The position numbers were made by a program, and so were the translations under genes. The notes under the pieces are model-generated. The model worked only from the letters and a program-made list of their open reading frames with translations, was not told the DNA's origin and searched no databases. This document shows positions 1 through 64,000 of a DNA stretch of 64,000 bases, one piece after another. Positions within the stretch are counted from its first letter, which is position 1. Every line of letters starts with the position of its first letter. The stretch comes from Acidovorax sp. GBBC 1281 (lineage in GTDB: Bacteria; Pseudomonadota; Gammaproteobacteria; Burkholderiales; Burkholderiaceae_C), in contig NZ_CP097269.1 in assembly GCF_028473645.1 (NCBI RefSeq), positions 4,420,001 through 4,484,000 on the forward strand. Reading direction: 5' to 3'.

Positions 1-1314
1 CCAGAAGTGGATGCGGCCCCGGGTTTCGCTGTACATCACGCCGGTCCACTTCGGCGCCCAGTAGTAGTACGCGGCGAACATGGAGAACAGCGAGCCGGCC
101 ACCAGCACGTAGTGGAAGTGGGCCACCACGTAGTAGGTGTCCTGCAGCTGGATATCGATGGGGGCCATCGACAGGATCAGCCCGGTGAAGCCGCCCATGG
201 TGAACACGAAGATGAAGCCCACGGCGAACAGCATCGGGGTCTCGAACGTCATGGAGCCGCGCCACATGGTGGCGATCCAGTTGAAGATCTTCACGGCCGT
301 GGGCACCGAAATCAGCATGGTGGCGTACATGAAGAACAGCTGGCCGGTCACGGGCATGCCGGTCGTGAACATGTGGTGGGCCCACACGATGAACGACAGG
401 ATGGCGATGGACGAGGTGGCATACACCATAGAGGCATAGCCGAACAGCCGCTTGCGCGAGAACGCCGGCACGATCTGGCTGATGATGCCGAAGGCCGGCA
501 GGATCATGATGTACACCTCGGGGTGGCCGAAGAACCAGAAGATGTGCTGGTACATCACCGGGTCGCCGCCGCCGGCGGGGTTGAAGAAGCTGGTGCCGAA
601 GTGGCGGTCCGTCAGCGTCATGGTGATGGCGCCGGCCAGCACGGGCATCACGGCGATCAGCAGGTAGGCGGTGATGAGCCAGGTCCAGGCGAACATGGGC
701 ATCTTCATCAGCGTCATGCCGGGGGCGCGCATGTTCAGGATGGTCACGATGATGTTGATCGAGCCCATGATGGACGAGGCCCCCAGGATGTGCATCGCGA
801 AGATGCCGGCATCCATCGACGGGCCCATCTGCAGCGTGAGCGGCGCATACAGCGTCCAGCCCGCCGCCGGCGCGCCGCCGGGCATGAGGAACGAGGTCAC
901 CAGCATGATGGCCGCCGGGATCATCAGCCAGAAGCTGAAGTTGTTCATGCGCGCGAAGGCCATGTCGGATGCGCCGATCTGCAGCGGGATCATCCAGTTC
1001 GCAAAGCCCACGAACGCCGGCATGATGGCGCCGAACACCATGATCAGGCCGTGCATGGTGGTGAGCTGGTTGAACAGCTCGGGGTTCACCAGCTGCAGGC
1101 CGGGCTTGAACAGCTCGGCGCGGATCAGCAGCGCCAGGATGCCGCCCACCATCAGCATGGTGAACGAGAACAGCAGGTACAGCGTGCCGATGTCCTTGTG
1201 GTTGGTCGCGAACACCCAGCGCCGCCAGCCCGTCGGGCCGTGGTGGTGGTGATCGCCGTGGCTGTCGTGTGCGTGGCCGCCCGCGTGACCGTGGTTGTCG
1301 AGAACTGCGCTCAT
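1..1314 (-). CDS. ctaD: Cytochrome c oxidase subunit I (3' end outside window)
   Basis: Catalytic heme-copper subunit of an aa3/caa3 terminal oxidase in the inner membrane, where it reduces O2 to water and pumps protons. The 438 codons in the window are the N-terminal part of a protein that normally has about 530 residues; the last visible residues read SETRGRIHFW, a conserved subunit I stretch. The start is the ATG at 1314; the protein then enters the conserved FATNHKDIGTLY segment. The first 26 residues are unusually His-rich (HGHAGGHAHDSHGDHHHHG). It lies 33 bp after ctaC on the same strand, the usual ctaC-ctaD operon order. Identification is firm. Confidence 0.97.
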   Translation of the reverse strand, partial: MSAVLDNHGHAGGHAHDSHGDHHHHGPTGWRRWVFATNHKDIGTLYLLFSFTMLMVGGILALLIRAELFKPGLQLVNPELFNQLTTMHGLIMVFGAIMPAFVGFANWMIPLQIGASDMAFARMNNFSFWLMIPAAIMLVTSFLMPGGAPAAGWTLYAPLTLQMGPSMDAGIFAMHILGASSIMGSINIIVTILNMRAPGMTLMKMPMFAWTWLITAYLLIAVMPVLAGAITMTLTDRHFGTSFFNPAGGGDPVMYQHIFWFFGHPEVYIMILPAFGIISQIVPAFSRKRLFGYASMVYATSSIAILSFIVWAHHMFTTGMPVTGQLFFMYATMLISVPTAVKIFNWIATMWRGSMTFETPMLFAVGFIFVFTMGGFTGLILSMAPIDIQLQDTYYVVAHFHYVLVAGSLFSMFAAYYYWAPKWTGVMYSETRGRIHFW

Positions 1315-1347
1315 CTTGGATTCCTCAGTGCGTTGGGGCGTGGGTGG

Positions 1348-2517
1348 CTATTTGCCACGCTGGGCCAGGATCTCGGACGGCTGCACGATCTGCCCCGTCT
1401 TGTTGGACCAGGCGTTCTTGGTGTAGCTCACCACGGCCGCCAGATCGGTGTCGCTCAACTGCGCCCAGGAGGGCATCGCGCCGTTGGCGGCGCCCTTGAG
1501 CACGATGTGGATCTGCTGGGTGTGGTCGTCGCTCTTGACGATGGCGGAGCCGTCCAGCGGCTTGATGGGGCCAGCGCCCTTGCCGTTGGCCTGGTGGCAG
1601 GCCGCGCAGTTGGCGGCATAGACCTTCTCGCCGCGCGGCAGGATGTCCTGCAGCGTCCACACCTTGCTCGGGTCGTCCAGCTTGGCCGCGGCCTTCTTCT
1701 TCTCGCCCGCCACCCACTGGGTGTAGTCGGCGGCAGACACGACCTTCACGTGGATGGGCATGTAGGCGTGCTCCTTGCCGCACAGCTCGGCGCACTGGCC
1801 GTAGTAGTCGCCCACCTTGTCGGCGCGGAACCAGGTGTCGCGCACGAAGCCGGGGATCGCATCCTGCTTGATGCCGAAGGCCGGCACCATGAACGAGTGG
1901 ATCACGTCGTTGGCGGTGGTGATCACGCGCACCTTCTTGCCCACGGGCACCACCAGGGGGTTGTCCACCTTGAGCAGGTAGTCGGCCGGCGCGTTGCTCA
2001 CGTTGCCGCTGTCGGACATGCGGCGGTGGCTGCTGTCGAGCGTGGAGATGTACGCCAGGCCCTGGCCTTCGCCGGTGATGTAGTCGTAGCCCCACTTCCA
2101 CTGGTAGCCGGTGACCTTGATGGTCAGGTCGGCGTTGGTGGTGTCCTTTTGCGCCACGAGCACCTTGGTCGCGGGCAGCGCCATGAGGATCACGATGATG
2201 AAGGGCACGATGGTCCAGATGACCTCGACGGTCACGGACTCATGGAAATTGGCCGGCTTGACGCCACGCGACTTGCGGTGCTTCCAGATCGAATAGAACA
2301 TCACCGCGAACACGGCGATGAAGATCACCGTGCAGATGATGAGCATCATCCAGTGCAGGAACTGCTGCTCCTCGGCGATGCGGGTGACCGGAGGCGCCAG
2401 ATTCAATTGGTTGACGGCCGGGCCACCGGGAAGATCCTGCACGGCGTGGGCTGCGGTGCCCACCCATGCACCCGCCATCAGCAGCAAAGAAGCCAGCTTG
2501 TTGGAAATGCTCTTCAT
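1348..2517 (-). CDS. ctaC: Cytochrome c oxidase subunit II with fused cytochrome c domain
   Basis: Electron-entry subunit of the caa3-type oxidase. A signal peptide (about residues 1-25) is followed by two membrane helices (about 55-80 and 98-120) and a periplasmic cupredoxin domain. The CuA site GQCAELCGKEH near residue 237 has both Cys, the His and a following Met. A C-terminal class I cytochrome c domain carries the heme motif CAACH near residue 302. At 389 aa it is longer than plain subunit II because of this fusion. I chose the ATG at 2517 over the GTG at 2526 because AAGTGAG sits at ribosome-binding distance from the ATG. ctaD follows. Confidence 0.96.
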   Translation of the reverse strand: MKSISNKLASLLLMAGAWVGTAAHAVQDLPGGPAVNQLNLAPPVTRIAEEQQFLHWMMLIICTVIFIAVFAVMFYSIWKHRKSRGVKPANFHESVTVEVIWTIVPFIIVILMALPATKVLVAQKDTTNADLTIKVTGYQWKWGYDYITGEGQGLAYISTLDSSHRRMSDSGNVSNAPADYLLKVDNPLVVPVGKKVRVITTANDVIHSFMVPAFGIKQDAIPGFVRDTWFRADKVGDYYGQCAELCGKEHAYMPIHVKVVSAADYTQWVAGEKKKAAAKLDDPSKVWTLQDILPRGEKVYAANCAACHQANGKGAGPIKPLDGSAIVKSDDHTQQIHIVLKGAANGAMPSWAQLSDTDLAAVVSYTKNAWSNKTGQIVQPSEILAQRGK

Positions 2518-3006
2518 AGTTCTCACTTCTAAGCCTCAATTAACCAATCCCTGGGCGCCCCCGCGTGGGGTCGGGGCGGCGCACAAAGCCATGCGAATTC
2601 CAACATCCAGACCGTGCCCGGGCCTTGGGGCGCAATGCCCGAGCCCTTCAGCGCGGCTGGGTTCCACATGAACCCGGTTTCATCGATGCGGAGCACCGGC
2701 GGTGCTTCGCTTTTTGTCTCCTGACCTTCAAGGCCCGCGCGGGTTGGCGCGTACCCTGCACCGTGCAGCATGCCGTTCCCGTGGCCCGATTGCAAGGCCC
2801 GCAGCGACATCCGCTGCACAGCCCCGTACAAACCATGAGAAGGTTGGAAGGTTTCGCGCCGACCGCAGAGCCTGCCGCCGACAGGCGGCCTCCCGGCGGG
2901 GCCGCAGGGATCGCACCGCGCAGCAGAAGTTCCGGAACAGCACCGCCAAGAATTGTAGCCTGCTGTTGCGACGGATCATGGGGGGCCTGCCCCCGGGAAA
3001 ACACCC
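2518..3006. other. Intergenic region upstream of ctaC
   Basis: This 489-bp interval separates the BioC-like gene from ctaC, both on the minus strand, and must hold the ctaC promoter. An open frame at 2529-2831 (minus) ends two codons short of the GTG alternative start of ctaC. Its product has no signal peptide, helix pattern or motif that I recognise, so I do not call it a gene. I see no strong terminator or RNA gene here. Confidence 0.5.
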
Positions 3007-3912
3007 TCAGGCGCCCGGTTTCCTCGCCCCCTGCAGCATGGCGCGCATGTCCTGCAGCGACACGGCGCTGCTCTCGCTCACCCGCAACCGTGGCGCCGGC
3101 TTGAAGGCGTGGCCATAGACGATCTCGAAGGTCAGCGCCAGCTGGCCGCCCTCGTTGGGGTCGGCCAGGCGGTCGGCCAGCGCCTGTTCCAGGCGCTCGC
3201 GCCAGCGCCGCCCGCGCAGCGCGGGGAAGCGCGCCGGGTGCAGGTTGCAACCCAGTTCGCGCAACTCCTTCAGCAGCCGGGCCGGTGTGGCGAAGGTCAG
3301 CCGGATGCGCTCCATGTCCATCACCGGCTCGGCGAACCCGGCCTGCACCAGCATGTCGCCCCAGTCGTGCATGTCCGTCATGGCATGGCCGGCGGGCGGC
3401 CAGACCAGTTCGGCATAGACGGCATGCAGTTCGCGCACGGTGTCGGGGCCCAGGCAGGAGAACATGAGGTAGCCGTCCACGGCGAGCGCCTGGTGCCACT
3501 GGCCGATCAGCCGCTGCGGGTCGGCGGCCGTGTGCAGCGCCATGTTGGACCACACCATGTTGACGCTGCCGTCCGCTGGCAGGCCGAACTTCGGAGCACG
3601 CCCGCCCCAGCGCGCAGGGCTCCACCATGCCGCGCCCAGTGCCTGCTCGGCCACCGGCTGGCGGCGCGCCGCGGTTTCCGCCACCTGGCAGGTGGCCTGG
3701 GGGTAACGCTGGCGCACCAGGGCATGGGCCTGCAGGCCACCGCGCACCGGGTCCCAGTCGCACCAGGCGGCCGGGGCCTGGCGGATCCACTGGAGCCGGT
3801 CGTCCATGCGCCGGGCGACCTCCTCGTGCAGCCAGGGGGAGATGGCGGGGGCGGCGGCGTGCCAGCGGGCCGCAGCGGGCGGGTCGATGGTGGGGGGAAG
3901 GTGCTCTGGCAT
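3007..3912 (-). CDS. BioC-like SAM-dependent methyltransferase
   Basis: A 301-aa protein of the BioC group seen in Burkholderiales; BioC methylates malonyl-ACP to prime biotin synthesis. What supports it: the post-motif segment VNMVWSNMALH near the middle, the downstream LMFSCLGPDTVREL stretch, and a later HDWGDMLVQAGFAEPVMDME region, all typical of BioC-like proteins. The first SAM-binding motif is atypical: where DxGxGxG is expected the protein reads WCDWDPVRGG, so activity cannot be assumed. The start is the ATG at 3912 (MPEHLPPTID). It diverges from the ComF gene with 37 bp between start codons, so the two share a promoter region. Function as true BioC is likely but not certain. Confidence 0.75.
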   Translation of the reverse strand: MPEHLPPTIDPPAAARWHAAAPAISPWLHEEVARRMDDRLQWIRQAPAAWCDWDPVRGGLQAHALVRQRYPQATCQVAETAARRQPVAEQALGAAWWSPARWGGRAPKFGLPADGSVNMVWSNMALHTAADPQRLIGQWHQALAVDGYLMFSCLGPDTVRELHAVYAELVWPPAGHAMTDMHDWGDMLVQAGFAEPVMDMERIRLTFATPARLLKELRELGCNLHPARFPALRGRRWRERLEQALADRLADPNEGGQLALTFEIVYGHAFKPAPRLRVSESSAVSLQDMRAMLQGARKPGA

Positions 3913-3949
3913 CGTGGGGAACGGGGGTCGCGGCGAGTATATTGAGTCG

Positions 3950-4672
3950 ATGCTCCACAGGCACCTTGCAGGGATATCGCACTGGCTGGGCGCGGCCATG
4001 GATGCCGTGCCCAGCCAGTGCGCTGTCTGCCATGCCTGGCCCGCGCGGCGTGTCTGCGATGCCTGCGCCACCCGCTTCGCGCAACCGCAGCCGCGCTGCG
4101 CGACCTGCGCCCTGCCCGTACCGGCGGGCGTGGCGCGTTGCGGGCACTGCCTCACCGACCCGCCGACGCTGGACGCCTGCCTTGCCGCGGTGGACTACGG
4201 CTACCCGTGGGCGCAGGCGCTGGCCGATTTCAAGTTCCGGGCCGACCCCGGCTGGGCGCCGTCGCTGGCCACCCTGCTTCGCAGCACGCCCTGGGTGGAA
4301 CCGGCCGTGGAAGCGGCCGACTGCCTGCTGCCCATTCCCCTGTCGCGCGAGCGGATGAAAGAGCGCGGCTTCAACCAGGCCGCGCTGCTGGCGCGCGCCT
4401 TGTCGCCGGCGAAGGCGGATGCCGCCAGCCTGCTGCGCACCCGTGCGACCGAGGCGCAGAGCGGACTGCCGCGCAAGGACCGGCTGCGCAACCTGCGCGG
4501 CGCGTTCGCGCTGGAGCCCGCGCGCGCCGCGCGCATCGCGGGCCGCCGGGTGGTTCTGGTGGACGACGTGATGACCACGGGCGCCACGCTGCACGCGGCG
4601 GCGCGGGTGCTGCGCGAGGCCGGCGCCGCGCACATCACCGCGGTGGTGGTCGCCCGCACCGATAGTCCCTGA
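3950..4672 (+). CDS. ComF family protein (zinc ribbon plus phosphoribosyltransferase)
   Basis: A 240-aa ComF/GntX-type protein, linked in other bacteria to DNA uptake or use of DNA as nutrient. The N-terminus has four CxxC pairs (CAVC, CDAC, CATC, CGHC) forming a double zinc ribbon. The C-terminus carries the PRPP-binding loop VVLVDDVMTTGATL near residue 205. The segment ERMKERGFNQA in between is also typical of the family. I use the ATG at 3950 (MLHRHLAG), because upstream ATGs in the same frame would run into the divergent gene. It is transcribed away from the BioC-like gene and toward trmL, 81 bp downstream. Confidence 0.92.
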   Translation: MLHRHLAGISHWLGAAMDAVPSQCAVCHAWPARRVCDACATRFAQPQPRCATCALPVPAGVARCGHCLTDPPTLDACLAAVDYGYPWAQALADFKFRADPGWAPSLATLLRSTPWVEPAVEAADCLLPIPLSRERMKERGFNQAALLARALSPAKADAASLLRTRATEAQSGLPRKDRLRNLRGAFALEPARAARIAGRRVVLVDDVMTTGATLHAAARVLREAGAAHITAVVVARTDSP

Positions 4673-4753
4673 CCCGGGCCGATCACCGGGCCTGGATACG
4701 TTTGTTTACGAGCTTTCGCGCCGGGTGCGGCGCAGATGCCGACAATAGACGCC

Positions 4754-5215
4754 ATGTTTCATATCGTTCTTGTCGAACCCGAGATCCCGCCCAACACAGG
4801 CAACGTGATCCGGCTGGCCGCCAACACTGCGTGCCGGCTGCACCTGATCGAACCCTTGGGTTTTTCCATGGAAGACCGCCTGATGAAGCGCGCGGGCCTC
4901 GACTACCACGAGTACACCGAGGTGCAGCGCCACGCGGGATGGACCGCCTTCCTGCGCGATGCCGAGCCGGACGCCACCCGCATGTTCGCCATGACCACGC
5001 ACGCCACGCTCACGGTGTATGAGACCAGCTTCCGCGCCGGCGACTGGCTGGTGTTCGGCGCCGAGACGCGCGGCCTGCCGCCCGAGCTGCGCGAATCGTT
5101 CCCGCCCGCCCAGCAACTGCGGCTGCCCATGGTGCCGGGGCAGCGCAGCCTGAACCTGTCGAACGCCGTGGCGGTCACGGTGTACGAGGCCTGGCGGCAA
5201 AACAGCTTTCTTTGA
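4754..5215 (+). CDS. trmL: tRNA (cytidine(34)-2'-O)-methyltransferase
   Basis: SPOUT-class RNA 2'-O-methyltransferase that modifies the wobble base of tRNA-Leu. At 153 aa it matches the compact TrmL/YibK family. It has the N-terminal VLVEPEIPPNTGNVIRLAAN signature, the central VFGAETRGLPPEL motif, and the C-terminal knot motif QRSLNLSNAVAVTVYE that binds SAM. The ATG at 4754 gives the canonical MFHIVLVEPE start. It ends 24 bp before the convergent LysR gene. Confidence 0.95.
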   Translation: MFHIVLVEPEIPPNTGNVIRLAANTACRLHLIEPLGFSMEDRLMKRAGLDYHEYTEVQRHAGWTAFLRDAEPDATRMFAMTTHATLTVYETSFRAGDWLVFGAETRGLPPELRESFPPAQQLRLPMVPGQRSLNLSNAVAVTVYEAWRQNSFL

Positions 5216-5239
5216 TGCGTTGAGGCCCGGGCCCGGCCT

Positions 5240-6205
5240 TCAGGCCTGCGGCGCGGGCGCCGCCGCGTGCTGGTCCAGGCCGCCAGGGGCCTGCAGCGCC
5301 TCCTCCACGGACTTGCGCGTACGGGCGCTCAGAAAATCCAGGAAGGCCCGCGTGCGTGCGGGCATGAACTTGCGGCTCGGAAAGGCCGCGTACAGCGTGA
5401 AGCGCCCCGCCGTCCAGGGCGCCAGCACCCTCACCAGTTGCCCGCTGCGCAGGTAGGGTGCGGCCAGATCGACCGGTAGCGAGGTCAGCCCCGCGCCATC
5501 CAGCGCAGCACGCAGCAGGGTCTCGATGTGGTTGGTCACGCAGACCGGCTGCACCTCGATGTCGATGGCCCGGTGGCCCAGCAGGGGATCGAACAGGCGC
5601 ATCACCCCCGGTTTGGTGTCGCTGCGCCGGCGCAGCAGGCACTGGTGCCGGGCAAGGTCCTGCGGCACCTGCGGCGTGCCGTGGTCCCGCAGGTAGGCGG
5701 GCGAGGCGCACACCACGCTGTCGGAGCGCACGATAGGCCGGGTGATGACGTTGGCGCCGAAGACCGCGTCGTCGCTCAGCAGCGTGATGTCGAAATCGCC
5801 GATGGGCGGCTCCAGCGAGGAATCCACATGGATGTCCAGCACCACCCGGGGATGCGCCCGGTGAAAGCCCTCCACCAGCGGCGCGAGGATGTGGACCGCG
5901 AGCACCGGCGGCGCGTGCAGCCGCAGCACGCCGGCGATCTCCGAGGTGTGGGCCTGGGCCGCGGCGAAGGCCTCCTCCACGTCGGCCAGGATGGTGCGCA
6001 CGCGGGCCAGGTAGGCCTCGCCGGCATCGGTGAGCGAGACCCGGCGCGTGGTCCGCTGCAGAAGTCGGGTGCCGATGTGGCTCTCCAGGTCGGCAACCAG
6101 CCGGGTGACCGCCGCGGCCGACAGGTCCATCGCGCGCGCGGCCGCGGCGAAGCCACCTTCGTCCACGACGGCCTGGAACACGCGCATCGTCAGCAATCTA
6201 TCCAT
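5240..6205 (-). CDS. LysR family transcriptional regulator
   Basis: A 321-aa regulator. The N-terminal winged helix-turn-helix (about residues 1-60) includes FAAAARAMDLSAAAVTRLVADLE, and a substrate-binding-like effector domain follows. The wording NHIETLLRAALDGAGLTSLP is typical of the CrgA-like subgroup. The last 30 residues are low-complexity Ala/Pro/Gln. It diverges from the DUF4148 gene across an AT-rich 209-bp region, so it may control that gene, itself or both. The inducer cannot be inferred. Confidence 0.92.
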   Translation of the reverse strand: MDRLLTMRVFQAVVDEGGFAAAARAMDLSAAAVTRLVADLESHIGTRLLQRTTRRVSLTDAGEAYLARVRTILADVEEAFAAAQAHTSEIAGVLRLHAPPVLAVHILAPLVEGFHRAHPRVVLDIHVDSSLEPPIGDFDITLLSDDAVFGANVITRPIVRSDSVVCASPAYLRDHGTPQVPQDLARHQCLLRRRSDTKPGVMRLFDPLLGHRAIDIEVQPVCVTNHIETLLRAALDGAGLTSLPVDLAAPYLRSGQLVRVLAPWTAGRFTLYAAFPSRKFMPARTRAFLDFLSARTRKSVEEALQAPGGLDQHAAAPAPQA

Positions 6206-6231
6206 TGCAGGAATGACGGCGTTTCAAGGGC

Positions 6232-6262
6232 CGCGATTATTTCAATTTCGTTAATTATTCAT
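6232..6262. promoter_or_regulatory. AT-rich divergent promoter region between LysR and DUF4148 genes
   Basis: In a stretch of about 30 bp the base composition falls to mostly A/T (CGATTATTTCAATTTCG, then TTAATTATTCATTG), in contrast to the GC-rich surroundings. It sits just upstream of the lysR start and well upstream of the DUF4148 gene, where a LysR binding site and two divergent promoters would be expected. No clear T-N11-A box or -35/-10 pair could be fixed. Confidence 0.4.
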
Positions 6263-6414
6263 TGCCAGGAGTGCTGTTTTTCAAAGGGTTAACCCTGCGT
6301 ACAGTTCAACCCATCGATGAGGAAGCCTGAAGGCGGACCCACCGAGGCAGGACAAGACCGGCCCCCAACAAGACCAGCCTTGCCCGGAAACACCAACCAA
6401 TGAAGGACACCATC

Positions 6415-6729
6415 ATGAACAACTACCGCACTCTCGCCACCGCTGCCGCCATCGCCCTGAGCGCCTTCGCCGCCCACGCCGGTGTGGAAGGCGACGGCTC
6501 CGACTATCCCGCCCCTGTCGCCGCCTCCAGCGCACTGACCCGTGAAGCCGTCGTGGCCGACCTGGTGGCCGCCCGCCAGAACGGCACCATGCCCCGCGCC
6601 GGCGACTGGTACGACGTGCCCGCGCCCCTGGCCGTTTCCGGCAACGCCACGGTCGTCACCCGCAAGGAAGTGCAGGCGCAAACCGTGGCGGCAGCGAAGT
6701 CGCGCAACACGGTCAGCGGCGACCACTGA
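6415..6729 (+). CDS. DUF4148 domain-containing exported protein
   Basis: A 104-aa small secreted or periplasmic protein. The signal peptide ends near AFAAHA-GVEGD. The mature part has the DUF4148 features: a LTREAVVADLVAARQNG helix and a later RKEVQAQTVAA segment. The family is common in Burkholderiales and has no assigned function. I chose the ATG at 6415 because AAGGA lies 8 nt upstream; an in-frame ATG at 6400 would add five residues. A strong hairpin terminator follows at 6787. Confidence 0.85.
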   Translation: MNNYRTLATAAAIALSAFAAHAGVEGDGSDYPAPVAASSALTREAVVADLVAARQNGTMPRAGDWYDVPAPLAVSGNATVVTRKEVQAQTVAAAKSRNTVSGDH

Positions 6730-6786
6730 TCTGATCGCACGGCGGCCCGGCCGGTTGCGACCGGCCCAGCCCCTCCCCCAAAAAAG

Positions 6787-6816
6787 GCCCGCAGGTTCGC
6801 CCTGCGGGTCTTTTTC
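6787..6816. terminator. Rho-independent terminator, probably bidirectional
   Basis: The stem CCCGCAGG (6789-6796) pairs with CCTGCGGG (6802-6809), followed by a T-run on the plus strand (6812-6816) and preceded by an A-run (6781-6786) that becomes a T-run on the minus strand. It lies between the convergent DUF4148 and MaoC genes and can stop both. Confidence 0.9.
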
Positions 6817-6828
6817 CATGGGGCGCCT

Positions 6829-7293
6829 TCAGGGCGCGGCGCCGTAGTTGCGCGCCAGGGACTCGGCCACGCACGCGGGCTTGTCGGACCCTTCGCGCTC
6901 GATGGTGACCAGCCAGGTCATCTGGATGCCGTCCGGCGCGGCGGGCTCGCAGGCCTGCAGCGTGAGCCGCGTGCGCAGGCGGCTGCCCACGGGCACGGGC
7001 GAGGTGAAGCGCACGCGGTTGAGCCCGTAGTTCACGCCCATCCGCGCGCCGGCGATGGCGAACGCCGATTCGAAGAACCGCGGAATCAGCGACAGCGTGA
7101 GAAACCCGTGGGCGATCGGCGCGCCGAACGGGCCCTGGGCCGCACGCTCGGGATCGACATGGATCCACTGGTGGTCGCCCGTGGCCTCGGCGAACTGGTC
7201 GATCTGCGCCTGGGTGATGGTGATCCAGTCGGTCACCGCCACCTCGCTGCCCACGCAGGCGGCCACTTCGGAATACGTCTGGAAGGTTTTCAT
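6829..7293 (-). CDS. MaoC family (R)-specific enoyl-CoA hydratase/dehydratase
   Basis: A 154-aa single hot-dog-fold protein of the MaoC/NodN type, expected to hydrate enoyl-CoA thioesters in fatty acid or polyhydroxyalkanoate metabolism. The hydratase-2 signature is visible: FAEATGDHQWIHVDPERA (catalytic Asp and His) followed by GPFGAPIAHGFLTLSL. Length matches the NodN-like subgroup. It lies 65 bp after the ParA gene on the same strand with no evident functional tie. Confidence 0.92.
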   Translation of the reverse strand: MKTFQTYSEVAACVGSEVAVTDWITITQAQIDQFAEATGDHQWIHVDPERAAQGPFGAPIAHGFLTLSLIPRFFESAFAIAGARMGVNYGLNRVRFTSPVPVGSRLRTRLTLQACEPAAPDGIQMTWLVTIEREGSDKPACVAESLARNYGAAP

Positions 7294-7358
7294 GCGCGCA
7301 CTTTAGGCCGGGGCGGGCCGTGCGCGTTGTCGGGCGCGCGACAGCCGCGCGCGCCGGC

Positions 7359-7976
7359 CTACTGGTCGAGCCAGTCGCAGATGCCCTGCCACTGCTCCAG
7401 GTCGCGCGCCACGCGGCTGGCCGAGACGTCGAAGACCGACAGGCCCTGCGCGGCCAGATGGATGTAGTTCTGCGTGTCGCGCAGCCGGCCCAGTACCGGC
7501 AGCCCCAGGCTTTCGACGAACTCGCCCAGCTTGTCGGCCGCGATGGTGCGGGCATCGACCCGCATGCCGACGATGCCGATCTGCACGTTCGCCGCATGGC
7601 GGCTTTCGGCCAGCTCGTCCAGGAAGCCCCGGATGGCGAAGATGTCGAACACGCTGGCCTGCAGCGGCACGATCACCTTGTCGGCCAGCTGGAGCACCGA
7701 TTTGAGCTGCGCGCCGTGCAGGCCCGCGGGCGTGTCCAGCACGGCGTGGGTGGCCTCCTTGGGCGGGCGGCCGATGGCGTCGGGCTGCACGGGCCAGTCG
7801 CCGATGGGCCGAACGGCCGGGGAGCGCAGCCCGCGCCACAGTTGGGACGAGTGCTGCGGGTCGGCGTCGCCCAGCACCACAGCGTGGCCCTGGCTGGCGA
7901 AATAGCCGGCGATGTTGGTGGCGAGCGTGGATTTGCCCACGCCGCCCTTGGGATTGGCCACTGCGATCACTGGCAT
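7359..7976 (-). CDS. Orphan ParA/MinD-like ATPase
   Basis: A 205-aa deviant Walker-A ATPase of the ParA superfamily. The P-loop PKGGVGKST (residues 9-17) has the signature first lysine, and DADPQHSS and LDTPAGL fit the Walker A' and Walker B regions. No ParB gene lies beside it and it is shorter than chromosomal ParA. It is therefore an orphan that may position a protein or complex in the cell. The first codon is the ATG at 7976. Confidence 0.88.
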   Translation of the reverse strand: MPVIAVANPKGGVGKSTLATNIAGYFASQGHAVVLGDADPQHSSQLWRGLRSPAVRPIGDWPVQPDAIGRPPKEATHAVLDTPAGLHGAQLKSVLQLADKVIVPLQASVFDIFAIRGFLDELAESRHAANVQIGIVGMRVDARTIAADKLGEFVESLGLPVLGRLRDTQNYIHLAAQGLSVFDVSASRVARDLEQWQGICDWLDQ

Positions 7977-8056
7977 GCACGCCTCCTGGGGGTCAAAAGT
8001 TGGATTGGCGGGGGCGATGGTAGCGCCGCCCGGGGCCGGGCTGGGGAATATGAGTC

Positions 8057-8114
8057 AAAAACCCCCTCCAGCGCATATTCCACTAGGGCATATTGCTATA
8101 TTTTCAATAGCAAA
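8057..8114 (-). repeat. Dispersed repeat copy A (3' of LysE gene)
   Basis: One of seven related elements of about 57 bp in the window. On the minus strand it begins TTTGCTATTG right after the lysE stop, contains the shared word GCCCTAGTGGAATATGCGC, and ends in a T-run. An inverted pair TTGCTAT/ATAGCAA (loop about 6 nt) forms a hairpin. The position suggests a terminator-like role for the LysE-family gene. Confidence 0.8.
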
Positions 8115-8119
8115 CGAAT

Positions 8120-8758
8120 TCAGCCGTGCTGGGCCCCGCGCTTGACGAAGAATAGCCCCGTGCCCACGGCCATCAGCAGGCCGCCGAACACGCGGTTCTG
8201 CGCGCGCACCGCGCGGGCGTTGCGCAGCAGGCGGCGCAGTGCGCTGGCGCCCGCGGCATAGCCGTGCATGACGGCCATGTCCACCGCCACCATGGTGGCC
8301 GCCATGGCGAGCAGTTGCGTCCACAGTGGGCGCGTGTCGGTCATGAACTGGGGCAGCACGGCGACCATGAAGATGATGCCCTTGGGGTTGGTGGCATTGG
8401 TCAGAAAGCCCGTGAGGCAGCGCTTTTGCCACGGGCCGGCCGGCGCAGCCTCCCCGCCCGGCAGGGACGACGCATCGCCCAAGCGCCATTGGGCGATGCC
8501 GATGTAGATGAGGTAGCACGCGCCCAGGATCTTGACCGCGCTGAACGCCGTCTCGGATGCCAGCAGCAGCGAGCCCACGCCCGCCCCGGCGATCACCAGG
8601 ATCAGCAGCAGCCCCAGTTGCAGCCCGAGGATGGTGGCGCCCGTCTTTCGCACGCCGTAGGTGAGCCCGTGGCTCATGGACAGCACGGCGCCGGAGCCCG
8701 GCGAGATCGCGATGAGGCAAGCCGCCGCCAAAAATGCCAGCCAGGTGTGCAGGTCCAT
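8120..8758 (-). CDS. LysE/RhtB family amino-acid exporter
   Basis: A 212-aa inner-membrane protein with about six hydrophobic segments. The N-terminal signature ISPGSGAVLSMSHGLTYGVR and the middle segment NATNPKGIIFM are typical of the LysE/RhtB translocator family that exports basic amino acids, homoserine or threonine. The specific substrate cannot be read from sequence. It diverges from the KefC-type antiporter (114 bp between starts). A repeat element sits directly after its stop codon. Confidence 0.93.
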   Translation of the reverse strand: MDLHTWLAFLAAACLIAISPGSGAVLSMSHGLTYGVRKTGATILGLQLGLLLILVIAGAGVGSLLLASETAFSAVKILGACYLIYIGIAQWRLGDASSLPGGEAAPAGPWQKRCLTGFLTNATNPKGIIFMVAVLPQFMTDTRPLWTQLLAMAATMVAVDMAVMHGYAAGASALRRLLRNARAVRAQNRVFGGLLMAVGTGLFFVKRGAQHG

Positions 8759-8872
8759 GGGTCCGCCGGAAAAGAAAGGAAAGAAGATGAAAGGATCGGG
8801 AGCCGCCGATCTTACCGATGCAAAATTGCCGAGGTCCCTTCACCACCTCTCTCTCCACCCCATTCTTTCTCC

Positions 8873-10762
8873 ATGGCCCACGCACCCACCTGGCTCACCT
8901 ACGGCTTCCTCTACCTGGGCGCGGCCGTGCTCGCCGTGCCCATCGCGCGGGCGCTGGGGCTGGGGGCGATCATCGGCTACCTGGCGGCCGGCATCGCCAT
9001 CGGCCCCTGGGGCCTGGGCCTGGTGAGCAACGTGCAGGACATCCTGCATTTCGCCGAGTTCGGCGTGGTGCTGATGCTGTTCCTTGTCGGCCTGGAGCTG
9101 CAGCCCAGCCGGCTGTGGAGCCTGCGGCGTCCGATCTTCGGGCTGGGCAGCGCGCAGGTGCTGGGGTGCGCGGCGCTGCTGTGGCTGGCGGCGTGGGCCT
9201 GCGGCCTGCCGTGGCGCGTGGGGCTGGTGGGCGCGCTGGGGCTGGCGCTGTCGTCCACGGCCATCGCGCTGCAGTCGCTGAACGAACGCAACCTGATGCG
9301 CACCGACAGCGGGCAGAAGGCGTTCTCGATCCTGCTGTTCCAGGACGTGGCGGCCATTCCCATCCTGGCGCTGCTGCCGCTGCTGGGCGCTGCGGCCGAG
9401 GCCGCACCCCATGCCACGCCCGACCTGCTGCTGGAGGCAGGCAAGATCGTGGGCGTCGTGGGCGGCATCGTGCTGGGCGGGCGGCTGCTGCTGCGCCCGG
9501 TGCTGCGCTGGATCGCCAAGAGCAGGACGCCGGAGATCTTCACCGCCGCCTCGCTGCTGCTGGTGGTGGGCATCGCCTGGCTGATGGTGATCGTGGGCCT
9601 GTCGATGGCGCTGGGCGCCTTCCTCGCCGGCGTGCTGCTGGCCGACAGCGAATACCGGCGCGAGCTGGAGGCCGATATCGAGCCCTTCAAGGGCCTGCTG
9701 CTGGGGCTCTTTTTCATGGCCGTGGGCATGTCCATCGACTTCGGCGTGCTGATGCGCTCGCCCGGGTTGATGGCCCTGGTGCTGCTCGGTTTTCTGGTCA
9801 TCAAGGGCGTGGTGATCTACGCACTGGCGCGCGTGACCGGCACGCCGTACCAGGAGCGGCCCGTGATGACGCTGCTGCTGGCGCAGGGCGGCGAGTTCGC
9901 ATTCGTCGTGTTCCAGGCGGCATCGACGGCGGGCGCGTTGCCGGCCGAAACCGCGTCGCTGCTGATCGGCGCCGTGGCGCTGTCGATGCTGCTGTCGCCG
10001 CTGTTGCTGGTGTTGCTGGACCGTGTGCTGCTGCGCCGCTATGCGCGGCTCAAGACCGATGTGCCGGCCGCGGCCGAGATCTCCGAGCCGCAGGAGGCGC
10101 CGGTCATCATCGCGGGCTTCGGGCGCTACGGGCAGATCGTCGCGCGCACCATGCTGCTGCAAGCCGTTCCGACCACCGTGCTGGACCACAGCGTGGAGAT
10201 GCTGGAGGTGGCCCACACCTTCGGCTACCGCGTGTTCTACGGCGACGCCACGCGCCTGGAGCTCCTGCGCATCGCAGGGGCCGCGCAGGCCCGCATCCTG
10301 GTCATCGCAGTGGACGACACAAGCCAGTCCGTCAAGATCGCCGCACTGGCGCGCGCTCACTTTCCGCAGCTGAAAATCGTGGCCCGCGCCCGCAACATCA
10401 GCCATTGGAACGCGCTGCGCGATCTGGGCGTGGAGCACGTCGAGCGCGAGCTGTTCGAGTCCAGCCTGAAGACCGCCCGCACGGTGCTGGAACTCATGGG
10501 CCTGCCGGCGCAAGAGGCCCAGCGCGTGGCGGACCGGTTCCGCCAACACAACATCGACCTGGCCAACCGCATGTACCCGCACCACAAGAACCAGGAGAAG
10601 TTCATCGCCGTGGCGCGACAAGGGCGCCAGCAACTGGTGGAACAGATGGCCAAGGAGCGGCAGGAAGCCGCATCCGCCGCGGCGGACGCAGGCCCCCCTG
10701 CGGACGCCGCAGGCCATGCCCCGCCCGCGCAGCGCACCGGCCTGCCGCCGGGCAGCGCCTGA
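8873..10762 (+). CDS. CPA2 family monovalent cation:proton antiporter (KefB/KefC-like)
   Basis: A 629-aa inner-membrane transporter. The N-terminal about 390 residues form a Na+/H+-exchanger domain of a dozen helices with LALSSTAIALQSL and LLFQDVAAIPI. Next comes a cytoplasmic TrkA-N/RCK domain starting at VIIAGFGRYGQ near residue 409, with an NAD-binding glycine motif and acidic DHSVEMLE. The C-terminal 40 residues are Ala/Pro-rich and probably disordered. KefC-type proteins are glutathione-gated K+ efflux systems that protect against electrophiles. No ancillary KefF/KefG gene lies beside it. The ATG at 8873 is chosen from the MAHAPTWLTYGFLYLGAAV start. Confidence 0.93.
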   Translation: MAHAPTWLTYGFLYLGAAVLAVPIARALGLGAIIGYLAAGIAIGPWGLGLVSNVQDILHFAEFGVVLMLFLVGLELQPSRLWSLRRPIFGLGSAQVLGCAALLWLAAWACGLPWRVGLVGALGLALSSTAIALQSLNERNLMRTDSGQKAFSILLFQDVAAIPILALLPLLGAAAEAAPHATPDLLLEAGKIVGVVGGIVLGGRLLLRPVLRWIAKSRTPEIFTAASLLLVVGIAWLMVIVGLSMALGAFLAGVLLADSEYRRELEADIEPFKGLLLGLFFMAVGMSIDFGVLMRSPGLMALVLLGFLVIKGVVIYALARVTGTPYQERPVMTLLLAQGGEFAFVVFQAASTAGALPAETASLLIGAVALSMLLSPLLLVLLDRVLLRRYARLKTDVPAAAEISEPQEAPVIIAGFGRYGQIVARTMLLQAVPTTVLDHSVEMLEVAHTFGYRVFYGDATRLELLRIAGAAQARILVIAVDDTSQSVKIAALARAHFPQLKIVARARNISHWNALRDLGVEHVERELFESSLKTARTVLELMGLPAQEAQRVADRFRQHNIDLANRMYPHHKNQEKFIAVARQGRQQLVEQMAKERQEAASAAADAGPPADAAGHAPPAQRTGLPPGSA

Positions 10763-10842
10763 CTTTTTCGACCGGCTCCGCGGCCCGGGCCGCGGCCGCC
10801 GGCCATCCCCCAAGACCCGTTTGCGAAAGGACACACGAACCC

Positions 10843-13800
10843 ATGCGCCGTTTCGAACTGATCGAAGGAAACTCCAGCAAATTCTGGGAGATCGAGCCCT
10901 CCGGCTCCGACCTGAACATCCGGTGGGGCCGCATCGGCACGGCCGGCCAGAGCCAGACCAAATCGTTCGCCGACGCCGCGAAGGCCTCGGCGGCGCTGAC
11001 CAAGCTGGTCACCGAGAAAACGAACAAGGGCTACAGCGAAGTCGGCGTGGCCCCGGGCGCCGCCATCGGTGCCTCGCCGGCGCCCGCCAAGGCGCCCGCG
11101 CCCCAGGCCGCTTCCAGGCAGGCGGCCACGGATGGTGACGGGCGCTCCGCCACCGCCAGCGCTTCTGCACCGGCGCCCGCCGCGGCGGAAAGCCTGGATG
11201 CGCAGTGCGATCGTGTCTTCGCAGCCTTCTGCACGCAATTGGCCGAGGGTGCGGTGAAGGTGGAAGACGTGTTCTCGGCCGCGGTGCTCAAGCGCCAGCA
11301 CGGCGTGAGCGACCAGGGGGCCTCGATGGCGTTCGAGCGCTTGAAATCCGAAGGCCTGCTAACGGGCTGGGGCACGACCGCGCAGGTCGGCCAGCGCGCG
11401 ACCGCCCTCGCCCAGGCCCTGCTCGCCGAAGCGGCGGCCGGGGCCGGGACCACCCCGCCGGCCGCGGCACCCGCCGACGCCCCGGCCGGTGACGGCGGGC
11501 CCGGCGCGGTGCCGCCCTGGCTGGCCCAGGGCGACCCCGTGCGCCTGCCGTCCCAGATGGAGCGCGAGGCCTACGCCTCGCGCCGTTTCCCCCAGGAAGC
11601 GAAAGCCGCTGCACTGCCCCAGGCATGGCAGAGCGTGCGCGGCAACTGCGATTTCCACATCGACCTGCCCGGCACCGATGCGTCCCTGCGCGATCCGCTG
11701 CAGCGCACCATCGACCGCCTCGGCCGGGACACGGCCGAGGCCGAGGCCGATGCAGAGGCCGACACCGTACTGCTCGCGCTGGCGCTGGCCAGTTCGGGCT
11801 ACTACGGCGAGAACGAACCGGCCGCCGCCATCGTGGACTACCTCGTGGCGCAATACGGACTGCCCGGGGCCGTCGACATCCTCATGGCATCGCAGCGCCT
11901 GGAGACGACCAACGATTACGACTCGACCACCAAGAAGCGCCGTGCGCACCTGTCCACCACCGTGACCCGCGCGATGAGCAACGGATGGCGCGGGCCGTTG
12001 GGCCAGGGCGAGGAAGCCTTTCGCCGCCATCTCACGGCCGCGCCGCAGGCCGAGTGGGAGGCCTGTGCGGACCGCATCGAGGCCGCCCTGCCCTCGCTAC
12101 ACCCGAGCCGGCAGCCGGCGATGGCGCTGCTGCTGCCCGACCGGCCCGCGGTGTCCGACGCTTTGGCGCACCGGCTCGCCGCCGAGAAGGAGGTGCCCGA
12201 CACCCTGCACTGGCTGATGCTCACGGCCACCGACCCCGCCGCGATCGCGCTGGCCGCGAAGACGCGGCTGGGCTACTCCGAGGGCTTCTGGGGCAACCGG
12301 CGCATGGTGGCGACGGCCGTGCGCGAACGCGGCACCGGCGCGGTGGCGGTGCTGGAACGCGGGGCCGCCGAGGAGGCCGCCGGCGAAGCGCTGGCCACCC
12401 TCGGCACGCCCGAGGCCGTGCATGCGCTGGCCAAGGCCGCCAGCAGCTCCAAGGGCGCGCTGGCGCGCCTGTCCCTGGCGGCGGACCGCTGGCCGCTCGC
12501 GGCGATCGCGGCCCTCTCGCGGCTGGTGGCCGCGGACGGAAAGGACGCCGGCCTTCTCACGCCCATGCTCTCGCGCCTGCTGCGTGCGCACGGGCAGAGC
12601 GTGCCGCTGCTGCGCCCCTGGCTGGATGCCGCCGCGCAGGCCGCCGTGGACCGGCAGCTGGCCCTCCTCACCGGCCCGGCCGAGGTGGCCGCACGCGAAG
12701 AATTGCCGGCCGTGCTCGCCGATCCGCCCTGGCTTGCGAAGACCGCGCGCAAGACCGCGGCGGTGCTGGCGCTGGAGCCGCTGCCGCTGGCCCCCATCGA
12801 GGAATGGGCGCCGGGCGAACGCGAAGAGGCGCAGCGTCTCAACTCGTGGCAGCTCAACCGCTTTGCGAAAGCGGCGCAGGACGTGCTGGAGATGGTGGAC
12901 CTGCTGGGCTTCGACACGAACAAGAAAAAGCAGCTCGCCCCCCTGGCCGAGGACGCCGCGCGCGCCATCCGGGCGAGAGACGCCGATGCACTCGTCGCGG
13001 CATGGCGCGCCATGCTGGCCGAGCGCAAGCGCGAGCGCTACTACTGGTATTCCTTCGACTGCGTGGCCGTGGCCACGCTGCCTCCAGCGCTTGCCGTGCC
13101 GTTCTGGAATGCCGTGGCGGGCGAGGCCGAGGGCTACGGCGTGGGCCATGCCATCGCCAAGCTGGGCCTGCCCGCGCTGCCGGCGCTCGCTGCCATGGTG
13201 CGCGCGAAGCCCGCCGAGAACCTGGACTGGGCGATGCACTACGGTGCCGTGGAGATCGCCCCCACGGCGGCGCGCGCGTTCGCCAAGCTCAAGACCGCGC
13301 GCGACACCGGCCGCGCCTGGCTGCTGAAATACCCCCAGCACGCTGCCTGTGCGCTCATCGCGCCGGCCCTCGGCAAAGCGGGCGAGGCGCGCGACTGCGC
13401 GGGCGCCGCCCTGCGGCTGCTACACGCGCAGGGCCACGGGGGCCTCCTGGTGGAGGTGGCCGGCCGCTACGGTGACGACACGGTCCTGCAGGCGCTGCGC
13501 ACCGTGCTCGACGAGAGCCCGCTGGACCGCTTCCCGACCAAGCGCGCCAAATTGCCCGAGTTCTGGCAGCCGCGCGGCTGGCGCCGCCCGGTGCTGCAGG
13601 ACGGCCCGGGCCGCGGCAAGGCGCTGCCCGACGAAGCGCTCGACGCGCTCGGCCAGATGCTGACCTTCCCCACGAGCGAGGAGGTGTATGCCGGCATTGC
13701 CGTGGTGCGCGAGGCCTGCACGCCCGATTCGTTGGCCGACTTCGCATGGGATGCGTTCGGCGCCTGGCTCGAGGCGGGAGGCCCGTCGAAGGACGGCTGG

Positions 13801-15033
13801 GCGCTGACCGCTCTGGGCCTGCTGGGCACCGACGACACCGCCCGCCGGCTCACGCCCTTCATCCGCGCCTGGCCCGGCGAGTCGGCCCATGCACGCGCCG
13901 TCACGGGGCTGGACGTGCTCGCGCAGATCGGCACCGACGTCGCGCTGATGCTGCTCAACGGCATCGCACAGAAGATCAAGTTCAAGGGCCTGCAGGACAA
14001 GGCCCGCGAGAAGATCGCCGCCATCGCAGAGACGCGGGGCCTGAGCCCCGAGGAACTGGAGGACCGCCTCGCGCCCGACCTGGGCCTGGACGCGCAGGGC
14101 ACGCTGCGGCTCGACTTCGGCCCGAGGGCCTTCAAGGTGGGCTTCGACGAGGCGCTCAAACCCTATGTGCGCGAGGTCTCGGTGGACGGCAGCGACGGCG
14201 CGCGCCTGCCGGACCTGCCCAAGCCGAAGAAGACCGACGACCCCGACCTTTCGGCGCAGGCTGTGGAGCGCTTCAAGCTGCTCAAGAAAGACGCGCGCAC
14301 CATCGCCAGCCAGCAGTTGCTGCGCCTGGAGGTGGCCATGTGCGCGCGCCGGCGCTGGACGCCGCAGGTGTTCCGCACCTTCCTCGCCGGCCACCCGCTC
14401 GTGCGCCACATCGTGCAGCGCCTGGTCTGGGGCGTGTACGAGGTGCCAGATGGCGGCAGCTACGGCGGCCAGCTCACGGCCTGCTTTCGCGTGGCGGAAG
14501 ACGGCAGCACCACCACGGCCGGGGACGACCCGTTCGATGTCCCGGAGGGCGCGCAGGTGCGCATCGGCGTTCCGCATGCGCTGGAACTGTCGCCCGAGGA
14601 CGCCGCGGCCTTCGGCCAGATCTTCGCGGACTACGAGCTGCTGCAGCCGTTCCCGCAGATCGGCCGCGACACCTACACGCTGACCGAGGCGGAAAAGGCG
14701 GACATCAAGCTCTCGCGCTGGACCCAGGCCAAGGTGCCCACGGGCCGCGTGCTGGGCCTGGTCAACAAGGGTTGGCGCCGCGGGCAGGCGCAGGACGGCG
14801 GCGGCATCTGGTACTTCACCAAGCCGCTGGGGGCCGCCCACGTGATCGAGTTGCACCTGGACCCCGGCATCATCGTGGGCATGGTGGACGAATACCCCGA
14901 GCAGGAACTGGGCGAGGTGCAGGTGGGCAAGCCTTCCGCCTGGGGCGAGTTGCAGAATGCAGAGCCCATCGGCCGTCTGGATGCCATCTCCGCCAGCGAG
15001 CTGATCCGCGACCTGGAGGGACTGCGCGCCTGA
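10843..15033 (+). CDS. WGR domain and DUF4132 protein (E. coli YehI/MolR-like)
   Basis: A 1396-aa cytoplasmic protein. Residues 1-75 are a WGR domain (FELIEGNSSKFWEIE, then IRWGRIGTAGQSQTKSF), a module that binds nucleic acid in PARPs. Residues 76-115 are an Ala/Pro-rich linker, and most of the rest is a helical, HEAT-like region with DUF4132 at the C-terminal end. First gene of a five-gene operon whose domain order matches E. coli yehI-yehL-yehM-yehP-yehQ. GAAAGG lies upstream of the ATG at 10843, and the next gene starts 51 bp after its stop. No enzymatic motif is seen. The molecular function of this family is unknown to me. Confidence 0.88.
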   Translation: MRRFELIEGNSSKFWEIEPSGSDLNIRWGRIGTAGQSQTKSFADAAKASAALTKLVTEKTNKGYSEVGVAPGAAIGASPAPAKAPAPQAASRQAATDGDGRSATASASAPAPAAAESLDAQCDRVFAAFCTQLAEGAVKVEDVFSAAVLKRQHGVSDQGASMAFERLKSEGLLTGWGTTAQVGQRATALAQALLAEAAAGAGTTPPAAAPADAPAGDGGPGAVPPWLAQGDPVRLPSQMEREAYASRRFPQEAKAAALPQAWQSVRGNCDFHIDLPGTDASLRDPLQRTIDRLGRDTAEAEADAEADTVLLALALASSGYYGENEPAAAIVDYLVAQYGLPGAVDILMASQRLETTNDYDSTTKKRRAHLSTTVTRAMSNGWRGPLGQGEEAFRRHLTAAPQAEWEACADRIEAALPSLHPSRQPAMALLLPDRPAVSDALAHRLAAEKEVPDTLHWLMLTATDPAAIALAAKTRLGYSEGFWGNRRMVATAVRERGTGAVAVLERGAAEEAAGEALATLGTPEAVHALAKAASSSKGALARLSLAADRWPLAAIAALSRLVAADGKDAGLLTPMLSRLLRAHGQSVPLLRPWLDAAAQAAVDRQLALLTGPAEVAAREELPAVLADPPWLAKTARKTAAVLALEPLPLAPIEEWAPGEREEAQRLNSWQLNRFAKAAQDVLEMVDLLGFDTNKKKQLAPLAEDAARAIRARDADALVAAWRAMLAERKRERYYWYSFDCVAVATLPPALAVPFWNAVAGEAEGYGVGHAIAKLGLPALPALAAMVRAKPAENLDWAMHYGAVEIAPTAARAFAKLKTARDTGRAWLLKYPQHAACALIAPALGKAGEARDCAGAALRLLHAQGHGGLLVEVAGRYGDDTVLQALRTVLDESPLDRFPTKRAKLPEFWQPRGWRRPVLQDGPGRGKALPDEALDALGQMLTFPTSEEVYAGIAVVREACTPDSLADFAWDAFGAWLEAGGPSKDGWALTALGLLGTDDTARRLTPFIRAWPGESAHARAVTGLDVLAQIGTDVALMLLNGIAQKIKFKGLQDKAREKIAAIAETRGLSPEELEDRLAPDLGLDAQGTLRLDFGPRAFKVGFDEALKPYVREVSVDGSDGARLPDLPKPKKTDDPDLSAQAVERFKLLKKDARTIASQQLLRLEVAMCARRRWTPQVFRTFLAGHPLVRHIVQRLVWGVYEVPDGGSYGGQLTACFRVAEDGSTTTAGDDPFDVPEGAQVRIGVPHALELSPEDAAAFGQIFADYELLQPFPQIGRDTYTLTEAEKADIKLSRWTQAKVPTGRVLGLVNKGWRRGQAQDGGGIWYFTKPLGAAHVIELHLDPGIIVGMVDEYPEQELGEVQVGKPSAWGELQNAEPIGRLDAISASELIRDLEGLRA

Positions 15034-15084
15034 CCGGCCATCGCATCGCTGCCCCTGCCTTTCCCATTCCTGACCGACCGCACC

Positions 15085-16230
15085 ATGGCCATCTCCCGCA
15101 AGACAACACCTCCCGGCGAAGCCGCAACCGCGGGGGTCCCGCTGCAGCGGCCGCCCTCCGAGATCCTCCATGCCGCGGAGCTGGAGCGCCTGCGCGCACA
15201 GGACGCCGACCCGCGCCCGCCCGGCTGGTCGCTGGGCCTGCGCGCCGCGCGGGCCTTCATCCTGGGCGATGCGGCGCTGGGCATCGTCCCCAAGATCGTC
15301 GCGCCCGTGGCAAGCATCGAACGCATGCTGGTCACGCTGGCCACCGGCCGCGGGCTGATGCTCGTGGGCGAGCCCGGCACGGCCAAGTCGCTGCTGTCGG
15401 AGCTGCTCGCCGCGGCCGTCTCGGGCGTCTCCACGCTGACCATCCAGGGCGGCGCCTCGACCACCGAGGACCAGATCAAGTACGGCTGGAACTACGCCCT
15501 GCTCATCAACGAAGGCCCCAGCCCGCGCGCGCTCGTGCCCGCACCGCTCTACCAGGGCATGCAGCAGGGCCGCATCGTGCGGTTCGAGGAAATCACGCGC
15601 GCGCCGCTGGAGGTGCAGGACTGCCTGCTGGGCATGCTCTCCGACCGCGTGATGGCGGTGCCCGAGCTGGCGGGCGAACACGCCATGCTCTATGCCCGCG
15701 AGGGCTTCAACATCATCGCCACGGCCAACACACGGGACCGCGGCGTGAACGAGATGAGCGCCGCGCTCAAGCGCCGCTTCGACTTCGAGACCGTCTTCCC
15801 GATCCTCGACTTCGACCGGGAGCTGTCGCTCGTGCAGGACGCCAGCGCGCGGCTGCTCGCGCAAAGCGGCATCCCGCACGCGGTGCCGGCGCCGGTGCTG
15901 GAGCTGCTCGTTTCCACCTTCCGAGACCTGCGCGGTGCACCGGCCGACGGCCAGCGCGGCGCGCCGCCCGATGCGGCCATGGACCGCCTGAGCGCCGTGA
16001 TGTCCACCGCCGAGGCCGTGAACGTGGCCCACGCGGTGGGCGTGCGCGCCTGGTTCCTGGAGCGGCGCGAGGGCTCGCCCGCCGATCTCGTGGACTGCAT
16101 CGCCGGCACCATCGTCAAGGACAACGCCGACGACCGCGCCAAGCTGCGCCGCTATTTCGAGCAAAAGGCCGCCAAGCGCACGGGCGGGCACTGGCGCGCG
16201 TACTACGAAGCACGCCACCGGCTGCCGTGA
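15085..16230 (+). CDS. MoxR-type AAA+ ATPase (YehL-like)
   Basis: A 381-aa ATPase. Walker A is GEPGTAKS (residues 95-102), a Walker B/acidic region lies in RIVRFEEITRAPLEVQ, and a sensor-like Asn lies in FNIIATANTRDRG. An arginine-finger-type KRRFDFETVFP follows. MoxR ATPases act as chaperones that remodel partner proteins, commonly with a VWA protein; the VWA partner is two genes downstream. Its stop overlaps the next start by four bases (GTGA), so translation is probably coupled. Confidence 0.93.
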   Translation: MAISRKTTPPGEAATAGVPLQRPPSEILHAAELERLRAQDADPRPPGWSLGLRAARAFILGDAALGIVPKIVAPVASIERMLVTLATGRGLMLVGEPGTAKSLLSELLAAAVSGVSTLTIQGGASTTEDQIKYGWNYALLINEGPSPRALVPAPLYQGMQQGRIVRFEEITRAPLEVQDCLLGMLSDRVMAVPELAGEHAMLYAREGFNIIATANTRDRGVNEMSAALKRRFDFETVFPILDFDRELSLVQDASARLLAQSGIPHAVPAPVLELLVSTFRDLRGAPADGQRGAPPDAAMDRLSAVMSTAEAVNVAHAVGVRAWFLERREGSPADLVDCIAGTIVKDNADDRAKLRRYFEQKAAKRTGGHWRAYYEARHRLP

Positions 16231-18707
16231 AGGCCGGCACGGCGCCGCCCGCCGACCCCGTCATCCTCGGCGTGCGCCACCACAGCCCCGCCTGTGCGCG
16301 GCTGGTGGCGGCGCGCATCCGGGCGCTGCGGCCCGCGTTCGTTCTGATCGAGGGGCCCGCGGATTTCAACGACCGGCTGGACGAGCTTTACCTGCCGCAC
16401 CGCCTGCCGGTGGCGATCTACAGCTACCTGGCGCGCGGCGGTACGCACCGCGGATCGTGGACGCCCTTCGCCGATCACTCGCCTGAATGGCAGGCGCTGC
16501 AGGCCGGGCGGGAAGCCGGCGCGCAGGTGCGCTTCATCGACCTGCCCGCCTGGCACGACGCATTCGCCCATCTCGAGAACCGCTACGCCGATGCGGCCGA
16601 TGCCGAGCACCAGGCGCGGGCCGAGGCCTACGAGCGCGCGCTGGCGGACAAGCTCGCGGTGCAGGGCCGCGACGCGCTCTGGGACCACCTCTTCGAAGAC
16701 GCAGGGCCGGAGGATGCGCCGGCCGGAGGGGACGACGTCGATGGCCTGGCGCTGCGCCTGTCCACGTACTTCGGCCACCTGCGCGGCGAAGGGGAGGCGG
16801 GATCGCTCGGCAACCAGGCGCGCGAACAGATGATGGCGCGCTGGATCGCCTGGGCCATAGCGCAGGACCGCGGCGCGGTGCTGGTGGTGTGCGGCGGCTA
16901 CCACGCACCCGCGCTCGCGCGGCTCTGGCGCGGGATGCCCACCGGCGAGCCGGAGACGCCGCAGCCCGCGCAAGGCCCTGAAGACACTATCAAAAATATA
17001 GCAAACCAACCAATCAACACTAAGGCATCGGCACGATTTGGCTCTTACATCGTGCCCTATACCTTCCGGCGGCTCGATGCGTTCGCGGGCTATGCGTCGG
17101 GCATGCCGTCGCCGCAGTACTACCAGTGGCTCTGGGAGCACGGGGCCGAGGGCGCGGCCCGCGAATTGCTGCGCGGCGTGGTGCAGCGCCTGCGCGAGCG
17201 CCAGCTGAGCGCCTCCACCGCCGACCTGATGGCCGTGCATGCGCGCGCGCTCGGGCTGGCGCGGCTGCGGGGGCACCGCCAGCCGCTGCGCTCGGACTGG
17301 CTCGACGCCCTGGCGGGCGCCTTGGTGAAGGAGGCGCTCGACGTGCCCCTGCCCTGGACCTACCGCGGCCCGCTGCGTGCCGGCACCGCCCCGGTGCTGG
17401 TGCAGGCGATGGACGTGCTGGCCGGCGACACGGCGGGCGGCCTCGCACCGGGCACGCCGCAGCCGCCGCTGGTCGCGGCCGTGCGGGCCGAGCTGGCCGC
17501 GCAGGGCCTGCCGCTGCGCGGCACCGTCACGCTCGACCTGCTGCAGGAAGGCGACCGCGCCAGGAGCCGCGTGCTGCACCGGCTGGCGTTGCTGCAGCTG
17601 CCGGGCGTGGTGCGCACGCGCGGCCCGGCGATGGCGCTGTCGGGCGAACGCGGCGAGGCCTGGAGCCTCAGCGAACCGTTGGAGCAGCAGGCCGCGCTCA
17701 TCGAGGCGGGCGCCTGGGGCGCCACGCTGGAAGACGCCGCGCGGGCGCGCCTGGAGGACCGCCTGCGCCAGGCACGCGGGCGCATCGCGCCGCTGGCCGA
17801 AGGCCTGAACAGCGCAGCCTGGGCCGGCCTTGCGGACCTGAGCGACGGGCTCCTGCGGGACATCGGCGACGCCATCGCCCAGGAGCCGCGTTTCGAGGCG
17901 CTGGCCCCCGCGCTGGGGCTGCTGCACACGCTGCTGCGCCACGGCCAGATGCTCGGCATGGCCGGTGCACCCGTGCTGCGCGTCGCGGTGGAGGCCGGCT
18001 TCGACCGCGCGCTCTGGCTGCTCGAAGCCCCCGCCGCGGTGGCCACCGCCGACACCGAAGACCATCTGCGCGGCCACCGGGCGCTGCAGCGCATCGTCGC
18101 CGACACACTGGCCGACCTGGAAGACGGCACGCCCCATCCGCTTGCGCTGGAACCCGCGCGCGCCCTCGCGGTATGGCAGCGCAAGGCGGCCGACCCGCAG
18201 GCCGCACCGGTCAGCCGCGGCGCGGCGCTGGGCGCGGTGCTGGCGCTGTCGGGCCGCCCGGGCGGTGGCGCGCAGGGCGACGGTGCCGCCACCCCCGGGG
18301 CCGGCGTGGAGGAAGCCATGAACCTGCTCGCCACCATGACCGCCGCCACGCTGGGCGACGCCCTCGCCGGCCTTTTGGCGCTGGCGCGCGAGGCGCTCGC
18401 CACCGAACCCGCCTTCGCCGCCGGCATGGACCGCCGCATCCGGGCGCTGGACGACGAAGACTTCGTGCAGGCCCTGCCGGCTCTGCGGGCCGCCTTCGCC
18501 TGGCTGCCGCCGCGCGAGCGGGGCCAACTCGCCGGGCAGGTGCTGTCGCTGCACGGCGCGCAGCACCTGCCGCGCCGCACCCTCACGGCCGCCACCCCGG
18601 GCGCCCTGCCCCCCGAAGCACTGGCCCGTGCCCGCGCCGGCGAAGCCGCAGCCGCGGCGCGGCTGGCCGCCTGGGGCATCGACGCCGGCACCGGAGCCCC
18701 TGCATGA
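16227..18707 (+). CDS. DUF5682 family protein (YehM-like) with repeat-derived insert
   Basis: An 826-aa protein of unknown function. The N-terminus VILGVRHHSPACARLV followed by FVLIEGPADFNDRL resembles the TraB/ChaN-like fold often noted for this family: a conserved His pair and an acidic EGP motif. The stretch GSYIVPYTFRRLDAFAGYAS is also characteristic. It starts with GTG at 16227, overlapping the MoxR stop. Around residues 252-270 an AT-rich in-frame insert (DTIKNIANQPINTKASARFG) matches the dispersed repeat of this window. The C-terminal half is an Ala/Leu-rich helical region. Its stop overlaps the VWA start (ATGA). Confidence 0.85.
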   Translation: MKAGTAPPADPVILGVRHHSPACARLVAARIRALRPAFVLIEGPADFNDRLDELYLPHRLPVAIYSYLARGGTHRGSWTPFADHSPEWQALQAGREAGAQVRFIDLPAWHDAFAHLENRYADAADAEHQARAEAYERALADKLAVQGRDALWDHLFEDAGPEDAPAGGDDVDGLALRLSTYFGHLRGEGEAGSLGNQAREQMMARWIAWAIAQDRGAVLVVCGGYHAPALARLWRGMPTGEPETPQPAQGPEDTIKNIANQPINTKASARFGSYIVPYTFRRLDAFAGYASGMPSPQYYQWLWEHGAEGAARELLRGVVQRLRERQLSASTADLMAVHARALGLARLRGHRQPLRSDWLDALAGALVKEALDVPLPWTYRGPLRAGTAPVLVQAMDVLAGDTAGGLAPGTPQPPLVAAVRAELAAQGLPLRGTVTLDLLQEGDRARSRVLHRLALLQLPGVVRTRGPAMALSGERGEAWSLSEPLEQQAALIEAGAWGATLEDAARARLEDRLRQARGRIAPLAEGLNSAAWAGLADLSDGLLRDIGDAIAQEPRFEALAPALGLLHTLLRHGQMLGMAGAPVLRVAVEAGFDRALWLLEAPAAVATADTEDHLRGHRALQRIVADTLADLEDGTPHPLALEPARALAVWQRKAADPQAAPVSRGAALGAVLALSGRPGGGAQGDGAATPGAGVEEAMNLLATMTAATLGDALAGLLALAREALATEPAFAAGMDRRIRALDDEDFVQALPALRAAFAWLPPRERGQLAGQVLSLHGAQHLPRRTLTAATPGALPPEALARARAGEAAAAARLAAWGIDAGTGAPA
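16985..17035 (-). repeat. Dispersed repeat copy F, partial, inside a coding sequence
   Basis: The word CACTATCAAAAATATAGCAAA has the right-end signature shared by the other copies (GCTATnAAAAA...TAGCAAA). The following 30 bp stay AT-rich and contain CACTAAGGC, similar to CACTAGGGC of copies A and B. It keeps the DUF5682 reading frame open. The surrounding gene is above 70% GC, so the patch is conspicuous. Confidence 0.6.
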
Positions 18708-19831
18708 CACCGCTGACCATCCCCGACCCCCTGCAGCGCTGGCGCCTGTTGCTCGGCGAGCCGGCGGAACCCGCGTGCGGCGCGCTCGGCGATGCCGCGC
18801 AGGCGGCCGATGCGGCGCTCGAATGGCTCTACGGCCGCGACAGCGATCGCGCCGAGCGCGGCGAGCGCAGCGCGGGCCTGGGGCCCTCGGCGCTCAGCAC
18901 GCCGGACTGGATCAACGCCATCCACACGCTCTTTCCCAAGGAAGTGATCGAGCGGCTGGAACGCGATGCGGTGGAGCGCTACGGCATCGACGAAGTGGTG
19001 ACCAACCTGGAGGTGCTGGAGCGCATCGAGCCGTCCGAATCGCTGCTGCGCGCGGTGCTGCACACCAAGCACCTCATGAACCCGCAGGTGCTGGCCGCCG
19101 CCCGCCGGCTCGTGGCCGAGGTGGTGCGGCGCATCATGGAAAAGCTCGCCACCGAAGTGCGCCAGGCGTTCAGCGGCAGCCGCGACCGGCGCCGCCTCTC
19201 GCGCATGAAAGTGGCGCGCAACTTCGACTTCCGGCGCACCCTGCAGGCCAACCTGCGGCGCTGGGACGCGGCGCGCGGCAAGCTCTACGTGGAGCGGCCC
19301 ATTTTCATCAGCCGCACGCGCCGGCATGCCGAGCCATGGGACATCGTGCTGCTCATCGACCAGAGCGGGTCGATGGTGGACTCCGTCATCCACAGCGCGG
19401 TGATGGCCGCCTGCCTTTGGCAGCTGCCGGGCATGCGCACGCGGCTGGTGGCTTTCGACACGCAGGTGGTGGACCTCACCGCCGATGTGTCCGACCCGGT
19501 GGAGCTGCTCATGAAAGTGCAGTTGGGCGGCGGCACCGACATCGCCCGGGCCGTGGCCTATGCGCAATCGCTCGTCGCCAACCCGGCCCGCACCATCGTC
19601 GTGCTGGTGAGCGATTTCTACGAGGGCGGCGACCCCGGAGAACTCGTGCGCCGCGTGAAGGCGCTGACCGGCGCGGGCGCGAAGGTGCTGGGCCTGGCCG
19701 CGCTCGACGCGCAGGCCGAGCCCGCCTACGACCGAGAGATGGCCGCGCGCCTCGTGAAGGAAGGCGCGCAGGTCGGCGCCATGACCCCGGGCCAGCTCGC
19801 GGGCTGGCTGGCCGAGAAGGTGCAGGCATGA
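18704..19831 (+). CDS. VWA domain protein (YehP-like)
   Basis: A 375-aa protein. An N-terminal helical region of about 205 residues precedes a von Willebrand factor A domain. The MIDAS site is complete: DQSGS at residues 219-223 (D-x-S-x-S), with the later GGGTDIARAV supplying the distal Thr/Asp and VVLVSDFYEGGD the last acidic ligand. It is the likely metal-dependent adaptor for the MoxR ATPase encoded two genes upstream. It overlaps both neighbours by ATGA. Confidence 0.92.
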   Translation: MTPLTIPDPLQRWRLLLGEPAEPACGALGDAAQAADAALEWLYGRDSDRAERGERSAGLGPSALSTPDWINAIHTLFPKEVIERLERDAVERYGIDEVVTNLEVLERIEPSESLLRAVLHTKHLMNPQVLAAARRLVAEVVRRIMEKLATEVRQAFSGSRDRRRLSRMKVARNFDFRRTLQANLRRWDAARGKLYVERPIFISRTRRHAEPWDIVLLIDQSGSMVDSVIHSAVMAACLWQLPGMRTRLVAFDTQVVDLTADVSDPVELLMKVQLGGGTDIARAVAYAQSLVANPARTIVVLVSDFYEGGDPGELVRRVKALTGAGAKVLGLAALDAQAEPAYDREMAARLVKEGAQVGAMTPGQLAGWLAEKVQA

Positions 19832-21975
19832 ACGCGCCGCTGCGGACCGACCTGCTCGAACTCACCCCGCAGGCGCTGACGGCGCTGGCCAACGCGGGCT
19901 TCGTCAAGCGCGCGCAAAAGGACGTGGCGGCCAAGGTGCTGCCGCGGCTGGAGACCGAACCCGACGGCACCGTGCGCGCGGAATTCGACGACGGCGCGCG
20001 CACGCGGTTGCCGCCGGGCCGCACGCTGCGCGATGCCGCATGCACCTGCGCCGCGAGCGGCATGTGCCGCCACCGCGTGATGCTGGTGCTGGCCTATCAA
20101 CAACGGTACGGTGCGGCGGGCGCGCCTGCGGTCGATGCGTCCACGGCCGCAGCGCCGCCCGCGGAACCGGGGGGCGCCTGGAGCCCCGCGCGTTTCGACG
20201 ACGCGGCGGTGTCGGCCAGCATGGCGCCCTCGGTGCTGGAGCAGGCCGCGCGGCTGGCGGCCTCGCGCCCCGTGGTGGCGGTGCAGCCGTGGCAGGGTCC
20301 CGCCGCGCCGCCAACGGCCCGGTTGCCGATGTGCACCGTGCGGTTCTTCTCGCGCAGCTCGCTCGTGCATGCGCGCTGCGACTGCCAGCAGGGCAGCGGC
20401 TGTGCGCATGTCGTGGTGGCGCTGTGGGCCTTTCGCGCCGCGGGCGATCTGCCCGCGGGCGGCGACGAAACCATGGTGGAAGTGCCGCCGCGCGCGGACC
20501 CCGCGCAGGCCGGTGCCGGCACCGATGGCGGCAGCGGCGCGACGGCGGCACCCGCGCAGCTGCAGTCCCCCGAGGCGCTGCGCCTGCGCGAGGCGCTCGA
20601 TGCGGTGCTGCTGTCGCTGTGGCTCGACGGATCGGCCCAGCCCACGATGGCCCTGGCAGCGCGCTTCGAAGCGCTGCGCGCGCAGGCGCAGGCCCTGGGC
20701 TGGCGCTGGGTGGACGACGGCATCGCGGAGCTGTGGTTGCTGCTGCAATCGCTGCAGGCCCGCAGCAGCCGCCACGACCCGCTGCGCCTGCTGGCCGTGG
20801 CGGCCGAGCTGTGGGCGCGCCCGCGTGCCGCAGCCCACGCCGAGGCCGTGGCCGCGGACAGAACGGGGCCTGCGCGCCCCGCGCTGCATGCCAGCCAGAT
20901 CCTGGGCGCGGGCGTGAAGGGCGAGGTCGCGCTGGACCACATCAAGCTCGTCTCGCTGGGCGCCGCGCTCTGGTCCGACGCGGCGGCCGAAGGCGCCAAC
21001 GTGCTTTTCGCCGATCCGGACACGCAGACCGTGACGGTGCTGGAACGCCAATGGCCGCGCGGCGAAGGTGCCAACGGCCCCGCGCAGGCCCTCGCCGGAC
21101 GGCGCGTGGCGGGGTTTCCGCTGCGGCAGATCGCGACGGGGCAGGTCATCACCAAGACCGCCACGCGCCGCGCCAACGGCCTCATCGACATCACCGCCGG
21201 GGCGCGCCAGACCGGCGTGATGCCGCTTTCGCCCGCGGCCTGGGACGAGCTGGCCGCGCCCTTGCGCCAAGCCAGTGTGCAAGCGCTGCGCGAGCGCCTG
21301 CGTGCCGCGCTGCCCGATTTCGTGCAGCCGCGCCAGGCCGCCACCGGCGCGGCCAGCGGGGCATCGGGCACGCTGCATGTGGTGGCGCTGGAAGGTGGCA
21401 TGCAGGTACAGGGCTGCGAGTGGGATGCGGCCGAGCAGGTGCTGCATGCGCGCATCGTGGCCGCGCAGCAGGAAGGCGCCGGGCCCGCACTGCACCTTGC
21501 GCTGCCGCACCGTGCGGCCGCGCCGGGCGCCGTGGACGCGCTGGCCCGCGCGCTGTCTGGCGAATGGGGGCCGCTGCGCGCGGTGGCCGGGCCGGTGGCG
21601 CTGCGCGGCGGCGAGGCGGTCATGCAGCCGCTGGCCCTGCTGACCCACCAGCGCGCCGTGGTGCCGCAGATCGAGCCGCCAGCCGCCCAGCCGCTGGCGC
21701 TGCGCACCTGCGACGATGCGCCCACACCCGTGCAGGCCCTGCTCGACGAAACCCTGCAATCGCTGGCCCAGTGGCTGCGCCAGGGCCTGCGCCACCAGCC
21801 AGGCGGGCTGGACGCGCGCGCGCAGTCTCAGGCCCGGCAGCTGCGGCAAGGCGGCCTGGACCGCGGCGCCGCGCTGCTCGAAAGCCTGGGCGGGCACCTG
21901 CGGTCGGCCGACCGCGGACCGCTGCTGGCAGCGCTGTCCACGCTGGCACTGCTGTTGCAGGCCCAAGGCGGCTGA
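19828..21975 (+). CDS. SWIM zinc finger protein with two SWIM motifs (YehQ-like)
   Basis: A 715-aa protein ending the five-gene operon. Two CxC-x5-CxH motifs are visible: C72, C74, C80, H82 and C184, C186, C192, H194. SWIM fingers bind DNA or protein. The remaining 500 residues are helical with no recognised catalytic motif. The ATG at 19828 overlaps the VWA stop by four bases. No terminator is obvious after its stop; the next promoter element is a Fur-like box 146 bp on. Confidence 0.88.
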   Translation: MNAPLRTDLLELTPQALTALANAGFVKRAQKDVAAKVLPRLETEPDGTVRAEFDDGARTRLPPGRTLRDAACTCAASGMCRHRVMLVLAYQQRYGAAGAPAVDASTAAAPPAEPGGAWSPARFDDAAVSASMAPSVLEQAARLAASRPVVAVQPWQGPAAPPTARLPMCTVRFFSRSSLVHARCDCQQGSGCAHVVVALWAFRAAGDLPAGGDETMVEVPPRADPAQAGAGTDGGSGATAAPAQLQSPEALRLREALDAVLLSLWLDGSAQPTMALAARFEALRAQAQALGWRWVDDGIAELWLLLQSLQARSSRHDPLRLLAVAAELWARPRAAAHAEAVAADRTGPARPALHASQILGAGVKGEVALDHIKLVSLGAALWSDAAAEGANVLFADPDTQTVTVLERQWPRGEGANGPAQALAGRRVAGFPLRQIATGQVITKTATRRANGLIDITAGARQTGVMPLSPAAWDELAAPLRQASVQALRERLRAALPDFVQPRQAATGAASGASGTLHVVALEGGMQVQGCEWDAAEQVLHARIVAAQQEGAGPALHLALPHRAAAPGAVDALARALSGEWGPLRAVAGPVALRGGEAVMQPLALLTHQRAVVPQIEPPAAQPLALRTCDDAPTPVQALLDETLQSLAQWLRQGLRHQPGGLDARAQSQARQLRQGGLDRGAALLESLGGHLRSADRGPLLAALSTLALLLQAQGG

Positions 21976-22120
21976 GGGCCGCAAGACCGCGCGGGCAGCC
22001 TCTGCCAGCGGGTGCAGGCGCGTCACGCGCACGCACGCCGCATGCCGGCTGAAAACCTGCAGAAAGCCAGCCGATAGCCGGCGCCTCTGCCCGACTCGCC
22101 CGTTTTCACATCAATTTGAA

Positions 22121-22135
22121 TGATAATTATTCTTA
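22121..22135 (+). promoter_or_regulatory. Fur-like box upstream of TonB siderophore receptor
   Basis: TGATAATTATTCTTA matches the Fur 7-1-7 pattern (TGATAAT-n-ATTATCA) in 12 of 14 defined positions. The surrounding bases (AATTTGAATGATAATTATTC) are the only AT-rich patch in the area. It lies about 90 bp before the nearest ATG of the receptor region, so iron-responsive repression by Fur is expected. Confidence 0.75.
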
Positions 22136-22227
22136 ATCAAAATGGGTCCGTTTCTTTTGCATCGCCTGTTCCGGCGGCCTTCCGGCTGGCCGGCGGCCTC
22201 TTCCTCGCCCTCCTCTCCCGCATTTCC

Positions 22228-22381
22228 ATGATCCACACCCGTTCCGACGCGGCGCACTCGCCTGCCCACGCCACTGCTTTCCTGCGCCCTTTCCTGAGCC
22301 CTTCCGCTGGCCCGCTCCCCCACACGCACCCTGTGCCGCTGCGCACTCACGCCCCTGGCGCTGTGCCTGTCGCAGGTCGCC
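22228..22381 (+). other. Signal-peptide region of the TonB receptor, out of frame with its ATG
   Basis: In the receptor frame, the codons just before 22382 read LCRCALTPLALCLSQVAMAQ, a good signal-peptide h-region and cleavage site, but that frame has no ATG, GTG or TTG start after its upstream stop at about 22294. An ATG at 22228 opens a neighbouring frame (MIHTRSDAAHSPAH). A one-base change near the C-run at 22316-22321 would join the two into a normal precursor. Either a sequence error, a real frameshift, or a CTG start (near 22307) explains this. The interval 21976-22227 holds the Fur box and no gene. Confidence 0.55.
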
Positions 22382-24412
22382 ATGGCCCAGGCCAGCGCGG
22401 ACGCGACGCCGCAACTGCAGGAAGTGCGCATCAACGCCAGCACCGAAAAGGACGTGGGCTTCGCCCCGGTGGAGGCCCAGACGGCCGGCAAGGCCCCCAT
22501 GCGCCGGCTGGAAACCCCGCAGTCGGTGAGCGTGGTCACGCGCGAGCAGATGGAGTCGCGCCAGATCGCGAACCTGCAGCAGGCGCTGCAGACCGTGGCC
22601 GGCGTGAGCCCGGTCAACTTCGGGCGGCGCGGCTTCGACGACATCAACATCCGGGGCTTTCGCTCCACCGAATCCATCCTCATCGACGGCCTGGTGCAAA
22701 GCCCCGGCATGTGGACGCGCCTCACGCCCTACGGCTACGAACGCTTCGAGGTGCTCAAGGGCGCGGCCTCGGTGCTGTACGGCCAGGTGCAGCCCGGCGG
22801 CATCGTCAACGCCATCAGCAAGCGGCCCAAGCGCGACGCTTTGAGCGAAGTGGGCGTGGAGGTGGGCAGCTTCGGCCAGCGCACCTTGCAGGCCGACATC
22901 AACCGCCCGCTGAACGAGTCGGGCAAGGCGGCGTTCCGCATCAACGCCCAGGTCTCGAACAGCGACGATCCGACCGACTTCGTCTATCGCCGCGACCGCT
23001 GGATCGCGCCTTCGCTGTCGCTGGACCTGGGCGCGCAGACCGATCTGGTGCTGTTCGCCACCTACAGCCAGAGCAACTGGATGCGCCAGCAGGGCATCAC
23101 GCCCTACGGCACGGTGCTGCCCAACCGCAACGGCCCCGTGCGGACCACGCTGTACACGGGCGATCCGAGCTTCGGCGGCTACGACATCGAAAGCACCTCG
23201 GTCGGCTACGCGCTGGAGCACCGCTTCTCGCCGCAGATGACGCTGCGCCAGAACGTGCGCTACGAATCGGAGAAGGGCAACGGCAACTTCGTCTCCAACC
23301 TGGCGCTGCAGTCCAACCAGCGCCTGCAGAACCGCCAGGCCACGCGCCAGTACCTGGACGACGACATGCTGGCCACCGACACCTCGCTGCTGTCGCAATT
23401 TGCCGCCCTGGGCCTGCAGCACCGCTTGGTGACCGGGCTGGACGCGCGCACCAGCCACAGCTGGCAAGGCCAGCGGCGCTGCACCATCGGCGCGCTCGAC
23501 CTGTTCAATCCGGTGTACGGCGCGGCCACCACCTGCCCGGCCGCCTACACCAACAACGCGCCTGAAAAGCTCAGCGTGATGGGCCTGTACGCGCAGGACC
23601 AGATCAAGTTCAACCCGCAATGGACGGCCCTGGTCGGGCTGCGCCGCGACTGGTCGGACAACCAGATCGACGACCGCCTGGCCAACCGGCAGACGCGCCA
23701 GAAGGATTCCGCCACCACCCTGTCGGCCGGGCTGGTGTACGAGTTCACGCCCGGATGGGCCGCCTACACCAGCTACGGCGAATCGTTCCTGCCCGTGTCG
23801 GGAACCAGCTTCGGCGGCTCGCCCTTCGCGCCGGAGACCGGCAAGCAATGGGAAGCGGGCTTGAAGTACGAGGCGCCCGGCGGCGGGCTCACCGGGGCGC
23901 TGGCACTCTTTGACCTCAAGCGCCGCAACGTCACCACGGCCGACCCGGCCAACACCGGCTTCAGCGTGCAGACCGGCGAGCAGCGCGCGCGCGGGCTGGA
24001 GCTGGAAGTGGGCGCCGAACTGCTGCGCAGCCTGAAGCTGACGGGCGCCTACACCTACACCGACACGAAAGTCACGCGCGACAACAACGCCGCCATCGTG
24101 GGCCTGCCGCTGAACCTCACGCCGCGCCACACGCTGGCCCTGTGGGCCACCTACAAGCTGCCGCAGATGCCGCAGATCACCCTGGGCGCCGGCGCCCGCT
24201 ACGTGAGCGAGCAGGTCGGCTCGTACCCCTTCACCCTGCCCGCCTACACCGTGGCGGACCTGTCGATCGGCTATGCCGGCTCCAACTACCGCATCACCGC
24301 GGGCGTGAAGAACGTGTTCGACAAGGCCTACTACGACGGCGCGATCAACGCCAACGTGGTGTCGCCCGCCCTGCCGCGCAGCTTCAGCGTAGGCCTGACG
24401 TACTTCTTCTGA
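22382..24412 (+). CDS. TonB-dependent siderophore receptor
   Basis: Outer-membrane ligand-gated channel. The first in-frame ATG (22382) gives 676 aa, but the true precursor probably begins upstream (see the preceding feature). A plug domain (about residues 35-150) includes VSVVTREQMESRQIANLQQAL and the VLKGAASVLYGQVQPGGIVN motif. A 22-strand barrel region follows and ends in aromatic Phe (VGLTYFF), the signal for BAM insertion. The siderophore is not identifiable. A Fur-like box upstream supports iron regulation. No siderophore biosynthesis genes are nearby. Confidence 0.93.
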   Translation: MAQASADATPQLQEVRINASTEKDVGFAPVEAQTAGKAPMRRLETPQSVSVVTREQMESRQIANLQQALQTVAGVSPVNFGRRGFDDINIRGFRSTESILIDGLVQSPGMWTRLTPYGYERFEVLKGAASVLYGQVQPGGIVNAISKRPKRDALSEVGVEVGSFGQRTLQADINRPLNESGKAAFRINAQVSNSDDPTDFVYRRDRWIAPSLSLDLGAQTDLVLFATYSQSNWMRQQGITPYGTVLPNRNGPVRTTLYTGDPSFGGYDIESTSVGYALEHRFSPQMTLRQNVRYESEKGNGNFVSNLALQSNQRLQNRQATRQYLDDDMLATDTSLLSQFAALGLQHRLVTGLDARTSHSWQGQRRCTIGALDLFNPVYGAATTCPAAYTNNAPEKLSVMGLYAQDQIKFNPQWTALVGLRRDWSDNQIDDRLANRQTRQKDSATTLSAGLVYEFTPGWAAYTSYGESFLPVSGTSFGGSPFAPETGKQWEAGLKYEAPGGGLTGALALFDLKRRNVTTADPANTGFSVQTGEQRARGLELEVGAELLRSLKLTGAYTYTDTKVTRDNNAAIVGLPLNLTPRHTLALWATYKLPQMPQITLGAGARYVSEQVGSYPFTLPAYTVADLSIGYAGSNYRITAGVKNVFDKAYYDGAINANVVSPALPRSFSVGLTYFF

Positions 24413-24568
24413 AGACCTGGAGACCGGCGGAAGGGCGTTATTGCCCGCCGCCCGCATGGGAACTGGCCGCCGCCCGCGCAGTGCCCAGCCCCTACCCCTC
24501 GAACCGCCGGCTCGCGCTCCATTCGTGGGCCGGTATCGCTATGGGCCAATCGCTGATTTCCTCAATTT

Positions 24569-24701
24569 ATTCATAGATATTTATCTTTTCTCATTAATCG
24601 TCTATCTATGCGAATTTTTTTGACTATCTTGCCCTGATCCCCGGCCAAGCCATTGATTCATAGGTTTCTATTTTTAGGCATTTTCACTAACATCTATGAA
24701 T
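24569..24701 (+). promoter_or_regulatory. Operator/promoter region of the HipB-HipA module
   Basis: The word ATTCATAG occurs at 24569-24576 and 24656-24663, and its reverse complement CTATGAAT at 24694-24701. The last copy overlaps the hipB start codon. The second and third form a perfect 8-bp inverted repeat with 30 bp between arms. The region is AT-rich, unlike the flanks. HipB-type antitoxins repress their own operon by binding such sites, so these are candidate operators. The 287-bp gap 24413-24699 contains nothing else I recognise. Confidence 0.6.
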
Positions 24702-25209
24702 GCCGAGACAGAACACCCCTCCCGCAGACTATCCCCAGGCCGTACTGCAGCAGATCGAGCAATTGGCGCAGAACATCGTCATCGCCCGTAAGCGCCGCAG
24801 GGAAACGCAGGCGCAGTGGGCCCAGCGGCTGGGTGTGTCGCAGCCGACCATGGCCCGCATCGAGCGGGGCGATCCCTCCGTGGCGATGGCGTCGTATGTC
24901 ATGTGCCTGTGGCTCATCAACCAGGCGCAGGGGCTGGCCGATCTGATTGCTCCGCAGAACGATCTCGCCTCGCTGGAGCGCGAAGTGGCGCGAGTCCAGC
25001 CACGCCCCCGTTCTACGACGAAAAAAACACCGCCCCCCGGGCCCTCATCCGTCGGACAACAGGCGGCAAGCGCCTTCTATAGAACCCGTCCCGGTGGAAT
25101 GAAGAAAGCCATGGGAGTCGCTGAGCCCCAGACTCCCGAAAGCGCTTACAACCGCTCTGCTGCAGGCTTGGCCGCGCTCATCTCCGGCATCAAGAAAGAG
25201 CGGCCATGA
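24700..25209 (+). CDS. hipB: HipB-like XRE family antitoxin/transcription repressor
   Basis: A 169-aa protein. An XRE helix-turn-helix spans about residues 25-70 (RRRETQAQWAQRLGVSQPTM then ARIERGDPS). HipB antitoxins are usually around 90-100 aa; the extra C-terminal 90 residues are Pro/Ser/Thr-rich and end in a short helix (AGLAALISGIKKERP). The start is the ATG at 24700, overlapping a candidate operator. The stop overlaps the HipA start by ATGA. Codon use and base composition fall at the upstream edge, suggesting transfer of the module. Confidence 0.85.
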   Translation: MPRQNTPPADYPQAVLQQIEQLAQNIVIARKRRRETQAQWAQRLGVSQPTMARIERGDPSVAMASYVMCLWLINQAQGLADLIAPQNDLASLEREVARVQPRPRSTTKKTPPPGPSSVGQQAASAFYRTRPGGMKKAMGVAEPQTPESAYNRSAAGLAALISGIKKERP

Positions 25210-26483
25210 CGCTGCAAGGGGTCACGCCCCGTGCCTACGAACCGCAGGACACCCTCTACGTCTGGACCCTGGTCAACCCGGCCGCCCCCGTGCTGACGGG
25301 CTCCGTGGCCCTGTCGCCGCTGGTGCCCAACTGCGCCACCTTCACCTACGCGGCCGATTGGTGGGAGTTCGCGCTGAGCGAAAACCTGCCCCTCGTCACC
25401 GGCCAGATGTTCAGTGCGGGCGTCAAAGACAGCGCCCCCGGCGCCATCGACGACGCGCGGCCCGACCGGTGGGGCGAGCGCATCATCCGCCACATCGACC
25501 GGCCCGCGCGCCTGTCGATCCTGGAGATGCTGCTGTTCGCCGGAGACGACCGCTTCGGCGCCCTGGGCATTTCCACCTCCGCCGAGCACTACGTGCCCCG
25601 GCGCATCGGGCCCTATCCGCAGCTGCGCGATCTGGCCTCGCTGGCGCAGGCCGTGGAAGACGTGCAGACACAAGCGCCCATCACGCCGGACATCCAGCGC
25701 CTGGTGCAGCCCGGCGTCACGCTGGGCGGCGCAAGGCCTAAGGCACTGCTGCAGACCGACAAAAGACCCTGCGTTGTCAAGTTCAGCGAATGGGATGACG
25801 CGGTGGACACGCCGCTGATCGAGCACGCCACCATGACGCTGGCAGCGCAGGCCGGCATCCACGTGGCCACCACCGGCGTGCTGCCCCTGCCCTCGCGACA
25901 CGCGCACGGCAAGCGGCGCCATGCGTTGACCATCGAGCGCTTCGACCGGCTCGACATCGGCGGGCAGACCCTGCGGCTGCATTGCCTCTCGGCCCGGACG
26001 GCGCTGGCGGCGGCGGGCCTTGCGGAAAGCTACGGGGCGCTGGCCACCGTGCTGCGGCGCCAGGCCCATCCGGACCGGCAGAAAGCCCAGCGCGAAGAGC
26101 TGTTCCAGCGCATGGTGTTCAACATCCTCATGGACAACACGGACGACCACGAACGCAACCACTGCCTGCGGCTGGGCTGGGACGGGTACTACGAGCTGTC
26201 GCCCGCGTTCGACGTGGTGCCCACCCTGCAGAACATGGGCTACCAGGCCATGGTGGTCGGCCGGCACGGCGCGGAATCCACTTTGGACAACGCGCTGACG
26301 GACCTGAGCGAGTTCGGCATCCCGCGCTCTCGGGCCATCGAACTCATCCAGGCCGTGGCGCGCACGGTGGACCGGTGGCCGCAGCACTTCGCCGGCCATG
26401 GCGTGGACGCGAACGACATGGCACTGCTGCAAGCCAGCATCGACCGCGATGCGCTCAAGGTGCAGCGCCAGGCGTTCTGCTGA
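25206..26483 (+). CDS. hipA: HipA family serine/threonine kinase toxin
   Basis: A 425-aa protein. The N-terminal portion is a HipA N1-like region. A kinase-like domain follows, with a glycine-rich TLGGARPKALL segment near residue 178, a likely ATP-binding lysine in CVVKFSEWDD, the catalytic motif NTDDHERNH near residue 314, and a metal-binding Asp in SPAFDVVP. E. coli HipA phosphorylates glutamyl-tRNA synthetase and causes persistence; the target here is unknown. All key residues appear intact, so it should be active. It is translationally coupled to HipB. Confidence 0.88.
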   Translation: MTLQGVTPRAYEPQDTLYVWTLVNPAAPVLTGSVALSPLVPNCATFTYAADWWEFALSENLPLVTGQMFSAGVKDSAPGAIDDARPDRWGERIIRHIDRPARLSILEMLLFAGDDRFGALGISTSAEHYVPRRIGPYPQLRDLASLAQAVEDVQTQAPITPDIQRLVQPGVTLGGARPKALLQTDKRPCVVKFSEWDDAVDTPLIEHATMTLAAQAGIHVATTGVLPLPSRHAHGKRRHALTIERFDRLDIGGQTLRLHCLSARTALAAAGLAESYGALATVLRRQAHPDRQKAQREELFQRMVFNILMDNTDDHERNHCLRLGWDGYYELSPAFDVVPTLQNMGYQAMVVGRHGAESTLDNALTDLSEFGIPRSRAIELIQAVARTVDRWPQHFAGHGVDANDMALLQASIDRDALKVQRQAFC

Positions 26484-26525
26484 GTGTGTGCCGGCAACCG
26501 CGATTCACGCGACCGGCATCTGCAT

Positions 26526-26583
26526 AAAAAATGCCGCCAGCGCAAATTCCACTAGGGCATATAGCTATTAAAAACGTAGCAAA
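26526..26583 (-). repeat. Dispersed repeat copy B (3' of Bug receptor gene)
   Basis: On the minus strand it starts TTTGCTACG exactly at the stop of the Bug-receptor gene, contains GCCCTAGTGGAATTTGCGC and ends in a run of six T. It shares at least 14 contiguous bases (TTCCACTAGGGCAT) with copy A. It lies between convergent hipA and the Bug gene, a terminator position for the latter. Confidence 0.8.
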
Positions 26584-27591
26584 TCAATCCACACTGGCGC
26601 CGGACTCCTTCACGACCTTGCCCCACTTGGCGCTTTCGGACTGGATGAAGGCGGCGAACTGCTCGGGCGTCTCGCTCACCGGCTCGGCGCCCTGGTCGGC
26701 CAGCTTCTTCTTCGTCTCGGGCTGCGACAGCACCTTGACCAGGGCCTTGTTCAATTGCGCCACGATGGGCGCGGGCGTGCCGGCGGGCGCGAACATGCCG
26801 AACCACGACGTGGCCTCGTAGCCGGGCACGCCGGCTTCGGCGATGGTGGGCACGTCGGGCAGCTCGGGCGAGCGCTTGGCCGTGGTCACGGCGATGGGGC
26901 GCAGCTTGCCCGAGCGCACGTGCTGGATGGCCGAGGGCATGTTGTCGAACATGATGCCGATCTGGTTGCCCAGCAGGTCGGTCACGGCCGGGGCGCTGCC
27001 CTTGTAGGGCACGTGCTGCATGTCCACCTTGGCCATGCTCTTGAACAGCTCTCCCGACAGGTGGATGGAGCTGCCGCTGCCGGACGAGCCGAAGTTCACC
27101 TTGCCGGGGTTGGCTTTGGCATAGGCGATCAGCTCCTGCACCGTCTTGTAGGGCTGGTTGGGGTTGGCCACCAGCAGGTTGGGCACGTTGGCCACGCGCG
27201 TGAGCGGCGCGAAGTCCTTCACCGGATCGAACGGCATCTTCTTGTAGAGCGCGGCGTTGATGGCGTGCGTGCCCACCGTGCCCATGAAGAGCGTGTAGCC
27301 GTCGGCCGGCGCACGCGCGGCCATCTGGCCGCCGATGTTGCCGCCCGCGCCGGCGCGGTTGTCCACCACCACCGACTGGCCCAGCTCGGCGGACAGGCCC
27401 TGGCCGATCACGCGCGCCAGGATGTCGGTGGTGCCGCCGGCTGCGAAGGGCACGATGATGGTGATGGGCTTGTTGGGGAACGCCTGCGCAAACGCGGTGG
27501 GCACCGCAGCGGTGGCGGCCACGGCCAGGGCGGCGGCCAGCAGGGTGCGGCGATGGGCGGCGAAGCGAAGGCTTGGGCGGACGGAAGTCAT
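26584..27591 (-). CDS. Bug family tripartite-tricarboxylate-type substrate-binding protein
   Basis: A 335-aa periplasmic receptor. The signal peptide ends at AFAQA-FPNKP. The family's first conserved block ITIIVPFAAGGTTDILAR and DNRAGAGGNIGG are present, with FGSSGSGSSIHLSGELF later. Bug proteins capture carboxylates for TTT transporters and are strongly expanded in Bordetella/Comamonadaceae; many have no adjacent membrane component, as here. It is the last gene of the beta-ketoadipate operon (88 bp after catC), so an aromatic or dicarboxylic acid ligand is plausible. Confidence 0.92.
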   Translation of the reverse strand: MTSVRPSLRFAAHRRTLLAAALAVAATAAVPTAFAQAFPNKPITIIVPFAAGGTTDILARVIGQGLSAELGQSVVVDNRAGAGGNIGGQMAARAPADGYTLFMGTVGTHAINAALYKKMPFDPVKDFAPLTRVANVPNLLVANPNQPYKTVQELIAYAKANPGKVNFGSSGSGSSIHLSGELFKSMAKVDMQHVPYKGSAPAVTDLLGNQIGIMFDNMPSAIQHVRSGKLRPIAVTTAKRSPELPDVPTIAEAGVPGYEATSWFGMFAPAGTPAPIVAQLNKALVKVLSQPETKKKLADQGAEPVSETPEQFAAFIQSESAKWGKVVKESGASVD

Positions 27592-27679
27592 GTTGTTTCC
27601 TCGGATCTCTTTATGGGGATGAAAAGCGGGGCGCGTGCCGGGTGCGGCGCCCGCCAGCGGGGCGCAGCGGCCAACGCCG

Positions 27680-27964
27680 TTATTCCTGCACGATGGACGA
27701 CGGGTGGTTGGCCAGCGGCGTCACCTTGATCTGCATGTAGGGGAACAGGGGCAGGCCGCTCAGGATCGTGTGCAGCTCGTCGTTGCTGGCGACGTCGAAG
27801 ATGCTCACGTTGGCGTATTCGCCGACGACGCGCCACAGGTGGCGCCACTTCCCGCCCTGCTGCAGCTGCTGCGAATATTCCTTCTCCTTGCGCTTGATTT
27901 CGTCGGCCACTTCGGGGGCCAGCGTGGACGGGATGTTCACCGTCATTTCAGCCATGAACAGCAT
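27680..27964 (-). CDS. catC: Muconolactone delta-isomerase
   Basis: A 94-aa cytoplasmic enzyme of the catechol branch of the beta-ketoadipate pathway; it converts muconolactone to 3-oxoadipate enol-lactone. Length and sequence fit CatC: GKWRHLWRVVGEYANVSIFDV then LHTILSGLPLFPYM, and the ending HPSSI. The start ATG at 27964 (MLFMAEMTV) matches the family's MLF start. It is in the same operon as pcaD, which uses its product. catA and catB are not in the window. Confidence 0.95.
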   Translation of the reverse strand: MLFMAEMTVNIPSTLAPEVADEIKRKEKEYSQQLQQGGKWRHLWRVVGEYANVSIFDVASNDELHTILSGLPLFPYMQIKVTPLANHPSSIVQE

Positions 27965-28022
27965 CGGTTGCTCCTTGAAAACGAAAAAGGGATGGAAAGG
28001 GAAAAAAGAGAGGCGCCTGCGG

Positions 28023-29357
28023 TCACAGGTGCGGCCAGACCAGCATGGTCACGGCGTAGATCGCGCCCACCAGCAGCATGGAGACCACCGTGTAGCCCAT
28101 GATGTCTTTCAGCTTGAGCTTGGACAGCGCCAGCGCCGGCAGGATCCAGAACGGCTGCACCAGATCGTTCCAGCCGTTGCCCAGCATCACCGACATGGCG
28201 GTCTGCGCCTGCGAGGCGCCCAGCGTGGTGGCCGCGTTGATCATGAACGGGCCCTGCAGCACCCAGTGTCCGCCGCCCGAGGGCGCGAAGAAGTTGATGA
28301 CGAACGAGCTCACCAGGCCCCACAGCGGCAGCGTGTCGGCGGTGGAGACGCTCACGAATACGTGCGCGATGGACTCCACCAGGCCCGAGCCGTGCATGAT
28401 GGCCATGATGCCAGCGTAGAACGGGAACTGCAGGATGATCCCGCCGATGGTCTTCACGCCTTCGTTGACCTTCTCCACGTACTTCATCGGTGTGCCCAGC
28501 AGCAGCACCCCCAGGAACAGGATGAAGAAGTTGATCATGTTCAGGTCGAGGTTGCCGCCCTGGATGAAGTGCATGGCCACGTACGCCATGCCGCACAGGC
28601 CGATCAGCAGGCTCAGCACGCGGCTGTTGTTCAGGCGCCAGGCCAGCGTCTTCTCGTCGCCCAGCAGGTGTTCGGCACTGGCGGGCTTGGTGTCGGCCAC
28701 GGTGGCCGGGTCCAGTTCCACGACCGGCTCGCCCTTCTTGGGGTGCATGGTGGCGTTGAGCAGCGGCAGTGCGATGAGCACGGCCAGGCTGGTCAGCAGG
28801 ATGGGCGCGGAGAAGATCGTCTGCGTGAGCGGGATCAGCCCCATGGTGCTTTCGAACGCGTGGCCCTTGGTGGAGATGAGCACGGGGATGGTGGCCGAGA
28901 AACCCAGGCTGTACATGGTGAAGCCCGTGTACGCCGCCGCGATGATGAGCGGGTAGTGCACGCCCTTGACCTTGAGCGCCAGCTTGCGCGCCATGATGCC
29001 GCCGATCACCAGGCCGAAGCCCCAGTTGAGGTAGCTGCCCACGCAGCCCACGATGGTGGCGACGATGATGGCCTGGCGCGGCGTGTGCACGTGCGAGGCG
29101 ATGCGGTCGAGAAAGCGGTCCACGATGGGCGCGGCCGCCAGCACGTAGCCCATCACCAGGATCACCGCCATCTGCGTGGTGAAGGCCAGCAGGCTCCAGA
29201 AGCCCTTGCCCCAGTCCTGCACCACGGCATTGATGGGGCGGTTTTCCACCCCGAAGGCGAGCGCCATGGTCAGCAGCGTGAGCATGATCGCGAAGACGAA
29301 CGGATCGGGCAGGTAGCGCCGCATCAGTTCGGTGAAGAAGGCGGTGATTTTCGACAT
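28023..29357 (-). CDS. Short-chain fatty acid transporter (AtoE family)
   Basis: A 444-aa inner-membrane carrier of the TIGR00366/AtoE family with about 11-12 hydrophobic segments. The family motif NWGFGLVIGGIMARKLA and the later NFFAPSGGGHWVLQGPF are visible. In E. coli AtoE imports acetoacetate and short-chain fatty acids. Placed inside a beta-ketoadipate operon it could import the pathway's carboxylate substrate. The ATG is at 29357. Confidence 0.92.
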   Translation of the reverse strand: MSKITAFFTELMRRYLPDPFVFAIMLTLLTMALAFGVENRPINAVVQDWGKGFWSLLAFTTQMAVILVMGYVLAAAPIVDRFLDRIASHVHTPRQAIIVATIVGCVGSYLNWGFGLVIGGIMARKLALKVKGVHYPLIIAAAYTGFTMYSLGFSATIPVLISTKGHAFESTMGLIPLTQTIFSAPILLTSLAVLIALPLLNATMHPKKGEPVVELDPATVADTKPASAEHLLGDEKTLAWRLNNSRVLSLLIGLCGMAYVAMHFIQGGNLDLNMINFFILFLGVLLLGTPMKYVEKVNEGVKTIGGIILQFPFYAGIMAIMHGSGLVESIAHVFVSVSTADTLPLWGLVSSFVINFFAPSGGGHWVLQGPFMINAATTLGASQAQTAMSVMLGNGWNDLVQPFWILPALALSKLKLKDIMGYTVVSMLLVGAIYAVTMLVWPHL

Positions 29358-29410
29358 GGAAATTGTCTCTTTGGTGTTGTGAGGTTTTGAGAAAACGCGA
29401 GGAGAAAGCG

Positions 29411-30136
29411 CTAGACCCCGGCCACGCCCACGGTCATGCCACCGCAGACGTACAAGACCTGGCCGGTGACGAAGCCGCTGCGCGCATCGAGCAGATAGGA
29501 CACGGCATGCGCCACGTCGTCCGGCGTGCCCACGCGCTTGACGGGCACCGAGTCGATGATGGCTTTGGTGCGCGGCGCATCGGGCGGGTTGGCGCGGTCG
29601 AACAGCTCGGTGCGGATGGGGCCCGGGCCAATGGCGTTGGCCGTGACGCCGTGGCGGCCCAGCTCCAGCGCCCACACGCGCGTCATGCCGATCAGGCCGG
29701 CCTTGGTGGCCGAATACGCGGTGCGCAGCTCCTTGCCCAACGCGGCGCGCGATGACATGTTCACGATGCGCCCGAAGCCAGCCGCCTGCATGCCCGGCAG
29801 CAGCGCCTGCATGCACTGCAGCGCGCAGCGCAGGTTCAGCGCCACGGCGAGGTCGAATTGTTCCAGCGTCTGATCCGCGGCTTCGGCAGGCACCACGATG
29901 CCCACGTTGTTGACCAGGCGCGTGATGGGCCCGCCCGCTAGCGCTTCCTGCAGGGCCCGCGCGGTGTCGGCGGTGTCGGACAGGTCGGCCTGGATGCCGC
30001 CGGGCACATGGGCGACCGCGCGATCGATGATGACGGGCTCGTAGCCGTCGGCGCGGCAGCGCTCGGCCGTCGCCGCGCCGATGCCGGCGCCGCCGCCGGT
30101 GATGAGAACGCGCTCGCGTGCAGGTGCAGTGGTCAT
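29411..30136 (-). CDS. Short-chain dehydrogenase/reductase (FabG-like)
   Basis: A 241-aa classical SDR. The nucleotide-binding motif ITGGGAGIG lies at residues 12-20, NNVGI follows in the middle, the catalytic Ser lies in IVNMSSRA, and YSATKAG gives Tyr and Lys. PGPIRTELF follows as in FabG-like enzymes. The substrate is unknown; the operon context suggests a hydroxy- or oxo-acid (or its CoA ester) feeding the beta-ketoadipate pathway. Confidence 0.93.
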   Translation of the reverse strand: MTTAPARERVLITGGGAGIGAATAERCRADGYEPVIIDRAVAHVPGGIQADLSDTADTARALQEALAGGPITRLVNNVGIVVPAEAADQTLEQFDLAVALNLRCALQCMQALLPGMQAAGFGRIVNMSSRAALGKELRTAYSATKAGLIGMTRVWALELGRHGVTANAIGPGPIRTELFDRANPPDAPRTKAIIDSVPVKRVGTPDDVAHAVSYLLDARSGFVTGQVLYVCGGMTVGVAGV

Positions 30137-30178
30137 GGAAGGTCTTTCTTCTTCAGGGAATGCAGGGGCGCGTGGGGT

Positions 30179-30475
30179 TTACAGGTAGCTCTGTCCATCG
30201 ACGTAGGCCTTGCGCCAGCGCGTGAGCGTCACGCGCTCGAACAGGCCCGCGGCGTGGAACGGGTCGGATTCGACGAAGCGCTGGGCCTCTTCGCGCGAAT
30301 CGAGCGCCACCACGTACAGGCCGCCCCCCAGATCCTTGCCGTCGTCGGCCAGCTTGGCGCCGCAAGCCAGCAGCAGGGCCTTGTGCTGGTCAAGAAACGC
30401 CAGGTGCGCGGCCCGCGTGGCCTGGCGCACGTGCTGGTGATCGGGCTTGTCGAAGGTCTCGATGATGAAAGGCAC
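30179..30475 (-). CDS. YciI family protein
   Basis: A 98-aa dimeric ferredoxin-fold protein of the YciI/YCII group. It has the conserved His-Asp pairing: HLAFLDQHKALL and the later EEAQRFVESDPFHAAGL, where DPF is the family signature. YciI-like proteins include dehydrochlorinase-type and muconolactone isomerase-like enzymes, so a small isomerase or lyase role is plausible. The start is GTG at 30475, with GGAG six nt upstream. Spacing to the preceding cyclase gene is 113 bp and to the SDR 42 bp. Confidence 0.85.
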   Translation of the reverse strand: MPFIIETFDKPDHQHVRQATRAAHLAFLDQHKALLLACGAKLADDGKDLGGGLYVVALDSREEAQRFVESDPFHAAGLFERVTLTRWRKAYVDGQSYL

Positions 30476-30588
30476 AACAGTCTCCGTGTGCACGGCGGTC
30501 CGGCACATTGCAAACGCCGGTTAACCGGCTTCAGGGGATGGATTTCCGCGCAGTGCGCACTGAGCGGAACGGGGTGACGGTCAGGGCT

Positions 30589-31656
30589 TCAGACGGTGGC
30601 GACCGGTGTCACGGGCGAGGCGATGGCCCCGGGCAAATTCAACGGCGGCGCCGTCAGCAGGAATCGCGAGCGGTGGCGCGCGCGCAGCCACGCGGCCAGC
30701 GGCGTCAGGTGCCACAGCTCGCCCAGGTGCACGCCCAGCTTGAACAGGCAGTGCTCGTGCAGCGGCAGCGCGGCGCAGCAGGCCGGGCCCGCCTTGGCGG
30801 GGAAGGCTTCGACGGCGTAGTTGTCGGCGGCGATGGCGGCGAGCTGGCTGTCGGTGATCCATTGCAGCAGCCTGTCGTCGCGCCCGTCCAGCACGGCGCA
30901 GCGGTCCGCCAGCACGGCCGGATCGGGGTGCCTGCGCATGCCCAGCACCACGTCGGCAAAGCCCGTGTGCAGGCAGACGATGTCGCCCGGCTCCACCGCC
31001 ACGCCGTCGGCCTCCAGCACGCGCATCAGCGTGTCGTAGCCGACCACGGTGCGGGCATCGCCCAGGTGCGCGCGCAGATCGATCATCACGCCGCGCCCCT
31101 GCACGCCCGTGCGGGCCATGCCCTCGATGCCCAGCGCATGCGCGGCCGAGGTGCTGGTGGCCGCTCCCGGCGCGGCGGGCACGCCGGCATCGCGCACGTC
31201 GTCCGGGCCCACGATGTCGCGGCCGGCGGCGTAGCCGTTGTAGTACAGCGCTTCGGGCAGGCCGTCGCCATTGGCGTCGAACATCGAGCCCGCGTGCGCC
31301 AGGCCATCCCACTGCGTGGAGTACTGCAGGTGCAGGATGGCCAGGTCGTCCGACAGCACGTCGGTGCGGCCCGGCTCCAGCGCACCCAGCAGGCAATTGA
31401 AGTTGACCAGCCCCTTGCGCAGCAGCGGCCGCAGCACGGGCGGCTGGCGATTGGGGTTGAGGGCATTGCCGCCGGGGTAGTCCAGCGGCAGGCTCAGCGC
31501 GAAGGCCAGGCCCTCTTGCACTTCGGCCACGCCCTGGCGCACCTTTTCGGGCGTGAGCAGGTTCAGGCGGCCCAGTTGGTCATGGGGGCCGAAGTCGCCC
31601 CAGGTGGAGCCGGCGGGCCGGTGCTGCCAGCGGGGGTTGGTGGGCTGCGGGTCCAT
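30589..31656 (-). CDS. Cyclase family protein (kynurenine formamidase-like)
   Basis: A 355-aa metal-dependent hydrolase of the cyclase (PF04199) family. The metal-site region reads QWDGLAHAGSMFD near residue 120, in place of the HGTHxD of short family members, which is the form seen in the longer subgroup with YYNGYAAG. A second conserved segment is PGDIVCLHTGFADVVL. Such enzymes open or close amide or lactone bonds; the substrate is unknown. It lies 29 bp after pcaD. Confidence 0.85.
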   Translation of the reverse strand: MDPQPTNPRWQHRPAGSTWGDFGPHDQLGRLNLLTPEKVRQGVAEVQEGLAFALSLPLDYPGGNALNPNRQPPVLRPLLRKGLVNFNCLLGALEPGRTDVLSDDLAILHLQYSTQWDGLAHAGSMFDANGDGLPEALYYNGYAAGRDIVGPDDVRDAGVPAAPGAATSTSAAHALGIEGMARTGVQGRGVMIDLRAHLGDARTVVGYDTLMRVLEADGVAVEPGDIVCLHTGFADVVLGMRRHPDPAVLADRCAVLDGRDDRLLQWITDSQLAAIAADNYAVEAFPAKAGPACCAALPLHEHCLFKLGVHLGELWHLTPLAAWLRARHRSRFLLTAPPLNLPGAIASPVTPVATV

Positions 31657-31685
31657 GGGGTCTCGGTCTCTCTTCGTGCCGCGGC

Positions 31686-32480
31686 TCAGCGCGCCAGGAA
31701 CGCGGCCAGCGCGGCATCGAACGCGGCCGGCGCTTCCAGGTTGGACAAGTGCGAGGCCGGCACTTGCACCAGTTGCGCGCCCGCGATGATGGCCTGCATG
31801 GCCTGCGCATCGGCCACCGTGGTCACGGGGTCGGCGCTGCCGGCGACCAGCAGCGTGGGCACGCTGATGGCACGGATGGCGCTGCGCAGGTCGGCCTGGG
31901 CCAGGGCCTCGCAGCAGGCGGCGTAGCCCTCGGGGGCAATGCCGGCGATCCAGCCCTGGGCGCGCTGCACCACGGCGGGCTGCGCAGCCACGAAGGCATC
32001 GGTGAACCAGCGGCTGGGCGACGATGCGGCCAGTTCGGCCATGGCCGCCGTGCCCTTCTCGCGGACCAGCGCGGCGCGCGATGTCCAGCCCTCGGCCGTG
32101 CCGATCTTCGCGGCGCTGTTGGCCACCACCAGGTGGTCCAGCCGCGCGGGGGCATTCACGCCCAGCCACAGGCCGGTGAGGCCGCCCATCGAGATGCCGC
32201 AGAAGCTGGCGCGCTCGATGGCCAGCGCGTCGAGCAGCGCCAGCACGTCGCTGCCCAGCTGGTCGACCGTGTACGGGCCGGGCGAGGCCACGCTCGCGCC
32301 GTGGCCGCGCGTGTCGTAGCGCAGCACGCGGTGCGTGGTGGCGAAGCGCGCGGCTTGCGCGTCCCACATCTCCAGGGTGGTGCCCAGGGAGTTGGAGAGC
32401 ACCAGCACGGGTGCGCCTTCGGGGCCGTCGAGGCGCACGCGGAAGGCGCCGGCGGGGGTGTGGAGGGTGGCAGTGGACAC
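31686..32480 (-). CDS. pcaD: 3-oxoadipate enol-lactonase
   Basis: A 264-aa alpha/beta hydrolase that opens 3-oxoadipate enol-lactone to 3-oxoadipate. The nucleophile elbow GISMGG is near residue 93. Also visible are the oxyanion region SNSLGTTLEMWD, RYDTRGHGAS, and the final catalytic His in PASHLSNLEAP. Length fits PcaD. It starts with GTG at 32480, with AGGAA nine nt upstream. It lies between pcaF and the cyclase gene and uses the product of CatC. Confidence 0.94.
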   Translation of the reverse strand: MSTATLHTPAGAFRVRLDGPEGAPVLVLSNSLGTTLEMWDAQAARFATTHRVLRYDTRGHGASVASPGPYTVDQLGSDVLALLDALAIERASFCGISMGGLTGLWLGVNAPARLDHLVVANSAAKIGTAEGWTSRAALVREKGTAAMAELAASSPSRWFTDAFVAAQPAVVQRAQGWIAGIAPEGYAACCEALAQADLRSAIRAISVPTLLVAGSADPVTTVADAQAMQAIIAGAQLVQVPASHLSNLEAPAAFDAALAAFLAR

Positions 32481-32514
32481 GGGCTTGATTTCCTGGGGTT
32501 TCGCAGCGGGCCGA

Positions 32515-33717
32515 TCAGACGCGTTCAAGCACCACGGCGATGCCCTGCCCCACGCCGATGCACATGGTGGCCAGCGCGTAGCGCCCGCCCGTGGCATGCA
32601 GGCGGTTCACCGCCGTGGTGGCCAGGCGCGCGCCGCTGGCGCCCAGCGGATGGCCCAGCGCGATGGCGCCGCCCCAGGCGTTCACGCGCGCGTCGTCGTC
32701 CTGCAGGCCCAGCTGGCGCAGCACGGCGATGCCTTGCGCGGCGAAGGCTTCGTTGAGTTCGATCACATCGAGCTGATCGAGCGTGAGGCCCGTCAGTTGC
32801 AACACCTTCTGCGTGGCCGGCGCCGGGCCGATGCCCATCACGCGCGGGGCCACGCCGGCCGTGGCCATGCCGACCACGCGGGCCTTTGGCGTGAGGCCGT
32901 GCCGGGCGGCGCTCGCCTCATCGGCCAGCAGCAGCGCGCAGGCGCCGTCGTTCACGCCGCTGGCGTTGCCGGCCGTCACCGTGCCACCTTCGCGCACCAC
33001 GGGCTTGAGCTTGGCGAGCGCCTCCAGGCTGGTCTCGCGCGGGTGCTCGTCCTGGTCCACGGTGACGGGCTCGCCCTTCTTCTGCGGCACCTGCACGGGC
33101 GTGATCTCGCGCGCCAGGTGGCCGGCCTGCTGGGCGGCCACGGCCTTGCGCTGGCTGGCGAGCGCCATGCGGTCCTGCGCTTCGCGCTCGATGCCGTAGT
33201 CGTCGGCCACGTTCTCGGCCGTCTCGGGCATCGAATCCACGCCGTACTGCGCCTTCATGAGCTTGTTGACGAAGCGCCAGCCGATGGTGGTGTCGTACAC
33301 CGCATTGGCGCGGCTGAAGGCGGTTTCGGCCTTCGGCATCACGAAGGGGGCGCGGCTCATGCTCTCCACGCCGCCGGCGATCATCAGGCCCGCCTCGCCG
33401 GACTTGATGGCGCGCGCGGCCGTGCCCACGGCGTCCAGGCCCGAGCCGCACAGGCGGTTGATGGTGGCGCCGGGCACGTCGATCGGCAGGCCGGCCAGCA
33501 GCGCGGACATGCGGGCGACGTTGCGGTTGTCTTCGCCGGCCTGGTTGGCGCAGCCGTAGAGCACGTCCACCACGGCGGCCCAGTCCACGTTCGGGTTGCG
33601 GGCCATCAGCGCCTTGAGCGGGATGGCGCCCAGGTCGTCGGTGCGCACGCTGGACAGGGCACCGCCGTAGCGGCCGAAGGGCGTGCGGATGGCGTCGCAG
33701 ATGAAGGCTTGCGTCAT
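32515..33717 (-). CDS. pcaF: 3-oxoadipyl-CoA thiolase
   Basis: A 400-aa thiolase cleaving 3-oxoadipyl-CoA into succinyl-CoA and acetyl-CoA. The nucleophilic Cys is in INRLCGSGLDAVG near residue 90. The C-terminal GHPLGASGARL and CIGVGQGIAVV give the catalytic His and second Cys. The length of exactly 400 and the N-terminal ICDAIRTPFGRYGGALSSVR pattern favour PcaF over a generic acetyl-CoA acetyltransferase. The ATG at 33717 has GGAGA upstream. Confidence 0.95.
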   Translation of the reverse strand: MTQAFICDAIRTPFGRYGGALSSVRTDDLGAIPLKALMARNPNVDWAAVVDVLYGCANQAGEDNRNVARMSALLAGLPIDVPGATINRLCGSGLDAVGTAARAIKSGEAGLMIAGGVESMSRAPFVMPKAETAFSRANAVYDTTIGWRFVNKLMKAQYGVDSMPETAENVADDYGIEREAQDRMALASQRKAVAAQQAGHLAREITPVQVPQKKGEPVTVDQDEHPRETSLEALAKLKPVVREGGTVTAGNASGVNDGACALLLADEASAARHGLTPKARVVGMATAGVAPRVMGIGPAPATQKVLQLTGLTLDQLDVIELNEAFAAQGIAVLRQLGLQDDDARVNAWGGAIALGHPLGASGARLATTAVNRLHATGGRYALATMCIGVGQGIAVVLERV

Positions 33718-33767
33718 GGTCTTTGTCTCCAGGGTGTTGGTCGGGAAAGGCGCCGAGGCGGCCGGGG

Positions 33768-34454
33768 TCAGGCGTGCGATGGCCGGATGGGCAGGCCCAC
33801 GAGGCGCTCGAGTTCGGCATGGTCGAGGCCCGGCACGGCATCGATGAGCACCAGGCCCTCGGGCGTGCAGGCCAGCGTGGCCAGGTCGCTGTAGATGCGC
33901 TTGACGCAGCCGATGCCGGTCAGCGGGTAGGTGCATTGCGGCACGACCTTGGACCGGCCCTGCTTGGTGAGCAGGTCCATCATCACCCAGGTCTGCTTGG
34001 CACCGATGGCCAGGTCCATGGCGCCGCCCACGGCGGGGATGGCGCCGGGCTCGCCCGTGCTCCAGTTGGCCAGGTCGCCCGTGGCGCTGACCTGGAAGGC
34101 CCCCAGCACGCAGATGTCCAGGTGGCCGCCGCGCATCATGGCGAAGCTGTCGGCATGGTGGAAGTACGCACCGCCCGCCAGCAGCGTGACGGGTTGCTTC
34201 CCGGCGTTGATGAGGTCGTAGTCCTCGTCGCCCGCGGCCGGCGCCGGGCCCATGCCCAAGATGCCGTTCTCGCTTTGCAGGATGACTTCGCGGCCCGGTG
34301 GAATGTGGTTGGCCACCAGCGTGGGCTGGCCGATGCCCAGGTTGACGTAGGCACCGTCGTGGATGTCCTGCGCCACGCGGGCGGCCAGTTCGTCTTTGCT
34401 TCTTTTTTGATACCTACTCACGCTAGCTCCTGTTGCGCTGGGGGCCATTTTCAT
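33768..34454 (-). CDS. pcaJ: 3-oxoadipate CoA-transferase subunit B
   Basis: Beta subunit that, with PcaI, moves CoA from succinyl-CoA to 3-oxoadipate. The active-site Glu is in LQSENGILGMG, preceded by VNLGIGQPTLVANHIPPG. The ATG at 34454 overlaps the pcaI stop (ATGA) and gives 228 aa. The first 20 residues come from a dispersed repeat. Family members normally start near SRYQKRSKDELAARVAQDI, and a GTG at 34421 preceded by AGGAG would give exactly that start, so it may be the real one. Confidence 0.94.
   Translation of the reverse strand: MKMAPSATGASVSRYQKRSKDELAARVAQDIHDGAYVNLGIGQPTLVANHIPPGREVILQSENGILGMGPAPAAGDEDYDLINAGKQPVTLLAGGAYFHHADSFAMMRGGHLDICVLGAFQVSATGDLANWSTGEPGAIPAVGGAMDLAIGAKQTWVMMDLLTKQGRSKVVPQCTYPLTGIGCVKRIYSDLATLACTPEGLVLIDAVPGLDHAELERLVGLPIRPSHA
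34395..34452 (+). repeat. Dispersed repeat copy G at the pcaI/pcaJ junction
   Basis: On the plus strand it reads TTTGCTTCTTTTTTGATACC, then CACGCTAGCTCCTGTTGCGC, then TGGGGGCCATTTT. It shares the TTTGCT left end, the GCGCTGG(A/G)GG core and the terminal T-rich stretch of the other copies. It covers the first 20 codons of pcaJ and supplies AGGAG plus GTG as a candidate internal start. Confidence 0.7.
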
Positions 34455-35152
34455 GCTGACTTCTTGAAGCCGCCGGCCTGCGTGGCCACGCGGTCGATCC
34501 GCACCACGTGGCTCACGTAGATGCCGGGCGTGACGATGGCCTCGGGGTCGAGCGCGCCCAGCTCCACCACCTCGTGCACCGTGGCCACGGTGCGCCGCGC
34601 GGCGGTGGCCATGACGGGGCCGAAGTTGCGGGCGGACATGCGGTAGGTGAGGTTGCCCCAGCGGTCGCCCCGCTCGGCCTTGATCAGCGCCACGTCGCCC
34701 TGGATGGGGTACTCCAGCACGTACTGCTTGCCGCCGATCTCGCGCGTTTCCTTGCCCTTGGCCAGCTCCGTGCCGTAGCCCGTGGGACAGAAGAAGGCGC
34801 CGATGCCCGCCCCGGCCGCGCGAAGGCGCTCGGCCAGGTTGCCCTGGGGCACCAGTTCCAGCTCCAGCTGGCCGGAGCGGTACAGGCCGTCGAACACGTG
34901 ACTGTCCACCTGGCGCGGAAAGCTGCAGATGATCTTGCGCACCCGGCCGGCCTTGAGCAGCGCGGCCAGGCCCGCGTCGGCGTTGCCGGCGTTGTTGTTC
35001 ACCACGGTGAGGTCGCGCGCGCCCTGCTCGATCAGCCCGTCGATCAGTTCGCCGGGAATGCCGGCGGTGCCGAAGCCGCCGATCAGCACGGTGGCGCCAT
35101 CCTGAATGCCCGACAGGGCCTGGGCCACGGAATCCGCAATCTTGTTGATCAT
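34451..35152 (-). CDS. pcaI: 3-oxoadipate CoA-transferase subunit A
   Basis: A 233-aa alpha subunit of the CoA-transferase, first gene of the operon. Family signature: TVLIGGFGTAGIPGELIDGL at residues 20-40, then NNNAGN and RVRKIICSFPRQ. GAFFCPTGYGTELA follows. The ATG at 35152 is 103 bp from the divergent pcaR start, with a palindromic operator between them. It is translationally coupled to pcaJ. Confidence 0.96.
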   Translation of the reverse strand: MINKIADSVAQALSGIQDGATVLIGGFGTAGIPGELIDGLIEQGARDLTVVNNNAGNADAGLAALLKAGRVRKIICSFPRQVDSHVFDGLYRSGQLELELVPQGNLAERLRAAGAGIGAFFCPTGYGTELAKGKETREIGGKQYVLEYPIQGDVALIKAERGDRWGNLTYRMSARNFGPVMATAARRTVATVHEVVELGALDPEAIVTPGIYVSHVVRIDRVATQAGGFKKSA

Positions 35153-35207
35153 GGGGAAAGGAGAAGCCTAAAGGTGAGAATTCGGGTCCCGCCGGAGCGG
35201 CTGGGCA

Positions 35208-35240
35208 TTTGTTCGCATATAGAACAAATGTTCGTATAAT
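35208..35240. promoter_or_regulatory. PcaR-type operator and divergent promoter
   Basis: A perfect 7-7-7 palindrome, TTTGTTC (35208-35214) and GAACAAA (35222-35228), is followed by a third half-site TGTTCG at 35229. TGTTCG(C/T)ATA thus occurs twice as a direct repeat, as in IclR-type PcaR/PobR sites. TATAAT at 35235-35240 is a good -10 for pcaR, with TTCGCA 17 bp upstream as a weak -35. The operator overlaps that promoter, which fits autorepression and activation of pcaI. Confidence 0.78.
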
Positions 35241-35255
35241 GAATTTTAGGACCAA

Positions 35256-36062
35256 ATGCTTATGAGCGATACCCCCGCGGAGACTGGTGATAACCCTAGG
35301 CCGGGAGACAGCTATGTGCAGTCGTTCGCCCGTGGGCTGGAGGTGATCCGCTCGTTCAGCGCCACCGCGCCGCAGCAGACGCTGAGCGAAGTGGCGGCCC
35401 GCACGGGCCTCACGCGCGCCGGGGCGCGGCGCATCCTGCTCACCTTGCAGACGCTGGGGTATGTGGAAAGCGATGGGCGGCTGTTTCGGCTGACCCCGCG
35501 CATCCTGGACCTGGGCTTTGCCTACCTGTCGTCCATGCCGATCTGGGATCTGGCCGAGCCGACGATGGAAGCGCTGGTGGACCAGGTGCACGAATCCTGC
35601 TCGGCCGCCGTGCTGGACGGCAGCGACATCGTCTACGTGCTGCGCGTGCACACCCACAAGATCATGAGCACCAACCTGGGCGTGGGCTCTCGCCTGCCCG
35701 CCTTCTGGACGTCCATGGGCCGCGTGCTGCTGGCCGGCCAGCCCGATGCCGACGTGGTGGCGCTGCTGCCGAAGGTGCCACGCCAGCGGCTCACCCCCCA
35801 CACCCTGCTGGACGACGACGCCCTGCTCGCTGCCGTGCGCCAGGCCCGCGCGCAGGGCTGGTGTCTGATCAACCAGGAACTGGAAGAGGGCCTGATTTCG
35901 GTCGCCGCGCCGCTGCGCAACCGGGCCGGGCAAACGGTGGCGGCGCTCAACATCAGCGGGCAGGCCAACCGGACCAGCGCCGAGATGATGCAGACCGAGT
36001 TGCTGCCGGCCCTGCTCAAGGCGGCCGAAGCCATCTCGCGCACGCTGGGCACGCGCCGCTGA
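35256..36062 (+). CDS. pcaR: IclR family regulator of the beta-ketoadipate operon (PcaR-like)
   Basis: A 268-aa regulator. The N-terminal winged HTH (SFARGLEVIRSFSA through EVAARTGLTRAGARRILLTL) precedes an IclR effector domain with SCSAAVLDGSDIVYVLRV and LGVGSRLPAFWTSMGRVLLA. Both segments are characteristic of the PcaR/PcaU/PobR subgroup, which responds to beta-ketoadipate or protocatechuate. The ATG at 35256 has AGGA upstream; an ATG at 35262 is equally possible. It is divergent from pcaI, which supports the assignment. Confidence 0.9.
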   Translation: MLMSDTPAETGDNPRPGDSYVQSFARGLEVIRSFSATAPQQTLSEVAARTGLTRAGARRILLTLQTLGYVESDGRLFRLTPRILDLGFAYLSSMPIWDLAEPTMEALVDQVHESCSAAVLDGSDIVYVLRVHTHKIMSTNLGVGSRLPAFWTSMGRVLLAGQPDADVVALLPKVPRQRLTPHTLLDDDALLAAVRQARAQGWCLINQELEEGLISVAAPLRNRAGQTVAALNISGQANRTSAEMMQTELLPALLKAAEAISRTLGTRR

Positions 36063-36073
36063 CCGGCGGGCCG

Positions 36074-36125
36074 CTGTGGAATTTTTCCCACAGCCGGCCA
36101 GTGAAGCCGCCCAAAAAAGGGCGGC
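36074..36125 (+). terminator. Tandem stem-loops after pcaR
   Basis: Two hairpins follow the pcaR stop: CTGTGG/CCACAG (36074-36093) and GCCGCCC/GGGCGGC (36106-36125) with a six-A loop. Neither is followed by a T-run, so intrinsic termination is uncertain. They may be transcript 3'-end structures. Confidence 0.4.
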
Positions 36126-36222
36126 GTCCAGGGCCCCTGGCAATTAGTGGTTACGATTAATGACAAATTGGCAGCTTGCTGTTGCCACCTCTCCAATCGG
36201 TCATTTCCAGGAAGTCCCTTCC

Positions 36223-38070
36223 ATGAAAAATCTCAAACTGGGCCTGCGCCTGGGCCTCGGCTTCGGCGTGGTGCTCCTGCTCATGGCAATCATCACCGGC
36301 ATGAGCCTGCTCCGGCTCGCCGACCAGGACGAAGCTTCGCAGCAACTCATAACCGACTTGTACCCCAAGGCCGCAGCCAGCCAGCAGCTGTCCTACCTCA
36401 CCATGGACACGGCACGCGTGGTACGCAACCTCATCATCCTGGCCGATGAAAAAGCCATGGCGCCCAACAAGGCGGCGCTGGACAAGAACGTAGCGTCGAT
36501 GGGCACGCTCATCGGCACGCTGGAAAAGCTGGCCGACACCGCCGAAGAACGCGCGCTCATCCAGGACCTCAAGACCCAGAGCGCGGCCTTCATCGCGTTC
36601 AGCCAGGATGTGGGCGCTCTCGGCGTGCAAAACAAGAACGAAGAGGGCCAGCAATTGCTGTTCGGCCCCCGCTACGCCATTCAGGGCACCTTACTGGCCA
36701 CCCTGAAGAAGATGGTGGACCTGCAGGAAAAGAACATGCAGGACGGCGGCGCCGCAGCCCACGCCGCTTACCTCACCGCCCGCACGATCGTCTGGGTGGT
36801 GGCGCTCATCGCCGCGCTGATCGGCGCGGTCTGCGCTTTCTTCATCACGCGTTCCGTCACGGCCCCCTTGCAGGACGCCGTGGACGCCGCCGACCGCGTG
36901 GCCGACGGCAACCTGAGCGTGCCGATCGTTTCCCAATCCAGGGACGAAACCGGTGCCCTGCTGACTGCCCTGCAGCGCATGCAGAGCAACCTGGTGCAGA
37001 CCGTCGGCACCGTGCGCGGCAATGCCGAGAGCGTGGCCACCGCCAGCGCGGAGATCGCCCAGGGCAACAATGACCTGAGCCAGCGCACCGAGCAGCAGGC
37101 CTCGGCCCTGGAAGAGACGGCCGCGTCCATGGAGGAACTGGGCAGCACCGTGCGCCAAAACGCCGACAACGCCCGCCAGGCCAACCAGCTCGCGCAGGAT
37201 GCGAGCGACGTCGCGGTGAAGGGCGGCGAGGTGGTCAACCAGGTGGTGGACACCATGAAGGGCATCAACGACAGCTCGCGAAAGATCTCGGACATCATCT
37301 CCGTGATCGACAGCATTGCCTTCCAGACCAACATCCTGGCGCTGAACGCCGCCGTGGAAGCCGCCCGCGCGGGCGAGCAGGGCCGCGGCTTCGCCGTGGT
37401 GGCCAGCGAGGTGCGCAGCCTGGCAGGCCGCTCGGCCGATGCCGCCAAGGAAATCAAGAACCTCATCAGCGCCAGCGTGGAGCGCGTGGAACAGGGCACG
37501 GCGCTGGTAGACCAGGCCGGCGCCACCATGCAGGAGGTGGTGACCTCCATCCGCCGGGTGACCGCCATCGTGGGCGAGATCAGCGCGGCCAGCCGCGAGC
37601 AAAGCGATGGCGTCGCCCAGGTCGGCGAAGCCGTGGTGCAGATGGACCAGGCCACCCAGCAGAACGCCGCCCTGGTCGAGCAAAGCGCGGCCGCGGCCTC
37701 GGGCCTGCGCGTGCAGGCCGACCAACTGGTGCAGGCCGTGGCCGTATTCAAGCTGGCGGCCGGCAGCGGCATGGCCGCACCGCGTCCCGCGGTGATGGCC
37801 CCCACTGCGGCACCCGTGTCCGCCCCCCTCCCGGCGCCGGTCCGCCCGAAGGCCGCCTTGCCCGCACGGGCGGCCGCAGCGCCCCGGGCCACGCCCCAGC
37901 CCGCGCCCACCTGGCTGTCGGCGCCCGCCGCCAAAGCCCCGCCCAGCAAGGCCCCCACCGCGCCCAAGGCCCCCACCCAGAAGCCACGGGCCATCGCCGC
38001 CCCCCCCGCCGCCGCGCCAGCGCCCGCAGCAGGGGGCAAGCACAACGCCGACGACTGGGAGACCTTCTGA
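36223..38070 (+). CDS. Methyl-accepting chemotaxis protein
   Basis: A 615-aa chemoreceptor. TM1 is at about 8-28, a periplasmic 4-helix-bundle sensor at about 30-188, TM2 at about 190-212, and HAMP follows. The signalling tip [20 protein letters not shown] lies near residue 365. Residues 515-605 are a long Ala/Pro linker ending in DDWETF, a CheR/CheB-binding pentapeptide (xWETF). The ligand is unknown. The ATG at 36223 is preceded by AGGAAG. It is preceded by the catabolic operon, so an aromatic or organic-acid attractant is possible, but this is inference. Confidence 0.95.
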
Positions 38071-38192
38071 CGGTTTGCGGCGCGGCGCGCCGGCCATGCG
38101 GGGCGCGCCGGCGCACCGCACGCTGGAATGCCCGCTTTCCTACCGTGCAACCCCTGCTTAAAACCCGCTTTGCCCGTGCTACGCTGGCTGCC

Positions 38193-38627
38193 ATGTTCAA
38201 TCCGTCCCAAGCCGATGTGCGGCGCTTTTTCTGCGCCGTGTACGCCAAATCCCAGGCCGGCCAGCCCATGGAAGCCATCGAGACCCTGGCCAGCCTGTGG
38301 ATCGCAGAGCACCCCGAATACCACGCCGATCTGGCCGACGTCGATGCAGCCCTGGCCCGCAACTACGACGAGACGCCGGACCGCGCCAACCCCTTCCTGC
38401 ATCTGTCCATGCACCTGTCGATCAGCGAGCAGTGCAGCATCGACCAGCCGCGAGGCATCCGCCAGGCCGTCGAACTGCTGGCCGCCCGCAAGGACTCGCT
38501 GCTCGATGCGCACCACGCCGCCATGGAATGCCTGGGTCAGATGCTGTGGGAAAGCCAGCGCTCCGGTCGCCCGCCCGATGGCGATGCGTATGTCGCCTGC
38601 GTGCAGCGGCGCGCCACCCGGGACTGA
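38193..38627 (+). CDS. DUF1841 family protein
   Basis: A 144-aa cytoplasmic protein. It starts MFNPSQADVRRFFC, the family's typical N-terminus, and has the conserved NPFLHLSMHLSISEQ segment and a C-terminal ECLGQMLWESQR helix. DUF1841 proteins are common in beta-proteobacteria with no known role. The ATG at 38193 is chosen because the family starts there. The 159 bp before the next gene shows no other feature. Confidence 0.88.
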   Translation: MFNPSQADVRRFFCAVYAKSQAGQPMEAIETLASLWIAEHPEYHADLADVDAALARNYDETPDRANPFLHLSMHLSISEQCSIDQPRGIRQAVELLAARKDSLLDAHHAAMECLGQMLWESQRSGRPPDGDAYVACVQRRATRD

Positions 38628-38786
38628 GGGCGCACCGCCCGCTGCACGCCATCATGTCCAGGACCGCCCTCTCGATCGCTGACCAACCGGCAGCGTTGCC
38701 CGCCGCGGTGGCCCTGTGGGCCAGGCCGCTCCCTGCACGGTGCCCACGGACCCGCGGTGCCCTCGCACCCGACCAGGGGGCCTGAC

Positions 38787-41306
38787 ATGCGCCGGTGGCA
38801 GATTTCTCTGCGCACCGCCATTGCCGTCCCGTTCGCCGTGCTGTTCGCGGCCACTGTGGCGTTGCATGCCTTCACCCAGCAGCGGCAGATCGGCCACCTG
38901 ATCGACCAGGAAAGCGTGCGGCTGCTGGACGCCGTGACGCTCACCGCCCGGGACCGGCTGTCGCGCTTTCTCTCGCGGCCCTTTGAGATCCAGCGCGACA
39001 TCGCCGATGCCATCGGCCGCCACGGCCTGTACCAGCCGGGCGACATGCGGCCCATCCACGAACACCTGCGCGCCGTATTCGATGCCCTGTACCGCGACGA
39101 GCGCCAGATCAGCCTGCTGAGCTTCGGCAGCCGTGACGGCGAATACACCGGCATGCGCCGCGAGGCGGACGGCTTTCGGCTCATCCTCAAGGACCGCTCC
39201 ACCGAGGGCCTGATGCACGTGTACCAGAGCGGCACGCCCGACGCGGTGTCGGCCTCGTTCCGCGGCTACGATCCGCGCACACGGCCCTGGTACGTGCCCG
39301 TGGCCCGGTCCGGGCAGGCAGGCTGGTCCCCGATCTACACCACGGCCGGAGAGCGCGCCGATGTCACCATCTCGGCCGCCTCCGCCGTGATCGCCAACGG
39401 CCAGATGGTGGGCGTGATGGAGGCCGATGTGCGCCTGGACACGCTCAACCAGTTCCTGCGGGACGACCCCTTGCGCGGGAACGGCCACATCTTCATCCTG
39501 GACACGGAGCAGCGGCTGGTGGCGCAGTCCGAAGGCGGCTCGGTGCTGTCGGAGCAGCCCGCCCCGCGGGGCGGAGAGCGCGAGCGGCTCACCGCCGGCC
39601 GGAGCGCCAGCGCGCCCATCCGCGCCGCCGTCGCCGCCCTGCCCCACGCCCGCTCCGATGCGGGCATCGATTTTCAGTTCGCATACAACGGCGAACGCTA
39701 CTTCGCCCGCGTGACCCCGTTCACGCAGCAGCCCGGCATCGACTGGCGCATCGTCGTGCTGCTGCCCGAGTCGGACCTGCTGGGCGACACGCGCGTCATC
39801 AGCCGCCGCTCCATTCTGGCGGCGAGCGGCATCGCCCTGCTCGGGCTGCTGCTGGGGCTGTGGGCAGTGCAGCGCGTGGCGCGTCCCATCCTGCTCACGG
39901 CCGACGCCGCCAACCGCCTGTCGCGCGGCGACTGGGAACCGGGCCTGCTGCCGCACACCAGCGCACTGCGCGAGACCACGACCCTCATCCAGGCCTTCAA
40001 CCAGATGGCCGACCGGCTGCGCCAGTCCTTCCAGCAGATGCGCGAGCAGTTGCTGAGCGATCCCCTCACCCGCCTGCTCACCCGGCGCGGCCTGCTGGAG
40101 AAGGCCGACTGGAAATCCCCGCGCTGGGCCGTGCTGAGCCTGGTGGGGCTGGATGCCTTTCGCGCCATCAACGACAGCGTGGGCTTCGGCACCGGCGACC
40201 GGCTGATGCAGGCCATCGCCGAGCGCATGCGCCAGCACCTGCCGGCCACCGTGCTGATGGCGCGACTCGGCGGCGACGAGTTCGCGCTGCTGCACCTGGA
40301 CGGGCACGCGGTGGCGGAAGACACCATCGGCAAGGCCGTGCTGGGCCTGTTCTCCACCCCGTTTTCCGTGGGGGCGGACGAGGTCATGCTCAATGCCTCG
40401 GTGGGCGTGGTCGCGGGCTCGCTGGCGGGCGAGCATCTGGCGGAATGGCTGCGCAACGGCAGCATCGCGCTGGGCGAGGCCAAGCGGCGCGGCCGCAACC
40501 AGTGCGTGGTGTTCGAGCCCTGCATGGTCGAGCAGTCGATGGAGCGCACGCGGCTGGCCATCGAACTGCGCCAGGCGCTGGAAAAAGGCCAGTTCCTCGT
40601 GCACTACCAGCCCGTGATCGACCTGGCCAGTGGGCGCGTCACAGGGGCGGAAGCCCTGGTGCGCTGGAACAGCCCCACGCGCGGGCTGGTGCCGCCCGGC
40701 ACGTTCATTCCCATCGCCGAGGAATCCGACCTCATCCTGGCCCTGGGCGACTGGGTGCTGCGCGCGGCCACGCAGGCCATTGCGGACCAACTGCCCCGCC
40801 TGCCGGAGGGCTTCGACATCCATGTGAACGTGTCGGCGCGCCAGCTCATCCAGTCGGACTTCCCCGCCACGCTGCAGCAGGTGCTGCGCGACAGCGGGCT
40901 TCCGCCGGACCACCTCACGCTGGAGCTGACCGAATCGGTGCTGATCGAGGACGACGGCGTGACGCAGGCACGCCTGGCCGCCATCCGCGCGCTGGGCGTG
41001 AAGATCGCCATCGACGATTTCGGCACGGGGTATTCCTCGCTGGCCTACCTGAGCCGGCTGCCGTTCGACTGCCTGAAGATCGACCAGCGCTTCGTGCGCA
41101 ACCTGCTGCATTCGCCCCAGGACGCGGCCATCGTGACCGCCGTACTCAACATCGCCAAGGGGTTTGGCGTGGCCGTGGTGGCCGAGGGCGTGGAAACCGA
41201 GGGCGAGGCCCGCCAATTGCGCGCCATGGGCTGCGCCCAGGCCCAGGGCTACCAATTCGGACGGCCGGCACCACTGGAACTCATGGACCTGTCCCCGCGC
41301 GAATGA
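38787..41306 (+). CDS. Bifunctional diguanylate cyclase/phosphodiesterase with Cache and HAMP
   Basis: An 839-aa membrane sensor for cyclic-di-GMP. TM1 lies at about 9-30, then comes a periplasmic dCache-type domain (VYQSGTPDAVSASFRGYDPR, then TRPWYVPVA), TM2 near residue 350 and a HAMP-like segment. A GGDEF domain carries an intact RLGGDEFAL near residue 494. The EAL domain (EALVRW near 621, NVSAR, ELTES, DDFGTGYSSL, KIDQRFV, AEGVE) also keeps its catalytic residues. Both activities are therefore possible. It starts at the ATG at 38787, with GGGGG upstream. Confidence 0.95.
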   Translation: MRRWQISLRTAIAVPFAVLFAATVALHAFTQQRQIGHLIDQESVRLLDAVTLTARDRLSRFLSRPFEIQRDIADAIGRHGLYQPGDMRPIHEHLRAVFDALYRDERQISLLSFGSRDGEYTGMRREADGFRLILKDRSTEGLMHVYQSGTPDAVSASFRGYDPRTRPWYVPVARSGQAGWSPIYTTAGERADVTISAASAVIANGQMVGVMEADVRLDTLNQFLRDDPLRGNGHIFILDTEQRLVAQSEGGSVLSEQPAPRGGERERLTAGRSASAPIRAAVAALPHARSDAGIDFQFAYNGERYFARVTPFTQQPGIDWRIVVLLPESDLLGDTRVISRRSILAASGIALLGLLLGLWAVQRVARPILLTADAANRLSRGDWEPGLLPHTSALRETTTLIQAFNQMADRLRQSFQQMREQLLSDPLTRLLTRRGLLEKADWKSPRWAVLSLVGLDAFRAINDSVGFGTGDRLMQAIAERMRQHLPATVLMARLGGDEFALLHLDGHAVAEDTIGKAVLGLFSTPFSVGADEVMLNASVGVVAGSLAGEHLAEWLRNGSIALGEAKRRGRNQCVVFEPCMVEQSMERTRLAIELRQALEKGQFLVHYQPVIDLASGRVTGAEALVRWNSPTRGLVPPGTFIPIAEESDLILALGDWVLRAATQAIADQLPRLPEGFDIHVNVSARQLIQSDFPATLQQVLRDSGLPPDHLTLELTESVLIEDDGVTQARLAAIRALGVKIAIDDFGTGYSSLAYLSRLPFDCLKIDQRFVRNLLHSPQDAAIVTAVLNIAKGFGVAVVAEGVETEGEARQLRAMGCAQAQGYQFGRPAPLELMDLSPRE

Positions 41307-41343
41307 GAACCCCGCAGGGCCCCGGAAGGGCCTGCAGCGGTGG

Positions 41344-42393
41344 CTATGCGTCCGTGCCGCCGAGGCGCGTCAGGGAAACGAGGCCCGCGCTGGACACTTG
41401 CAACTCGATCTGCGCGTTCGCAGGGCCGACCGGCGCGGCCATCGTCGCTCCGTCCTGGCCCAGCCGCGCCGACCGCAGGTCATTCGCGGCCAGCACCGCC
41501 ATCGCCTGCTGAAGGGCCGCGTCGACGATCCGCGCGGCCGCCGCGCCGGTCTCACCCCGGTACCTGGCGCCCTCGACGATGCACCGAACGCCCTCGGACG
41601 GCCGGGAAAAGCCGATGCGCCTGCCCATTGCCAGCCAGTTGTACACCGCCATCCGCACCTCCGCCGGAGACGTCGGCACCGCACTCAGCACCGGACCATC
41701 GAGCGCACCGAGAAGTGCTGGCAGCAAGGCATAGAGCGCCGCTTGCGCCGCCTCGCTGCGTTGTGCCGCGGACGCCTGCGCAAGTTCGGGCAGATGGGCC
41801 GCCAGGTGCAGATAGACGCGGTAGTAGTCGGCGAACTCGCGGGGCGTGCGCGCCTGGTCCACGCCGAATTTCGCGGCCTCCGACTGCAGCGGCTGCGAAG
41901 GCGCGGGCCCGCCAAAGGATCCGCCCGGCAATTCGCACAGCGCCACCCAGTCCATGAAATCGATGCACTGGAACACCGGGGCCCCCGCCACGCCCAGCGA
42001 GGCCAGGAACGCCTGCGCGTTGCGCAGGTCCGCGGCGGTGAGCAGCCGATGCTCTTGCAGGACGCGCTGGACCTGCGCGACCACCGCAGGGCTGGCATCG
42101 CCGGCTTCGGCAAGCGCCAGGGTGCGAAGGTCGCTCAACCCCAGCGTCATCAGCTTGACCGGGCTGACCGCCAGCCCCAAGCCGGGCAGCAGCGCCATGG
42201 GAGACCCGTGCAGGCCTTTCTGCGTGCCATCCAGCAGGGCGGTCTCATCGGGGAAGTGGTAATGGGCCCCGGGCGAAGCGATGGCCCAGTCCAGCCATTG
42301 CGGACCGCCGTCCACGAAGGCCAGGGCGTGCCGCCCCGACTCCGACAAGGCAGAGGAATTCTGTAGTTGGCGACCGGCGACGGAAATGCTCAT
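41344..42393 (-). CDS. Hypothetical protein, unknown function
   Basis: A 349-aa protein that I do not recognise. The N-terminus is Ser-rich and lacks a signal peptide (MSISVAGRQLQNSSALSESG). The body is helical with many Ala and short hydrophobic stretches but no clear TM run. No catalytic motif is seen. It stands alone between the convergent GGDEF/EAL gene and the cytochrome c4 gene (same strand). The upstream region has a slightly AT-rich patch (AAAATATAAC on the plus strand) but no clear promoter. A Ser-rich, signal-less N-terminus is compatible with a type III effector, which is speculation. Confidence 0.75.
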   Translation of the reverse strand: MSISVAGRQLQNSSALSESGRHALAFVDGGPQWLDWAIASPGAHYHFPDETALLDGTQKGLHGSPMALLPGLGLAVSPVKLMTLGLSDLRTLALAEAGDASPAVVAQVQRVLQEHRLLTAADLRNAQAFLASLGVAGAPVFQCIDFMDWVALCELPGGSFGGPAPSQPLQSEAAKFGVDQARTPREFADYYRVYLHLAAHLPELAQASAAQRSEAAQAALYALLPALLGALDGPVLSAVPTSPAEVRMAVYNWLAMGRRIGFSRPSEGVRCIVEGARYRGETGAAAARIVDAALQQAMAVLAANDLRSARLGQDGATMAAPVGPANAQIELQVSSAGLVSLTRLGGTDA

Positions 42394-42536
42394 GCGTTGG
42401 CCTCATGGAGATGCGTTGATGGGATGGAACGAAAGACAGGGCACACCAAAATATAACGCCCCTCCACGCCGATCCGGACCTCCATCGGCCCTGCTGCGCA
42501 CCCGCCCCGGGGCATGGCCTGAGCCATCTTCCAGCC

Positions 42537-42562
42537 AAAGAAAAACCCGCCAGAAGGCGGGG
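42537..42562 (-). terminator. Rho-independent terminator of cytochrome c4 gene
   Basis: On the minus strand the stem CCCGCC/GGCGGG (42546-42551 with 42556-42561, 4-nt loop) is followed by a T-rich tail (complement of 42537-42545). It lies 42 bp after the cytochrome c4 stop. Confidence 0.88.
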
Positions 42563-42603
42563 TGGGACGGACAGCTGCGGGGCGAGGCCCCGGCGCGCGA
42601 CGG

Positions 42604-43269
42604 TCAGCGAAAACGCGACTGCGGCACCACCTGCAGCTCGCCGTCGAGCGAACCGATGTAGCCCGCCAGCGCCTTCAGTTCGGCATTCGTGAACTGCTTG
42701 GCAATGCCCGCCATGATGGCGTTCGAGCGGCCCAGGTGCGCGTTGTTCGGGTCGGCCTTGTAGGCCTTGAGCGCCACGAACAGATAGTCCGCATGCTGGC
42801 CTGAAATCTTGGGATACGACGGATCGATGGGCTTGGCGAAGTTATCGCCGTGGCAGGACACGCACGCGCCCTTTTGCAGCAGCTGCGCCACCTGCACGCT
42901 CGGCTCGCGCGTGGGCTTGGCCGGCAGGTTGGCGCCCTCGCGCACCTGGGCCGCGTAGTACGCGGACACATCGGCGATGTCCTGGTCGGTGAGCGAGTCG
43001 GCAATGCCGCGCATGGTCGGGTGCTTGCGGTCGCCCTTCTTGTAGGCGTTCAGGGCCGAGGCAATGTAGCGCTCGCCCTGCCCCGAAATCATGGGCACCT
43101 TGTGCACTTCGGGAAAGCTGGCCTGGTAGCCCGGAATGCCGTGGCAACCGATGCACATGGCGACCTTGCCCTGGCCCGCCTTGGCATCGCCCTTGGTCTC
43201 CTGGGCCTGCGAAACCGCGGTCACGCAAGCGACAGCCAGGGCAAATATCGTGGTCAACTTCTTGTTCAT
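42604..43269 (-). CDS. Cytochrome c4 (diheme)
   Basis: A 221-aa periplasmic diheme electron carrier. The signal peptide ends at VSQAQ. There are two CxxCH heme sites, CIGCH (residues 39-43) and CVSCH (136-140), each with a downstream axial Met (MISGQGERYIASAL; MAGIAKQFTNAEL). Cytochrome c4 carries electrons from the bc1 complex to terminal oxidases. The ATG at 43269 is divergent from the MoxR gene, with 104 bp between starts. Confidence 0.94.
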   Translation of the reverse strand: MNKKLTTIFALAVACVTAVSQAQETKGDAKAGQGKVAMCIGCHGIPGYQASFPEVHKVPMISGQGERYIASALNAYKKGDRKHPTMRGIADSLTDQDIADVSAYYAAQVREGANLPAKPTREPSVQVAQLLQKGACVSCHGDNFAKPIDPSYPKISGQHADYLFVALKAYKADPNNAHLGRSNAIMAGIAKQFTNAELKALAGYIGSLDGELQVVPQSRFR

Positions 43270-43373
43270 TTTGCGCGCACAATCTCGTGGAAGTTTGTCG
43301 GTGCTCGGGCAGAAAACGATTATAGCCAGCGCCTTTCCAGGCCTTTTATCAACGATTACCCTATTTACGGCCC

Positions 43374-44228
43374 ATGAAATTCCAAGGCTCACAGAGTTAC
43401 GTTGCCACTCAGGACCTGATGCTCGCAGTGAATGCGGCCATCACCTTGCAGCGCCCGCTGCTCGTCAAGGGCGAGCCCGGCACCGGCAAGACCATGCTGG
43501 CCGAAGAGGTCTCGCGCGAGCTGGGCATGCCGCTCCTGCAGTGGCACATCAAGTCCACCACCAAGGCGCAGCAGGGGCTGTACGAATACGACGCCGTGAG
43601 CCGCCTGCGCGACAGCCAGCTGGGCGATGCCGACAGCAGCGAGCGCGTGAAGGACATCCTCAACTACATCGTGCAGGGCGTGCTGTGGCAGGCCTTCACC
43701 GCGGACCAGCCCGTGGCGCTGCTGATCGACGAGATCGACAAGGCCGACATCGAATTCCCGAACGATCTGCTGCGCGAGATCGACCGCATGGAGTTCTACT
43801 GCTACGAAACGCGCGAACTCATCCGCGCCAAGCACCGGCCGCTGGTCTTCATCACGTCCAACAACGAAAAAGAGCTGCCCGACGCGTTCCTGCGCCGCTG
43901 CTTCTTCCACTACATCAAGTTCCCCGAAGCCGAGACGATGCGCAAGATCGTGGACGTGCACTTTCCCACGCTCAAGGCCGAACTGCTCGCCGTGGCGATG
44001 AAGACGTTCTACGACGTGCGCGGCCTGCCGGGCCTCAAGAAGAAGCCGTCCACTAGCGAACTCATCGACTGGCTCAAGCTGCTCGTGGCCGAAGACATTC
44101 CGCTCGAAGCCCTGCAAAGCGCCGACCAAAAGGTCGCCGTGCCGCCGCTCGTGGGTGCCCTGCTCAAGAACGAACAGGACGTGGGCCTGTTCGAGAAGCT
44201 GGTCTTCATGAACCAGCGCAACCGATGA
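43374..44228 (+). CDS. MoxR family AAA+ ATPase (second locus)
   Basis: A 284-aa MoxR ATPase. Walker A is GEPGTGKT (residues 33-40), Walker B is ALLIDEIDKAD, sensor 1 is FITSNNEKELPDAF, and an arginine finger lies in LRRCFFHYIKFP. It acts as a chaperone for a VWA partner; the CoxE-like VWA gene three genes downstream is the expected partner. It is distinct from the MoxR of the yeh-like operon (shorter, GTGKT rather than GTAKS). Confidence 0.94.
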   Translation: MKFQGSQSYVATQDLMLAVNAAITLQRPLLVKGEPGTGKTMLAEEVSRELGMPLLQWHIKSTTKAQQGLYEYDAVSRLRDSQLGDADSSERVKDILNYIVQGVLWQAFTADQPVALLIDEIDKADIEFPNDLLREIDRMEFYCYETRELIRAKHRPLVFITSNNEKELPDAFLRRCFFHYIKFPEAETMRKIVDVHFPTLKAELLAVAMKTFYDVRGLPGLKKKPSTSELIDWLKLLVAEDIPLEALQSADQKVAVPPLVGALLKNEQDVGLFEKLVFMNQRNR

Positions 44229-44238
44229 AGGGCCCGCG

Positions 44239-44469
44239 ATGAGCAGCGCACGCCGCCTGCTGATGGAAGGCCTGTCCGACGCCGTGGGCTTCGTGGGCGG
44301 AGCGCTCGCGGGCTACTGGATCGGCCACCTGCTGGGCTTCGACGTCTTCACCTCGGGCTACGGCCCGTCCAGCCTGGCGGGCATCGCCCTCGTGGGCCTG
44401 GGCGGCGGCTTCGGCCTGCAGGCGGCACGGCGCTGGCGCGCCAGCCGCGCACCCAGCGACAAGGAGTGA
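44239..44469 (+). CDS. Small glycine-rich membrane protein
   Basis: A 76-aa protein with two hydrophobic Gly-rich segments (AVGFVGGALAGYWIGHLLGF and SLAGIALVGLGGGFGLQAA) and a basic C-terminus (RRWRASRAPSDKE). I know no family name for it. It starts 10 bp after the MoxR stop and 8 bp before the GNAT gene, so it is part of this operon. Confidence 0.7.
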   Translation: MSSARRLLMEGLSDAVGFVGGALAGYWIGHLLGFDVFTSGYGPSSLAGIALVGLGGGFGLQAARRWRASRAPSDKE

Positions 44470-44477
44470 TTCTTTCC

Positions 44478-45080
44478 ATGGCTTTCGTCGAACCCGTCAC
44501 CCTGCGCGATCGCGGCATCCGCCTGGAGCCCCTTGCGCTGTCGCATGAAGAGGGCCTGCGCGCCGCGGCCACCGATGGCGCGCTTTGGACGCTGCGCATC
44601 ACCTCCGTCCCCGAGCCGCAGGACGTGCGCGCCTACATCGAGACCGCCCTGGCCGGCCGCGAGCAAGGCCACCGCTTCGCCTTCGCCGTGGTGCAGGAAG
44701 ACACGGGCAAAGTGCTGGGCACCAGCAGCTACCACGACATCGTGCCGGCCGTGAAGCGCGTGGAGATCGGCTTCACCTGGTATGCCAAGAGTGTGCAGCG
44801 CACGCATGTCAACACCACGTGCAAGCTGCTGCTGCTGGGCCACGCCTTCGACACGCTGGGATGCCACGTGGTGGGCTGGCGCACCGACAACTACAACTTC
44901 GCCTCGCAGCGCGCCATCGAGCGCCTGGGTGCAAAAAAAGACGGCGTGCTGCGCGGCCACGCGCTGCGCCGCGACGGCACCATCCGCGACACGGTGATGT
45001 ACAGCATGCGCTCGGGCGAATGGCCGGAAGCCAAAGCCCAGTTGCTATACCTTTTGCAGCAGCACGCCCTAGTGGAATAA
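44478..45080 (+). CDS. GNAT family acetyltransferase (RimJ/RimL-like)
   Basis: A 200-aa N-acetyltransferase of the type that acetylates protein N-termini or small amines. Conserved blocks: RFAFAVVQEDTGKVLGTSSY, then RVEIGFTWYAKSVQRT, then NFASQRAIERLGAKKDGVLR for acetyl-CoA binding. The last 13 residues (LLYLLQQHALVE) are encoded by a dispersed repeat. An AAGGAG lies 12 nt before the ATG at 44478, and a GTG at 44466 is an alternative start. Confidence 0.9.
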   Translation: MAFVEPVTLRDRGIRLEPLALSHEEGLRAAATDGALWTLRITSVPEPQDVRAYIETALAGREQGHRFAFAVVQEDTGKVLGTSSYHDIVPAVKRVEIGFTWYAKSVQRTHVNTTCKLLLLGHAFDTLGCHVVGWRTDNYNFASQRAIERLGAKKDGVLRGHALRRDGTIRDTVMYSMRSGEWPEAKAQLLYLLQQHALVE

Positions 45081-45098
45081 GCGCCAGAGGGCTAAAAG
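45043..45098 (+). repeat. Dispersed repeat copy C overlapping the end of the GNAT gene
   Basis: Plus strand: TTGCTATACCTTTTGC, then GCCCTAGTGGAATAAGCGCC, then AGAGGGCTAAAAGG. The word GCCCTAGTGGAATAAGCGC aligns with copies A and B. The GNAT stop codon (TAA at 45078-45080) lies inside it. Confidence 0.8.
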
Positions 45099-45108
45099 GC
45101 TTCAACCC

Positions 45109-46296
45109 ATGCTGATCGACTTCTTCTACACCCTGCGCGCCGGCCAGTTGCCGGTGTCGGTGAAGGAATACCTCACCCTGCTGGAGGCCCTGCAGGCCGG
45201 CGTGGTGGGCCCGAACTCGGACGACGCCTGGAGCCTGGACGACTTCTACCACCTCGCGCGCATCGTGCTCGTGAAGGACGAGAAGCACTTCGACAAGTTC
45301 GACCGGGCTTTCGGCGCCTATTTCAAGGGCGTGGAGATGGTGGCCGACTTCCGCAAGGACATCCCCGCCGACTGGCTGCGCAAGATCCTGGAGCGCGAGC
45401 TCACGCCCGAGCAGAAGGCCGCCATCGAGAAGATGGGCTGGGACGAGTTGATGGAAACGCTCAAGAAGCGCCTGGAAGAGCAGAAGGAGCGCCACGAGGG
45501 CGGCAACAAGTGGATCGGCACGGGCGGCACCAGCCCCTTCGGGCACGGCGGCTACAACCCGCAGGGCGTGCGCATCGGCGGCGCGGGCAAGAACAAGAGC
45601 GCCGTGAAGGTGTGGGACCAGCGCGCCTACAAGGACTACGACGACACGCAGGAACTGGGCACGCGCAACATCAAGGTGGCGCTGCGGCGGCTGCGCAAGT
45701 TCGCTCGCGAAGGGCACGAGATGGAGCTGGATCTGCCGGACACCATCCGCAGCACGGCGGCGAACGCGGGCTACCTGGATATCAAGATGGTCCCCGAGCG
45801 CCACAACAACGTGAAGGTGCTGCTGCTCATGGACGTGGGCGGCACCATGGACGAGCACGTGCAGCGCGTGGAAGAGCTTTTTTCCGCGGTGAAGACGGAG
45901 TTCAAGCACCTGGAGTTCTATTACTTCCACAACTGCGTGTACGACTTCATGTGGAGGAACAACCGCCGCCGCTTCGCCGAGAAGTTTCCGACCTGGGACA
46001 TCATCCGCAAGTACAACAAGGACTACAAGCTCATCTTCGTGGGCGATGCCACCATGAGCCCCTATGAGATCCTGCAGCCCGGCGGCAGCGTGGAATACGA
46101 CAACGAAGAGGCCGGCGCCGAGTGGCTGCAGCGCCTGATCCATGCCTTTCCCCGGTTCGCCTGGATCAACCCCGAGCCGCAGGGCGTGTGGCAGTACCGG
46201 CAAAGCATCGGCATCATCCAGCAGATCGTGGGCCAGCGCATGTACCCGCTGTCGCTCAAGGGCCTGGAAGAAACCATGCGGCTGCTGTCCAAGTGA
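45109..46296 (+). CDS. CoxE-like VWA domain protein
   Basis: A 395-aa protein of the COG3825/CoxE type. The N-terminal half is helical; a Gly-rich linker (WIGTGGTSPFGHGGYNPQG) precedes the VWA domain. The MIDAS motif reads LLLMDVGGTMDEH, with Gly instead of the first Ser of DxSxS. DVGG is the usual form in this subgroup, so metal binding may be altered. The distal motif IFVGDATMSPYE follows. It is the expected partner of the MoxR ATPase at 43374. A terminator follows. Confidence 0.92.
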   Translation: MLIDFFYTLRAGQLPVSVKEYLTLLEALQAGVVGPNSDDAWSLDDFYHLARIVLVKDEKHFDKFDRAFGAYFKGVEMVADFRKDIPADWLRKILERELTPEQKAAIEKMGWDELMETLKKRLEEQKERHEGGNKWIGTGGTSPFGHGGYNPQGVRIGGAGKNKSAVKVWDQRAYKDYDDTQELGTRNIKVALRRLRKFAREGHEMELDLPDTIRSTAANAGYLDIKMVPERHNNVKVLLLMDVGGTMDEHVQRVEELFSAVKTEFKHLEFYYFHNCVYDFMWRNNRRRFAEKFPTWDIIRKYNKDYKLIFVGDATMSPYEILQPGGSVEYDNEEAGAEWLQRLIHAFPRFAWINPEPQGVWQYRQSIGIIQQIVGQRMYPLSLKGLEETMRLLSK

Positions 46297-46325
46297 CCGC
46301 CTGACTGCCGGGACCACCCAGCGCG

Positions 46326-46356
46326 CGCCGCTGTCTGACAGCGGCGGTGCGTTTTT
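46326..46356 (+). terminator. Rho-independent terminator after CoxE-like VWA gene
   Basis: The stem CGCCGCTGT (46326-46334) pairs with ACAGCGGCG (46338-46346) around a 3-nt loop, followed after 5 nt by TTTTT (46352-46356). It ends the second MoxR/VWA operon. Confidence 0.8.
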
Positions 46357-46445
46357 CAGGCCATAGTGCCCCCAATTGCCGTTGCGCACCCCGGATGCGA
46401 CGGCCTGGCAGCACTCCCTTCCAGCCCCACAAAGCCCTCTTTTAC

Positions 46446-48347
46446 GTGTCCCTCCCCGCAACGCATTTTTCGAGACGATTTCCGACGCCGGCCTTGTGGC
46501 CGGCGTTGCTGCTTTCGAGCCTGGTGGCCCTGCAGGGCTGCAGCCTGCTGCCGGGCGCCAAGGAAGGCACGGTGGACAACAACACCATCCAGTCCGATGC
46601 CGGTGCCGGCACCGGGCCCGATGCGTTCTCGCTCGAAGTGCGCGCACCCGATGCCGTGCGCGAATACCTCACGCGGCACATGGAGCTGCAGCGCTTTCGC
46701 CAGCTGCCCGACCTGCAGTCGAGCGAGATCACCCGCCTGCTGGGCGCGGCCGAGTCCAACGCGCGAGAGTTGCTCGGCACCCTGGGCTATTTCAGCCCCA
46801 CGCTCACCATCACGATGCAGGAGACGCCCGGCAGCGCCGGCGCGCCGCGCACCATCACCGTGGAGGTGGAGCCCGGCCCGCAGACCCGCGTGGCCCGCGC
46901 CGACATCGATTTCACCGGCGCCGAGGCCGATTCGCCCCAGTTCGCCAACCGACGCGCGCGCGTGCAGCGCAGCTGGTCGCTCGCGCCCGGCCAGCCCTTC
47001 ACGCAGGACGCCTGGGACGGCGCCAAATCCCAGGGCCTGCGCCAATTGCAAGCCACGCGCTATCCCACCGCCAGCATCGCCAAAAGCCGCGCGGAAATCG
47101 ACGCCGACCGCAACGAAGCCCAGCTGGGCGTGACCTACGACCCCGGCCCCCCCTACCGCTTCGGCGCGCTGCGCGTGCAGGGCGGAGAGCGCTACAGCGC
47201 CGACGGTGCGCGCCGCATCGCCCGCCTGCCCACGGGTGCCGACTACAGCGAAGCCCAGTTGCTCGATGCGCAGATGCGGCTGGCCAGCAGCGGCTACTAC
47301 GACGCCGTGTTCCTCTCGCTGGAAACCGATGGCACCGACCCGCAGGCCGCGCCCGTGGTGGCCCAGGTGCGCGAGGCCCCCCTGCAGAAGGTGGTGTTCG
47401 GCGTGGGCCTGTCGACCGACAGCGGCCCGCGGCTGAGCGTGGACCACATCCACAACCAGTTGCCCGGCATCGGCTGGCGCGCCGTCAGCAAGGTCTCGGT
47501 GGACCGCAAGAACAAGCTGCTGTCCACCGACTGGACCGACCTGCCCGGCGAGGACGGCTGGCGCTGGTTCACCGGCGCGCAGGTGCAGCGCGAGACCACG
47601 GGCGACTACGAGGTCAACAGCAGCCGCCTGCGGGGCGGCCGCAGCAAGAGCACCGACCACATCGACCGCAGCTATTTCCTGCAGCACGACACCGCCAAGA
47701 GCCAGGGCACGGACGCGCCGCCCTCCAGCGCGGCCATCAGCGCCAACTACGGCTGGACGGGCCGCTACTTCAACAACACCACCAATCCCACGCGGGGCTT
47801 CGGCCTGGCCGCGGAGCTGGGCGTGGGCACCACGCTGCGGCCCGAGCGCGACCCGTTCGTGCGGGCCTACCTGCGGTGGCAGTCGTTCTACCCCATGGGC
47901 CGCGTGGACATGGGCGAAGGCGTCACCCGCACCAGCCGGCTGGCCCTGCGCGCCGAAGGCGGTGCAGTGCTCGCGCGCCGCGCGGCCGAGATCCCGGTGA
48001 CCACGCTGTTCCTGACCGGGGGCGACACCACGGTGCGCGGCTACGGCTACCGTGAGATCGGGGCGCGCACCTCCAACGGCCAGTTGTATGGCGGCCGCTA
48101 CCTGACCGTGGCCAGCGCCGAATGGCAGCGGCCCATCGAGTTCCGCGGCAACCGCACCGATTTCGAAACCGCCATGTTCATCGATGCCGGCGCGGTGGCC
48201 GACCGCGCGGGCGACCTGGACCCGCGCGTGGGCGTGGGCGCCGGCCTGCGCTGGCGCAGCCCCGTCGGGCCGCTGCAGGCCGACCTGGCCTATGGCGTGC
48301 AGGCCAAGCAACTGCGGCTGCACCTGAGGCTGGGCTTCAGCTTCTGA
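46446..48347 (+). CDS. tamA: Translocation and assembly module subunit TamA (BamA-like)
   Basis: A 633-aa outer-membrane protein of the Omp85 family. The N-terminal signal carries a lipobox-like LQGC at residue 32 or so, then come three POTRA domains (about 60-290) and a 16-strand barrel with the lid motif VRGYGYREIG. It ends in Phe (LRLGFSF). It starts with GTG at 46446; there is no ATG close to the signal. With TamB it assembles autotransporters and other outer-membrane proteins. It lies 18 bp before tamB. Confidence 0.92.
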   Translation: MSLPATHFSRRFPTPALWPALLLSSLVALQGCSLLPGAKEGTVDNNTIQSDAGAGTGPDAFSLEVRAPDAVREYLTRHMELQRFRQLPDLQSSEITRLLGAAESNARELLGTLGYFSPTLTITMQETPGSAGAPRTITVEVEPGPQTRVARADIDFTGAEADSPQFANRRARVQRSWSLAPGQPFTQDAWDGAKSQGLRQLQATRYPTASIAKSRAEIDADRNEAQLGVTYDPGPPYRFGALRVQGGERYSADGARRIARLPTGADYSEAQLLDAQMRLASSGYYDAVFLSLETDGTDPQAAPVVAQVREAPLQKVVFGVGLSTDSGPRLSVDHIHNQLPGIGWRAVSKVSVDRKNKLLSTDWTDLPGEDGWRWFTGAQVQRETTGDYEVNSSRLRGGRSKSTDHIDRSYFLQHDTAKSQGTDAPPSSAAISANYGWTGRYFNNTTNPTRGFGLAAELGVGTTLRPERDPFVRAYLRWQSFYPMGRVDMGEGVTRTSRLALRAEGGAVLARRAAEIPVTTLFLTGGDTTVRGYGYREIGARTSNGQLYGGRYLTVASAEWQRPIEFRGNRTDFETAMFIDAGAVADRAGDLDPRVGVGAGLRWRSPVGPLQADLAYGVQAKQLRLHLRLGFSF

Positions 48348-48365
48348 CCGCACTCTGAAAGACCC

Positions 48366-51300
48366 ATGGCGACGCGCCCTCCCCGAAACCCCTACGCCGC
48401 CGCCGCGGCCCCCGTTCCCGCGCCCCGGCGCCGCCGCGGCTGGCGCATCGCCGCCTGGACCCTTGCCGCGCTGCTGGCCCTGGTCGCCCTCGTCCTCGGT
48501 GCGGCCTGGTGGTGGGCCGGTGGCCAAGCCTCGCTGGCCACCACGCTGGACCGCGCGGCACGCTACCTTCCCGCCGACCAGCAACTCGAAACCCGCGACG
48601 TGACCGGCTCGCTGCGCGCCGGCGGCCACATCGGCTGGCTGCGCTGGAGCAGCCCCACGCTGGCGGTGGAAGTCAACGATGCGCGCATTGCCTGGCAGCT
48701 GGCCCCCTTGCTGCAACGCCAGCTCACCCTGGGCGAAGTGCATGCGGCCGAGGTCAAGATCATCCCGCAGGGCCCGCCCCGCACCGAGCCCGACACGCCG
48801 CCACAGCCGCTGCAATCGCTGGAACTGCCGCTGCGCATCGACCTGCCGTTCCGCGTGGACGCCATCACCTGGGCAGCGCCCAGCCCGGTCACCGCGCAGG
48901 GGCTGGCAGGCCACTACCGCTACGACGGCACCCACCACCGACTGGCGCTGGACAGCGTGGCCTTCGCCCAGGGCCACTATTCCGGACAGGCCACCGTGCA
49001 GGCCCAGGCGCCGATGGCGCTGGAGCTGAAGGCCGACGGCACCGTGCGCACGGCATCGCCGGGCGGCGGCGACGACATCGAAGCCAAGGCCCATGCCGAG
49101 GCCAAAGGCACCTTGGCCACCGCAGCCGCACGGCTGCAGATCACCGCCCAATTGCAGGCGCAGGCCGCCGAGCCATTGACAGCGGCTCCGCCCGCAGCAG
49201 GTGCATCCAGCCCCGGCCCTGCCCCGTCCGCCAAACCCGCCAAACCCGCAAAACCCAACAAGCCCGCAGCCCGCCCCGCGGCGCCTGCCGAACCGATGCG
49301 TGCCGACGTGCAGGCCGAGATCGCTCCCTGGGCTGCGCAACCCTTGCTGCAGGCGCGCGCCGATGTCGAATCGCTCGACTTGGCCGCGCTGTGGCCGCAG
49401 GCCCCCGTGACTTCGCTGAGCGGGCAACTGCGCGTGGACCCTGCCGCTGCTGCCGCACCCGGTGCCACCGCCGCAGGCTGGGCCATCGGTGCCCAGTTGC
49501 GCAACGCCGTGCCGGGCCCGTGGGACCAGCGCCGGCTGCCCCTGGAAAGCATCGATGCCCAGGCCGCCTTCGACGGCACGCAGTGGACCGTGCCCGACGC
49601 CACTGCGCGCATCGGCAACGGCAGCGTGGCGTTGCAGGGCCGCTTCACGCCTGCCACGCGCGCCATGGAAGGCCGTGCCGAAGTGCGAGGTCTGCGCCCC
49701 AGCGCCCTCTACAGCACCCTGGACTCCACCCCCGTCGCCGGGCAGGCGCAGGCCCGGAGCGAAGGCGGCGACGGCGAACCGCTGGTGCGCTTTTCCGCCG
49801 ACCTGCGCGCCACCGGCACCGCGGCACCCCGGCGTGCCGGCGCGCCGGCAGCCTTGCGCGTCGAGCGGCTGGCCACCGAAGGCACCTGGCAAGGCAGCCG
49901 GCTGGCGCTCGCCCGCCTGCAGCTCGATGCCCTGCAGGCGCAGGTGAATGCACGCCAGTTGCAGATCGGCACGGCCGACCTGTCAGTCAAAGGACAGTTG
50001 CAGGCCACCGTGCCGGGTGCAACGGCCCAGATGGACGGCCAGATCGCTCCCCGGGCAGGCAACGGCCAGCTGGAGCTGCGCGTGGCCGATGCGCAGCGCG
50101 TGCAGCGCTGGATCGAGTCCTTGCCCGGCCTGGCCACCGCCCTGCGCGGCGCATCCATGCAGGGCGACGCCCAGCTCACCACCCGCTGGAACGGCGGCTG
50201 GCAGACCCTGCAGCGCCAATTGCAGGCGGCGGGCCTGCTGGCCCCGGCCGCCGCAGGCACGGCCCGCGCCGCTGCCGGCGAGCGGTTCGAATGGCAGGCC
50301 CGGCTGGCCGCGCCGCGCTTCGACGTCTCCCTGCCCGCCAGCGGCTCCGCCGCACCCATGGCCGTGCGGCTCACGGCGGTGCGCGCCGAACTGGCCGGCG
50401 GGTTGCCCCAGTCCACGCTGTCGCTGGACGGCGAGGCACGCGTGGACCGGCGCCGACTGGACCTGCGCCTGCGCGGCACCGCGGGCACGGCCGCCCCCGG
50501 GCAATGGAACGCGCAGATCACCGAGTTGCGTGCGCAGGCCCGCGACGACCAATTGCCCGGCCCCTGGACGGTGCAGTTCAACCAGCCGCTGTCCGTTGCT
50601 CTGCGCCAGTCGCCCAGCCTGCAGGTGGAGACCTCAGGGGGGCAGGCCACCGTCTCCGGCCCGGCGCCGGGGCAGGTCACGCTGCACTGGGAGCCCGTCC
50701 GTTTTGCCCAGGCCGCCAATGGCGCCATTGCCTTGCGCACGCAGGGCCGCCTGCAGGGGTTGCCCATGGCATGGACAGAAGCGTTCGGCCCCCAAGGCCA
50801 GGAAGCATTGCAGCGCCTGGGCCTGGCCGGCAACCTCGTGTTCGACGGCGACTGGGACGTGGACGCGGGCGACACCCTGCGCGCCAGTGCCAGCGTGCGG
50901 CGCGCCAGCGGCGACATCCGCGTGCTGGCCGGCAGCGCCGCGCCCACCACGACGGTGGTGCACAGCAGCGGCCAGGGCCAGGGCACCGGCCGCGCGCAGA
51001 CGAGCGAAGGGCCCGGCACGCCAGCGGGCGTGCGGCAGGCCGAAGTGCAGCTGCAAGCCGAAGGCGACACCGTGCGTGCCCGCGTGCAGTGGGACAGCGA
51101 ACGCGCCGGCCGCGTGCAGGCCGAGGGCAGCACCCGCCTGGCCCGTGCCGATGGCGGCTGGCAATGGCCTGCCGACGCACCGCTGGCCGCCACCGTGCGC
51201 GCCCAGTTGCCGGACGTGGGCGTGTGGTCCGCCCTGGCACCGCCGGGCTGGCGCGTGAAGGGCACGCTGGACGCCAATGTCGCCCTCGCCGGCAACCGCG

Positions 51301-52571
51301 CCGCCCCCCGCTGGAGCGGAACGCTCGGCGCCGACCAGCTGTCGGTGCGCTCGCTCATCGACGGCGTGGACCTGCAGGACGGGCGCCTGCGCGCCACGCT
51401 GAACGGCGACCGGCTCGACATCACCGAATTCCGCGTGAACGGCGGGCAGGGCAGCAACGCACGCATCGCCGGCTTCAGCGGCAACCGCACCGCGGCCCCG
51501 CGCGACGGCGGCACGCTCACCGGCAAAGGCAGCGTGTCGTGGGCCATGGGCGGCAGCGGCGCCACCGGCTCCGGCATCGCCATGGACTTCGACGCCGAGG
51601 CGCGCGCCCTGCAGGTGCTGGTGCGCGCCGACCGCCAGGTCAGCGTGTCCGGCAATCTGCAGGCGCGGCTGCGCCAGGGCCAGTTCACGCTGCGCGGCAA
51701 GCTCACCACCGACCGCGCCACCATCATCCTGCCCGAGGCCGGCGCACCCAGTCTGGGCACCGACGTGGTCGTGCGCTCCGCCGCCAAGGACCGCGAAACC
51801 GTCAAGCAGGCCGAACGCGCGGGCCAGGCCGCCGGCCGCGTGGAAGCCGCCAAGCCGCCGGACATCGCCGTCACCCTCAACCTGGGCGACGACTTCGCGC
51901 TGCAGGGCCACGGCATCACCACCCGCCTGGCGGGCGAACTGGAAATCCGCGGCGCCACCGTCGCCGGGGCGCCGCCGCGCGTCACCGGCGAGGTGCGCAC
52001 CGTGGAAGGCCGCTACCGCGCCTGGGGCCAGTCGCTCGATGTGGAGACGGGCCTGGCACGCTTCAACGGCCCATACGACAACCCCGCGCTGGACATCCTC
52101 GCCATCCGGCCGAACATCAGCGTGCGCGCCGGCGTGCAGGTCACCGGCTCGGCCAAGGCGCCGCGCGTGCGGCTCTATTCCGACCCCGATCTGCCCGACG
52201 CCGAAAAGCTCTCCTGGGTGATGCTGGGCCGCAGCGGTGCCGCCGGCGGCGCCGAGGCCGCGCTGCTGCAGCAGGCGGCACTGGCGCTGCTCGGGGGCAA
52301 CGGCAATGCCGGTGCCGGCAATTTCGCCAAGCGCGTGGGGCTCGACGAAATCGGGTTCAAGGGCCCCGGCTCGGGCGAGGATGCCTCGGCCGCCGCACTC
52401 ACCTTCGGCAAGCGCCTGTCCAAGGACCTGTACGTGACCTACGAGCGCAGCCTCTCGGGCGCCCTGGGCACGCTGTACATCTTCTACGACCTGACCAAGA
52501 GCCTCACGCTGCGCGGCCAGACCGGCGCGCAAAGCGCGGTGGACCTGATCTACACGGTGCGGTACGACTGA
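48366..52571 (+). CDS. tamB: Translocation and assembly module protein TamB
   Basis: A 1401-aa periplasm-spanning protein. The N-terminus has a basic segment and one TM anchor (about residues 22-46). A long beta-rich body follows, with a Pro/Ala/Lys linker near residues 275-315. The C-terminal DUF490/TamB domain (about 1020-1401) includes LSWVMLGRSG and KRLSKDLYVTYERSLSGALG. It ends in a barrel-like RYD. It bridges inner and outer membranes for TamA-dependent protein insertion and lipid transport. Coupled to tamA by 18-bp spacing. Confidence 0.94.
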   Translation: MATRPPRNPYAAAAAPVPAPRRRRGWRIAAWTLAALLALVALVLGAAWWWAGGQASLATTLDRAARYLPADQQLETRDVTGSLRAGGHIGWLRWSSPTLAVEVNDARIAWQLAPLLQRQLTLGEVHAAEVKIIPQGPPRTEPDTPPQPLQSLELPLRIDLPFRVDAITWAAPSPVTAQGLAGHYRYDGTHHRLALDSVAFAQGHYSGQATVQAQAPMALELKADGTVRTASPGGGDDIEAKAHAEAKGTLATAAARLQITAQLQAQAAEPLTAAPPAAGASSPGPAPSAKPAKPAKPNKPAARPAAPAEPMRADVQAEIAPWAAQPLLQARADVESLDLAALWPQAPVTSLSGQLRVDPAAAAAPGATAAGWAIGAQLRNAVPGPWDQRRLPLESIDAQAAFDGTQWTVPDATARIGNGSVALQGRFTPATRAMEGRAEVRGLRPSALYSTLDSTPVAGQAQARSEGGDGEPLVRFSADLRATGTAAPRRAGAPAALRVERLATEGTWQGSRLALARLQLDALQAQVNARQLQIGTADLSVKGQLQATVPGATAQMDGQIAPRAGNGQLELRVADAQRVQRWIESLPGLATALRGASMQGDAQLTTRWNGGWQTLQRQLQAAGLLAPAAAGTARAAAGERFEWQARLAAPRFDVSLPASGSAAPMAVRLTAVRAELAGGLPQSTLSLDGEARVDRRRLDLRLRGTAGTAAPGQWNAQITELRAQARDDQLPGPWTVQFNQPLSVALRQSPSLQVETSGGQATVSGPAPGQVTLHWEPVRFAQAANGAIALRTQGRLQGLPMAWTEAFGPQGQEALQRLGLAGNLVFDGDWDVDAGDTLRASASVRRASGDIRVLAGSAAPTTTVVHSSGQGQGTGRAQTSEGPGTPAGVRQAEVQLQAEGDTVRARVQWDSERAGRVQAEGSTRLARADGGWQWPADAPLAATVRAQLPDVGVWSALAPPGWRVKGTLDANVALAGNRAAPRWSGTLGADQLSVRSLIDGVDLQDGRLRATLNGDRLDITEFRVNGGQGSNARIAGFSGNRTAAPRDGGTLTGKGSVSWAMGGSGATGSGIAMDFDAEARALQVLVRADRQVSVSGNLQARLRQGQFTLRGKLTTDRATIILPEAGAPSLGTDVVVRSAAKDRETVKQAERAGQAAGRVEAAKPPDIAVTLNLGDDFALQGHGITTRLAGELEIRGATVAGAPPRVTGEVRTVEGRYRAWGQSLDVETGLARFNGPYDNPALDILAIRPNISVRAGVQVTGSAKAPRVRLYSDPDLPDAEKLSWVMLGRSGAAGGAEAALLQQAALALLGGNGNAGAGNFAKRVGLDEIGFKGPGSGEDASAAALTFGKRLSKDLYVTYERSLSGALGTLYIFYDLTKSLTLRGQTGAQSAVDLIYTVRYD

Positions 52572-52580
52572 CGGGGCCCA

Positions 52581-53087
52581 TCAGCCCGCCGCGGCGCGGG
52601 CGAACTGGGGCGCGTTCTGCACCCGGCCATCCCCGTGCGGCAGATAGGGATAGAGCAGGCCACCCGCGGCCTGCAGCAACTCGAACTGGGCGGACGCCAG
52701 CCCTTGCTCCACCAGATCGAAATGGCACAGCGTGCCGTACAGGCCGCCGCGGTGATCGGTCACCGGCACGCCGTGGTAGGCCACCACCACCCCGCGGAAC
52801 GAGCTGGCCAGCAGCCGCTCGTCGTGCATCGAGTTGTCCACCAGCAGCGAGCCATCGCGCAGCACGAACTGGCAAAAGCTGTTGTCCAGCGCCACCACGG
52901 CCAGCGCCTCGGGCCGGATCTGGTGCTGCTTGTCGTAGAGGAAGACATTGATGAGCTGCGACTCGATCACCTGGAAGACGCCGGTGTACCGATGCGGCAC
53001 ACCGCGGTTGAGGGCCTCCATGGCGGGAGAGAGTCCCTCCGCCTGGAGCATGGCGTGGAACTGTGGAGGCGTCATCGGTGAAATCAT
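52581..53087 (-). CDS. GAF domain-containing protein
   Basis: A 168-aa single GAF-domain protein. A helix precedes the sensor fold: ALNRGVPHRYTGVFQVIESQ, then LINVFLYDKQ, then FCQFVLRDGSLLVDNS. The segment GLYGTLCHFD is the typical last strand. It may bind a small ligand but carries no output domain. It is convergent with tamB, 9 bp apart, with no clear terminator between them. Confidence 0.88.
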   Translation of the reverse strand: MISPMTPPQFHAMLQAEGLSPAMEALNRGVPHRYTGVFQVIESQLINVFLYDKQHQIRPEALAVVALDNSFCQFVLRDGSLLVDNSMHDERLLASSFRGVVVAYHGVPVTDHRGGLYGTLCHFDLVEQGLASAQFELLQAAGGLLYPYLPHGDGRVQNAPQFARAAAG

Positions 53088-53251
53088 TGCGGAGGCATTT
53101 TAGAGCGGCGCACCGCCCGGGGGCGCGTTGCCGCTACGGAAATGCGGCACTCACATGGCCTCTGGCCCCGCGCCAGGCGCGATCTTCTTTTGCGGAGGTC
53201 TCAGCACAGCGGGGAAAAGCCGCACCGGCCACGCCTTTACAATCGCCCGTC

Positions 53252-53326
53252 CTCCTCGTAGTTCAATGGATAGAACGAGTGCCTCCTAAGCGCTAGATAC
53301 AGGTTCGATTCCTGTCGAGGGGACCA
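53252..53326 (+). tRNA. tRNA-Arg (anticodon CCT)
   Basis: A 75-nt cloverleaf with encoded CCA. The acceptor stem CTCCTCG pairs with CGAGGGG (one wobble), the D arm is GTTC/GAAC, the anticodon stem AGTGC/GCGCT flanks the loop CTCCTAA with CCT as anticodon, and the T arm is ACAGG/CCTGT with TTCGATT. It reads AGG codons. Confidence 0.95.
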
Positions 53327-53346
53327 GATTTCCTTCTTTTAGCGCA

Positions 53347-53874
53347 ATGGCTTTTCGCCTCATCCTTGCTGCCGCCGCCTGTGCGCTGCCTCTTTCCGCG
53401 TCGGCTGAGGTGTATCGCTGCGGAAAAACGTACACCGACGAGCCATGCAAAGGCGCGAAGGTCATCGACACCTCGCCGATCATCAGCGATCCGAGTGGCC
53501 CGCGAACCAAGGAAATCTACCTCTGTCGCGCGCCCCAGGGCGGGTTGTACTGGACCGCCGAGCACTGCGCGCAAAGAGGGTGGACCATCGAACGGATTCA
53601 GCGGGTGCCTGCCAACGTGCCGTGGAATGACCAAGTGGAGGCCGGCAGGCATCAGAAGGCGCAAGCCGAGGCAGATGCGGCTGCGCCCATTCAAAGCCAC
53701 GCCCTACCAGCACCACAGCCCTCCCAGGCCAACAACGGCACATGCTCTGCGCTGGAAGAGCGGGTCAGGATGCTGGACAGCATGGGGCGGGCCGGCAGCC
53801 GGTACTATGACCTGGACTGGGTGAGGCGGGAGCGCAAAGATGCCAGGGATCAGCAGCACAGGCTCCGTTGCTGA
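53347..53874 (+). CDS. DUF4124-like exported protein
   Basis: A 175-aa protein starting 20 bp after tRNA-Arg. The signal peptide ends at ASA-EVYRC. The mature start, VYRCGKTYTDEPCKGAKVI, has the DUF4124 pattern (YRC, YTD, PC). The C-terminal half is helical (LEERVRMLDSMGRAGSRYYD). Six cysteines suggest disulfides. Function unknown. Confidence 0.8.
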   Translation: MAFRLILAAAACALPLSASAEVYRCGKTYTDEPCKGAKVIDTSPIISDPSGPRTKEIYLCRAPQGGLYWTAEHCAQRGWTIERIQRVPANVPWNDQVEAGRHQKAQAEADAAAPIQSHALPAPQPSQANNGTCSALEERVRMLDSMGRAGSRYYDLDWVRRERKDARDQQHRLRC

Positions 53875-54096
53875 GACGGGGTGCGCCATCGCCGAATTGA
53901 CGGCGTGACGAGCGACCTCGCACGAGGCATCGGCCTATCGTGGGAAGTTTTTCCACAAGCCTGTCGTTGAGCACGCGCCCAGTTCGAACAAGCTGTTCAT
54001 GTCATCCGTGCGCTGGCCTTTCAATGGCGCCATGACGCGGCTTTCCCAGCAAGACTCCAGTGAAAGGACTCTCTCGGGATCTGCCACGCGCTGCAC

Positions 54097-54948
54097 TCAG
54101 GCAGATCGCCGCCGATGCCATGCCAGCAGCCCCAGCAATGCCGTCAGCATCGCCAAGCCGAAGTGCGACAGCGTGGGAATGGCGGCGGCGCTGGTCGGCA
54201 CCGCGGCGAGCAACGCCGGCCCGCCCGGATCGGAGATCGTGCCCACCGCCGGATCGGCGTCCCCCGGGCCGTTGTCCTCGATGTCGAAGGTCACCGTGTC
54301 CCCATTGATCTGGGCGCCCGGCCATTCGAACCACTCCGACTGCGCTGCGCCCGCCGTGCGCGGGCCGTACTTCATGAAGCGGCTGCCCGCTGCCAGCGCC
54401 TGCGGGTACTTCAACGTTACGGTGACCTTGCCCGCGCAGGTGGTGGCCACGAAGCGGAAGACGCCTTGGGGAAACTGCGCGCCCGCGGGGCGGCTGGATG
54501 GCACCTCGAACGCGGTCTGCGCGGTGTCGAACGTGCAACCGCTCACGCCGGTCAGCGACGCGGTGATCTGCCCACTGCCGGCGGGCGACGCACCGGTGAA
54601 CGCATCCTCGATGCCCGCAACGCGCACCACCAGATGCAGGGTCGATTCCTTCTGGATGTTGTAGTCCGAGAGGGTTCGGCCGTCTTCCAGTTGCTTGCCC
54701 GCGAAGATCAGCCGCTGCTGCTCGGGCGCAATGCCTTCCTGGTCCTGGATCTTGGCCTTCACGTTCTCAATCGAGTCGCTGGGCTCCACGTCCAGAGCGA
54801 TGGTCCTTCCGGAGACGGTTTTCACGAAGATCTGCATGGCCCACGCGCCCTGCGAGAGGGCGGCGAGCGCAATGAAGAGGGCCCATCGGGCAGCCCATCT
54901 CCGAATATCCAGAAAGGGGGGAACAGGCGGGGAGAACGCAAAAACCAT
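54097..54948 (-). CDS. Exported ubiquitin-like protein with choice-of-anchor U-like domain and IPTL-CTERM tail
   Basis: A 283-aa protein. Residues 1-37 are a signal peptide ending ALSQGAWA. Residues 38-113 are a ubiquitin fold, [18 protein letters not shown] then [20 protein letters not shown], identical to human ubiquitin at 63 of 76 positions by direct alignment from memory. K6, K27, K29, K48, K63, I44, H68 and V70 are kept; K11 is Arg, K33 is Gln, and R74-G75-G76 reads A-G-I. A choice-of-anchor U-like domain (about 114-245) with [10 protein letters not shown] and MKYGPR follows. The [20 protein letters not shown] helix and RRR tail is an IPTL-CTERM sorting signal. Ubiquitin should therefore be exported and anchored, with native Met1 exposed. 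No strong ribosome-binding site is seen at the ATG at 54948. Confidence 0.9.
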
Positions 54949-55187
54949 GGATCAACTGGCAGCAGGTCGAAAAAGACCCGGGATCATGCGTTTCTGACGG
55001 GTTTCTTACAAGCGTTCCAGCCCTGGATCTGCGGAAAGTCGCGTTTTTTAAGGGGCTTGCGCCAGCAGGCCGTCGATCACCCGGGGCAGGCCGCCGCCGG
55101 TGAGCGGGCGCAGCGCATGGCGACGAGCCGGAGTTTCCAGGGACGGTCGGTCCAAGGCATGCGGGGTCAGCGCCCGCAGACCACGTC

Positions 55188-55448
55188 TCAACGGCTGAGC
55201 ATTGCGACGACCGCGACGATGCCGAGCACCACCACCGCCACCGCCCGCGCGGCCCAGCCGCCCAGGCTGGCGGCGGTCATCCCGGCAATGCCGGCTTTCA
55301 CGGTACCGGCGTGGCGGCCCTCATGGGTGCCGGATTCAAAGGCAGAACGCCTGCTGATGGCCATCGCCTGGGGATGGCCGCAGCCGGGGCAAGCGGTCGC
55401 CTGATCGGAAATCTGCCGGTTGCATTCGGGGCATGGAACGAGTGCCAT
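55188..55448 (-). CDS. Zinc-ribbon membrane protein
   Basis: An 86-aa protein. An N-terminal zinc ribbon has CPEC (C6, C9) and CPGC (C20, C23). A basic linker and a C-terminal hydrophobic helix (about residues 62-84, VAVVVLGIVAVVAMLSR) follow. It is probably anchored in the inner membrane with the ribbon in the cytoplasm. Function unknown. The 239-bp gap between it and the ubiquitin-like gene shows no feature. Confidence 0.8.
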   Translation of the reverse strand: MALVPCPECNRQISDQATACPGCGHPQAMAISRRSAFESGTHEGRHAGTVKAGIAGMTAASLGGWAARAVAVVVLGIVAVVAMLSR

Positions 55449-55573
55449 GGGTTTTCTTCTCCTGGTGCATGGATGGAACGATGGCCACAACCTGCCTGTG
55501 ACCGTCGCACCATAGCCCGGCCCTTGCCCTCGGCTGTTTCGAAATGCGTCGAAGCTGCGCGGCACCAACCGCG

Positions 55574-56113
55574 TCACGGCGAGCCTTGCAGCTCCCAACG
55601 GCTGCCATCGGCAAAAGACAGCCTGAGTCTCAAGGTGCCACCTGCTGCGGTGTACAGGCTGTATCGGCGAATTTGCGACAACTGCCGATGGGCCCAGGCT
55701 TCCATCTGCATCAGGGGCTGATCGTCGCACGCAGCCATCGTCTGGAAAACTTGCTCGGCACGAATGCCGCCATCCTCGGCCCACCACCGGTATCGGAATG
55801 TCGACCAGTTGCACACGCGCAGGCCGAAAAGCCCGGCACCTGGAAAGCTCAACCGCACCGATGGGCCGGAATTGCCCATGCCGGTCTTTGGCCAATCGTG
55901 TCGCTCTGTGCCATCAGGGCCGAAGATCGAGACCAGGCCCCATTCAGCGTTACCCAGCGTGCCGAGGTAGAAGTTTTCGCGCGCTGGCTCTGGCTCCCGC
56001 TGAGGGGGCTGCTGTGGCGAGGCCATCGCGCCACTCGCTATCAGAGCGAGCGCAGCACCAGCGATGAGCGCGAGCACCCTAGCGGGCCCCGCCCAACTTC
56101 TCGAAATCCGCAT
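55574..56113 (-). CDS. META/HslJ-like exported protein
   Basis: A 179-aa protein with a signal peptide ending near GAMAS. The C-terminal half resembles the META domain: FQTMAACDDQPLMQMEAWAH, then RYSLYTAAGGTLRLRLSFAD. META/HslJ proteins are periplasmic or outer-membrane lipoproteins of unclear function. Its start overlaps the upstream lyase-like gene by 35 bp, so the two are probably co-translated. Confidence 0.65.
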   Translation of the reverse strand: MRISRSWAGPARVLALIAGAALALIASGAMASPQQPPQREPEPARENFYLGTLGNAEWGLVSIFGPDGTERHDWPKTGMGNSGPSVRLSFPGAGLFGLRVCNWSTFRYRWWAEDGGIRAEQVFQTMAACDDQPLMQMEAWAHRQLSQIRRYSLYTAAGGTLRLRLSFADGSRWELQGSP

Positions 56114-57587
56114 CCAGCCGCGCCAGCGACGCCGCGATCTGCGCGCGCCGGGCCTTGAGCCAGCCGTCTTGCTCGGCCACGCGCTGAGTGGCCTCGCGCA
56201 GCATGCGGTCCATTTCGGCGGGTTGCGGGCCGCCGGCGGTCTGGCGGTTCCTGACGATCGCCACGGGGTCGAGCGTGGAACGGAACTCGGCCTCGGACAG
56301 AGGCAGCACCTGTACGAACTCCGTTCCCTTCACCGTCTCGGCGTAGATGCGTTGCGCCTGCGCATACGGAAACGCGAGAGGCTTGATGTCCTTGGCCTTG
56401 GCGTACTCCACGACCTCCGAGGCGAAATGGTGGCCGACGCGGAAGGGCAGCTGGTACTTGCGCATCAGCACATCGGCCAGTTCCTGCGAGGCAGTCCAGT
56501 CGCTGTTGAGCTCCTCCAGCGCACGCTGGGGATCGATCACCAGGTTGTTGAGGATGCGGGTCCAATTGTTCAGTACGCCAACCGCCGCCTGCACCATCGC
56601 GGCGTTGGTGCGGACCTCCTTGGGGTCGCTCATGCCGGGGGGGATGTTGTGCGCTTGCAATGCGGGGCCCATGCCCAGGTTGAGCGCGGTGGAAGCGTCG
56701 CGGCGGGTGCTGTTGAGCAGGCCGGGATTGCGCTTTTGCGGCATGGCGCTGGAGACGTAGGTGTTGCCGCCGCCTTCCTGCAGCAGGATCCAGGGACGCG
56801 GCTGGGCGTATTGGGTCATCACGTCTTCGATGAAGCTGCCGGCATGCAGGGCGATGGCCATGACGATGGCGCCGGCCTCCACGGGCTGGTCCACGGCGGA
56901 GATCTGCGCGGCGTCGTAGGCGTTGTCCACCGTGGCGGAAAAGCCCAGGTAGCCCGCCATGCGCTGGCGGTTCAACGGCCAGCTGGTGCCGTTGAGCACC
57001 GTGGTGCCCATGGGTGAGCGGTCCATGCGGGCATAGGCTTCGCGGATGCGCTGGGCGTCGCGCTCCAGCCCGGCGGCGATGCCCAGCAGATAGTGGCCGT
57101 AGCTGTTGGGCTGGGCGGCCACGCCGTTGGTGTAGTTGGGCACCACGGTGGCCCGGTGCTTGCCGGCGAGTTCGATCAGGGTGGCGGTGGTTTGGTTGAG
57201 CGCCTCGGCCAGGTGCAGCATTTCGTCGCGCAGGATGGCCGAGCGTGCGGTGGCCAGCATGTCCTGGCTGGATCGGCCTGCGTGCAGCAGCGTGATCTGG
57301 GGGCCGGCGGCCTCGATCAGCAACGGCTCGAAGGTGATGACCAATGAGGGCCGCTTGCCGCCCGGCTTGTCGCCGTCGGCCAGCACCTGGGTGATGCCTT
57401 TGTAGAGGAGGGGCGACAGCGATTTGTCGAGCAGGCCTTCGTCGGTGTTGATGACGGCGGTGGCTTTGTTGATCTCGCCGAGCCAGAAGAAATCGTCGTG
57501 CTTTTTGGCGGGGGTCTGGGCGCCTGCATGAGGCACGAGGGCGGCCAGGGAAATGGCGGCGGCAATGGCGAGTCGGGTGGGTTTCAT
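56079..57587 (-). CDS. Exported argininosuccinate lyase/fumarase-superfamily protein
   Basis: A 502-aa protein of the fumarase/aspartase/ASL superfamily. The signature SSAMPQKRNPGLLNSTRRDA is near residue 280, and the upstream block GTSWPLNRQRMAGYLGF resembles the ASL substrate loop. Cytoplasmic ASL has about 460 residues and no signal, but here a signal peptide (residues 1-25, ending HAGAQ) is clear, so the enzyme acts in the periplasm. Its natural substrate is unknown. The ATG at 57587 gives MKPTRLAIAAA; an ATG at 57593 is an alternative. Confidence 0.85.
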   Translation of the reverse strand: MKPTRLAIAAAISLAALVPHAGAQTPAKKHDDFFWLGEINKATAVINTDEGLLDKSLSPLLYKGITQVLADGDKPGGKRPSLVITFEPLLIEAAGPQITLLHAGRSSQDMLATARSAILRDEMLHLAEALNQTTATLIELAGKHRATVVPNYTNGVAAQPNSYGHYLLGIAAGLERDAQRIREAYARMDRSPMGTTVLNGTSWPLNRQRMAGYLGFSATVDNAYDAAQISAVDQPVEAGAIVMAIALHAGSFIEDVMTQYAQPRPWILLQEGGGNTYVSSAMPQKRNPGLLNSTRRDASTALNLGMGPALQAHNIPPGMSDPKEVRTNAAMVQAAVGVLNNWTRILNNLVIDPQRALEELNSDWTASQELADVLMRKYQLPFRVGHHFASEVVEYAKAKDIKPLAFPYAQAQRIYAETVKGTEFVQVLPLSEAEFRSTLDPVAIVRNRQTAGGPQPAEMDRMLREATQRVAEQDGWLKARRAQIAASLARLDADFEKLGGAR

Positions 57588-57669
57588 GGGCATGGCCTGT
57601 TGTCTCTGTAATGGGGTTTTTCCACCGGCGCAGGCGGCCGTGGCGATGATGGGCACGCTGGGTACGTGC

Positions 57670-57750
57670 TCAATACACGCCGTAGCGGTACGCAAAGTAC
57701 AGGGCGGCGAGGGTGCCGACGACGGCGAGGACGGTCATTGCTTTGCGCAT
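57670..57750 (-). CDS. 26-aa putative single-helix miniprotein
   Basis: MRKAMTVLAVVGTLAALYFA followed by YRYGVY and a stop. A basic start, one hydrophobic helix and an aromatic end fit a small membrane protein. GGAG lies five nt upstream of the ATG at 57750. It lies 82 bp upstream of the lyase-like gene on the same strand and may be cotranscribed with it. Confidence 0.5.
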   Translation of the reverse strand: MRKAMTVLAVVGTLAALYFAYRYGVY

Positions 57751-57811
57751 GGGAACTCCGCGGGGGAAAAGGCCATGGTAGCCGCCCCGGCGCCGCCACC
57801 CGCCTTAGGCG

Positions 57812-58294
57812 TCAGCGGCCGTGCAGACCCTGCGGCGCACCGCCCGGTCGCGCAGCGCGCCGCTGCAGCAGCGCCCGCACCATCACCCCCACCACCAGCG
57901 CGTTGACCACGAAAATGCCCGCGTGCAGCGCATTGCTGTGGTGCAGGAAACCGATGAACTCGAACGGCAAGTAGATCGCCCCGCTGCCCGCGGCCAGCAC
58001 CTCGGCCCAGGGGCGTTCCTTGAACAGGCCGTACGCCTCCACCAGCCGCAGCGCGGCATACGCGGCAGCGCCCAGGGCGAGCAGCACGAGCCGGGAGTCC
58101 TGCACGTTGCGGGCCGCATCCAGAAAAATCTGCGGGTACCTCGCCGCGGGGTTGAGGTGCGCATGCTCGATGAGCCGCACGGCGATGGCGTAGATGTCCC
58201 GGTGCGCCAGCGACAGCAGCCCGGTGGCGGCGGCCAGGACGAGCAGGCCCTTGAAAGCTTCGAGGAACGCGACGAGACGGACGGCCTGGTTCAT
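57812..58294 (-). CDS. DUF2127 family membrane protein
   Basis: A 160-aa inner-membrane protein with four hydrophobic segments: FKGLLVLAAATGLLSLA, VLLALGAAAYAALRLVEAYG, IYLPFEFIGFLHH and GIFVVNALVVGVMVRALL. The GLFKERPWAEVLAAGSGAIY segment is typical of DUF2127. Function unknown. Its start lies at 58294 and it diverges from the DUF2946 gene. Confidence 0.88.
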   Translation of the reverse strand: MNQAVRLVAFLEAFKGLLVLAAATGLLSLAHRDIYAIAVRLIEHAHLNPAARYPQIFLDAARNVQDSRLVLLALGAAAYAALRLVEAYGLFKERPWAEVLAAGSGAIYLPFEFIGFLHHSNALHAGIFVVNALVVGVMVRALLQRRAARPGGAPQGLHGR

Positions 58295-58500
58295 GGAAAA
58301 CGCCTCCCACGCGAACGGCGTGGATGGATAGGATGGATGAAGGTGAACGGATGACGAAGGGTGGACGGGCGCCAGGCCGATTGTCGGCCCTGCCGGCACG
58401 CGCGCCGCCGCCCCCACCGCGCAGCCGGGGCCCCGGCCTACAATCCGGCGGCCCGCCCCGACGATCCGATGGCGCCGCTCCACGGATGCGGATCTGGGCC

Positions 58501-58556
58501 AAAAAGGCCTCCAGCGCAATCAATCTCCCGGCATAGTGCTATCAAAAATGAAGCAA
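58501..58556 (-). repeat. Dispersed repeat copy D overlapping the start of the DUF2946 gene
   Basis: Plus strand: AAAAAGGCCTCCAGCGCAAT, then GGCATAGTGCTATCAAAAATG, then AAGCAA. It shares the GCCTCCAGCGCA left end and GCTATCAAAAA right end with the other copies. The ATG at 58548 used by the DUF2946 gene lies inside it. Confidence 0.75.
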
Positions 58557-58931
58557 CCGACTTCCATCGCCCTGCTGCACGCCCTGCGTGCGCTGCGCCG
58601 TTGGGTGTTGATGGGCTTCATAGCGGCGATGGCCGTGGCCACGGCCTCGCCGCTGGTGCATGCGCGGGCGATGGAGTGGGTCTGCTCCACGTCCGGCATG
58701 GTCAAGGTCTATGTGCAGACCGACGACGGGCCGGTGGAGATGGGGCAGACGGCCATGGACTGCCCCCTGTGCATTCCCCACGGCGCGCCGCCCCCGGTGG
58801 TGGCGGTGCAAACCCTGCCGCAGCCGCTGCCGCTCGGGCATGCGATGCAGGCCATTGCGGCGGCGCGCATCGCAGCCGCCACGGCCGCGCCATTGCCTGC
58901 GCGCGGGCCCCCGATCTTTCAGCACGCCTGA
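58548..58931 (+). CDS. DUF2946 family protein
   Basis: A 127-aa protein with an N-terminal TM/signal segment (about residues 15-38) and the family's MDCPLC metal-binding-like motif near residue 71. DUF2946 genes often precede TonB receptors in metal-uptake loci (copper or iron), which is the arrangement here. The ATG at 58548 lies in a dispersed repeat; an upstream GTG at 58536 is possible but also in the repeat. Confidence 0.85.
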   Translation: MKQPTSIALLHALRALRRWVLMGFIAAMAVATASPLVHARAMEWVCSTSGMVKVYVQTDDGPVEMGQTAMDCPLCIPHGAPPPVVAVQTLPQPLPLGHAMQAIAAARIAAATAAPLPARGPPIFQHA

Positions 58932-59118
58932 GCCTCACCGGCTCCCTGCGTTCGCCGCAGCGCGGCCATCCGCCCGTGGGCGGGTGACTGCCGCCCCGCG
59001 CGAACGCATTTCCCCTCCCCTTTGCTGATCCGGCCCGCCGGGCGCACTGCCGTACCGCCGCCACTGCGCGGCGGGCGGCGCGTGCCGGGCGCGGGCGATC
59101 CGCGTGCTGATCGATGTC

Positions 59119-61386
59119 ATGACCACGACTTCCCTTTTCTCCTCCGCCCTGCCGGCGCCACCACTGCAGCCGCAGCCGATTTCGGCCCGAACACCGCGCA
59201 AGGCACGCTCACCGCTGGCCCACGCGGTGCTGGCGGCGCTGGCCGGCTTCGGGCCCGCCGCCGCCCCGGCGCAGGACGCGCCCCTGTCGTCCGTGCCCAC
59301 GCTGGCGCCGGTGACCGTCTCGGGCACACCGGCCGAGCCCCTGGGCCGGCTGAACCTGGACACCCCCGCCGAGACCGGCAGCCGCCTGGGCCTCACGCCG
59401 CGCGAGACGCCCGCCTCGGTCACCGTGGTGGACCGTGCCGCCATCGAAACCCGTGGCGCGCAGGACACGCAGGAGATCCTGCGGGCGATCCCCGGCGTGA
59501 CCGCGCACAACGCGCCGGGCTCGATGGCGGCCAGCTACCGCGGCTTCAGCAACAACTCGGTCACGCAGCTGTACAACGGCATCACGGTGCAGTACGGCAG
59601 CGCCACGCGCGCGGTGGACAGCTGGATCTACGACCGGGTGGAGGCCGTCGGCGGCGCGTCGAGCTTCCTGTACGGCGCGGGGGCGGTGGGCGGCTCGCTC
59701 AACTACATCACCAAGACGCCCGACCGCAGCGGCGACTTCGCGGAAGGCCGGCTGCGCGCGGGCTCGTACGGGCTCAAGGAAGCCTCGGCGGGCCTCAACC
59801 GCCGCATCGCGGGGCCGCAGGACGGCGGCGCAGGGCCGAGCCACTTCGCGCGCATCGACGTGAACCACCGCGATGCCGGCAGCTGGACCACGGGCACGCA
59901 GACCCGGTCCACGCAGCTGGCCGCGTCGCTGCTGTCCGACCTGGGCGGCGGCTTCACGCACCTGCTGGCGTACGAGTACCAGAAGGACGCGGTGGACCGC
60001 CCCTACTGGGGCACGCCGGTGCTCAACCCCGCCGTGGGCGCGCTGCGCATCGATCCCGGGACGCGCTTTGCCAACTACAACAGCAGCGACGGCATGTACG
60101 CCCACCGTGTGCAGTGGCTGCGCTCGGTCGCGCAGTGGCGCGTGTCCGACGCCCTGCAGTGGCGCAACACGCTCTATGCCTACGACGCGCTGCGCGACTA
60201 CCGCAACGTGGAGACCTACCAGTTCAACGCGGCCAACACCCTGGTCTCGCGCGGCAGCGCCTTCCTGCAGCGGCACGACCAGCAACTGGTGGGCAACCGC
60301 ACCGAGGCCACCTGGCACGGCACGCTGGCCGGGCGGCCGAGCGACTGGGCCTTCGGCCTGGACGTGAGCGTGAACCGGCAGACGCGCTTTCCCAACAGCC
60401 TGGCCGGCACGGTGAGCACGGTGGACCCGTACCGCTTCACGACCGAGCGCTTCTTCGACATTCCCGGCATGGCCCCCGGCTTTCGCGCCGACCGCGACAA
60501 CCGCGTGCAGACCACCGCGGTGTTCGTGGAGAACCGCACGGCCCTGGTGCCCGGCGTGAACCTGGTGACGGCGCTGCGGCAGGAGCGCATCGCGCTGGAC
60601 CTGACCAACCGCCGCGCCATCACCGCCACCAGCCCCGCCACGTTCGAGCGCAGCTACACGCCCACCACCGGCCGCCTGGGCGTGGTGTGGGACGTGGCCC
60701 CCGGCGCCAACGTGTACGCCCAGTACGCCACGGCGAGCGACCCACCGTCGGGCTCGCTGTCCACGGCCTCGTTCGCCGACGTGGCCAACAACAGCGCGCT
60801 CACCACGGGCCGGCAGCTGGAAGCGGGCGCCAAGTTCGACTTCTGGGGCGGGCGGGGCACGGCCACGGTGGCGGCGTTCCAGATCACGCGGCGCAACATC
60901 GCCTCGCAGGACCCCAACAACCCCGCCTTCACCGTGCTGGTGGGCGAGCAGTCGTCGCGCGGCGCGGAGGTGGCCGTGGGCCTGCGCCTGACCGACCGCT
61001 GGCAGCTGCAGGCCAACGCGATGCGCACCCGCGCCCGCTACGAGCAGTTCGTGCAGGGCGGCGTGTCGCTGGCCGGCCGCACGCCCATCAACACGCCCGA
61101 GAGCGTGGCCAACCTGTGGCTGGGCTACGCGGTCACGCCCGCGCTGCAGGCCACGGCGGGGGCGCGGCGCGTGGGGCGTATCTATGCGGACGCGGCCAAC
61201 ACGCAGTATTGGCCCTCGTACACGCTGCTGGACCTGGGGTTGTCGTGGAAGCTCTCGCCCACCGCCACGCTCTCGGGCCACCTGCGCAACGCCACCGACC
61301 GCATCTACGCAGCCGAAGCCCGCAGCGCGCAGGTGTACCTGGGTGCGCCGCGCACGGTGGACGTGTCGCTGCAGGTGGCGTTCTGA
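59119..61386 (+). CDS. TonB-dependent siderophore receptor (second)
   Basis: A 755-aa outer-membrane receptor. The signal segment is at about residues 28-54 (LAHAVLAALAGFG...APAQD). The plug (about 70-190) includes ASVTVVDRAAIETRGAQDTQ, then GASSFLYGAGAVGGSLNYIT. The barrel ends SLQVAF. It lies between the DUF2946 and PepSY genes, a common iron/copper acquisition arrangement. The ATG at 59119 (MTTTSLFSS) is chosen over the GTG at 59104. No Fur box is visible upstream. Confidence 0.93.
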   Translation: MTTTSLFSSALPAPPLQPQPISARTPRKARSPLAHAVLAALAGFGPAAAPAQDAPLSSVPTLAPVTVSGTPAEPLGRLNLDTPAETGSRLGLTPRETPASVTVVDRAAIETRGAQDTQEILRAIPGVTAHNAPGSMAASYRGFSNNSVTQLYNGITVQYGSATRAVDSWIYDRVEAVGGASSFLYGAGAVGGSLNYITKTPDRSGDFAEGRLRAGSYGLKEASAGLNRRIAGPQDGGAGPSHFARIDVNHRDAGSWTTGTQTRSTQLAASLLSDLGGGFTHLLAYEYQKDAVDRPYWGTPVLNPAVGALRIDPGTRFANYNSSDGMYAHRVQWLRSVAQWRVSDALQWRNTLYAYDALRDYRNVETYQFNAANTLVSRGSAFLQRHDQQLVGNRTEATWHGTLAGRPSDWAFGLDVSVNRQTRFPNSLAGTVSTVDPYRFTTERFFDIPGMAPGFRADRDNRVQTTAVFVENRTALVPGVNLVTALRQERIALDLTNRRAITATSPATFERSYTPTTGRLGVVWDVAPGANVYAQYATASDPPSGSLSTASFADVANNSALTTGRQLEAGAKFDFWGGRGTATVAAFQITRRNIASQDPNNPAFTVLVGEQSSRGAEVAVGLRLTDRWQLQANAMRTRARYEQFVQGGVSLAGRTPINTPESVANLWLGYAVTPALQATAGARRVGRIYADAANTQYWPSYTLLDLGLSWKLSPTATLSGHLRNATDRIYAAEARSAQVYLGAPRTVDVSLQVAF

Positions 61387-61406
61387 CCGCCGACGGGAAA
61401 CGCACC

Positions 61407-62942
61407 ATGGACTGGACCCGCCCTGTGCGCGCCAAGCGCTGGCTGTTTCTCACCCACCGCTGGCTGGGGGTGCTGCTGTGCGGCTTCTTCGCGATGTGGT
61501 TCGTCTCCGGCATCGTGATGATGTACGTGGGCTACCCCCAGCTCACCGAGGCCGAGCGCACCGCCCACCTGCCGCCGGTGGGCAGCGGCACGGGCCTGCG
61601 GGAGCCCGACGCCGCGCTGGCGCCCGCCGGCCTGGCGCTGGTGCCGCTGGCCGAGCTGCGCCTGGCGGTGGCCAGCGGCGGGCGCGCGGTGTACCTGGTC
61701 CGGCCCGAAGGGGCGCCGCCCCGCTCGCCCGCCACGGTGATCGACGCGGCGACGGGCGAGGTGCTGCGCGCGGTGGATGCGCCACGCGCGCTGGCCAGCG
61801 CCGCGGCCTGGGCCGGCCCCGGCGTGGCCGCGGACTACGAGGGCACGCTGCAGGAAGATGCGTTCACCCATTCGCGCGGGCTGGACATGCACCGGCCGCT
61901 GCACCGCGTGCGGCTGCACGATGCGGACGACACCGTGCTCTACGTGTCCGGCACCACGGGCGAGGTGGTGCGCGATGCGCCGCGCACCGAGCGCCTGTGG
62001 GGCTACGTGGGCACGTGGATCCACTGGCTCTACCCGCTGCGCGGCAACGCACTGCAGCCCTACTGGAGCGCCACGGTGAACACGCTCGCCGTGGCCGGCA
62101 CGCTGGCGGCGCTGGCCGGCACCGTCGTGGGCCTGCAGCGCTGGCGCTTTCGCGGGCGCTATCGCAGCGGCGCGCGCACGCCCTACCCCACGCCCGCGAT
62201 GCGCTGGCACCATGCGCTGGGACTGGTGTTTTCGGCGGCGACCATCGCGTGGATCTTCAGCGGCTTCATGTCGATGAACCCGTGGAAACTGTTCGACAGC
62301 GGCGCGCCGCCGCTGAATCTGGCGGCCCTGCAGGGCGGGCCGCTGGCCGTGGGCCCGCCGCAGGGCCCGCACCCGCCCGCGGCCTCGCTGGCCGCGCTGC
62401 TCACCCAGTCTGGCGGCGCCACGCGCGAACTGCGCTGGGTGCGCGCCACGGGCCGCACGCTGGTGCTGGCACAGCCCGCCCAGGGCGCGCCCGAGGTGCT
62501 CGATGCCGCCACGGCCGCGCCCACCGCCATCGACACCGCCGCGCTGCGCGAGGCCATCGCCCGCCTGGTGGCGGCGCCCCTGGTGCGCGTGGACACGCTG
62601 GCGCACTACGACCTGTACTACTACGCCCGCGCGCCCCACACCATGACGGGTGCGCCCGCCAAACCCCTGCCGGTGCTGCGCGCGGTGTTCGCCGACGAAC
62701 ACGCCACCTGGGTGCACGTGGACCCGCTCACCGGCGCCGTGCTGGGCCGCCTGGACGGCCACCGCCGCGCCAGCCGCTGGCTCTTCGCCATGCTGCACAG
62801 CTGGGACTGGGTGCCGCTGCTGGAGCGGCGCCCGCTGTGGGACGCGGTGATGCTGGTGCTGGGCCTGGGGGGCGCGGCGTTGAGCGCCACGGGCATGGTG
62901 ATCGGCTGGCGGCGGCTGCGGCGCAAGGCGGGCCGGGCGTGA
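61407..62942 (+). CDS. PepSY domain inner-membrane protein
   Basis: A 511-aa membrane protein with four or more TM helices: one at about residues 18-40, others near 220-245, 270-290 and 480-505. PepSY-like segments include ATVIDAATGEVLRAV, YVSGTTGEVVRDAP and THVDPLTG-type ATWVHVDPLTGAVLGRLDGH. PepSY_TM proteins often act as ferric reductases or accessories of TonB receptors, here the one just upstream (20-bp gap). The ATG at 61407 has GGGAAA upstream. Confidence 0.9.
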   Translation: MDWTRPVRAKRWLFLTHRWLGVLLCGFFAMWFVSGIVMMYVGYPQLTEAERTAHLPPVGSGTGLREPDAALAPAGLALVPLAELRLAVASGGRAVYLVRPEGAPPRSPATVIDAATGEVLRAVDAPRALASAAAWAGPGVAADYEGTLQEDAFTHSRGLDMHRPLHRVRLHDADDTVLYVSGTTGEVVRDAPRTERLWGYVGTWIHWLYPLRGNALQPYWSATVNTLAVAGTLAALAGTVVGLQRWRFRGRYRSGARTPYPTPAMRWHHALGLVFSAATIAWIFSGFMSMNPWKLFDSGAPPLNLAALQGGPLAVGPPQGPHPPAASLAALLTQSGGATRELRWVRATGRTLVLAQPAQGAPEVLDAATAAPTAIDTAALREAIARLVAAPLVRVDTLAHYDLYYYARAPHTMTGAPAKPLPVLRAVFADEHATWVHVDPLTGAVLGRLDGHRRASRWLFAMLHSWDWVPLLERRPLWDAVMLVLGLGGAALSATGMVIGWRRLRRKAGRA

Positions 62943-62996
62943 GCGCGGGCCCGGCCCGCCTTGCGCCCGCACGCGCCCACCGGGCGGTTTCGATAT

Positions 62997-63054
62997 AAAA
63001 ACCGCCTCATGCCCTAGTACTCATTGCCGATGAAGCTATAAAAACAATAGCAAA
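62997..63054 (-). repeat. Dispersed repeat copy E between convergent genes
   Basis: Minus strand: TTTGCTATTGTTTTTATAGC, then GTACTAGGGCATGAGGCGG, then a T-run. The ends match the other copies, but the core is rearranged (ATGCCCTAG is on the other strand). TTGCTAT and ATAGCTT allow a hairpin. It lies 3' of the PLD gene and after the PepSY stop, a shared terminator position. Confidence 0.7.
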
Positions 63055-63096
63055 ACACCGCTGTGCGGGAGTCCCATGCCGGGCGAACGGCCGGTC

Positions 63097-64000
63097 CTAC
63101 AGCTGAAAGCCCACCGCCCGCACCACGCCCTCGCCGATGTCGCGCGGCCAGGACGGGCGCCGGGGCACATAGGGCCGCGCCAGGGCGATCTGGCGCGCGC
63201 ACCACTCCGACAGCCATTGCACCTCGGCCGGGCCGTAGAAGGCCGTCATCGCCTCGTAGTTGAGGAACAGGCTGCGCGCGTCGAGGTTGAGCGAGCCGGA
63301 CAGGGCCAGGTCGTCGTCGATCAGCACGGCCTTGGCGTGCACCATGCCCGGTGCGAGCCACACCTCGGCGCCGGCCAGGCCCAGCTCGCGCAGGGCGCGT
63401 TCGCGGGCCCAGTCGGCCAGGCGGTGGTTGGACCGCCAGGGCACCAGCAGGCTCACGCGCACGCCGCGGCGGCAGGCCATGCACCAGGCTTCCAGCAACG
63501 CGTCGTCGGGCACGAAATACGGTGTCACGGCCACGATGCGCTCCTGCGCGTGGTAAGCGCCGGCCAGCAGCAGGGCATGCACGGTGTCGTCGGCGTGGTC
63601 CGGTCCGCTGGGCACCCACTGGGCCAACGGGCCATCGGGCGGGCCCGGGGGCAGCGGCTGGGGCAGCGCGGCGCGCACCAGGCGGCCGCTGGCGGTGCTC
63701 CAGTCGGCCTCGAACTGCGCGGCGGCCTGCAGTGCCAGGGGGCCGTGCACCTCGTAGCTCAGGTCGATCCAGGCCGGATGGCCGGGCTGGTCGAGGAAGT
63801 ATTCGCAGGCCAGGTTGCGCCCGCCGCTCCACAGCCGCTCGCCGTCGGCCACCACCAGCTTGCGGTGGTTGCGCAGGTTGGTGCGCCCGCGCATCGGGTT
63901 GTGCAGCATGGGCATGAAGCGGCGCACCTGCACGCCCTGCGCCTGCAGCGTTTTCACCAGCGCGCCGGGCGTGGCCAGGCTGCCCACCGCGTCCAGCAGC
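63097..64000 (-). CDS. Phospholipase D family protein (cardiolipin synthase-like), 5' end outside window
   Basis: At least 300 residues of a PLD-superfamily protein with the frame still open at the window edge. The first HKD motif NHRKLVVADGE then LWSGGRNLACEYF, and the second VHAKAVLIDDDLALSGSLNL then DARS, have intact His, Lys and Asp. The layout fits cardiolipin synthase ClsB-type or a related phospholipid transferase. Its N-terminal part and true start are off the window. Confidence 0.92.
   Translation of the reverse strand, partial: LLDAVGSLATPGALVKTLQAQGVQVRRFMPMLHNPMRGRTNLRNHRKLVVADGERLWSGGRNLACEYFLDQPGHPAWIDLSYEVHGPLALQAAAQFEADWSTASGRLVRAALPQPLPPGPPDGPLAQWVPSGPDHADDTVHALLLAGAYHAQERIVAVTPYFVPDDALLEAWCMACRRGVRVSLLVPWRSNHRLADWARERALRELGLAGAEVWLAPGMVHAKAVLIDDDLALSGSLNLDARSLFLNYEAMTAFYGPAEVQWLSEWCARQIALARPYVPRRPSWPRDIGEGVVRAVGFQL

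Follow-up and report, generated by a model that had tools for sequence, protein, structure and literature searches.

To our knowledge, ubiquitin is treated in textbooks as a protein of eukaryotes only, and BfUbb of Bacteroides fragilis is the one bacterial ubiquitin for which we know of an antibacterial action. Elsewhere in bacteria, ubiquitin-like conjugation operons encode E1/E2-like partners and act in the cytoplasm, and in the ubiquitin extension proteins of cyst nematodes, the extension follows Gly-Gly and is released there. In the sections of PMC5705921 used here, B. fragilis is described as 'one of a few bacteria' to possess a eukaryotic-like ubiquitin, and an immunity protein against BfUbb is thought by its authors to be unneeded; sensitivity to BfUbb hinges on a single residue in a peptidyl-prolyl isomerase (Jiang 2024, as cited in the part of PMC12396204 used here). 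Exosortases, whose substrates carry a C-terminal sorting tail, have been proposed to set such proteins free for joint export with exopolysaccharide (PMC1569441, in part), and the exoproteome of a cyanobacterium is altered in an exosortase mutant (PMC12188702, in part).

The DNA considered here, hereafter the window, is a stretch of 64,000 nucleotides from Acidovorax sp. GBBC 1281 (NZ_CP097269.1, positions 4,420,001 to 4,484,000). All coordinates below are positions within it unless an accession or locus is given.

A eukaryotic-type ubiquitin in a bacterial gene

A first-pass annotation of the window had reported a near-complete eukaryotic-type ubiquitin without naming a strand, and this is borne out on the minus strand, on which positions 54610-54837 translate into 76 residues that align without gaps to human ubiquitin with 63/76 identities, 61 of them among the first 70 residues; the plus-strand translation of the same positions bears no resemblance to ubiquitin. 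The K48 to K63 region, claimed to be intact, is indeed so, as the whole stretch from 41 to 70 is unchanged. The differences from the human protein are L8V, T9S, K11R, T14A, E16D, T22S, K33Q, P37A, D39E, L71V, L73V, R74A and G76I. In 2000 shuffled controls of the same residues, identities to human ubiquitin reached 16/76 at most. The segment is a member of the Pfam ubiquitin family PF00240 (100.5 bits against a cut-off of 25.4, E 4.5e-29, positions 1-70 of 72) and is matched by single-copy ubiquitin chains in the PDB at about 131 bits. A widespread, vertically inherited bacterial beta-grasp family no closer to ubiquitin than to ThiS/MoaD had been named as the finding that would overturn the assignment; ThiS/MoaD families are absent from the 11 Pfam matches at E up to 1, and 63/76 residues are identical to human ubiquitin. 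Apart from the gene in the window, the 5.7 Mb source genome has no PF00240 match, and 14 control genomes have none.

The C-terminus of the segment reads VVRVAGI where the human protein has VLRLRGG. Residues 74-76 are thus A-G-I and are followed by 170 more residues, and the Gly75-Gly76 pair of a conjugatable ubiquitin is lacking, so that this ubiquitin would not serve as a conjugation tag. The E2 family PF00179 has no match in any of 17 Paracidovorax genomes, that of the window included, and the control genomes are likewise silent; E1/E2-like conjugation partner families are also missing from the seven neighbour genes scanned.

Architecture of the protein

The first-pass annotation left out the rest of the protein, which includes a choice-of-anchor U domain and an IPTL-CTERM tail. 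The features of the locus are as follows.

54097..54948, minus strand: whole gene, 283 aa, with ATG at 54948-54946 and stop at 54099-54097 (open frame and its translation)
54838..54948, minus strand: predicted Sec-type signal peptide, residues 1-37, ending SQGAWA (hydrophobic stretch, small residues at -3/-1; model helix 11-32)
54610..54837, minus strand: ubiquitin domain, residues 38-113 (PF00240; identity to human ubiquitin as above)
54490..54609, minus strand: start of a beta-rich carrier, residues 114-153 (model strands 115-120, 127-133 and 146-148; alignable in relatives)
54211..54489, minus strand: choice-of-anchor U domain, residues 154-246 (NF041766, 84.6 bits, cut-off 32, E 6.6e-24)
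54106..54186, minus strand: IPTL-CTERM sorting tail, residues 255-281 (PF18203, 33.3 bits, cut-off 20.8; TIGR04174, 31.9 bits, cut-off 20.5)
53252..53326, plus strand: tRNA-Arg (CCT), at a distance of about 0.8 kb from the gene's 3' end (ARAGORN)

The signal peptide was called by a simple rule of a hydrophobic stretch and residues -3/-1 rather than by SignalP, and its predicted cleavage site directly precedes ubiquitin Met1. At the other end, the tail consists of IPTLSHFG, a hydrophobic helix and a basic end, and with both of its profiles above cut-off, the protein combines a signal peptide with a C-terminal IPTL-CTERM domain. An AlphaFold2 model from an alignment of 15 sequences (mean pLDDT 81.6) predicts a signal helix at 11-32, the ubiquitin strands and helix at 38-108, a beta-rich part at 115-247 and a C-terminal helix at 262-282, the relative arrangement of these parts being unsure because the pTM is 0.50. 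A promoter scan around the gene found no sigma-70-like site.

Distribution and genomic sites in Paracidovorax

By protein similarity, the window belongs to Paracidovorax, a genus of mostly plant-associated bacteria, and 17 genomes of this genus form the comparison set. The closest named relatives of the protein are found in Acidovorax sp. SUPP2825, Paracidovorax valerianellae, P. konjaci and P. cattleyae. The gene is patchy, being present in 10/17 genomes at three sites: that of the window, shared with G011; a second in G002, G003, G004, G005, G006, G007 and G014; and a third in G015. The orthologue in G011 lies at the same site between flanks that are about 94% identical. When ten window genes were compared with L108, L109, L111 and L116, chosen to represent the other sites, the ubiquitin gene alone was in common, and no operon or immunity partner shared between sites was found (0/9 other window genes). 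As the flanks of the second site exist in 17/17 genomes, it is the ubiquitin gene itself that comes and goes. The site in the window follows the tRNA-Arg, which marks the edge of a region varying between species; in G015, flank comparison places about 4.9 kb of other DNA between the tRNA-Arg and the counterpart of position 55192. The stretch 53327-55192, after the tRNA-Arg, differs among Paracidovorax species and is possibly an insertion hotspot.

None of 50,697 phage records carries a match, and 3/72,556 plasmid records do, one of them well. The latter is a 420-kb plasmid of Ruminococcus albus 7, on which NC_014824.1:388198-388422 encodes a ubiquitin family protein 81% identical to the domain in the window. 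Large replicons of Pseudoalteromonas hold ubiquitin-like segments of 54% (NZ_CP077771.1:864532-864708) and 50% identity (CP076682.1:832935-833108), which sit within an Ig-like domain protein and a tandem-95 repeat protein.

Sorting machinery and carrier module

The source genome encodes XrtH (TIGR04177, 252.6 bits, cut-off 86), which we take to be the enzyme for IPTL-type tails, in a frame adjoining that of an XrtH-associated membrane protein (XrtH_assoc, 160.2 bits). The sorting tail and its presumed enzyme are thus found in one genome, which has 4 IPTL-CTERM proteins. In a profile search, an exosortase was detected in 8/10 ubiquitin-positive vs 0/7 ubiquitin-negative Paracidovorax genomes, a contrast between related species and hence not 17 independent draws. 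The two ubiquitin-positive genomes in which the PF09721 search detected none are G005 and G015; this profile matches exosortases weakly (29-35 bits against a cut-off of 25.7), so that absences are uncertain and some enzymes may be missed. IPTL-CTERM proteins occur in 14/17 genomes, 6 of which are without a detected exosortase.

The anchor U domain exceeds its cut-off at 29 places in 13/17 Paracidovorax genomes, several of them in much longer frames, and in L132, the single long protein that was scanned, bacterial Ig repeats are followed by an IPTL-CTERM tail. The carrier module is therefore used elsewhere. With residues 112-283 as the query, 11/11 proteins found carry ubiquitin, the window's own among the 11, more distant anchor U proteins without ubiquitin lying beyond the reach of this search. 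Proteins of Haliea and Chromatocurvus (Halieaceae) have the signal, ubiquitin and anchor U in common with it at 45-46% identity. In databases, the names given to relatives of the window protein do not go beyond 'IPTL-CTERM sorting domain-containing protein' and 'ubiquitin-like protein'.

Ubiquitin heads in other bacteria

Ubiquitin had been called rare in bacteria, which holds per genome and fails in breadth. With Paracidovorax excluded, matches of PF00240 above its cut-off number 4 in a family sample of 299 genomes, 3 in an order sample of 399, 1 in a class sample of 369 and 1, a weak one, in a phylum sample of 398; the samples overlap, and matches below the cut-off (three in the order, three in the class) are left uncounted. 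A pattern search of species-representative genomes returned 327 stretches encoding a relative. The best 80 of the 327 were kept, 21/80 from records not marked as metagenome-assembled, and together with the family and genus loci, they gave 94 loci with a strong ubiquitin match, reduced to 88 by removing three duplicates and three loci without a signal peptide that resemble contamination or something else. Labels on the 88 loci name 11 phyla, with 13 loci unlabelled and some bin labels doubtful; L010, labelled a cyanobacterium, closely resembles L011 from Methylophilaceae. Cultured carriers among the matches listed are Paracidovorax, Dyella, Rhodoferax, Saccharibacillus and Ruminococcus albus. 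On contigs L056 and L073 from metagenome bins, tandem or signal-less ubiquitin ends in RGG and resembles eukaryotic contamination.

A signal peptide ends directly before ubiquitin residue 1 in 84/88 loci (Ala at -1 in 78/84, at -3 in 60/84), a figure that is inflated, as the search started from a protein with a signal peptide and ranked proteins of that kind higher. Among nine profile-only matches outside the genus, inspected by eye, 5 have such a signal peptide, 3 have none and 1 is a weak match. The three without (L091 in G162, L092 in G034 and L094 in G095), all from the window's family, combine ubiquitin with a short, hydrophobic, basic-ended tail and have no signal peptide in frame; to judge by their sequences, they are possibly tail-anchored ubiquitins of a different layout.

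What follows the ubiquitin is varied. The families matched by 79 scanned proteins (the 94 less 15, long proteins being cut 800 residues past the ubiquitin and some perhaps matching several families) are the autotransporter barrel in 20, SLH in 6, OMP_b-brl in 5, the T9SS tail in 3, IPTL-CTERM in 7 and choice-of-anchor U in 5. Where only about 310-400 residues follow the ubiquitin, the passenger, judged from these lengths, must be little more than ubiquitin. In L007, L010, L011, L013, L020, L023, L028 and L066, a similar longer N-terminal signal region precedes the ubiquitin (by eye; ITFTSTA-like, then LSKV). Given the differing C-terminal parts, the arrangement looks as if a signal-ubiquitin block had moved between anchors.

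The 88 bacterial copies retain a median of 66/76 human-type residues, and V17, K27, L43, G47, L50, D58, Y59, N60, S65 and T66 are invariant, the last four or five having been favoured by the search patterns. At positions 73-76, human-type letters fall to 49, 30, 29 and 8%. Gly-Gly at 75-76 is found in 6/88 copies, and Gly at position 76 in 0/10 Paracidovorax copies. One of the six, L078:7863-8228 of Dyella sp. OK004, consists of just a signal peptide and a complete ubiquitin ending in RLRGG and a stop, and is conjugatable in principle. Four Clostridia loci, mostly from rumen or gut bins (L040, L055, L059 and L069), have a signal peptide, a ubiquitin with LRGG and an extension of 58-954 residues, two of the extensions being cut by contig ends; eukaryotic deubiquitinases might cut such a layout.

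Origin, age and selection

The bacterial copies were placed in a tree of 72 columns with 44 polyubiquitin units, which are presumed to be eukaryotic on account of their origin in tandem ubiquitins, some of them from metagenome proteins. In this tree, bacterial copies interleave with presumed eukaryotic ones, the bacterial label changes 20 times, at least 6 of these changes being forced by supported branches, and a single bacterial group appears in 0/200 bootstrap trees. L010 is identical over the 72 residues to one presumed eukaryotic polyubiquitin unit. One ancestral clade of bacterial ubiquitins is rejected weakly (AU p 0.031). With 76/128 branches open, the bootstrap unsettled and 72 columns to draw on, the tree supports several acquisitions in a number that is not countable, and bacteria have thus probably acquired ubiquitin several separate times.

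The relatively recent acquisition proposed in the first-pass annotation finds no support in composition or distribution. Third-position GC is 0.85 in the ubiquitin part, 0.88 in the rest of the gene and 0.70-0.95 in nine neighbour genes, so that the comparison of the segment with the rest of its gene, suggested there as a check, gives no sign of recent transfer. The composition is ameliorated and the acquisition not recent, and a recent transfer was rejected on this ground; the presence of the gene in 10/17 genomes agrees.

Strong selection to resemble host ubiquitin, the other proposal, stands in part. Between distant species, the domain is constrained: ubiquitin dN is 0.059 (dS 0.761) vs 0.322 (dS 0.721) in the rest of the gene for L001 and L082, and 0.082 (dS 0.673) vs 0.306 for L001 and L004, and the mean over 45 pairs is 0.106 vs 0.205. 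On the other hand, among the seven second-site species, ubiquitin dN is above that of the rest in 14/21 pairs (0.086 vs 0.034 for L004 and L089), below it in 6 and the same in 1, and the P. konjaci copy has only 47/76 human-type residues. Constraint between distant lineages and high dN in one group together indicate that the ubiquitin domain is kept overall, yet is changing quickly along one Paracidovorax branch.

Neither is the I44 patch specially conserved. With core and patches assigned from the known ubiquitin structure, patch sites have 6.78 changes per site on bacterial branches vs 5.90 at other exposed sites (p 0.78), and thus there is no sign of special conservation of the standard ubiquitin-binding face, in a comparison for which many copies may be too young and the set was gathered with sequence patterns. 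Buried core sites are slower, at 3.41 vs 5.90 changes per site for exposed ones (p 0.028). An apparently conserved face at 58-66 was dropped as an artefact, at least in part, since a 16-residue sequence and WAMQIFVK were among the search patterns.

Proposed function

The domain order, the lack of Gly-Gly, the XrtH in the genome and the constraint on ubiquitin between distant species can be read from the sequences themselves; for the window protein, we infer its cleavage, surface location and partner. A Sec signal peptide would be removed directly before ubiquitin Met1, so that the mature protein would start with a complete ubiquitin fold carried by the anchor U domain. The IPTL-CTERM tail would retain the precursor in the inner membrane until XrtH cuts, and the enzyme would then pass the protein to the cell surface or the extracellular polysaccharide. 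There, the ubiquitin would be a permanently fused, non-conjugatable binding head, most likely engaging proteins that bind or process ubiquitin in a eukaryote, plant or protist, encountered by the bacterium. That the protein is an exported, exosortase-sorted display protein with its likeliest partner in a eukaryote is a reading to which we give even weight. Display of a binding head would seem the most economical function. The domain order, XrtH, the co-occurrence with exosortases, the reuse of the carrier, the ubiquitin in 11/11 proteins found with residues 112-283, the Halieaceae relatives, the varied anchors, the closeness of bacterial copies to the human form (median as above), their interleaving with presumed eukaryotic ones and the low ubiquitin dN between distant species are counted for it; the unconserved I44 patch, the divergent P. 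konjaci copy, the 14/21 pairs, the lack of a detected exosortase in G005 and G015 and the IPTL-CTERM proteins of 6 genomes in which none was detected are counted against it.

As to the partner, a eukaryotic one is plausible because bacteria have taken up eukaryotic ubiquitin again and again and their copies have remained near it, and it is favoured, at about half of our confidence, over rival bacteria, which we consider only tentatively. A rival bacterium is plausible as partner because BfUbb, with the same signal junction and no Gly-Gly, mediates antagonism within its species against other B. fragilis strains (PMC5705921, in part). The window protein might then be an antibacterial protein that, released or through contact, harms related bacteria by binding a target in their envelope. 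The sharing of no other gene (0/9) between the three sites fits a toxin without an immunity partner, and the patchy presence in the genus points the same way. However, BfUbb is free and ends in Cys (PMC3352274, in part), whereas the window protein is fused to a carrier and a sorting tail; moreover, many bacterial groups have recruited ubiquitin and still have it near the eukaryotic form, which an antibacterial role does not call for. Such a role is possible but doubtful.

The lack of preferential conservation of the I44 patch, together with a core slower than the exposed sites and faster ubiquitin change in most pairs of one Paracidovorax group, speaks for a ubiquitin that binds nothing itself and only caps or spaces the carrier as a stable domain that folds fast. 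This is unlikely, since many bacterial folds could do the same job and one eukaryotic domain has apparently been recruited several times, in the examined loci nearly always as the head at the N-terminus. That the protein is an effector to be conjugated or processed by a host, in the manner of the secreted ubiquitin extension proteins of nematodes that parasitise plants, is highly improbable. The plant-associated habit of the genus would suit such an effector, as would the layout of signal peptide, ubiquitin and extension (PMC5705921, in part); yet the window protein has no Gly-Gly at 75-76, none of the 10 Paracidovorax copies has Gly76, without which a deubiquitinase would lack its normal site, and a sorting tail stands in place of a short peptide. 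Contamination or assembly error could come to mind for a sequence so close to eukaryotic ubiquitin, all the more as bins with L056 and L073 look contaminated, but it has next to no probability and is already refuted: the source is a 5.7 Mb two-contig genome, G011 holds the orthologue at the same site within its similar flanks, 10/17 species have a copy, and third-position GC is ameliorated.

A possible recurrent head on unrelated anchors

Taken together with the other loci, the display of a ubiquitin head, preferred above for the window protein, may be one case of a general class without a name. We think it somewhat more probable than its opposite that, in many phyla, ubiquitin has repeatedly been taken from eukaryotes and grafted directly behind a signal peptide, where it forms the exposed head on an existing surface anchor, and that these are surface-displayed, non-conjugatable ubiquitins acting as ligands between cells. 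The putative anchors comprise the autotransporter barrel, SLH domains, the exosortase tail, the T9SS tail and, by eye, wall-anchor-like tails. The genes are already annotated, with database entries named 'ubiquitin-like protein' and 'ubiquitin family protein'; a description of them as a class was not met in the open-access literature. There, by title and start of abstract and with subscription papers outside the search, surface-anchored bacterial ubiquitins or a Paracidovorax ubiquitin had no account; papers on BfUbb did appear. If the proposal is true, a recurrent head on unrelated anchors would suggest a new class of cell-to-cell ligands, these proteins would offer a natural set of conjugation-free ubiquitins in which binding is separable from tagging, and why bacteria keep acquiring ubiquitin would become directly testable in cultured bacteria.

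Comparison with known systems

The window protein shares most with BfUbb, rightly cited in the first-pass annotation as the precedent. Both are bacterial ubiquitins of eukaryotic type, with a signal cut at Met1 (predicted for the window protein), without Gly-Gly and present in some strains only (BfUbb as described in parts of PMC3352274 and PMC5705921). They differ in that BfUbb, according to the same parts, is a free, small protein ending in Cys, whereas the window protein is a 283-aa precursor in which 170 residues of carrier and sorting tail follow the ubiquitin, and is neither free, of ubiquitin size nor ended by Cys. With the cyst nematode ubiquitin extension proteins (PMC5705921, in part), it shares a signal peptide, a ubiquitin, a C-terminal extension and a plant-associated organism; the 12-residue extension of the nematode proteins is cut off in the plant, whereas in the window protein a carrier and a sorting tail make up the extension, and the Gly-Gly for a release of the nematode type is absent. 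Bacterial ubiquitin-like conjugation operons likewise have a ubiquitin fold in bacteria, but, unlike them, the window gene has no E1/E2-like family among its scanned neighbours. The overall plan is that of the PEP-CTERM/IPTL-CTERM exosortase substrates, with an N-terminal signal peptide, a C-terminal sorting tail, a lone gene and an exosortase in the genome; unlike the substrates described in the parts of PMC1569441 and PMC12188702 used here, and any met in the literature examined, the window protein carries a ubiquitin as its head.
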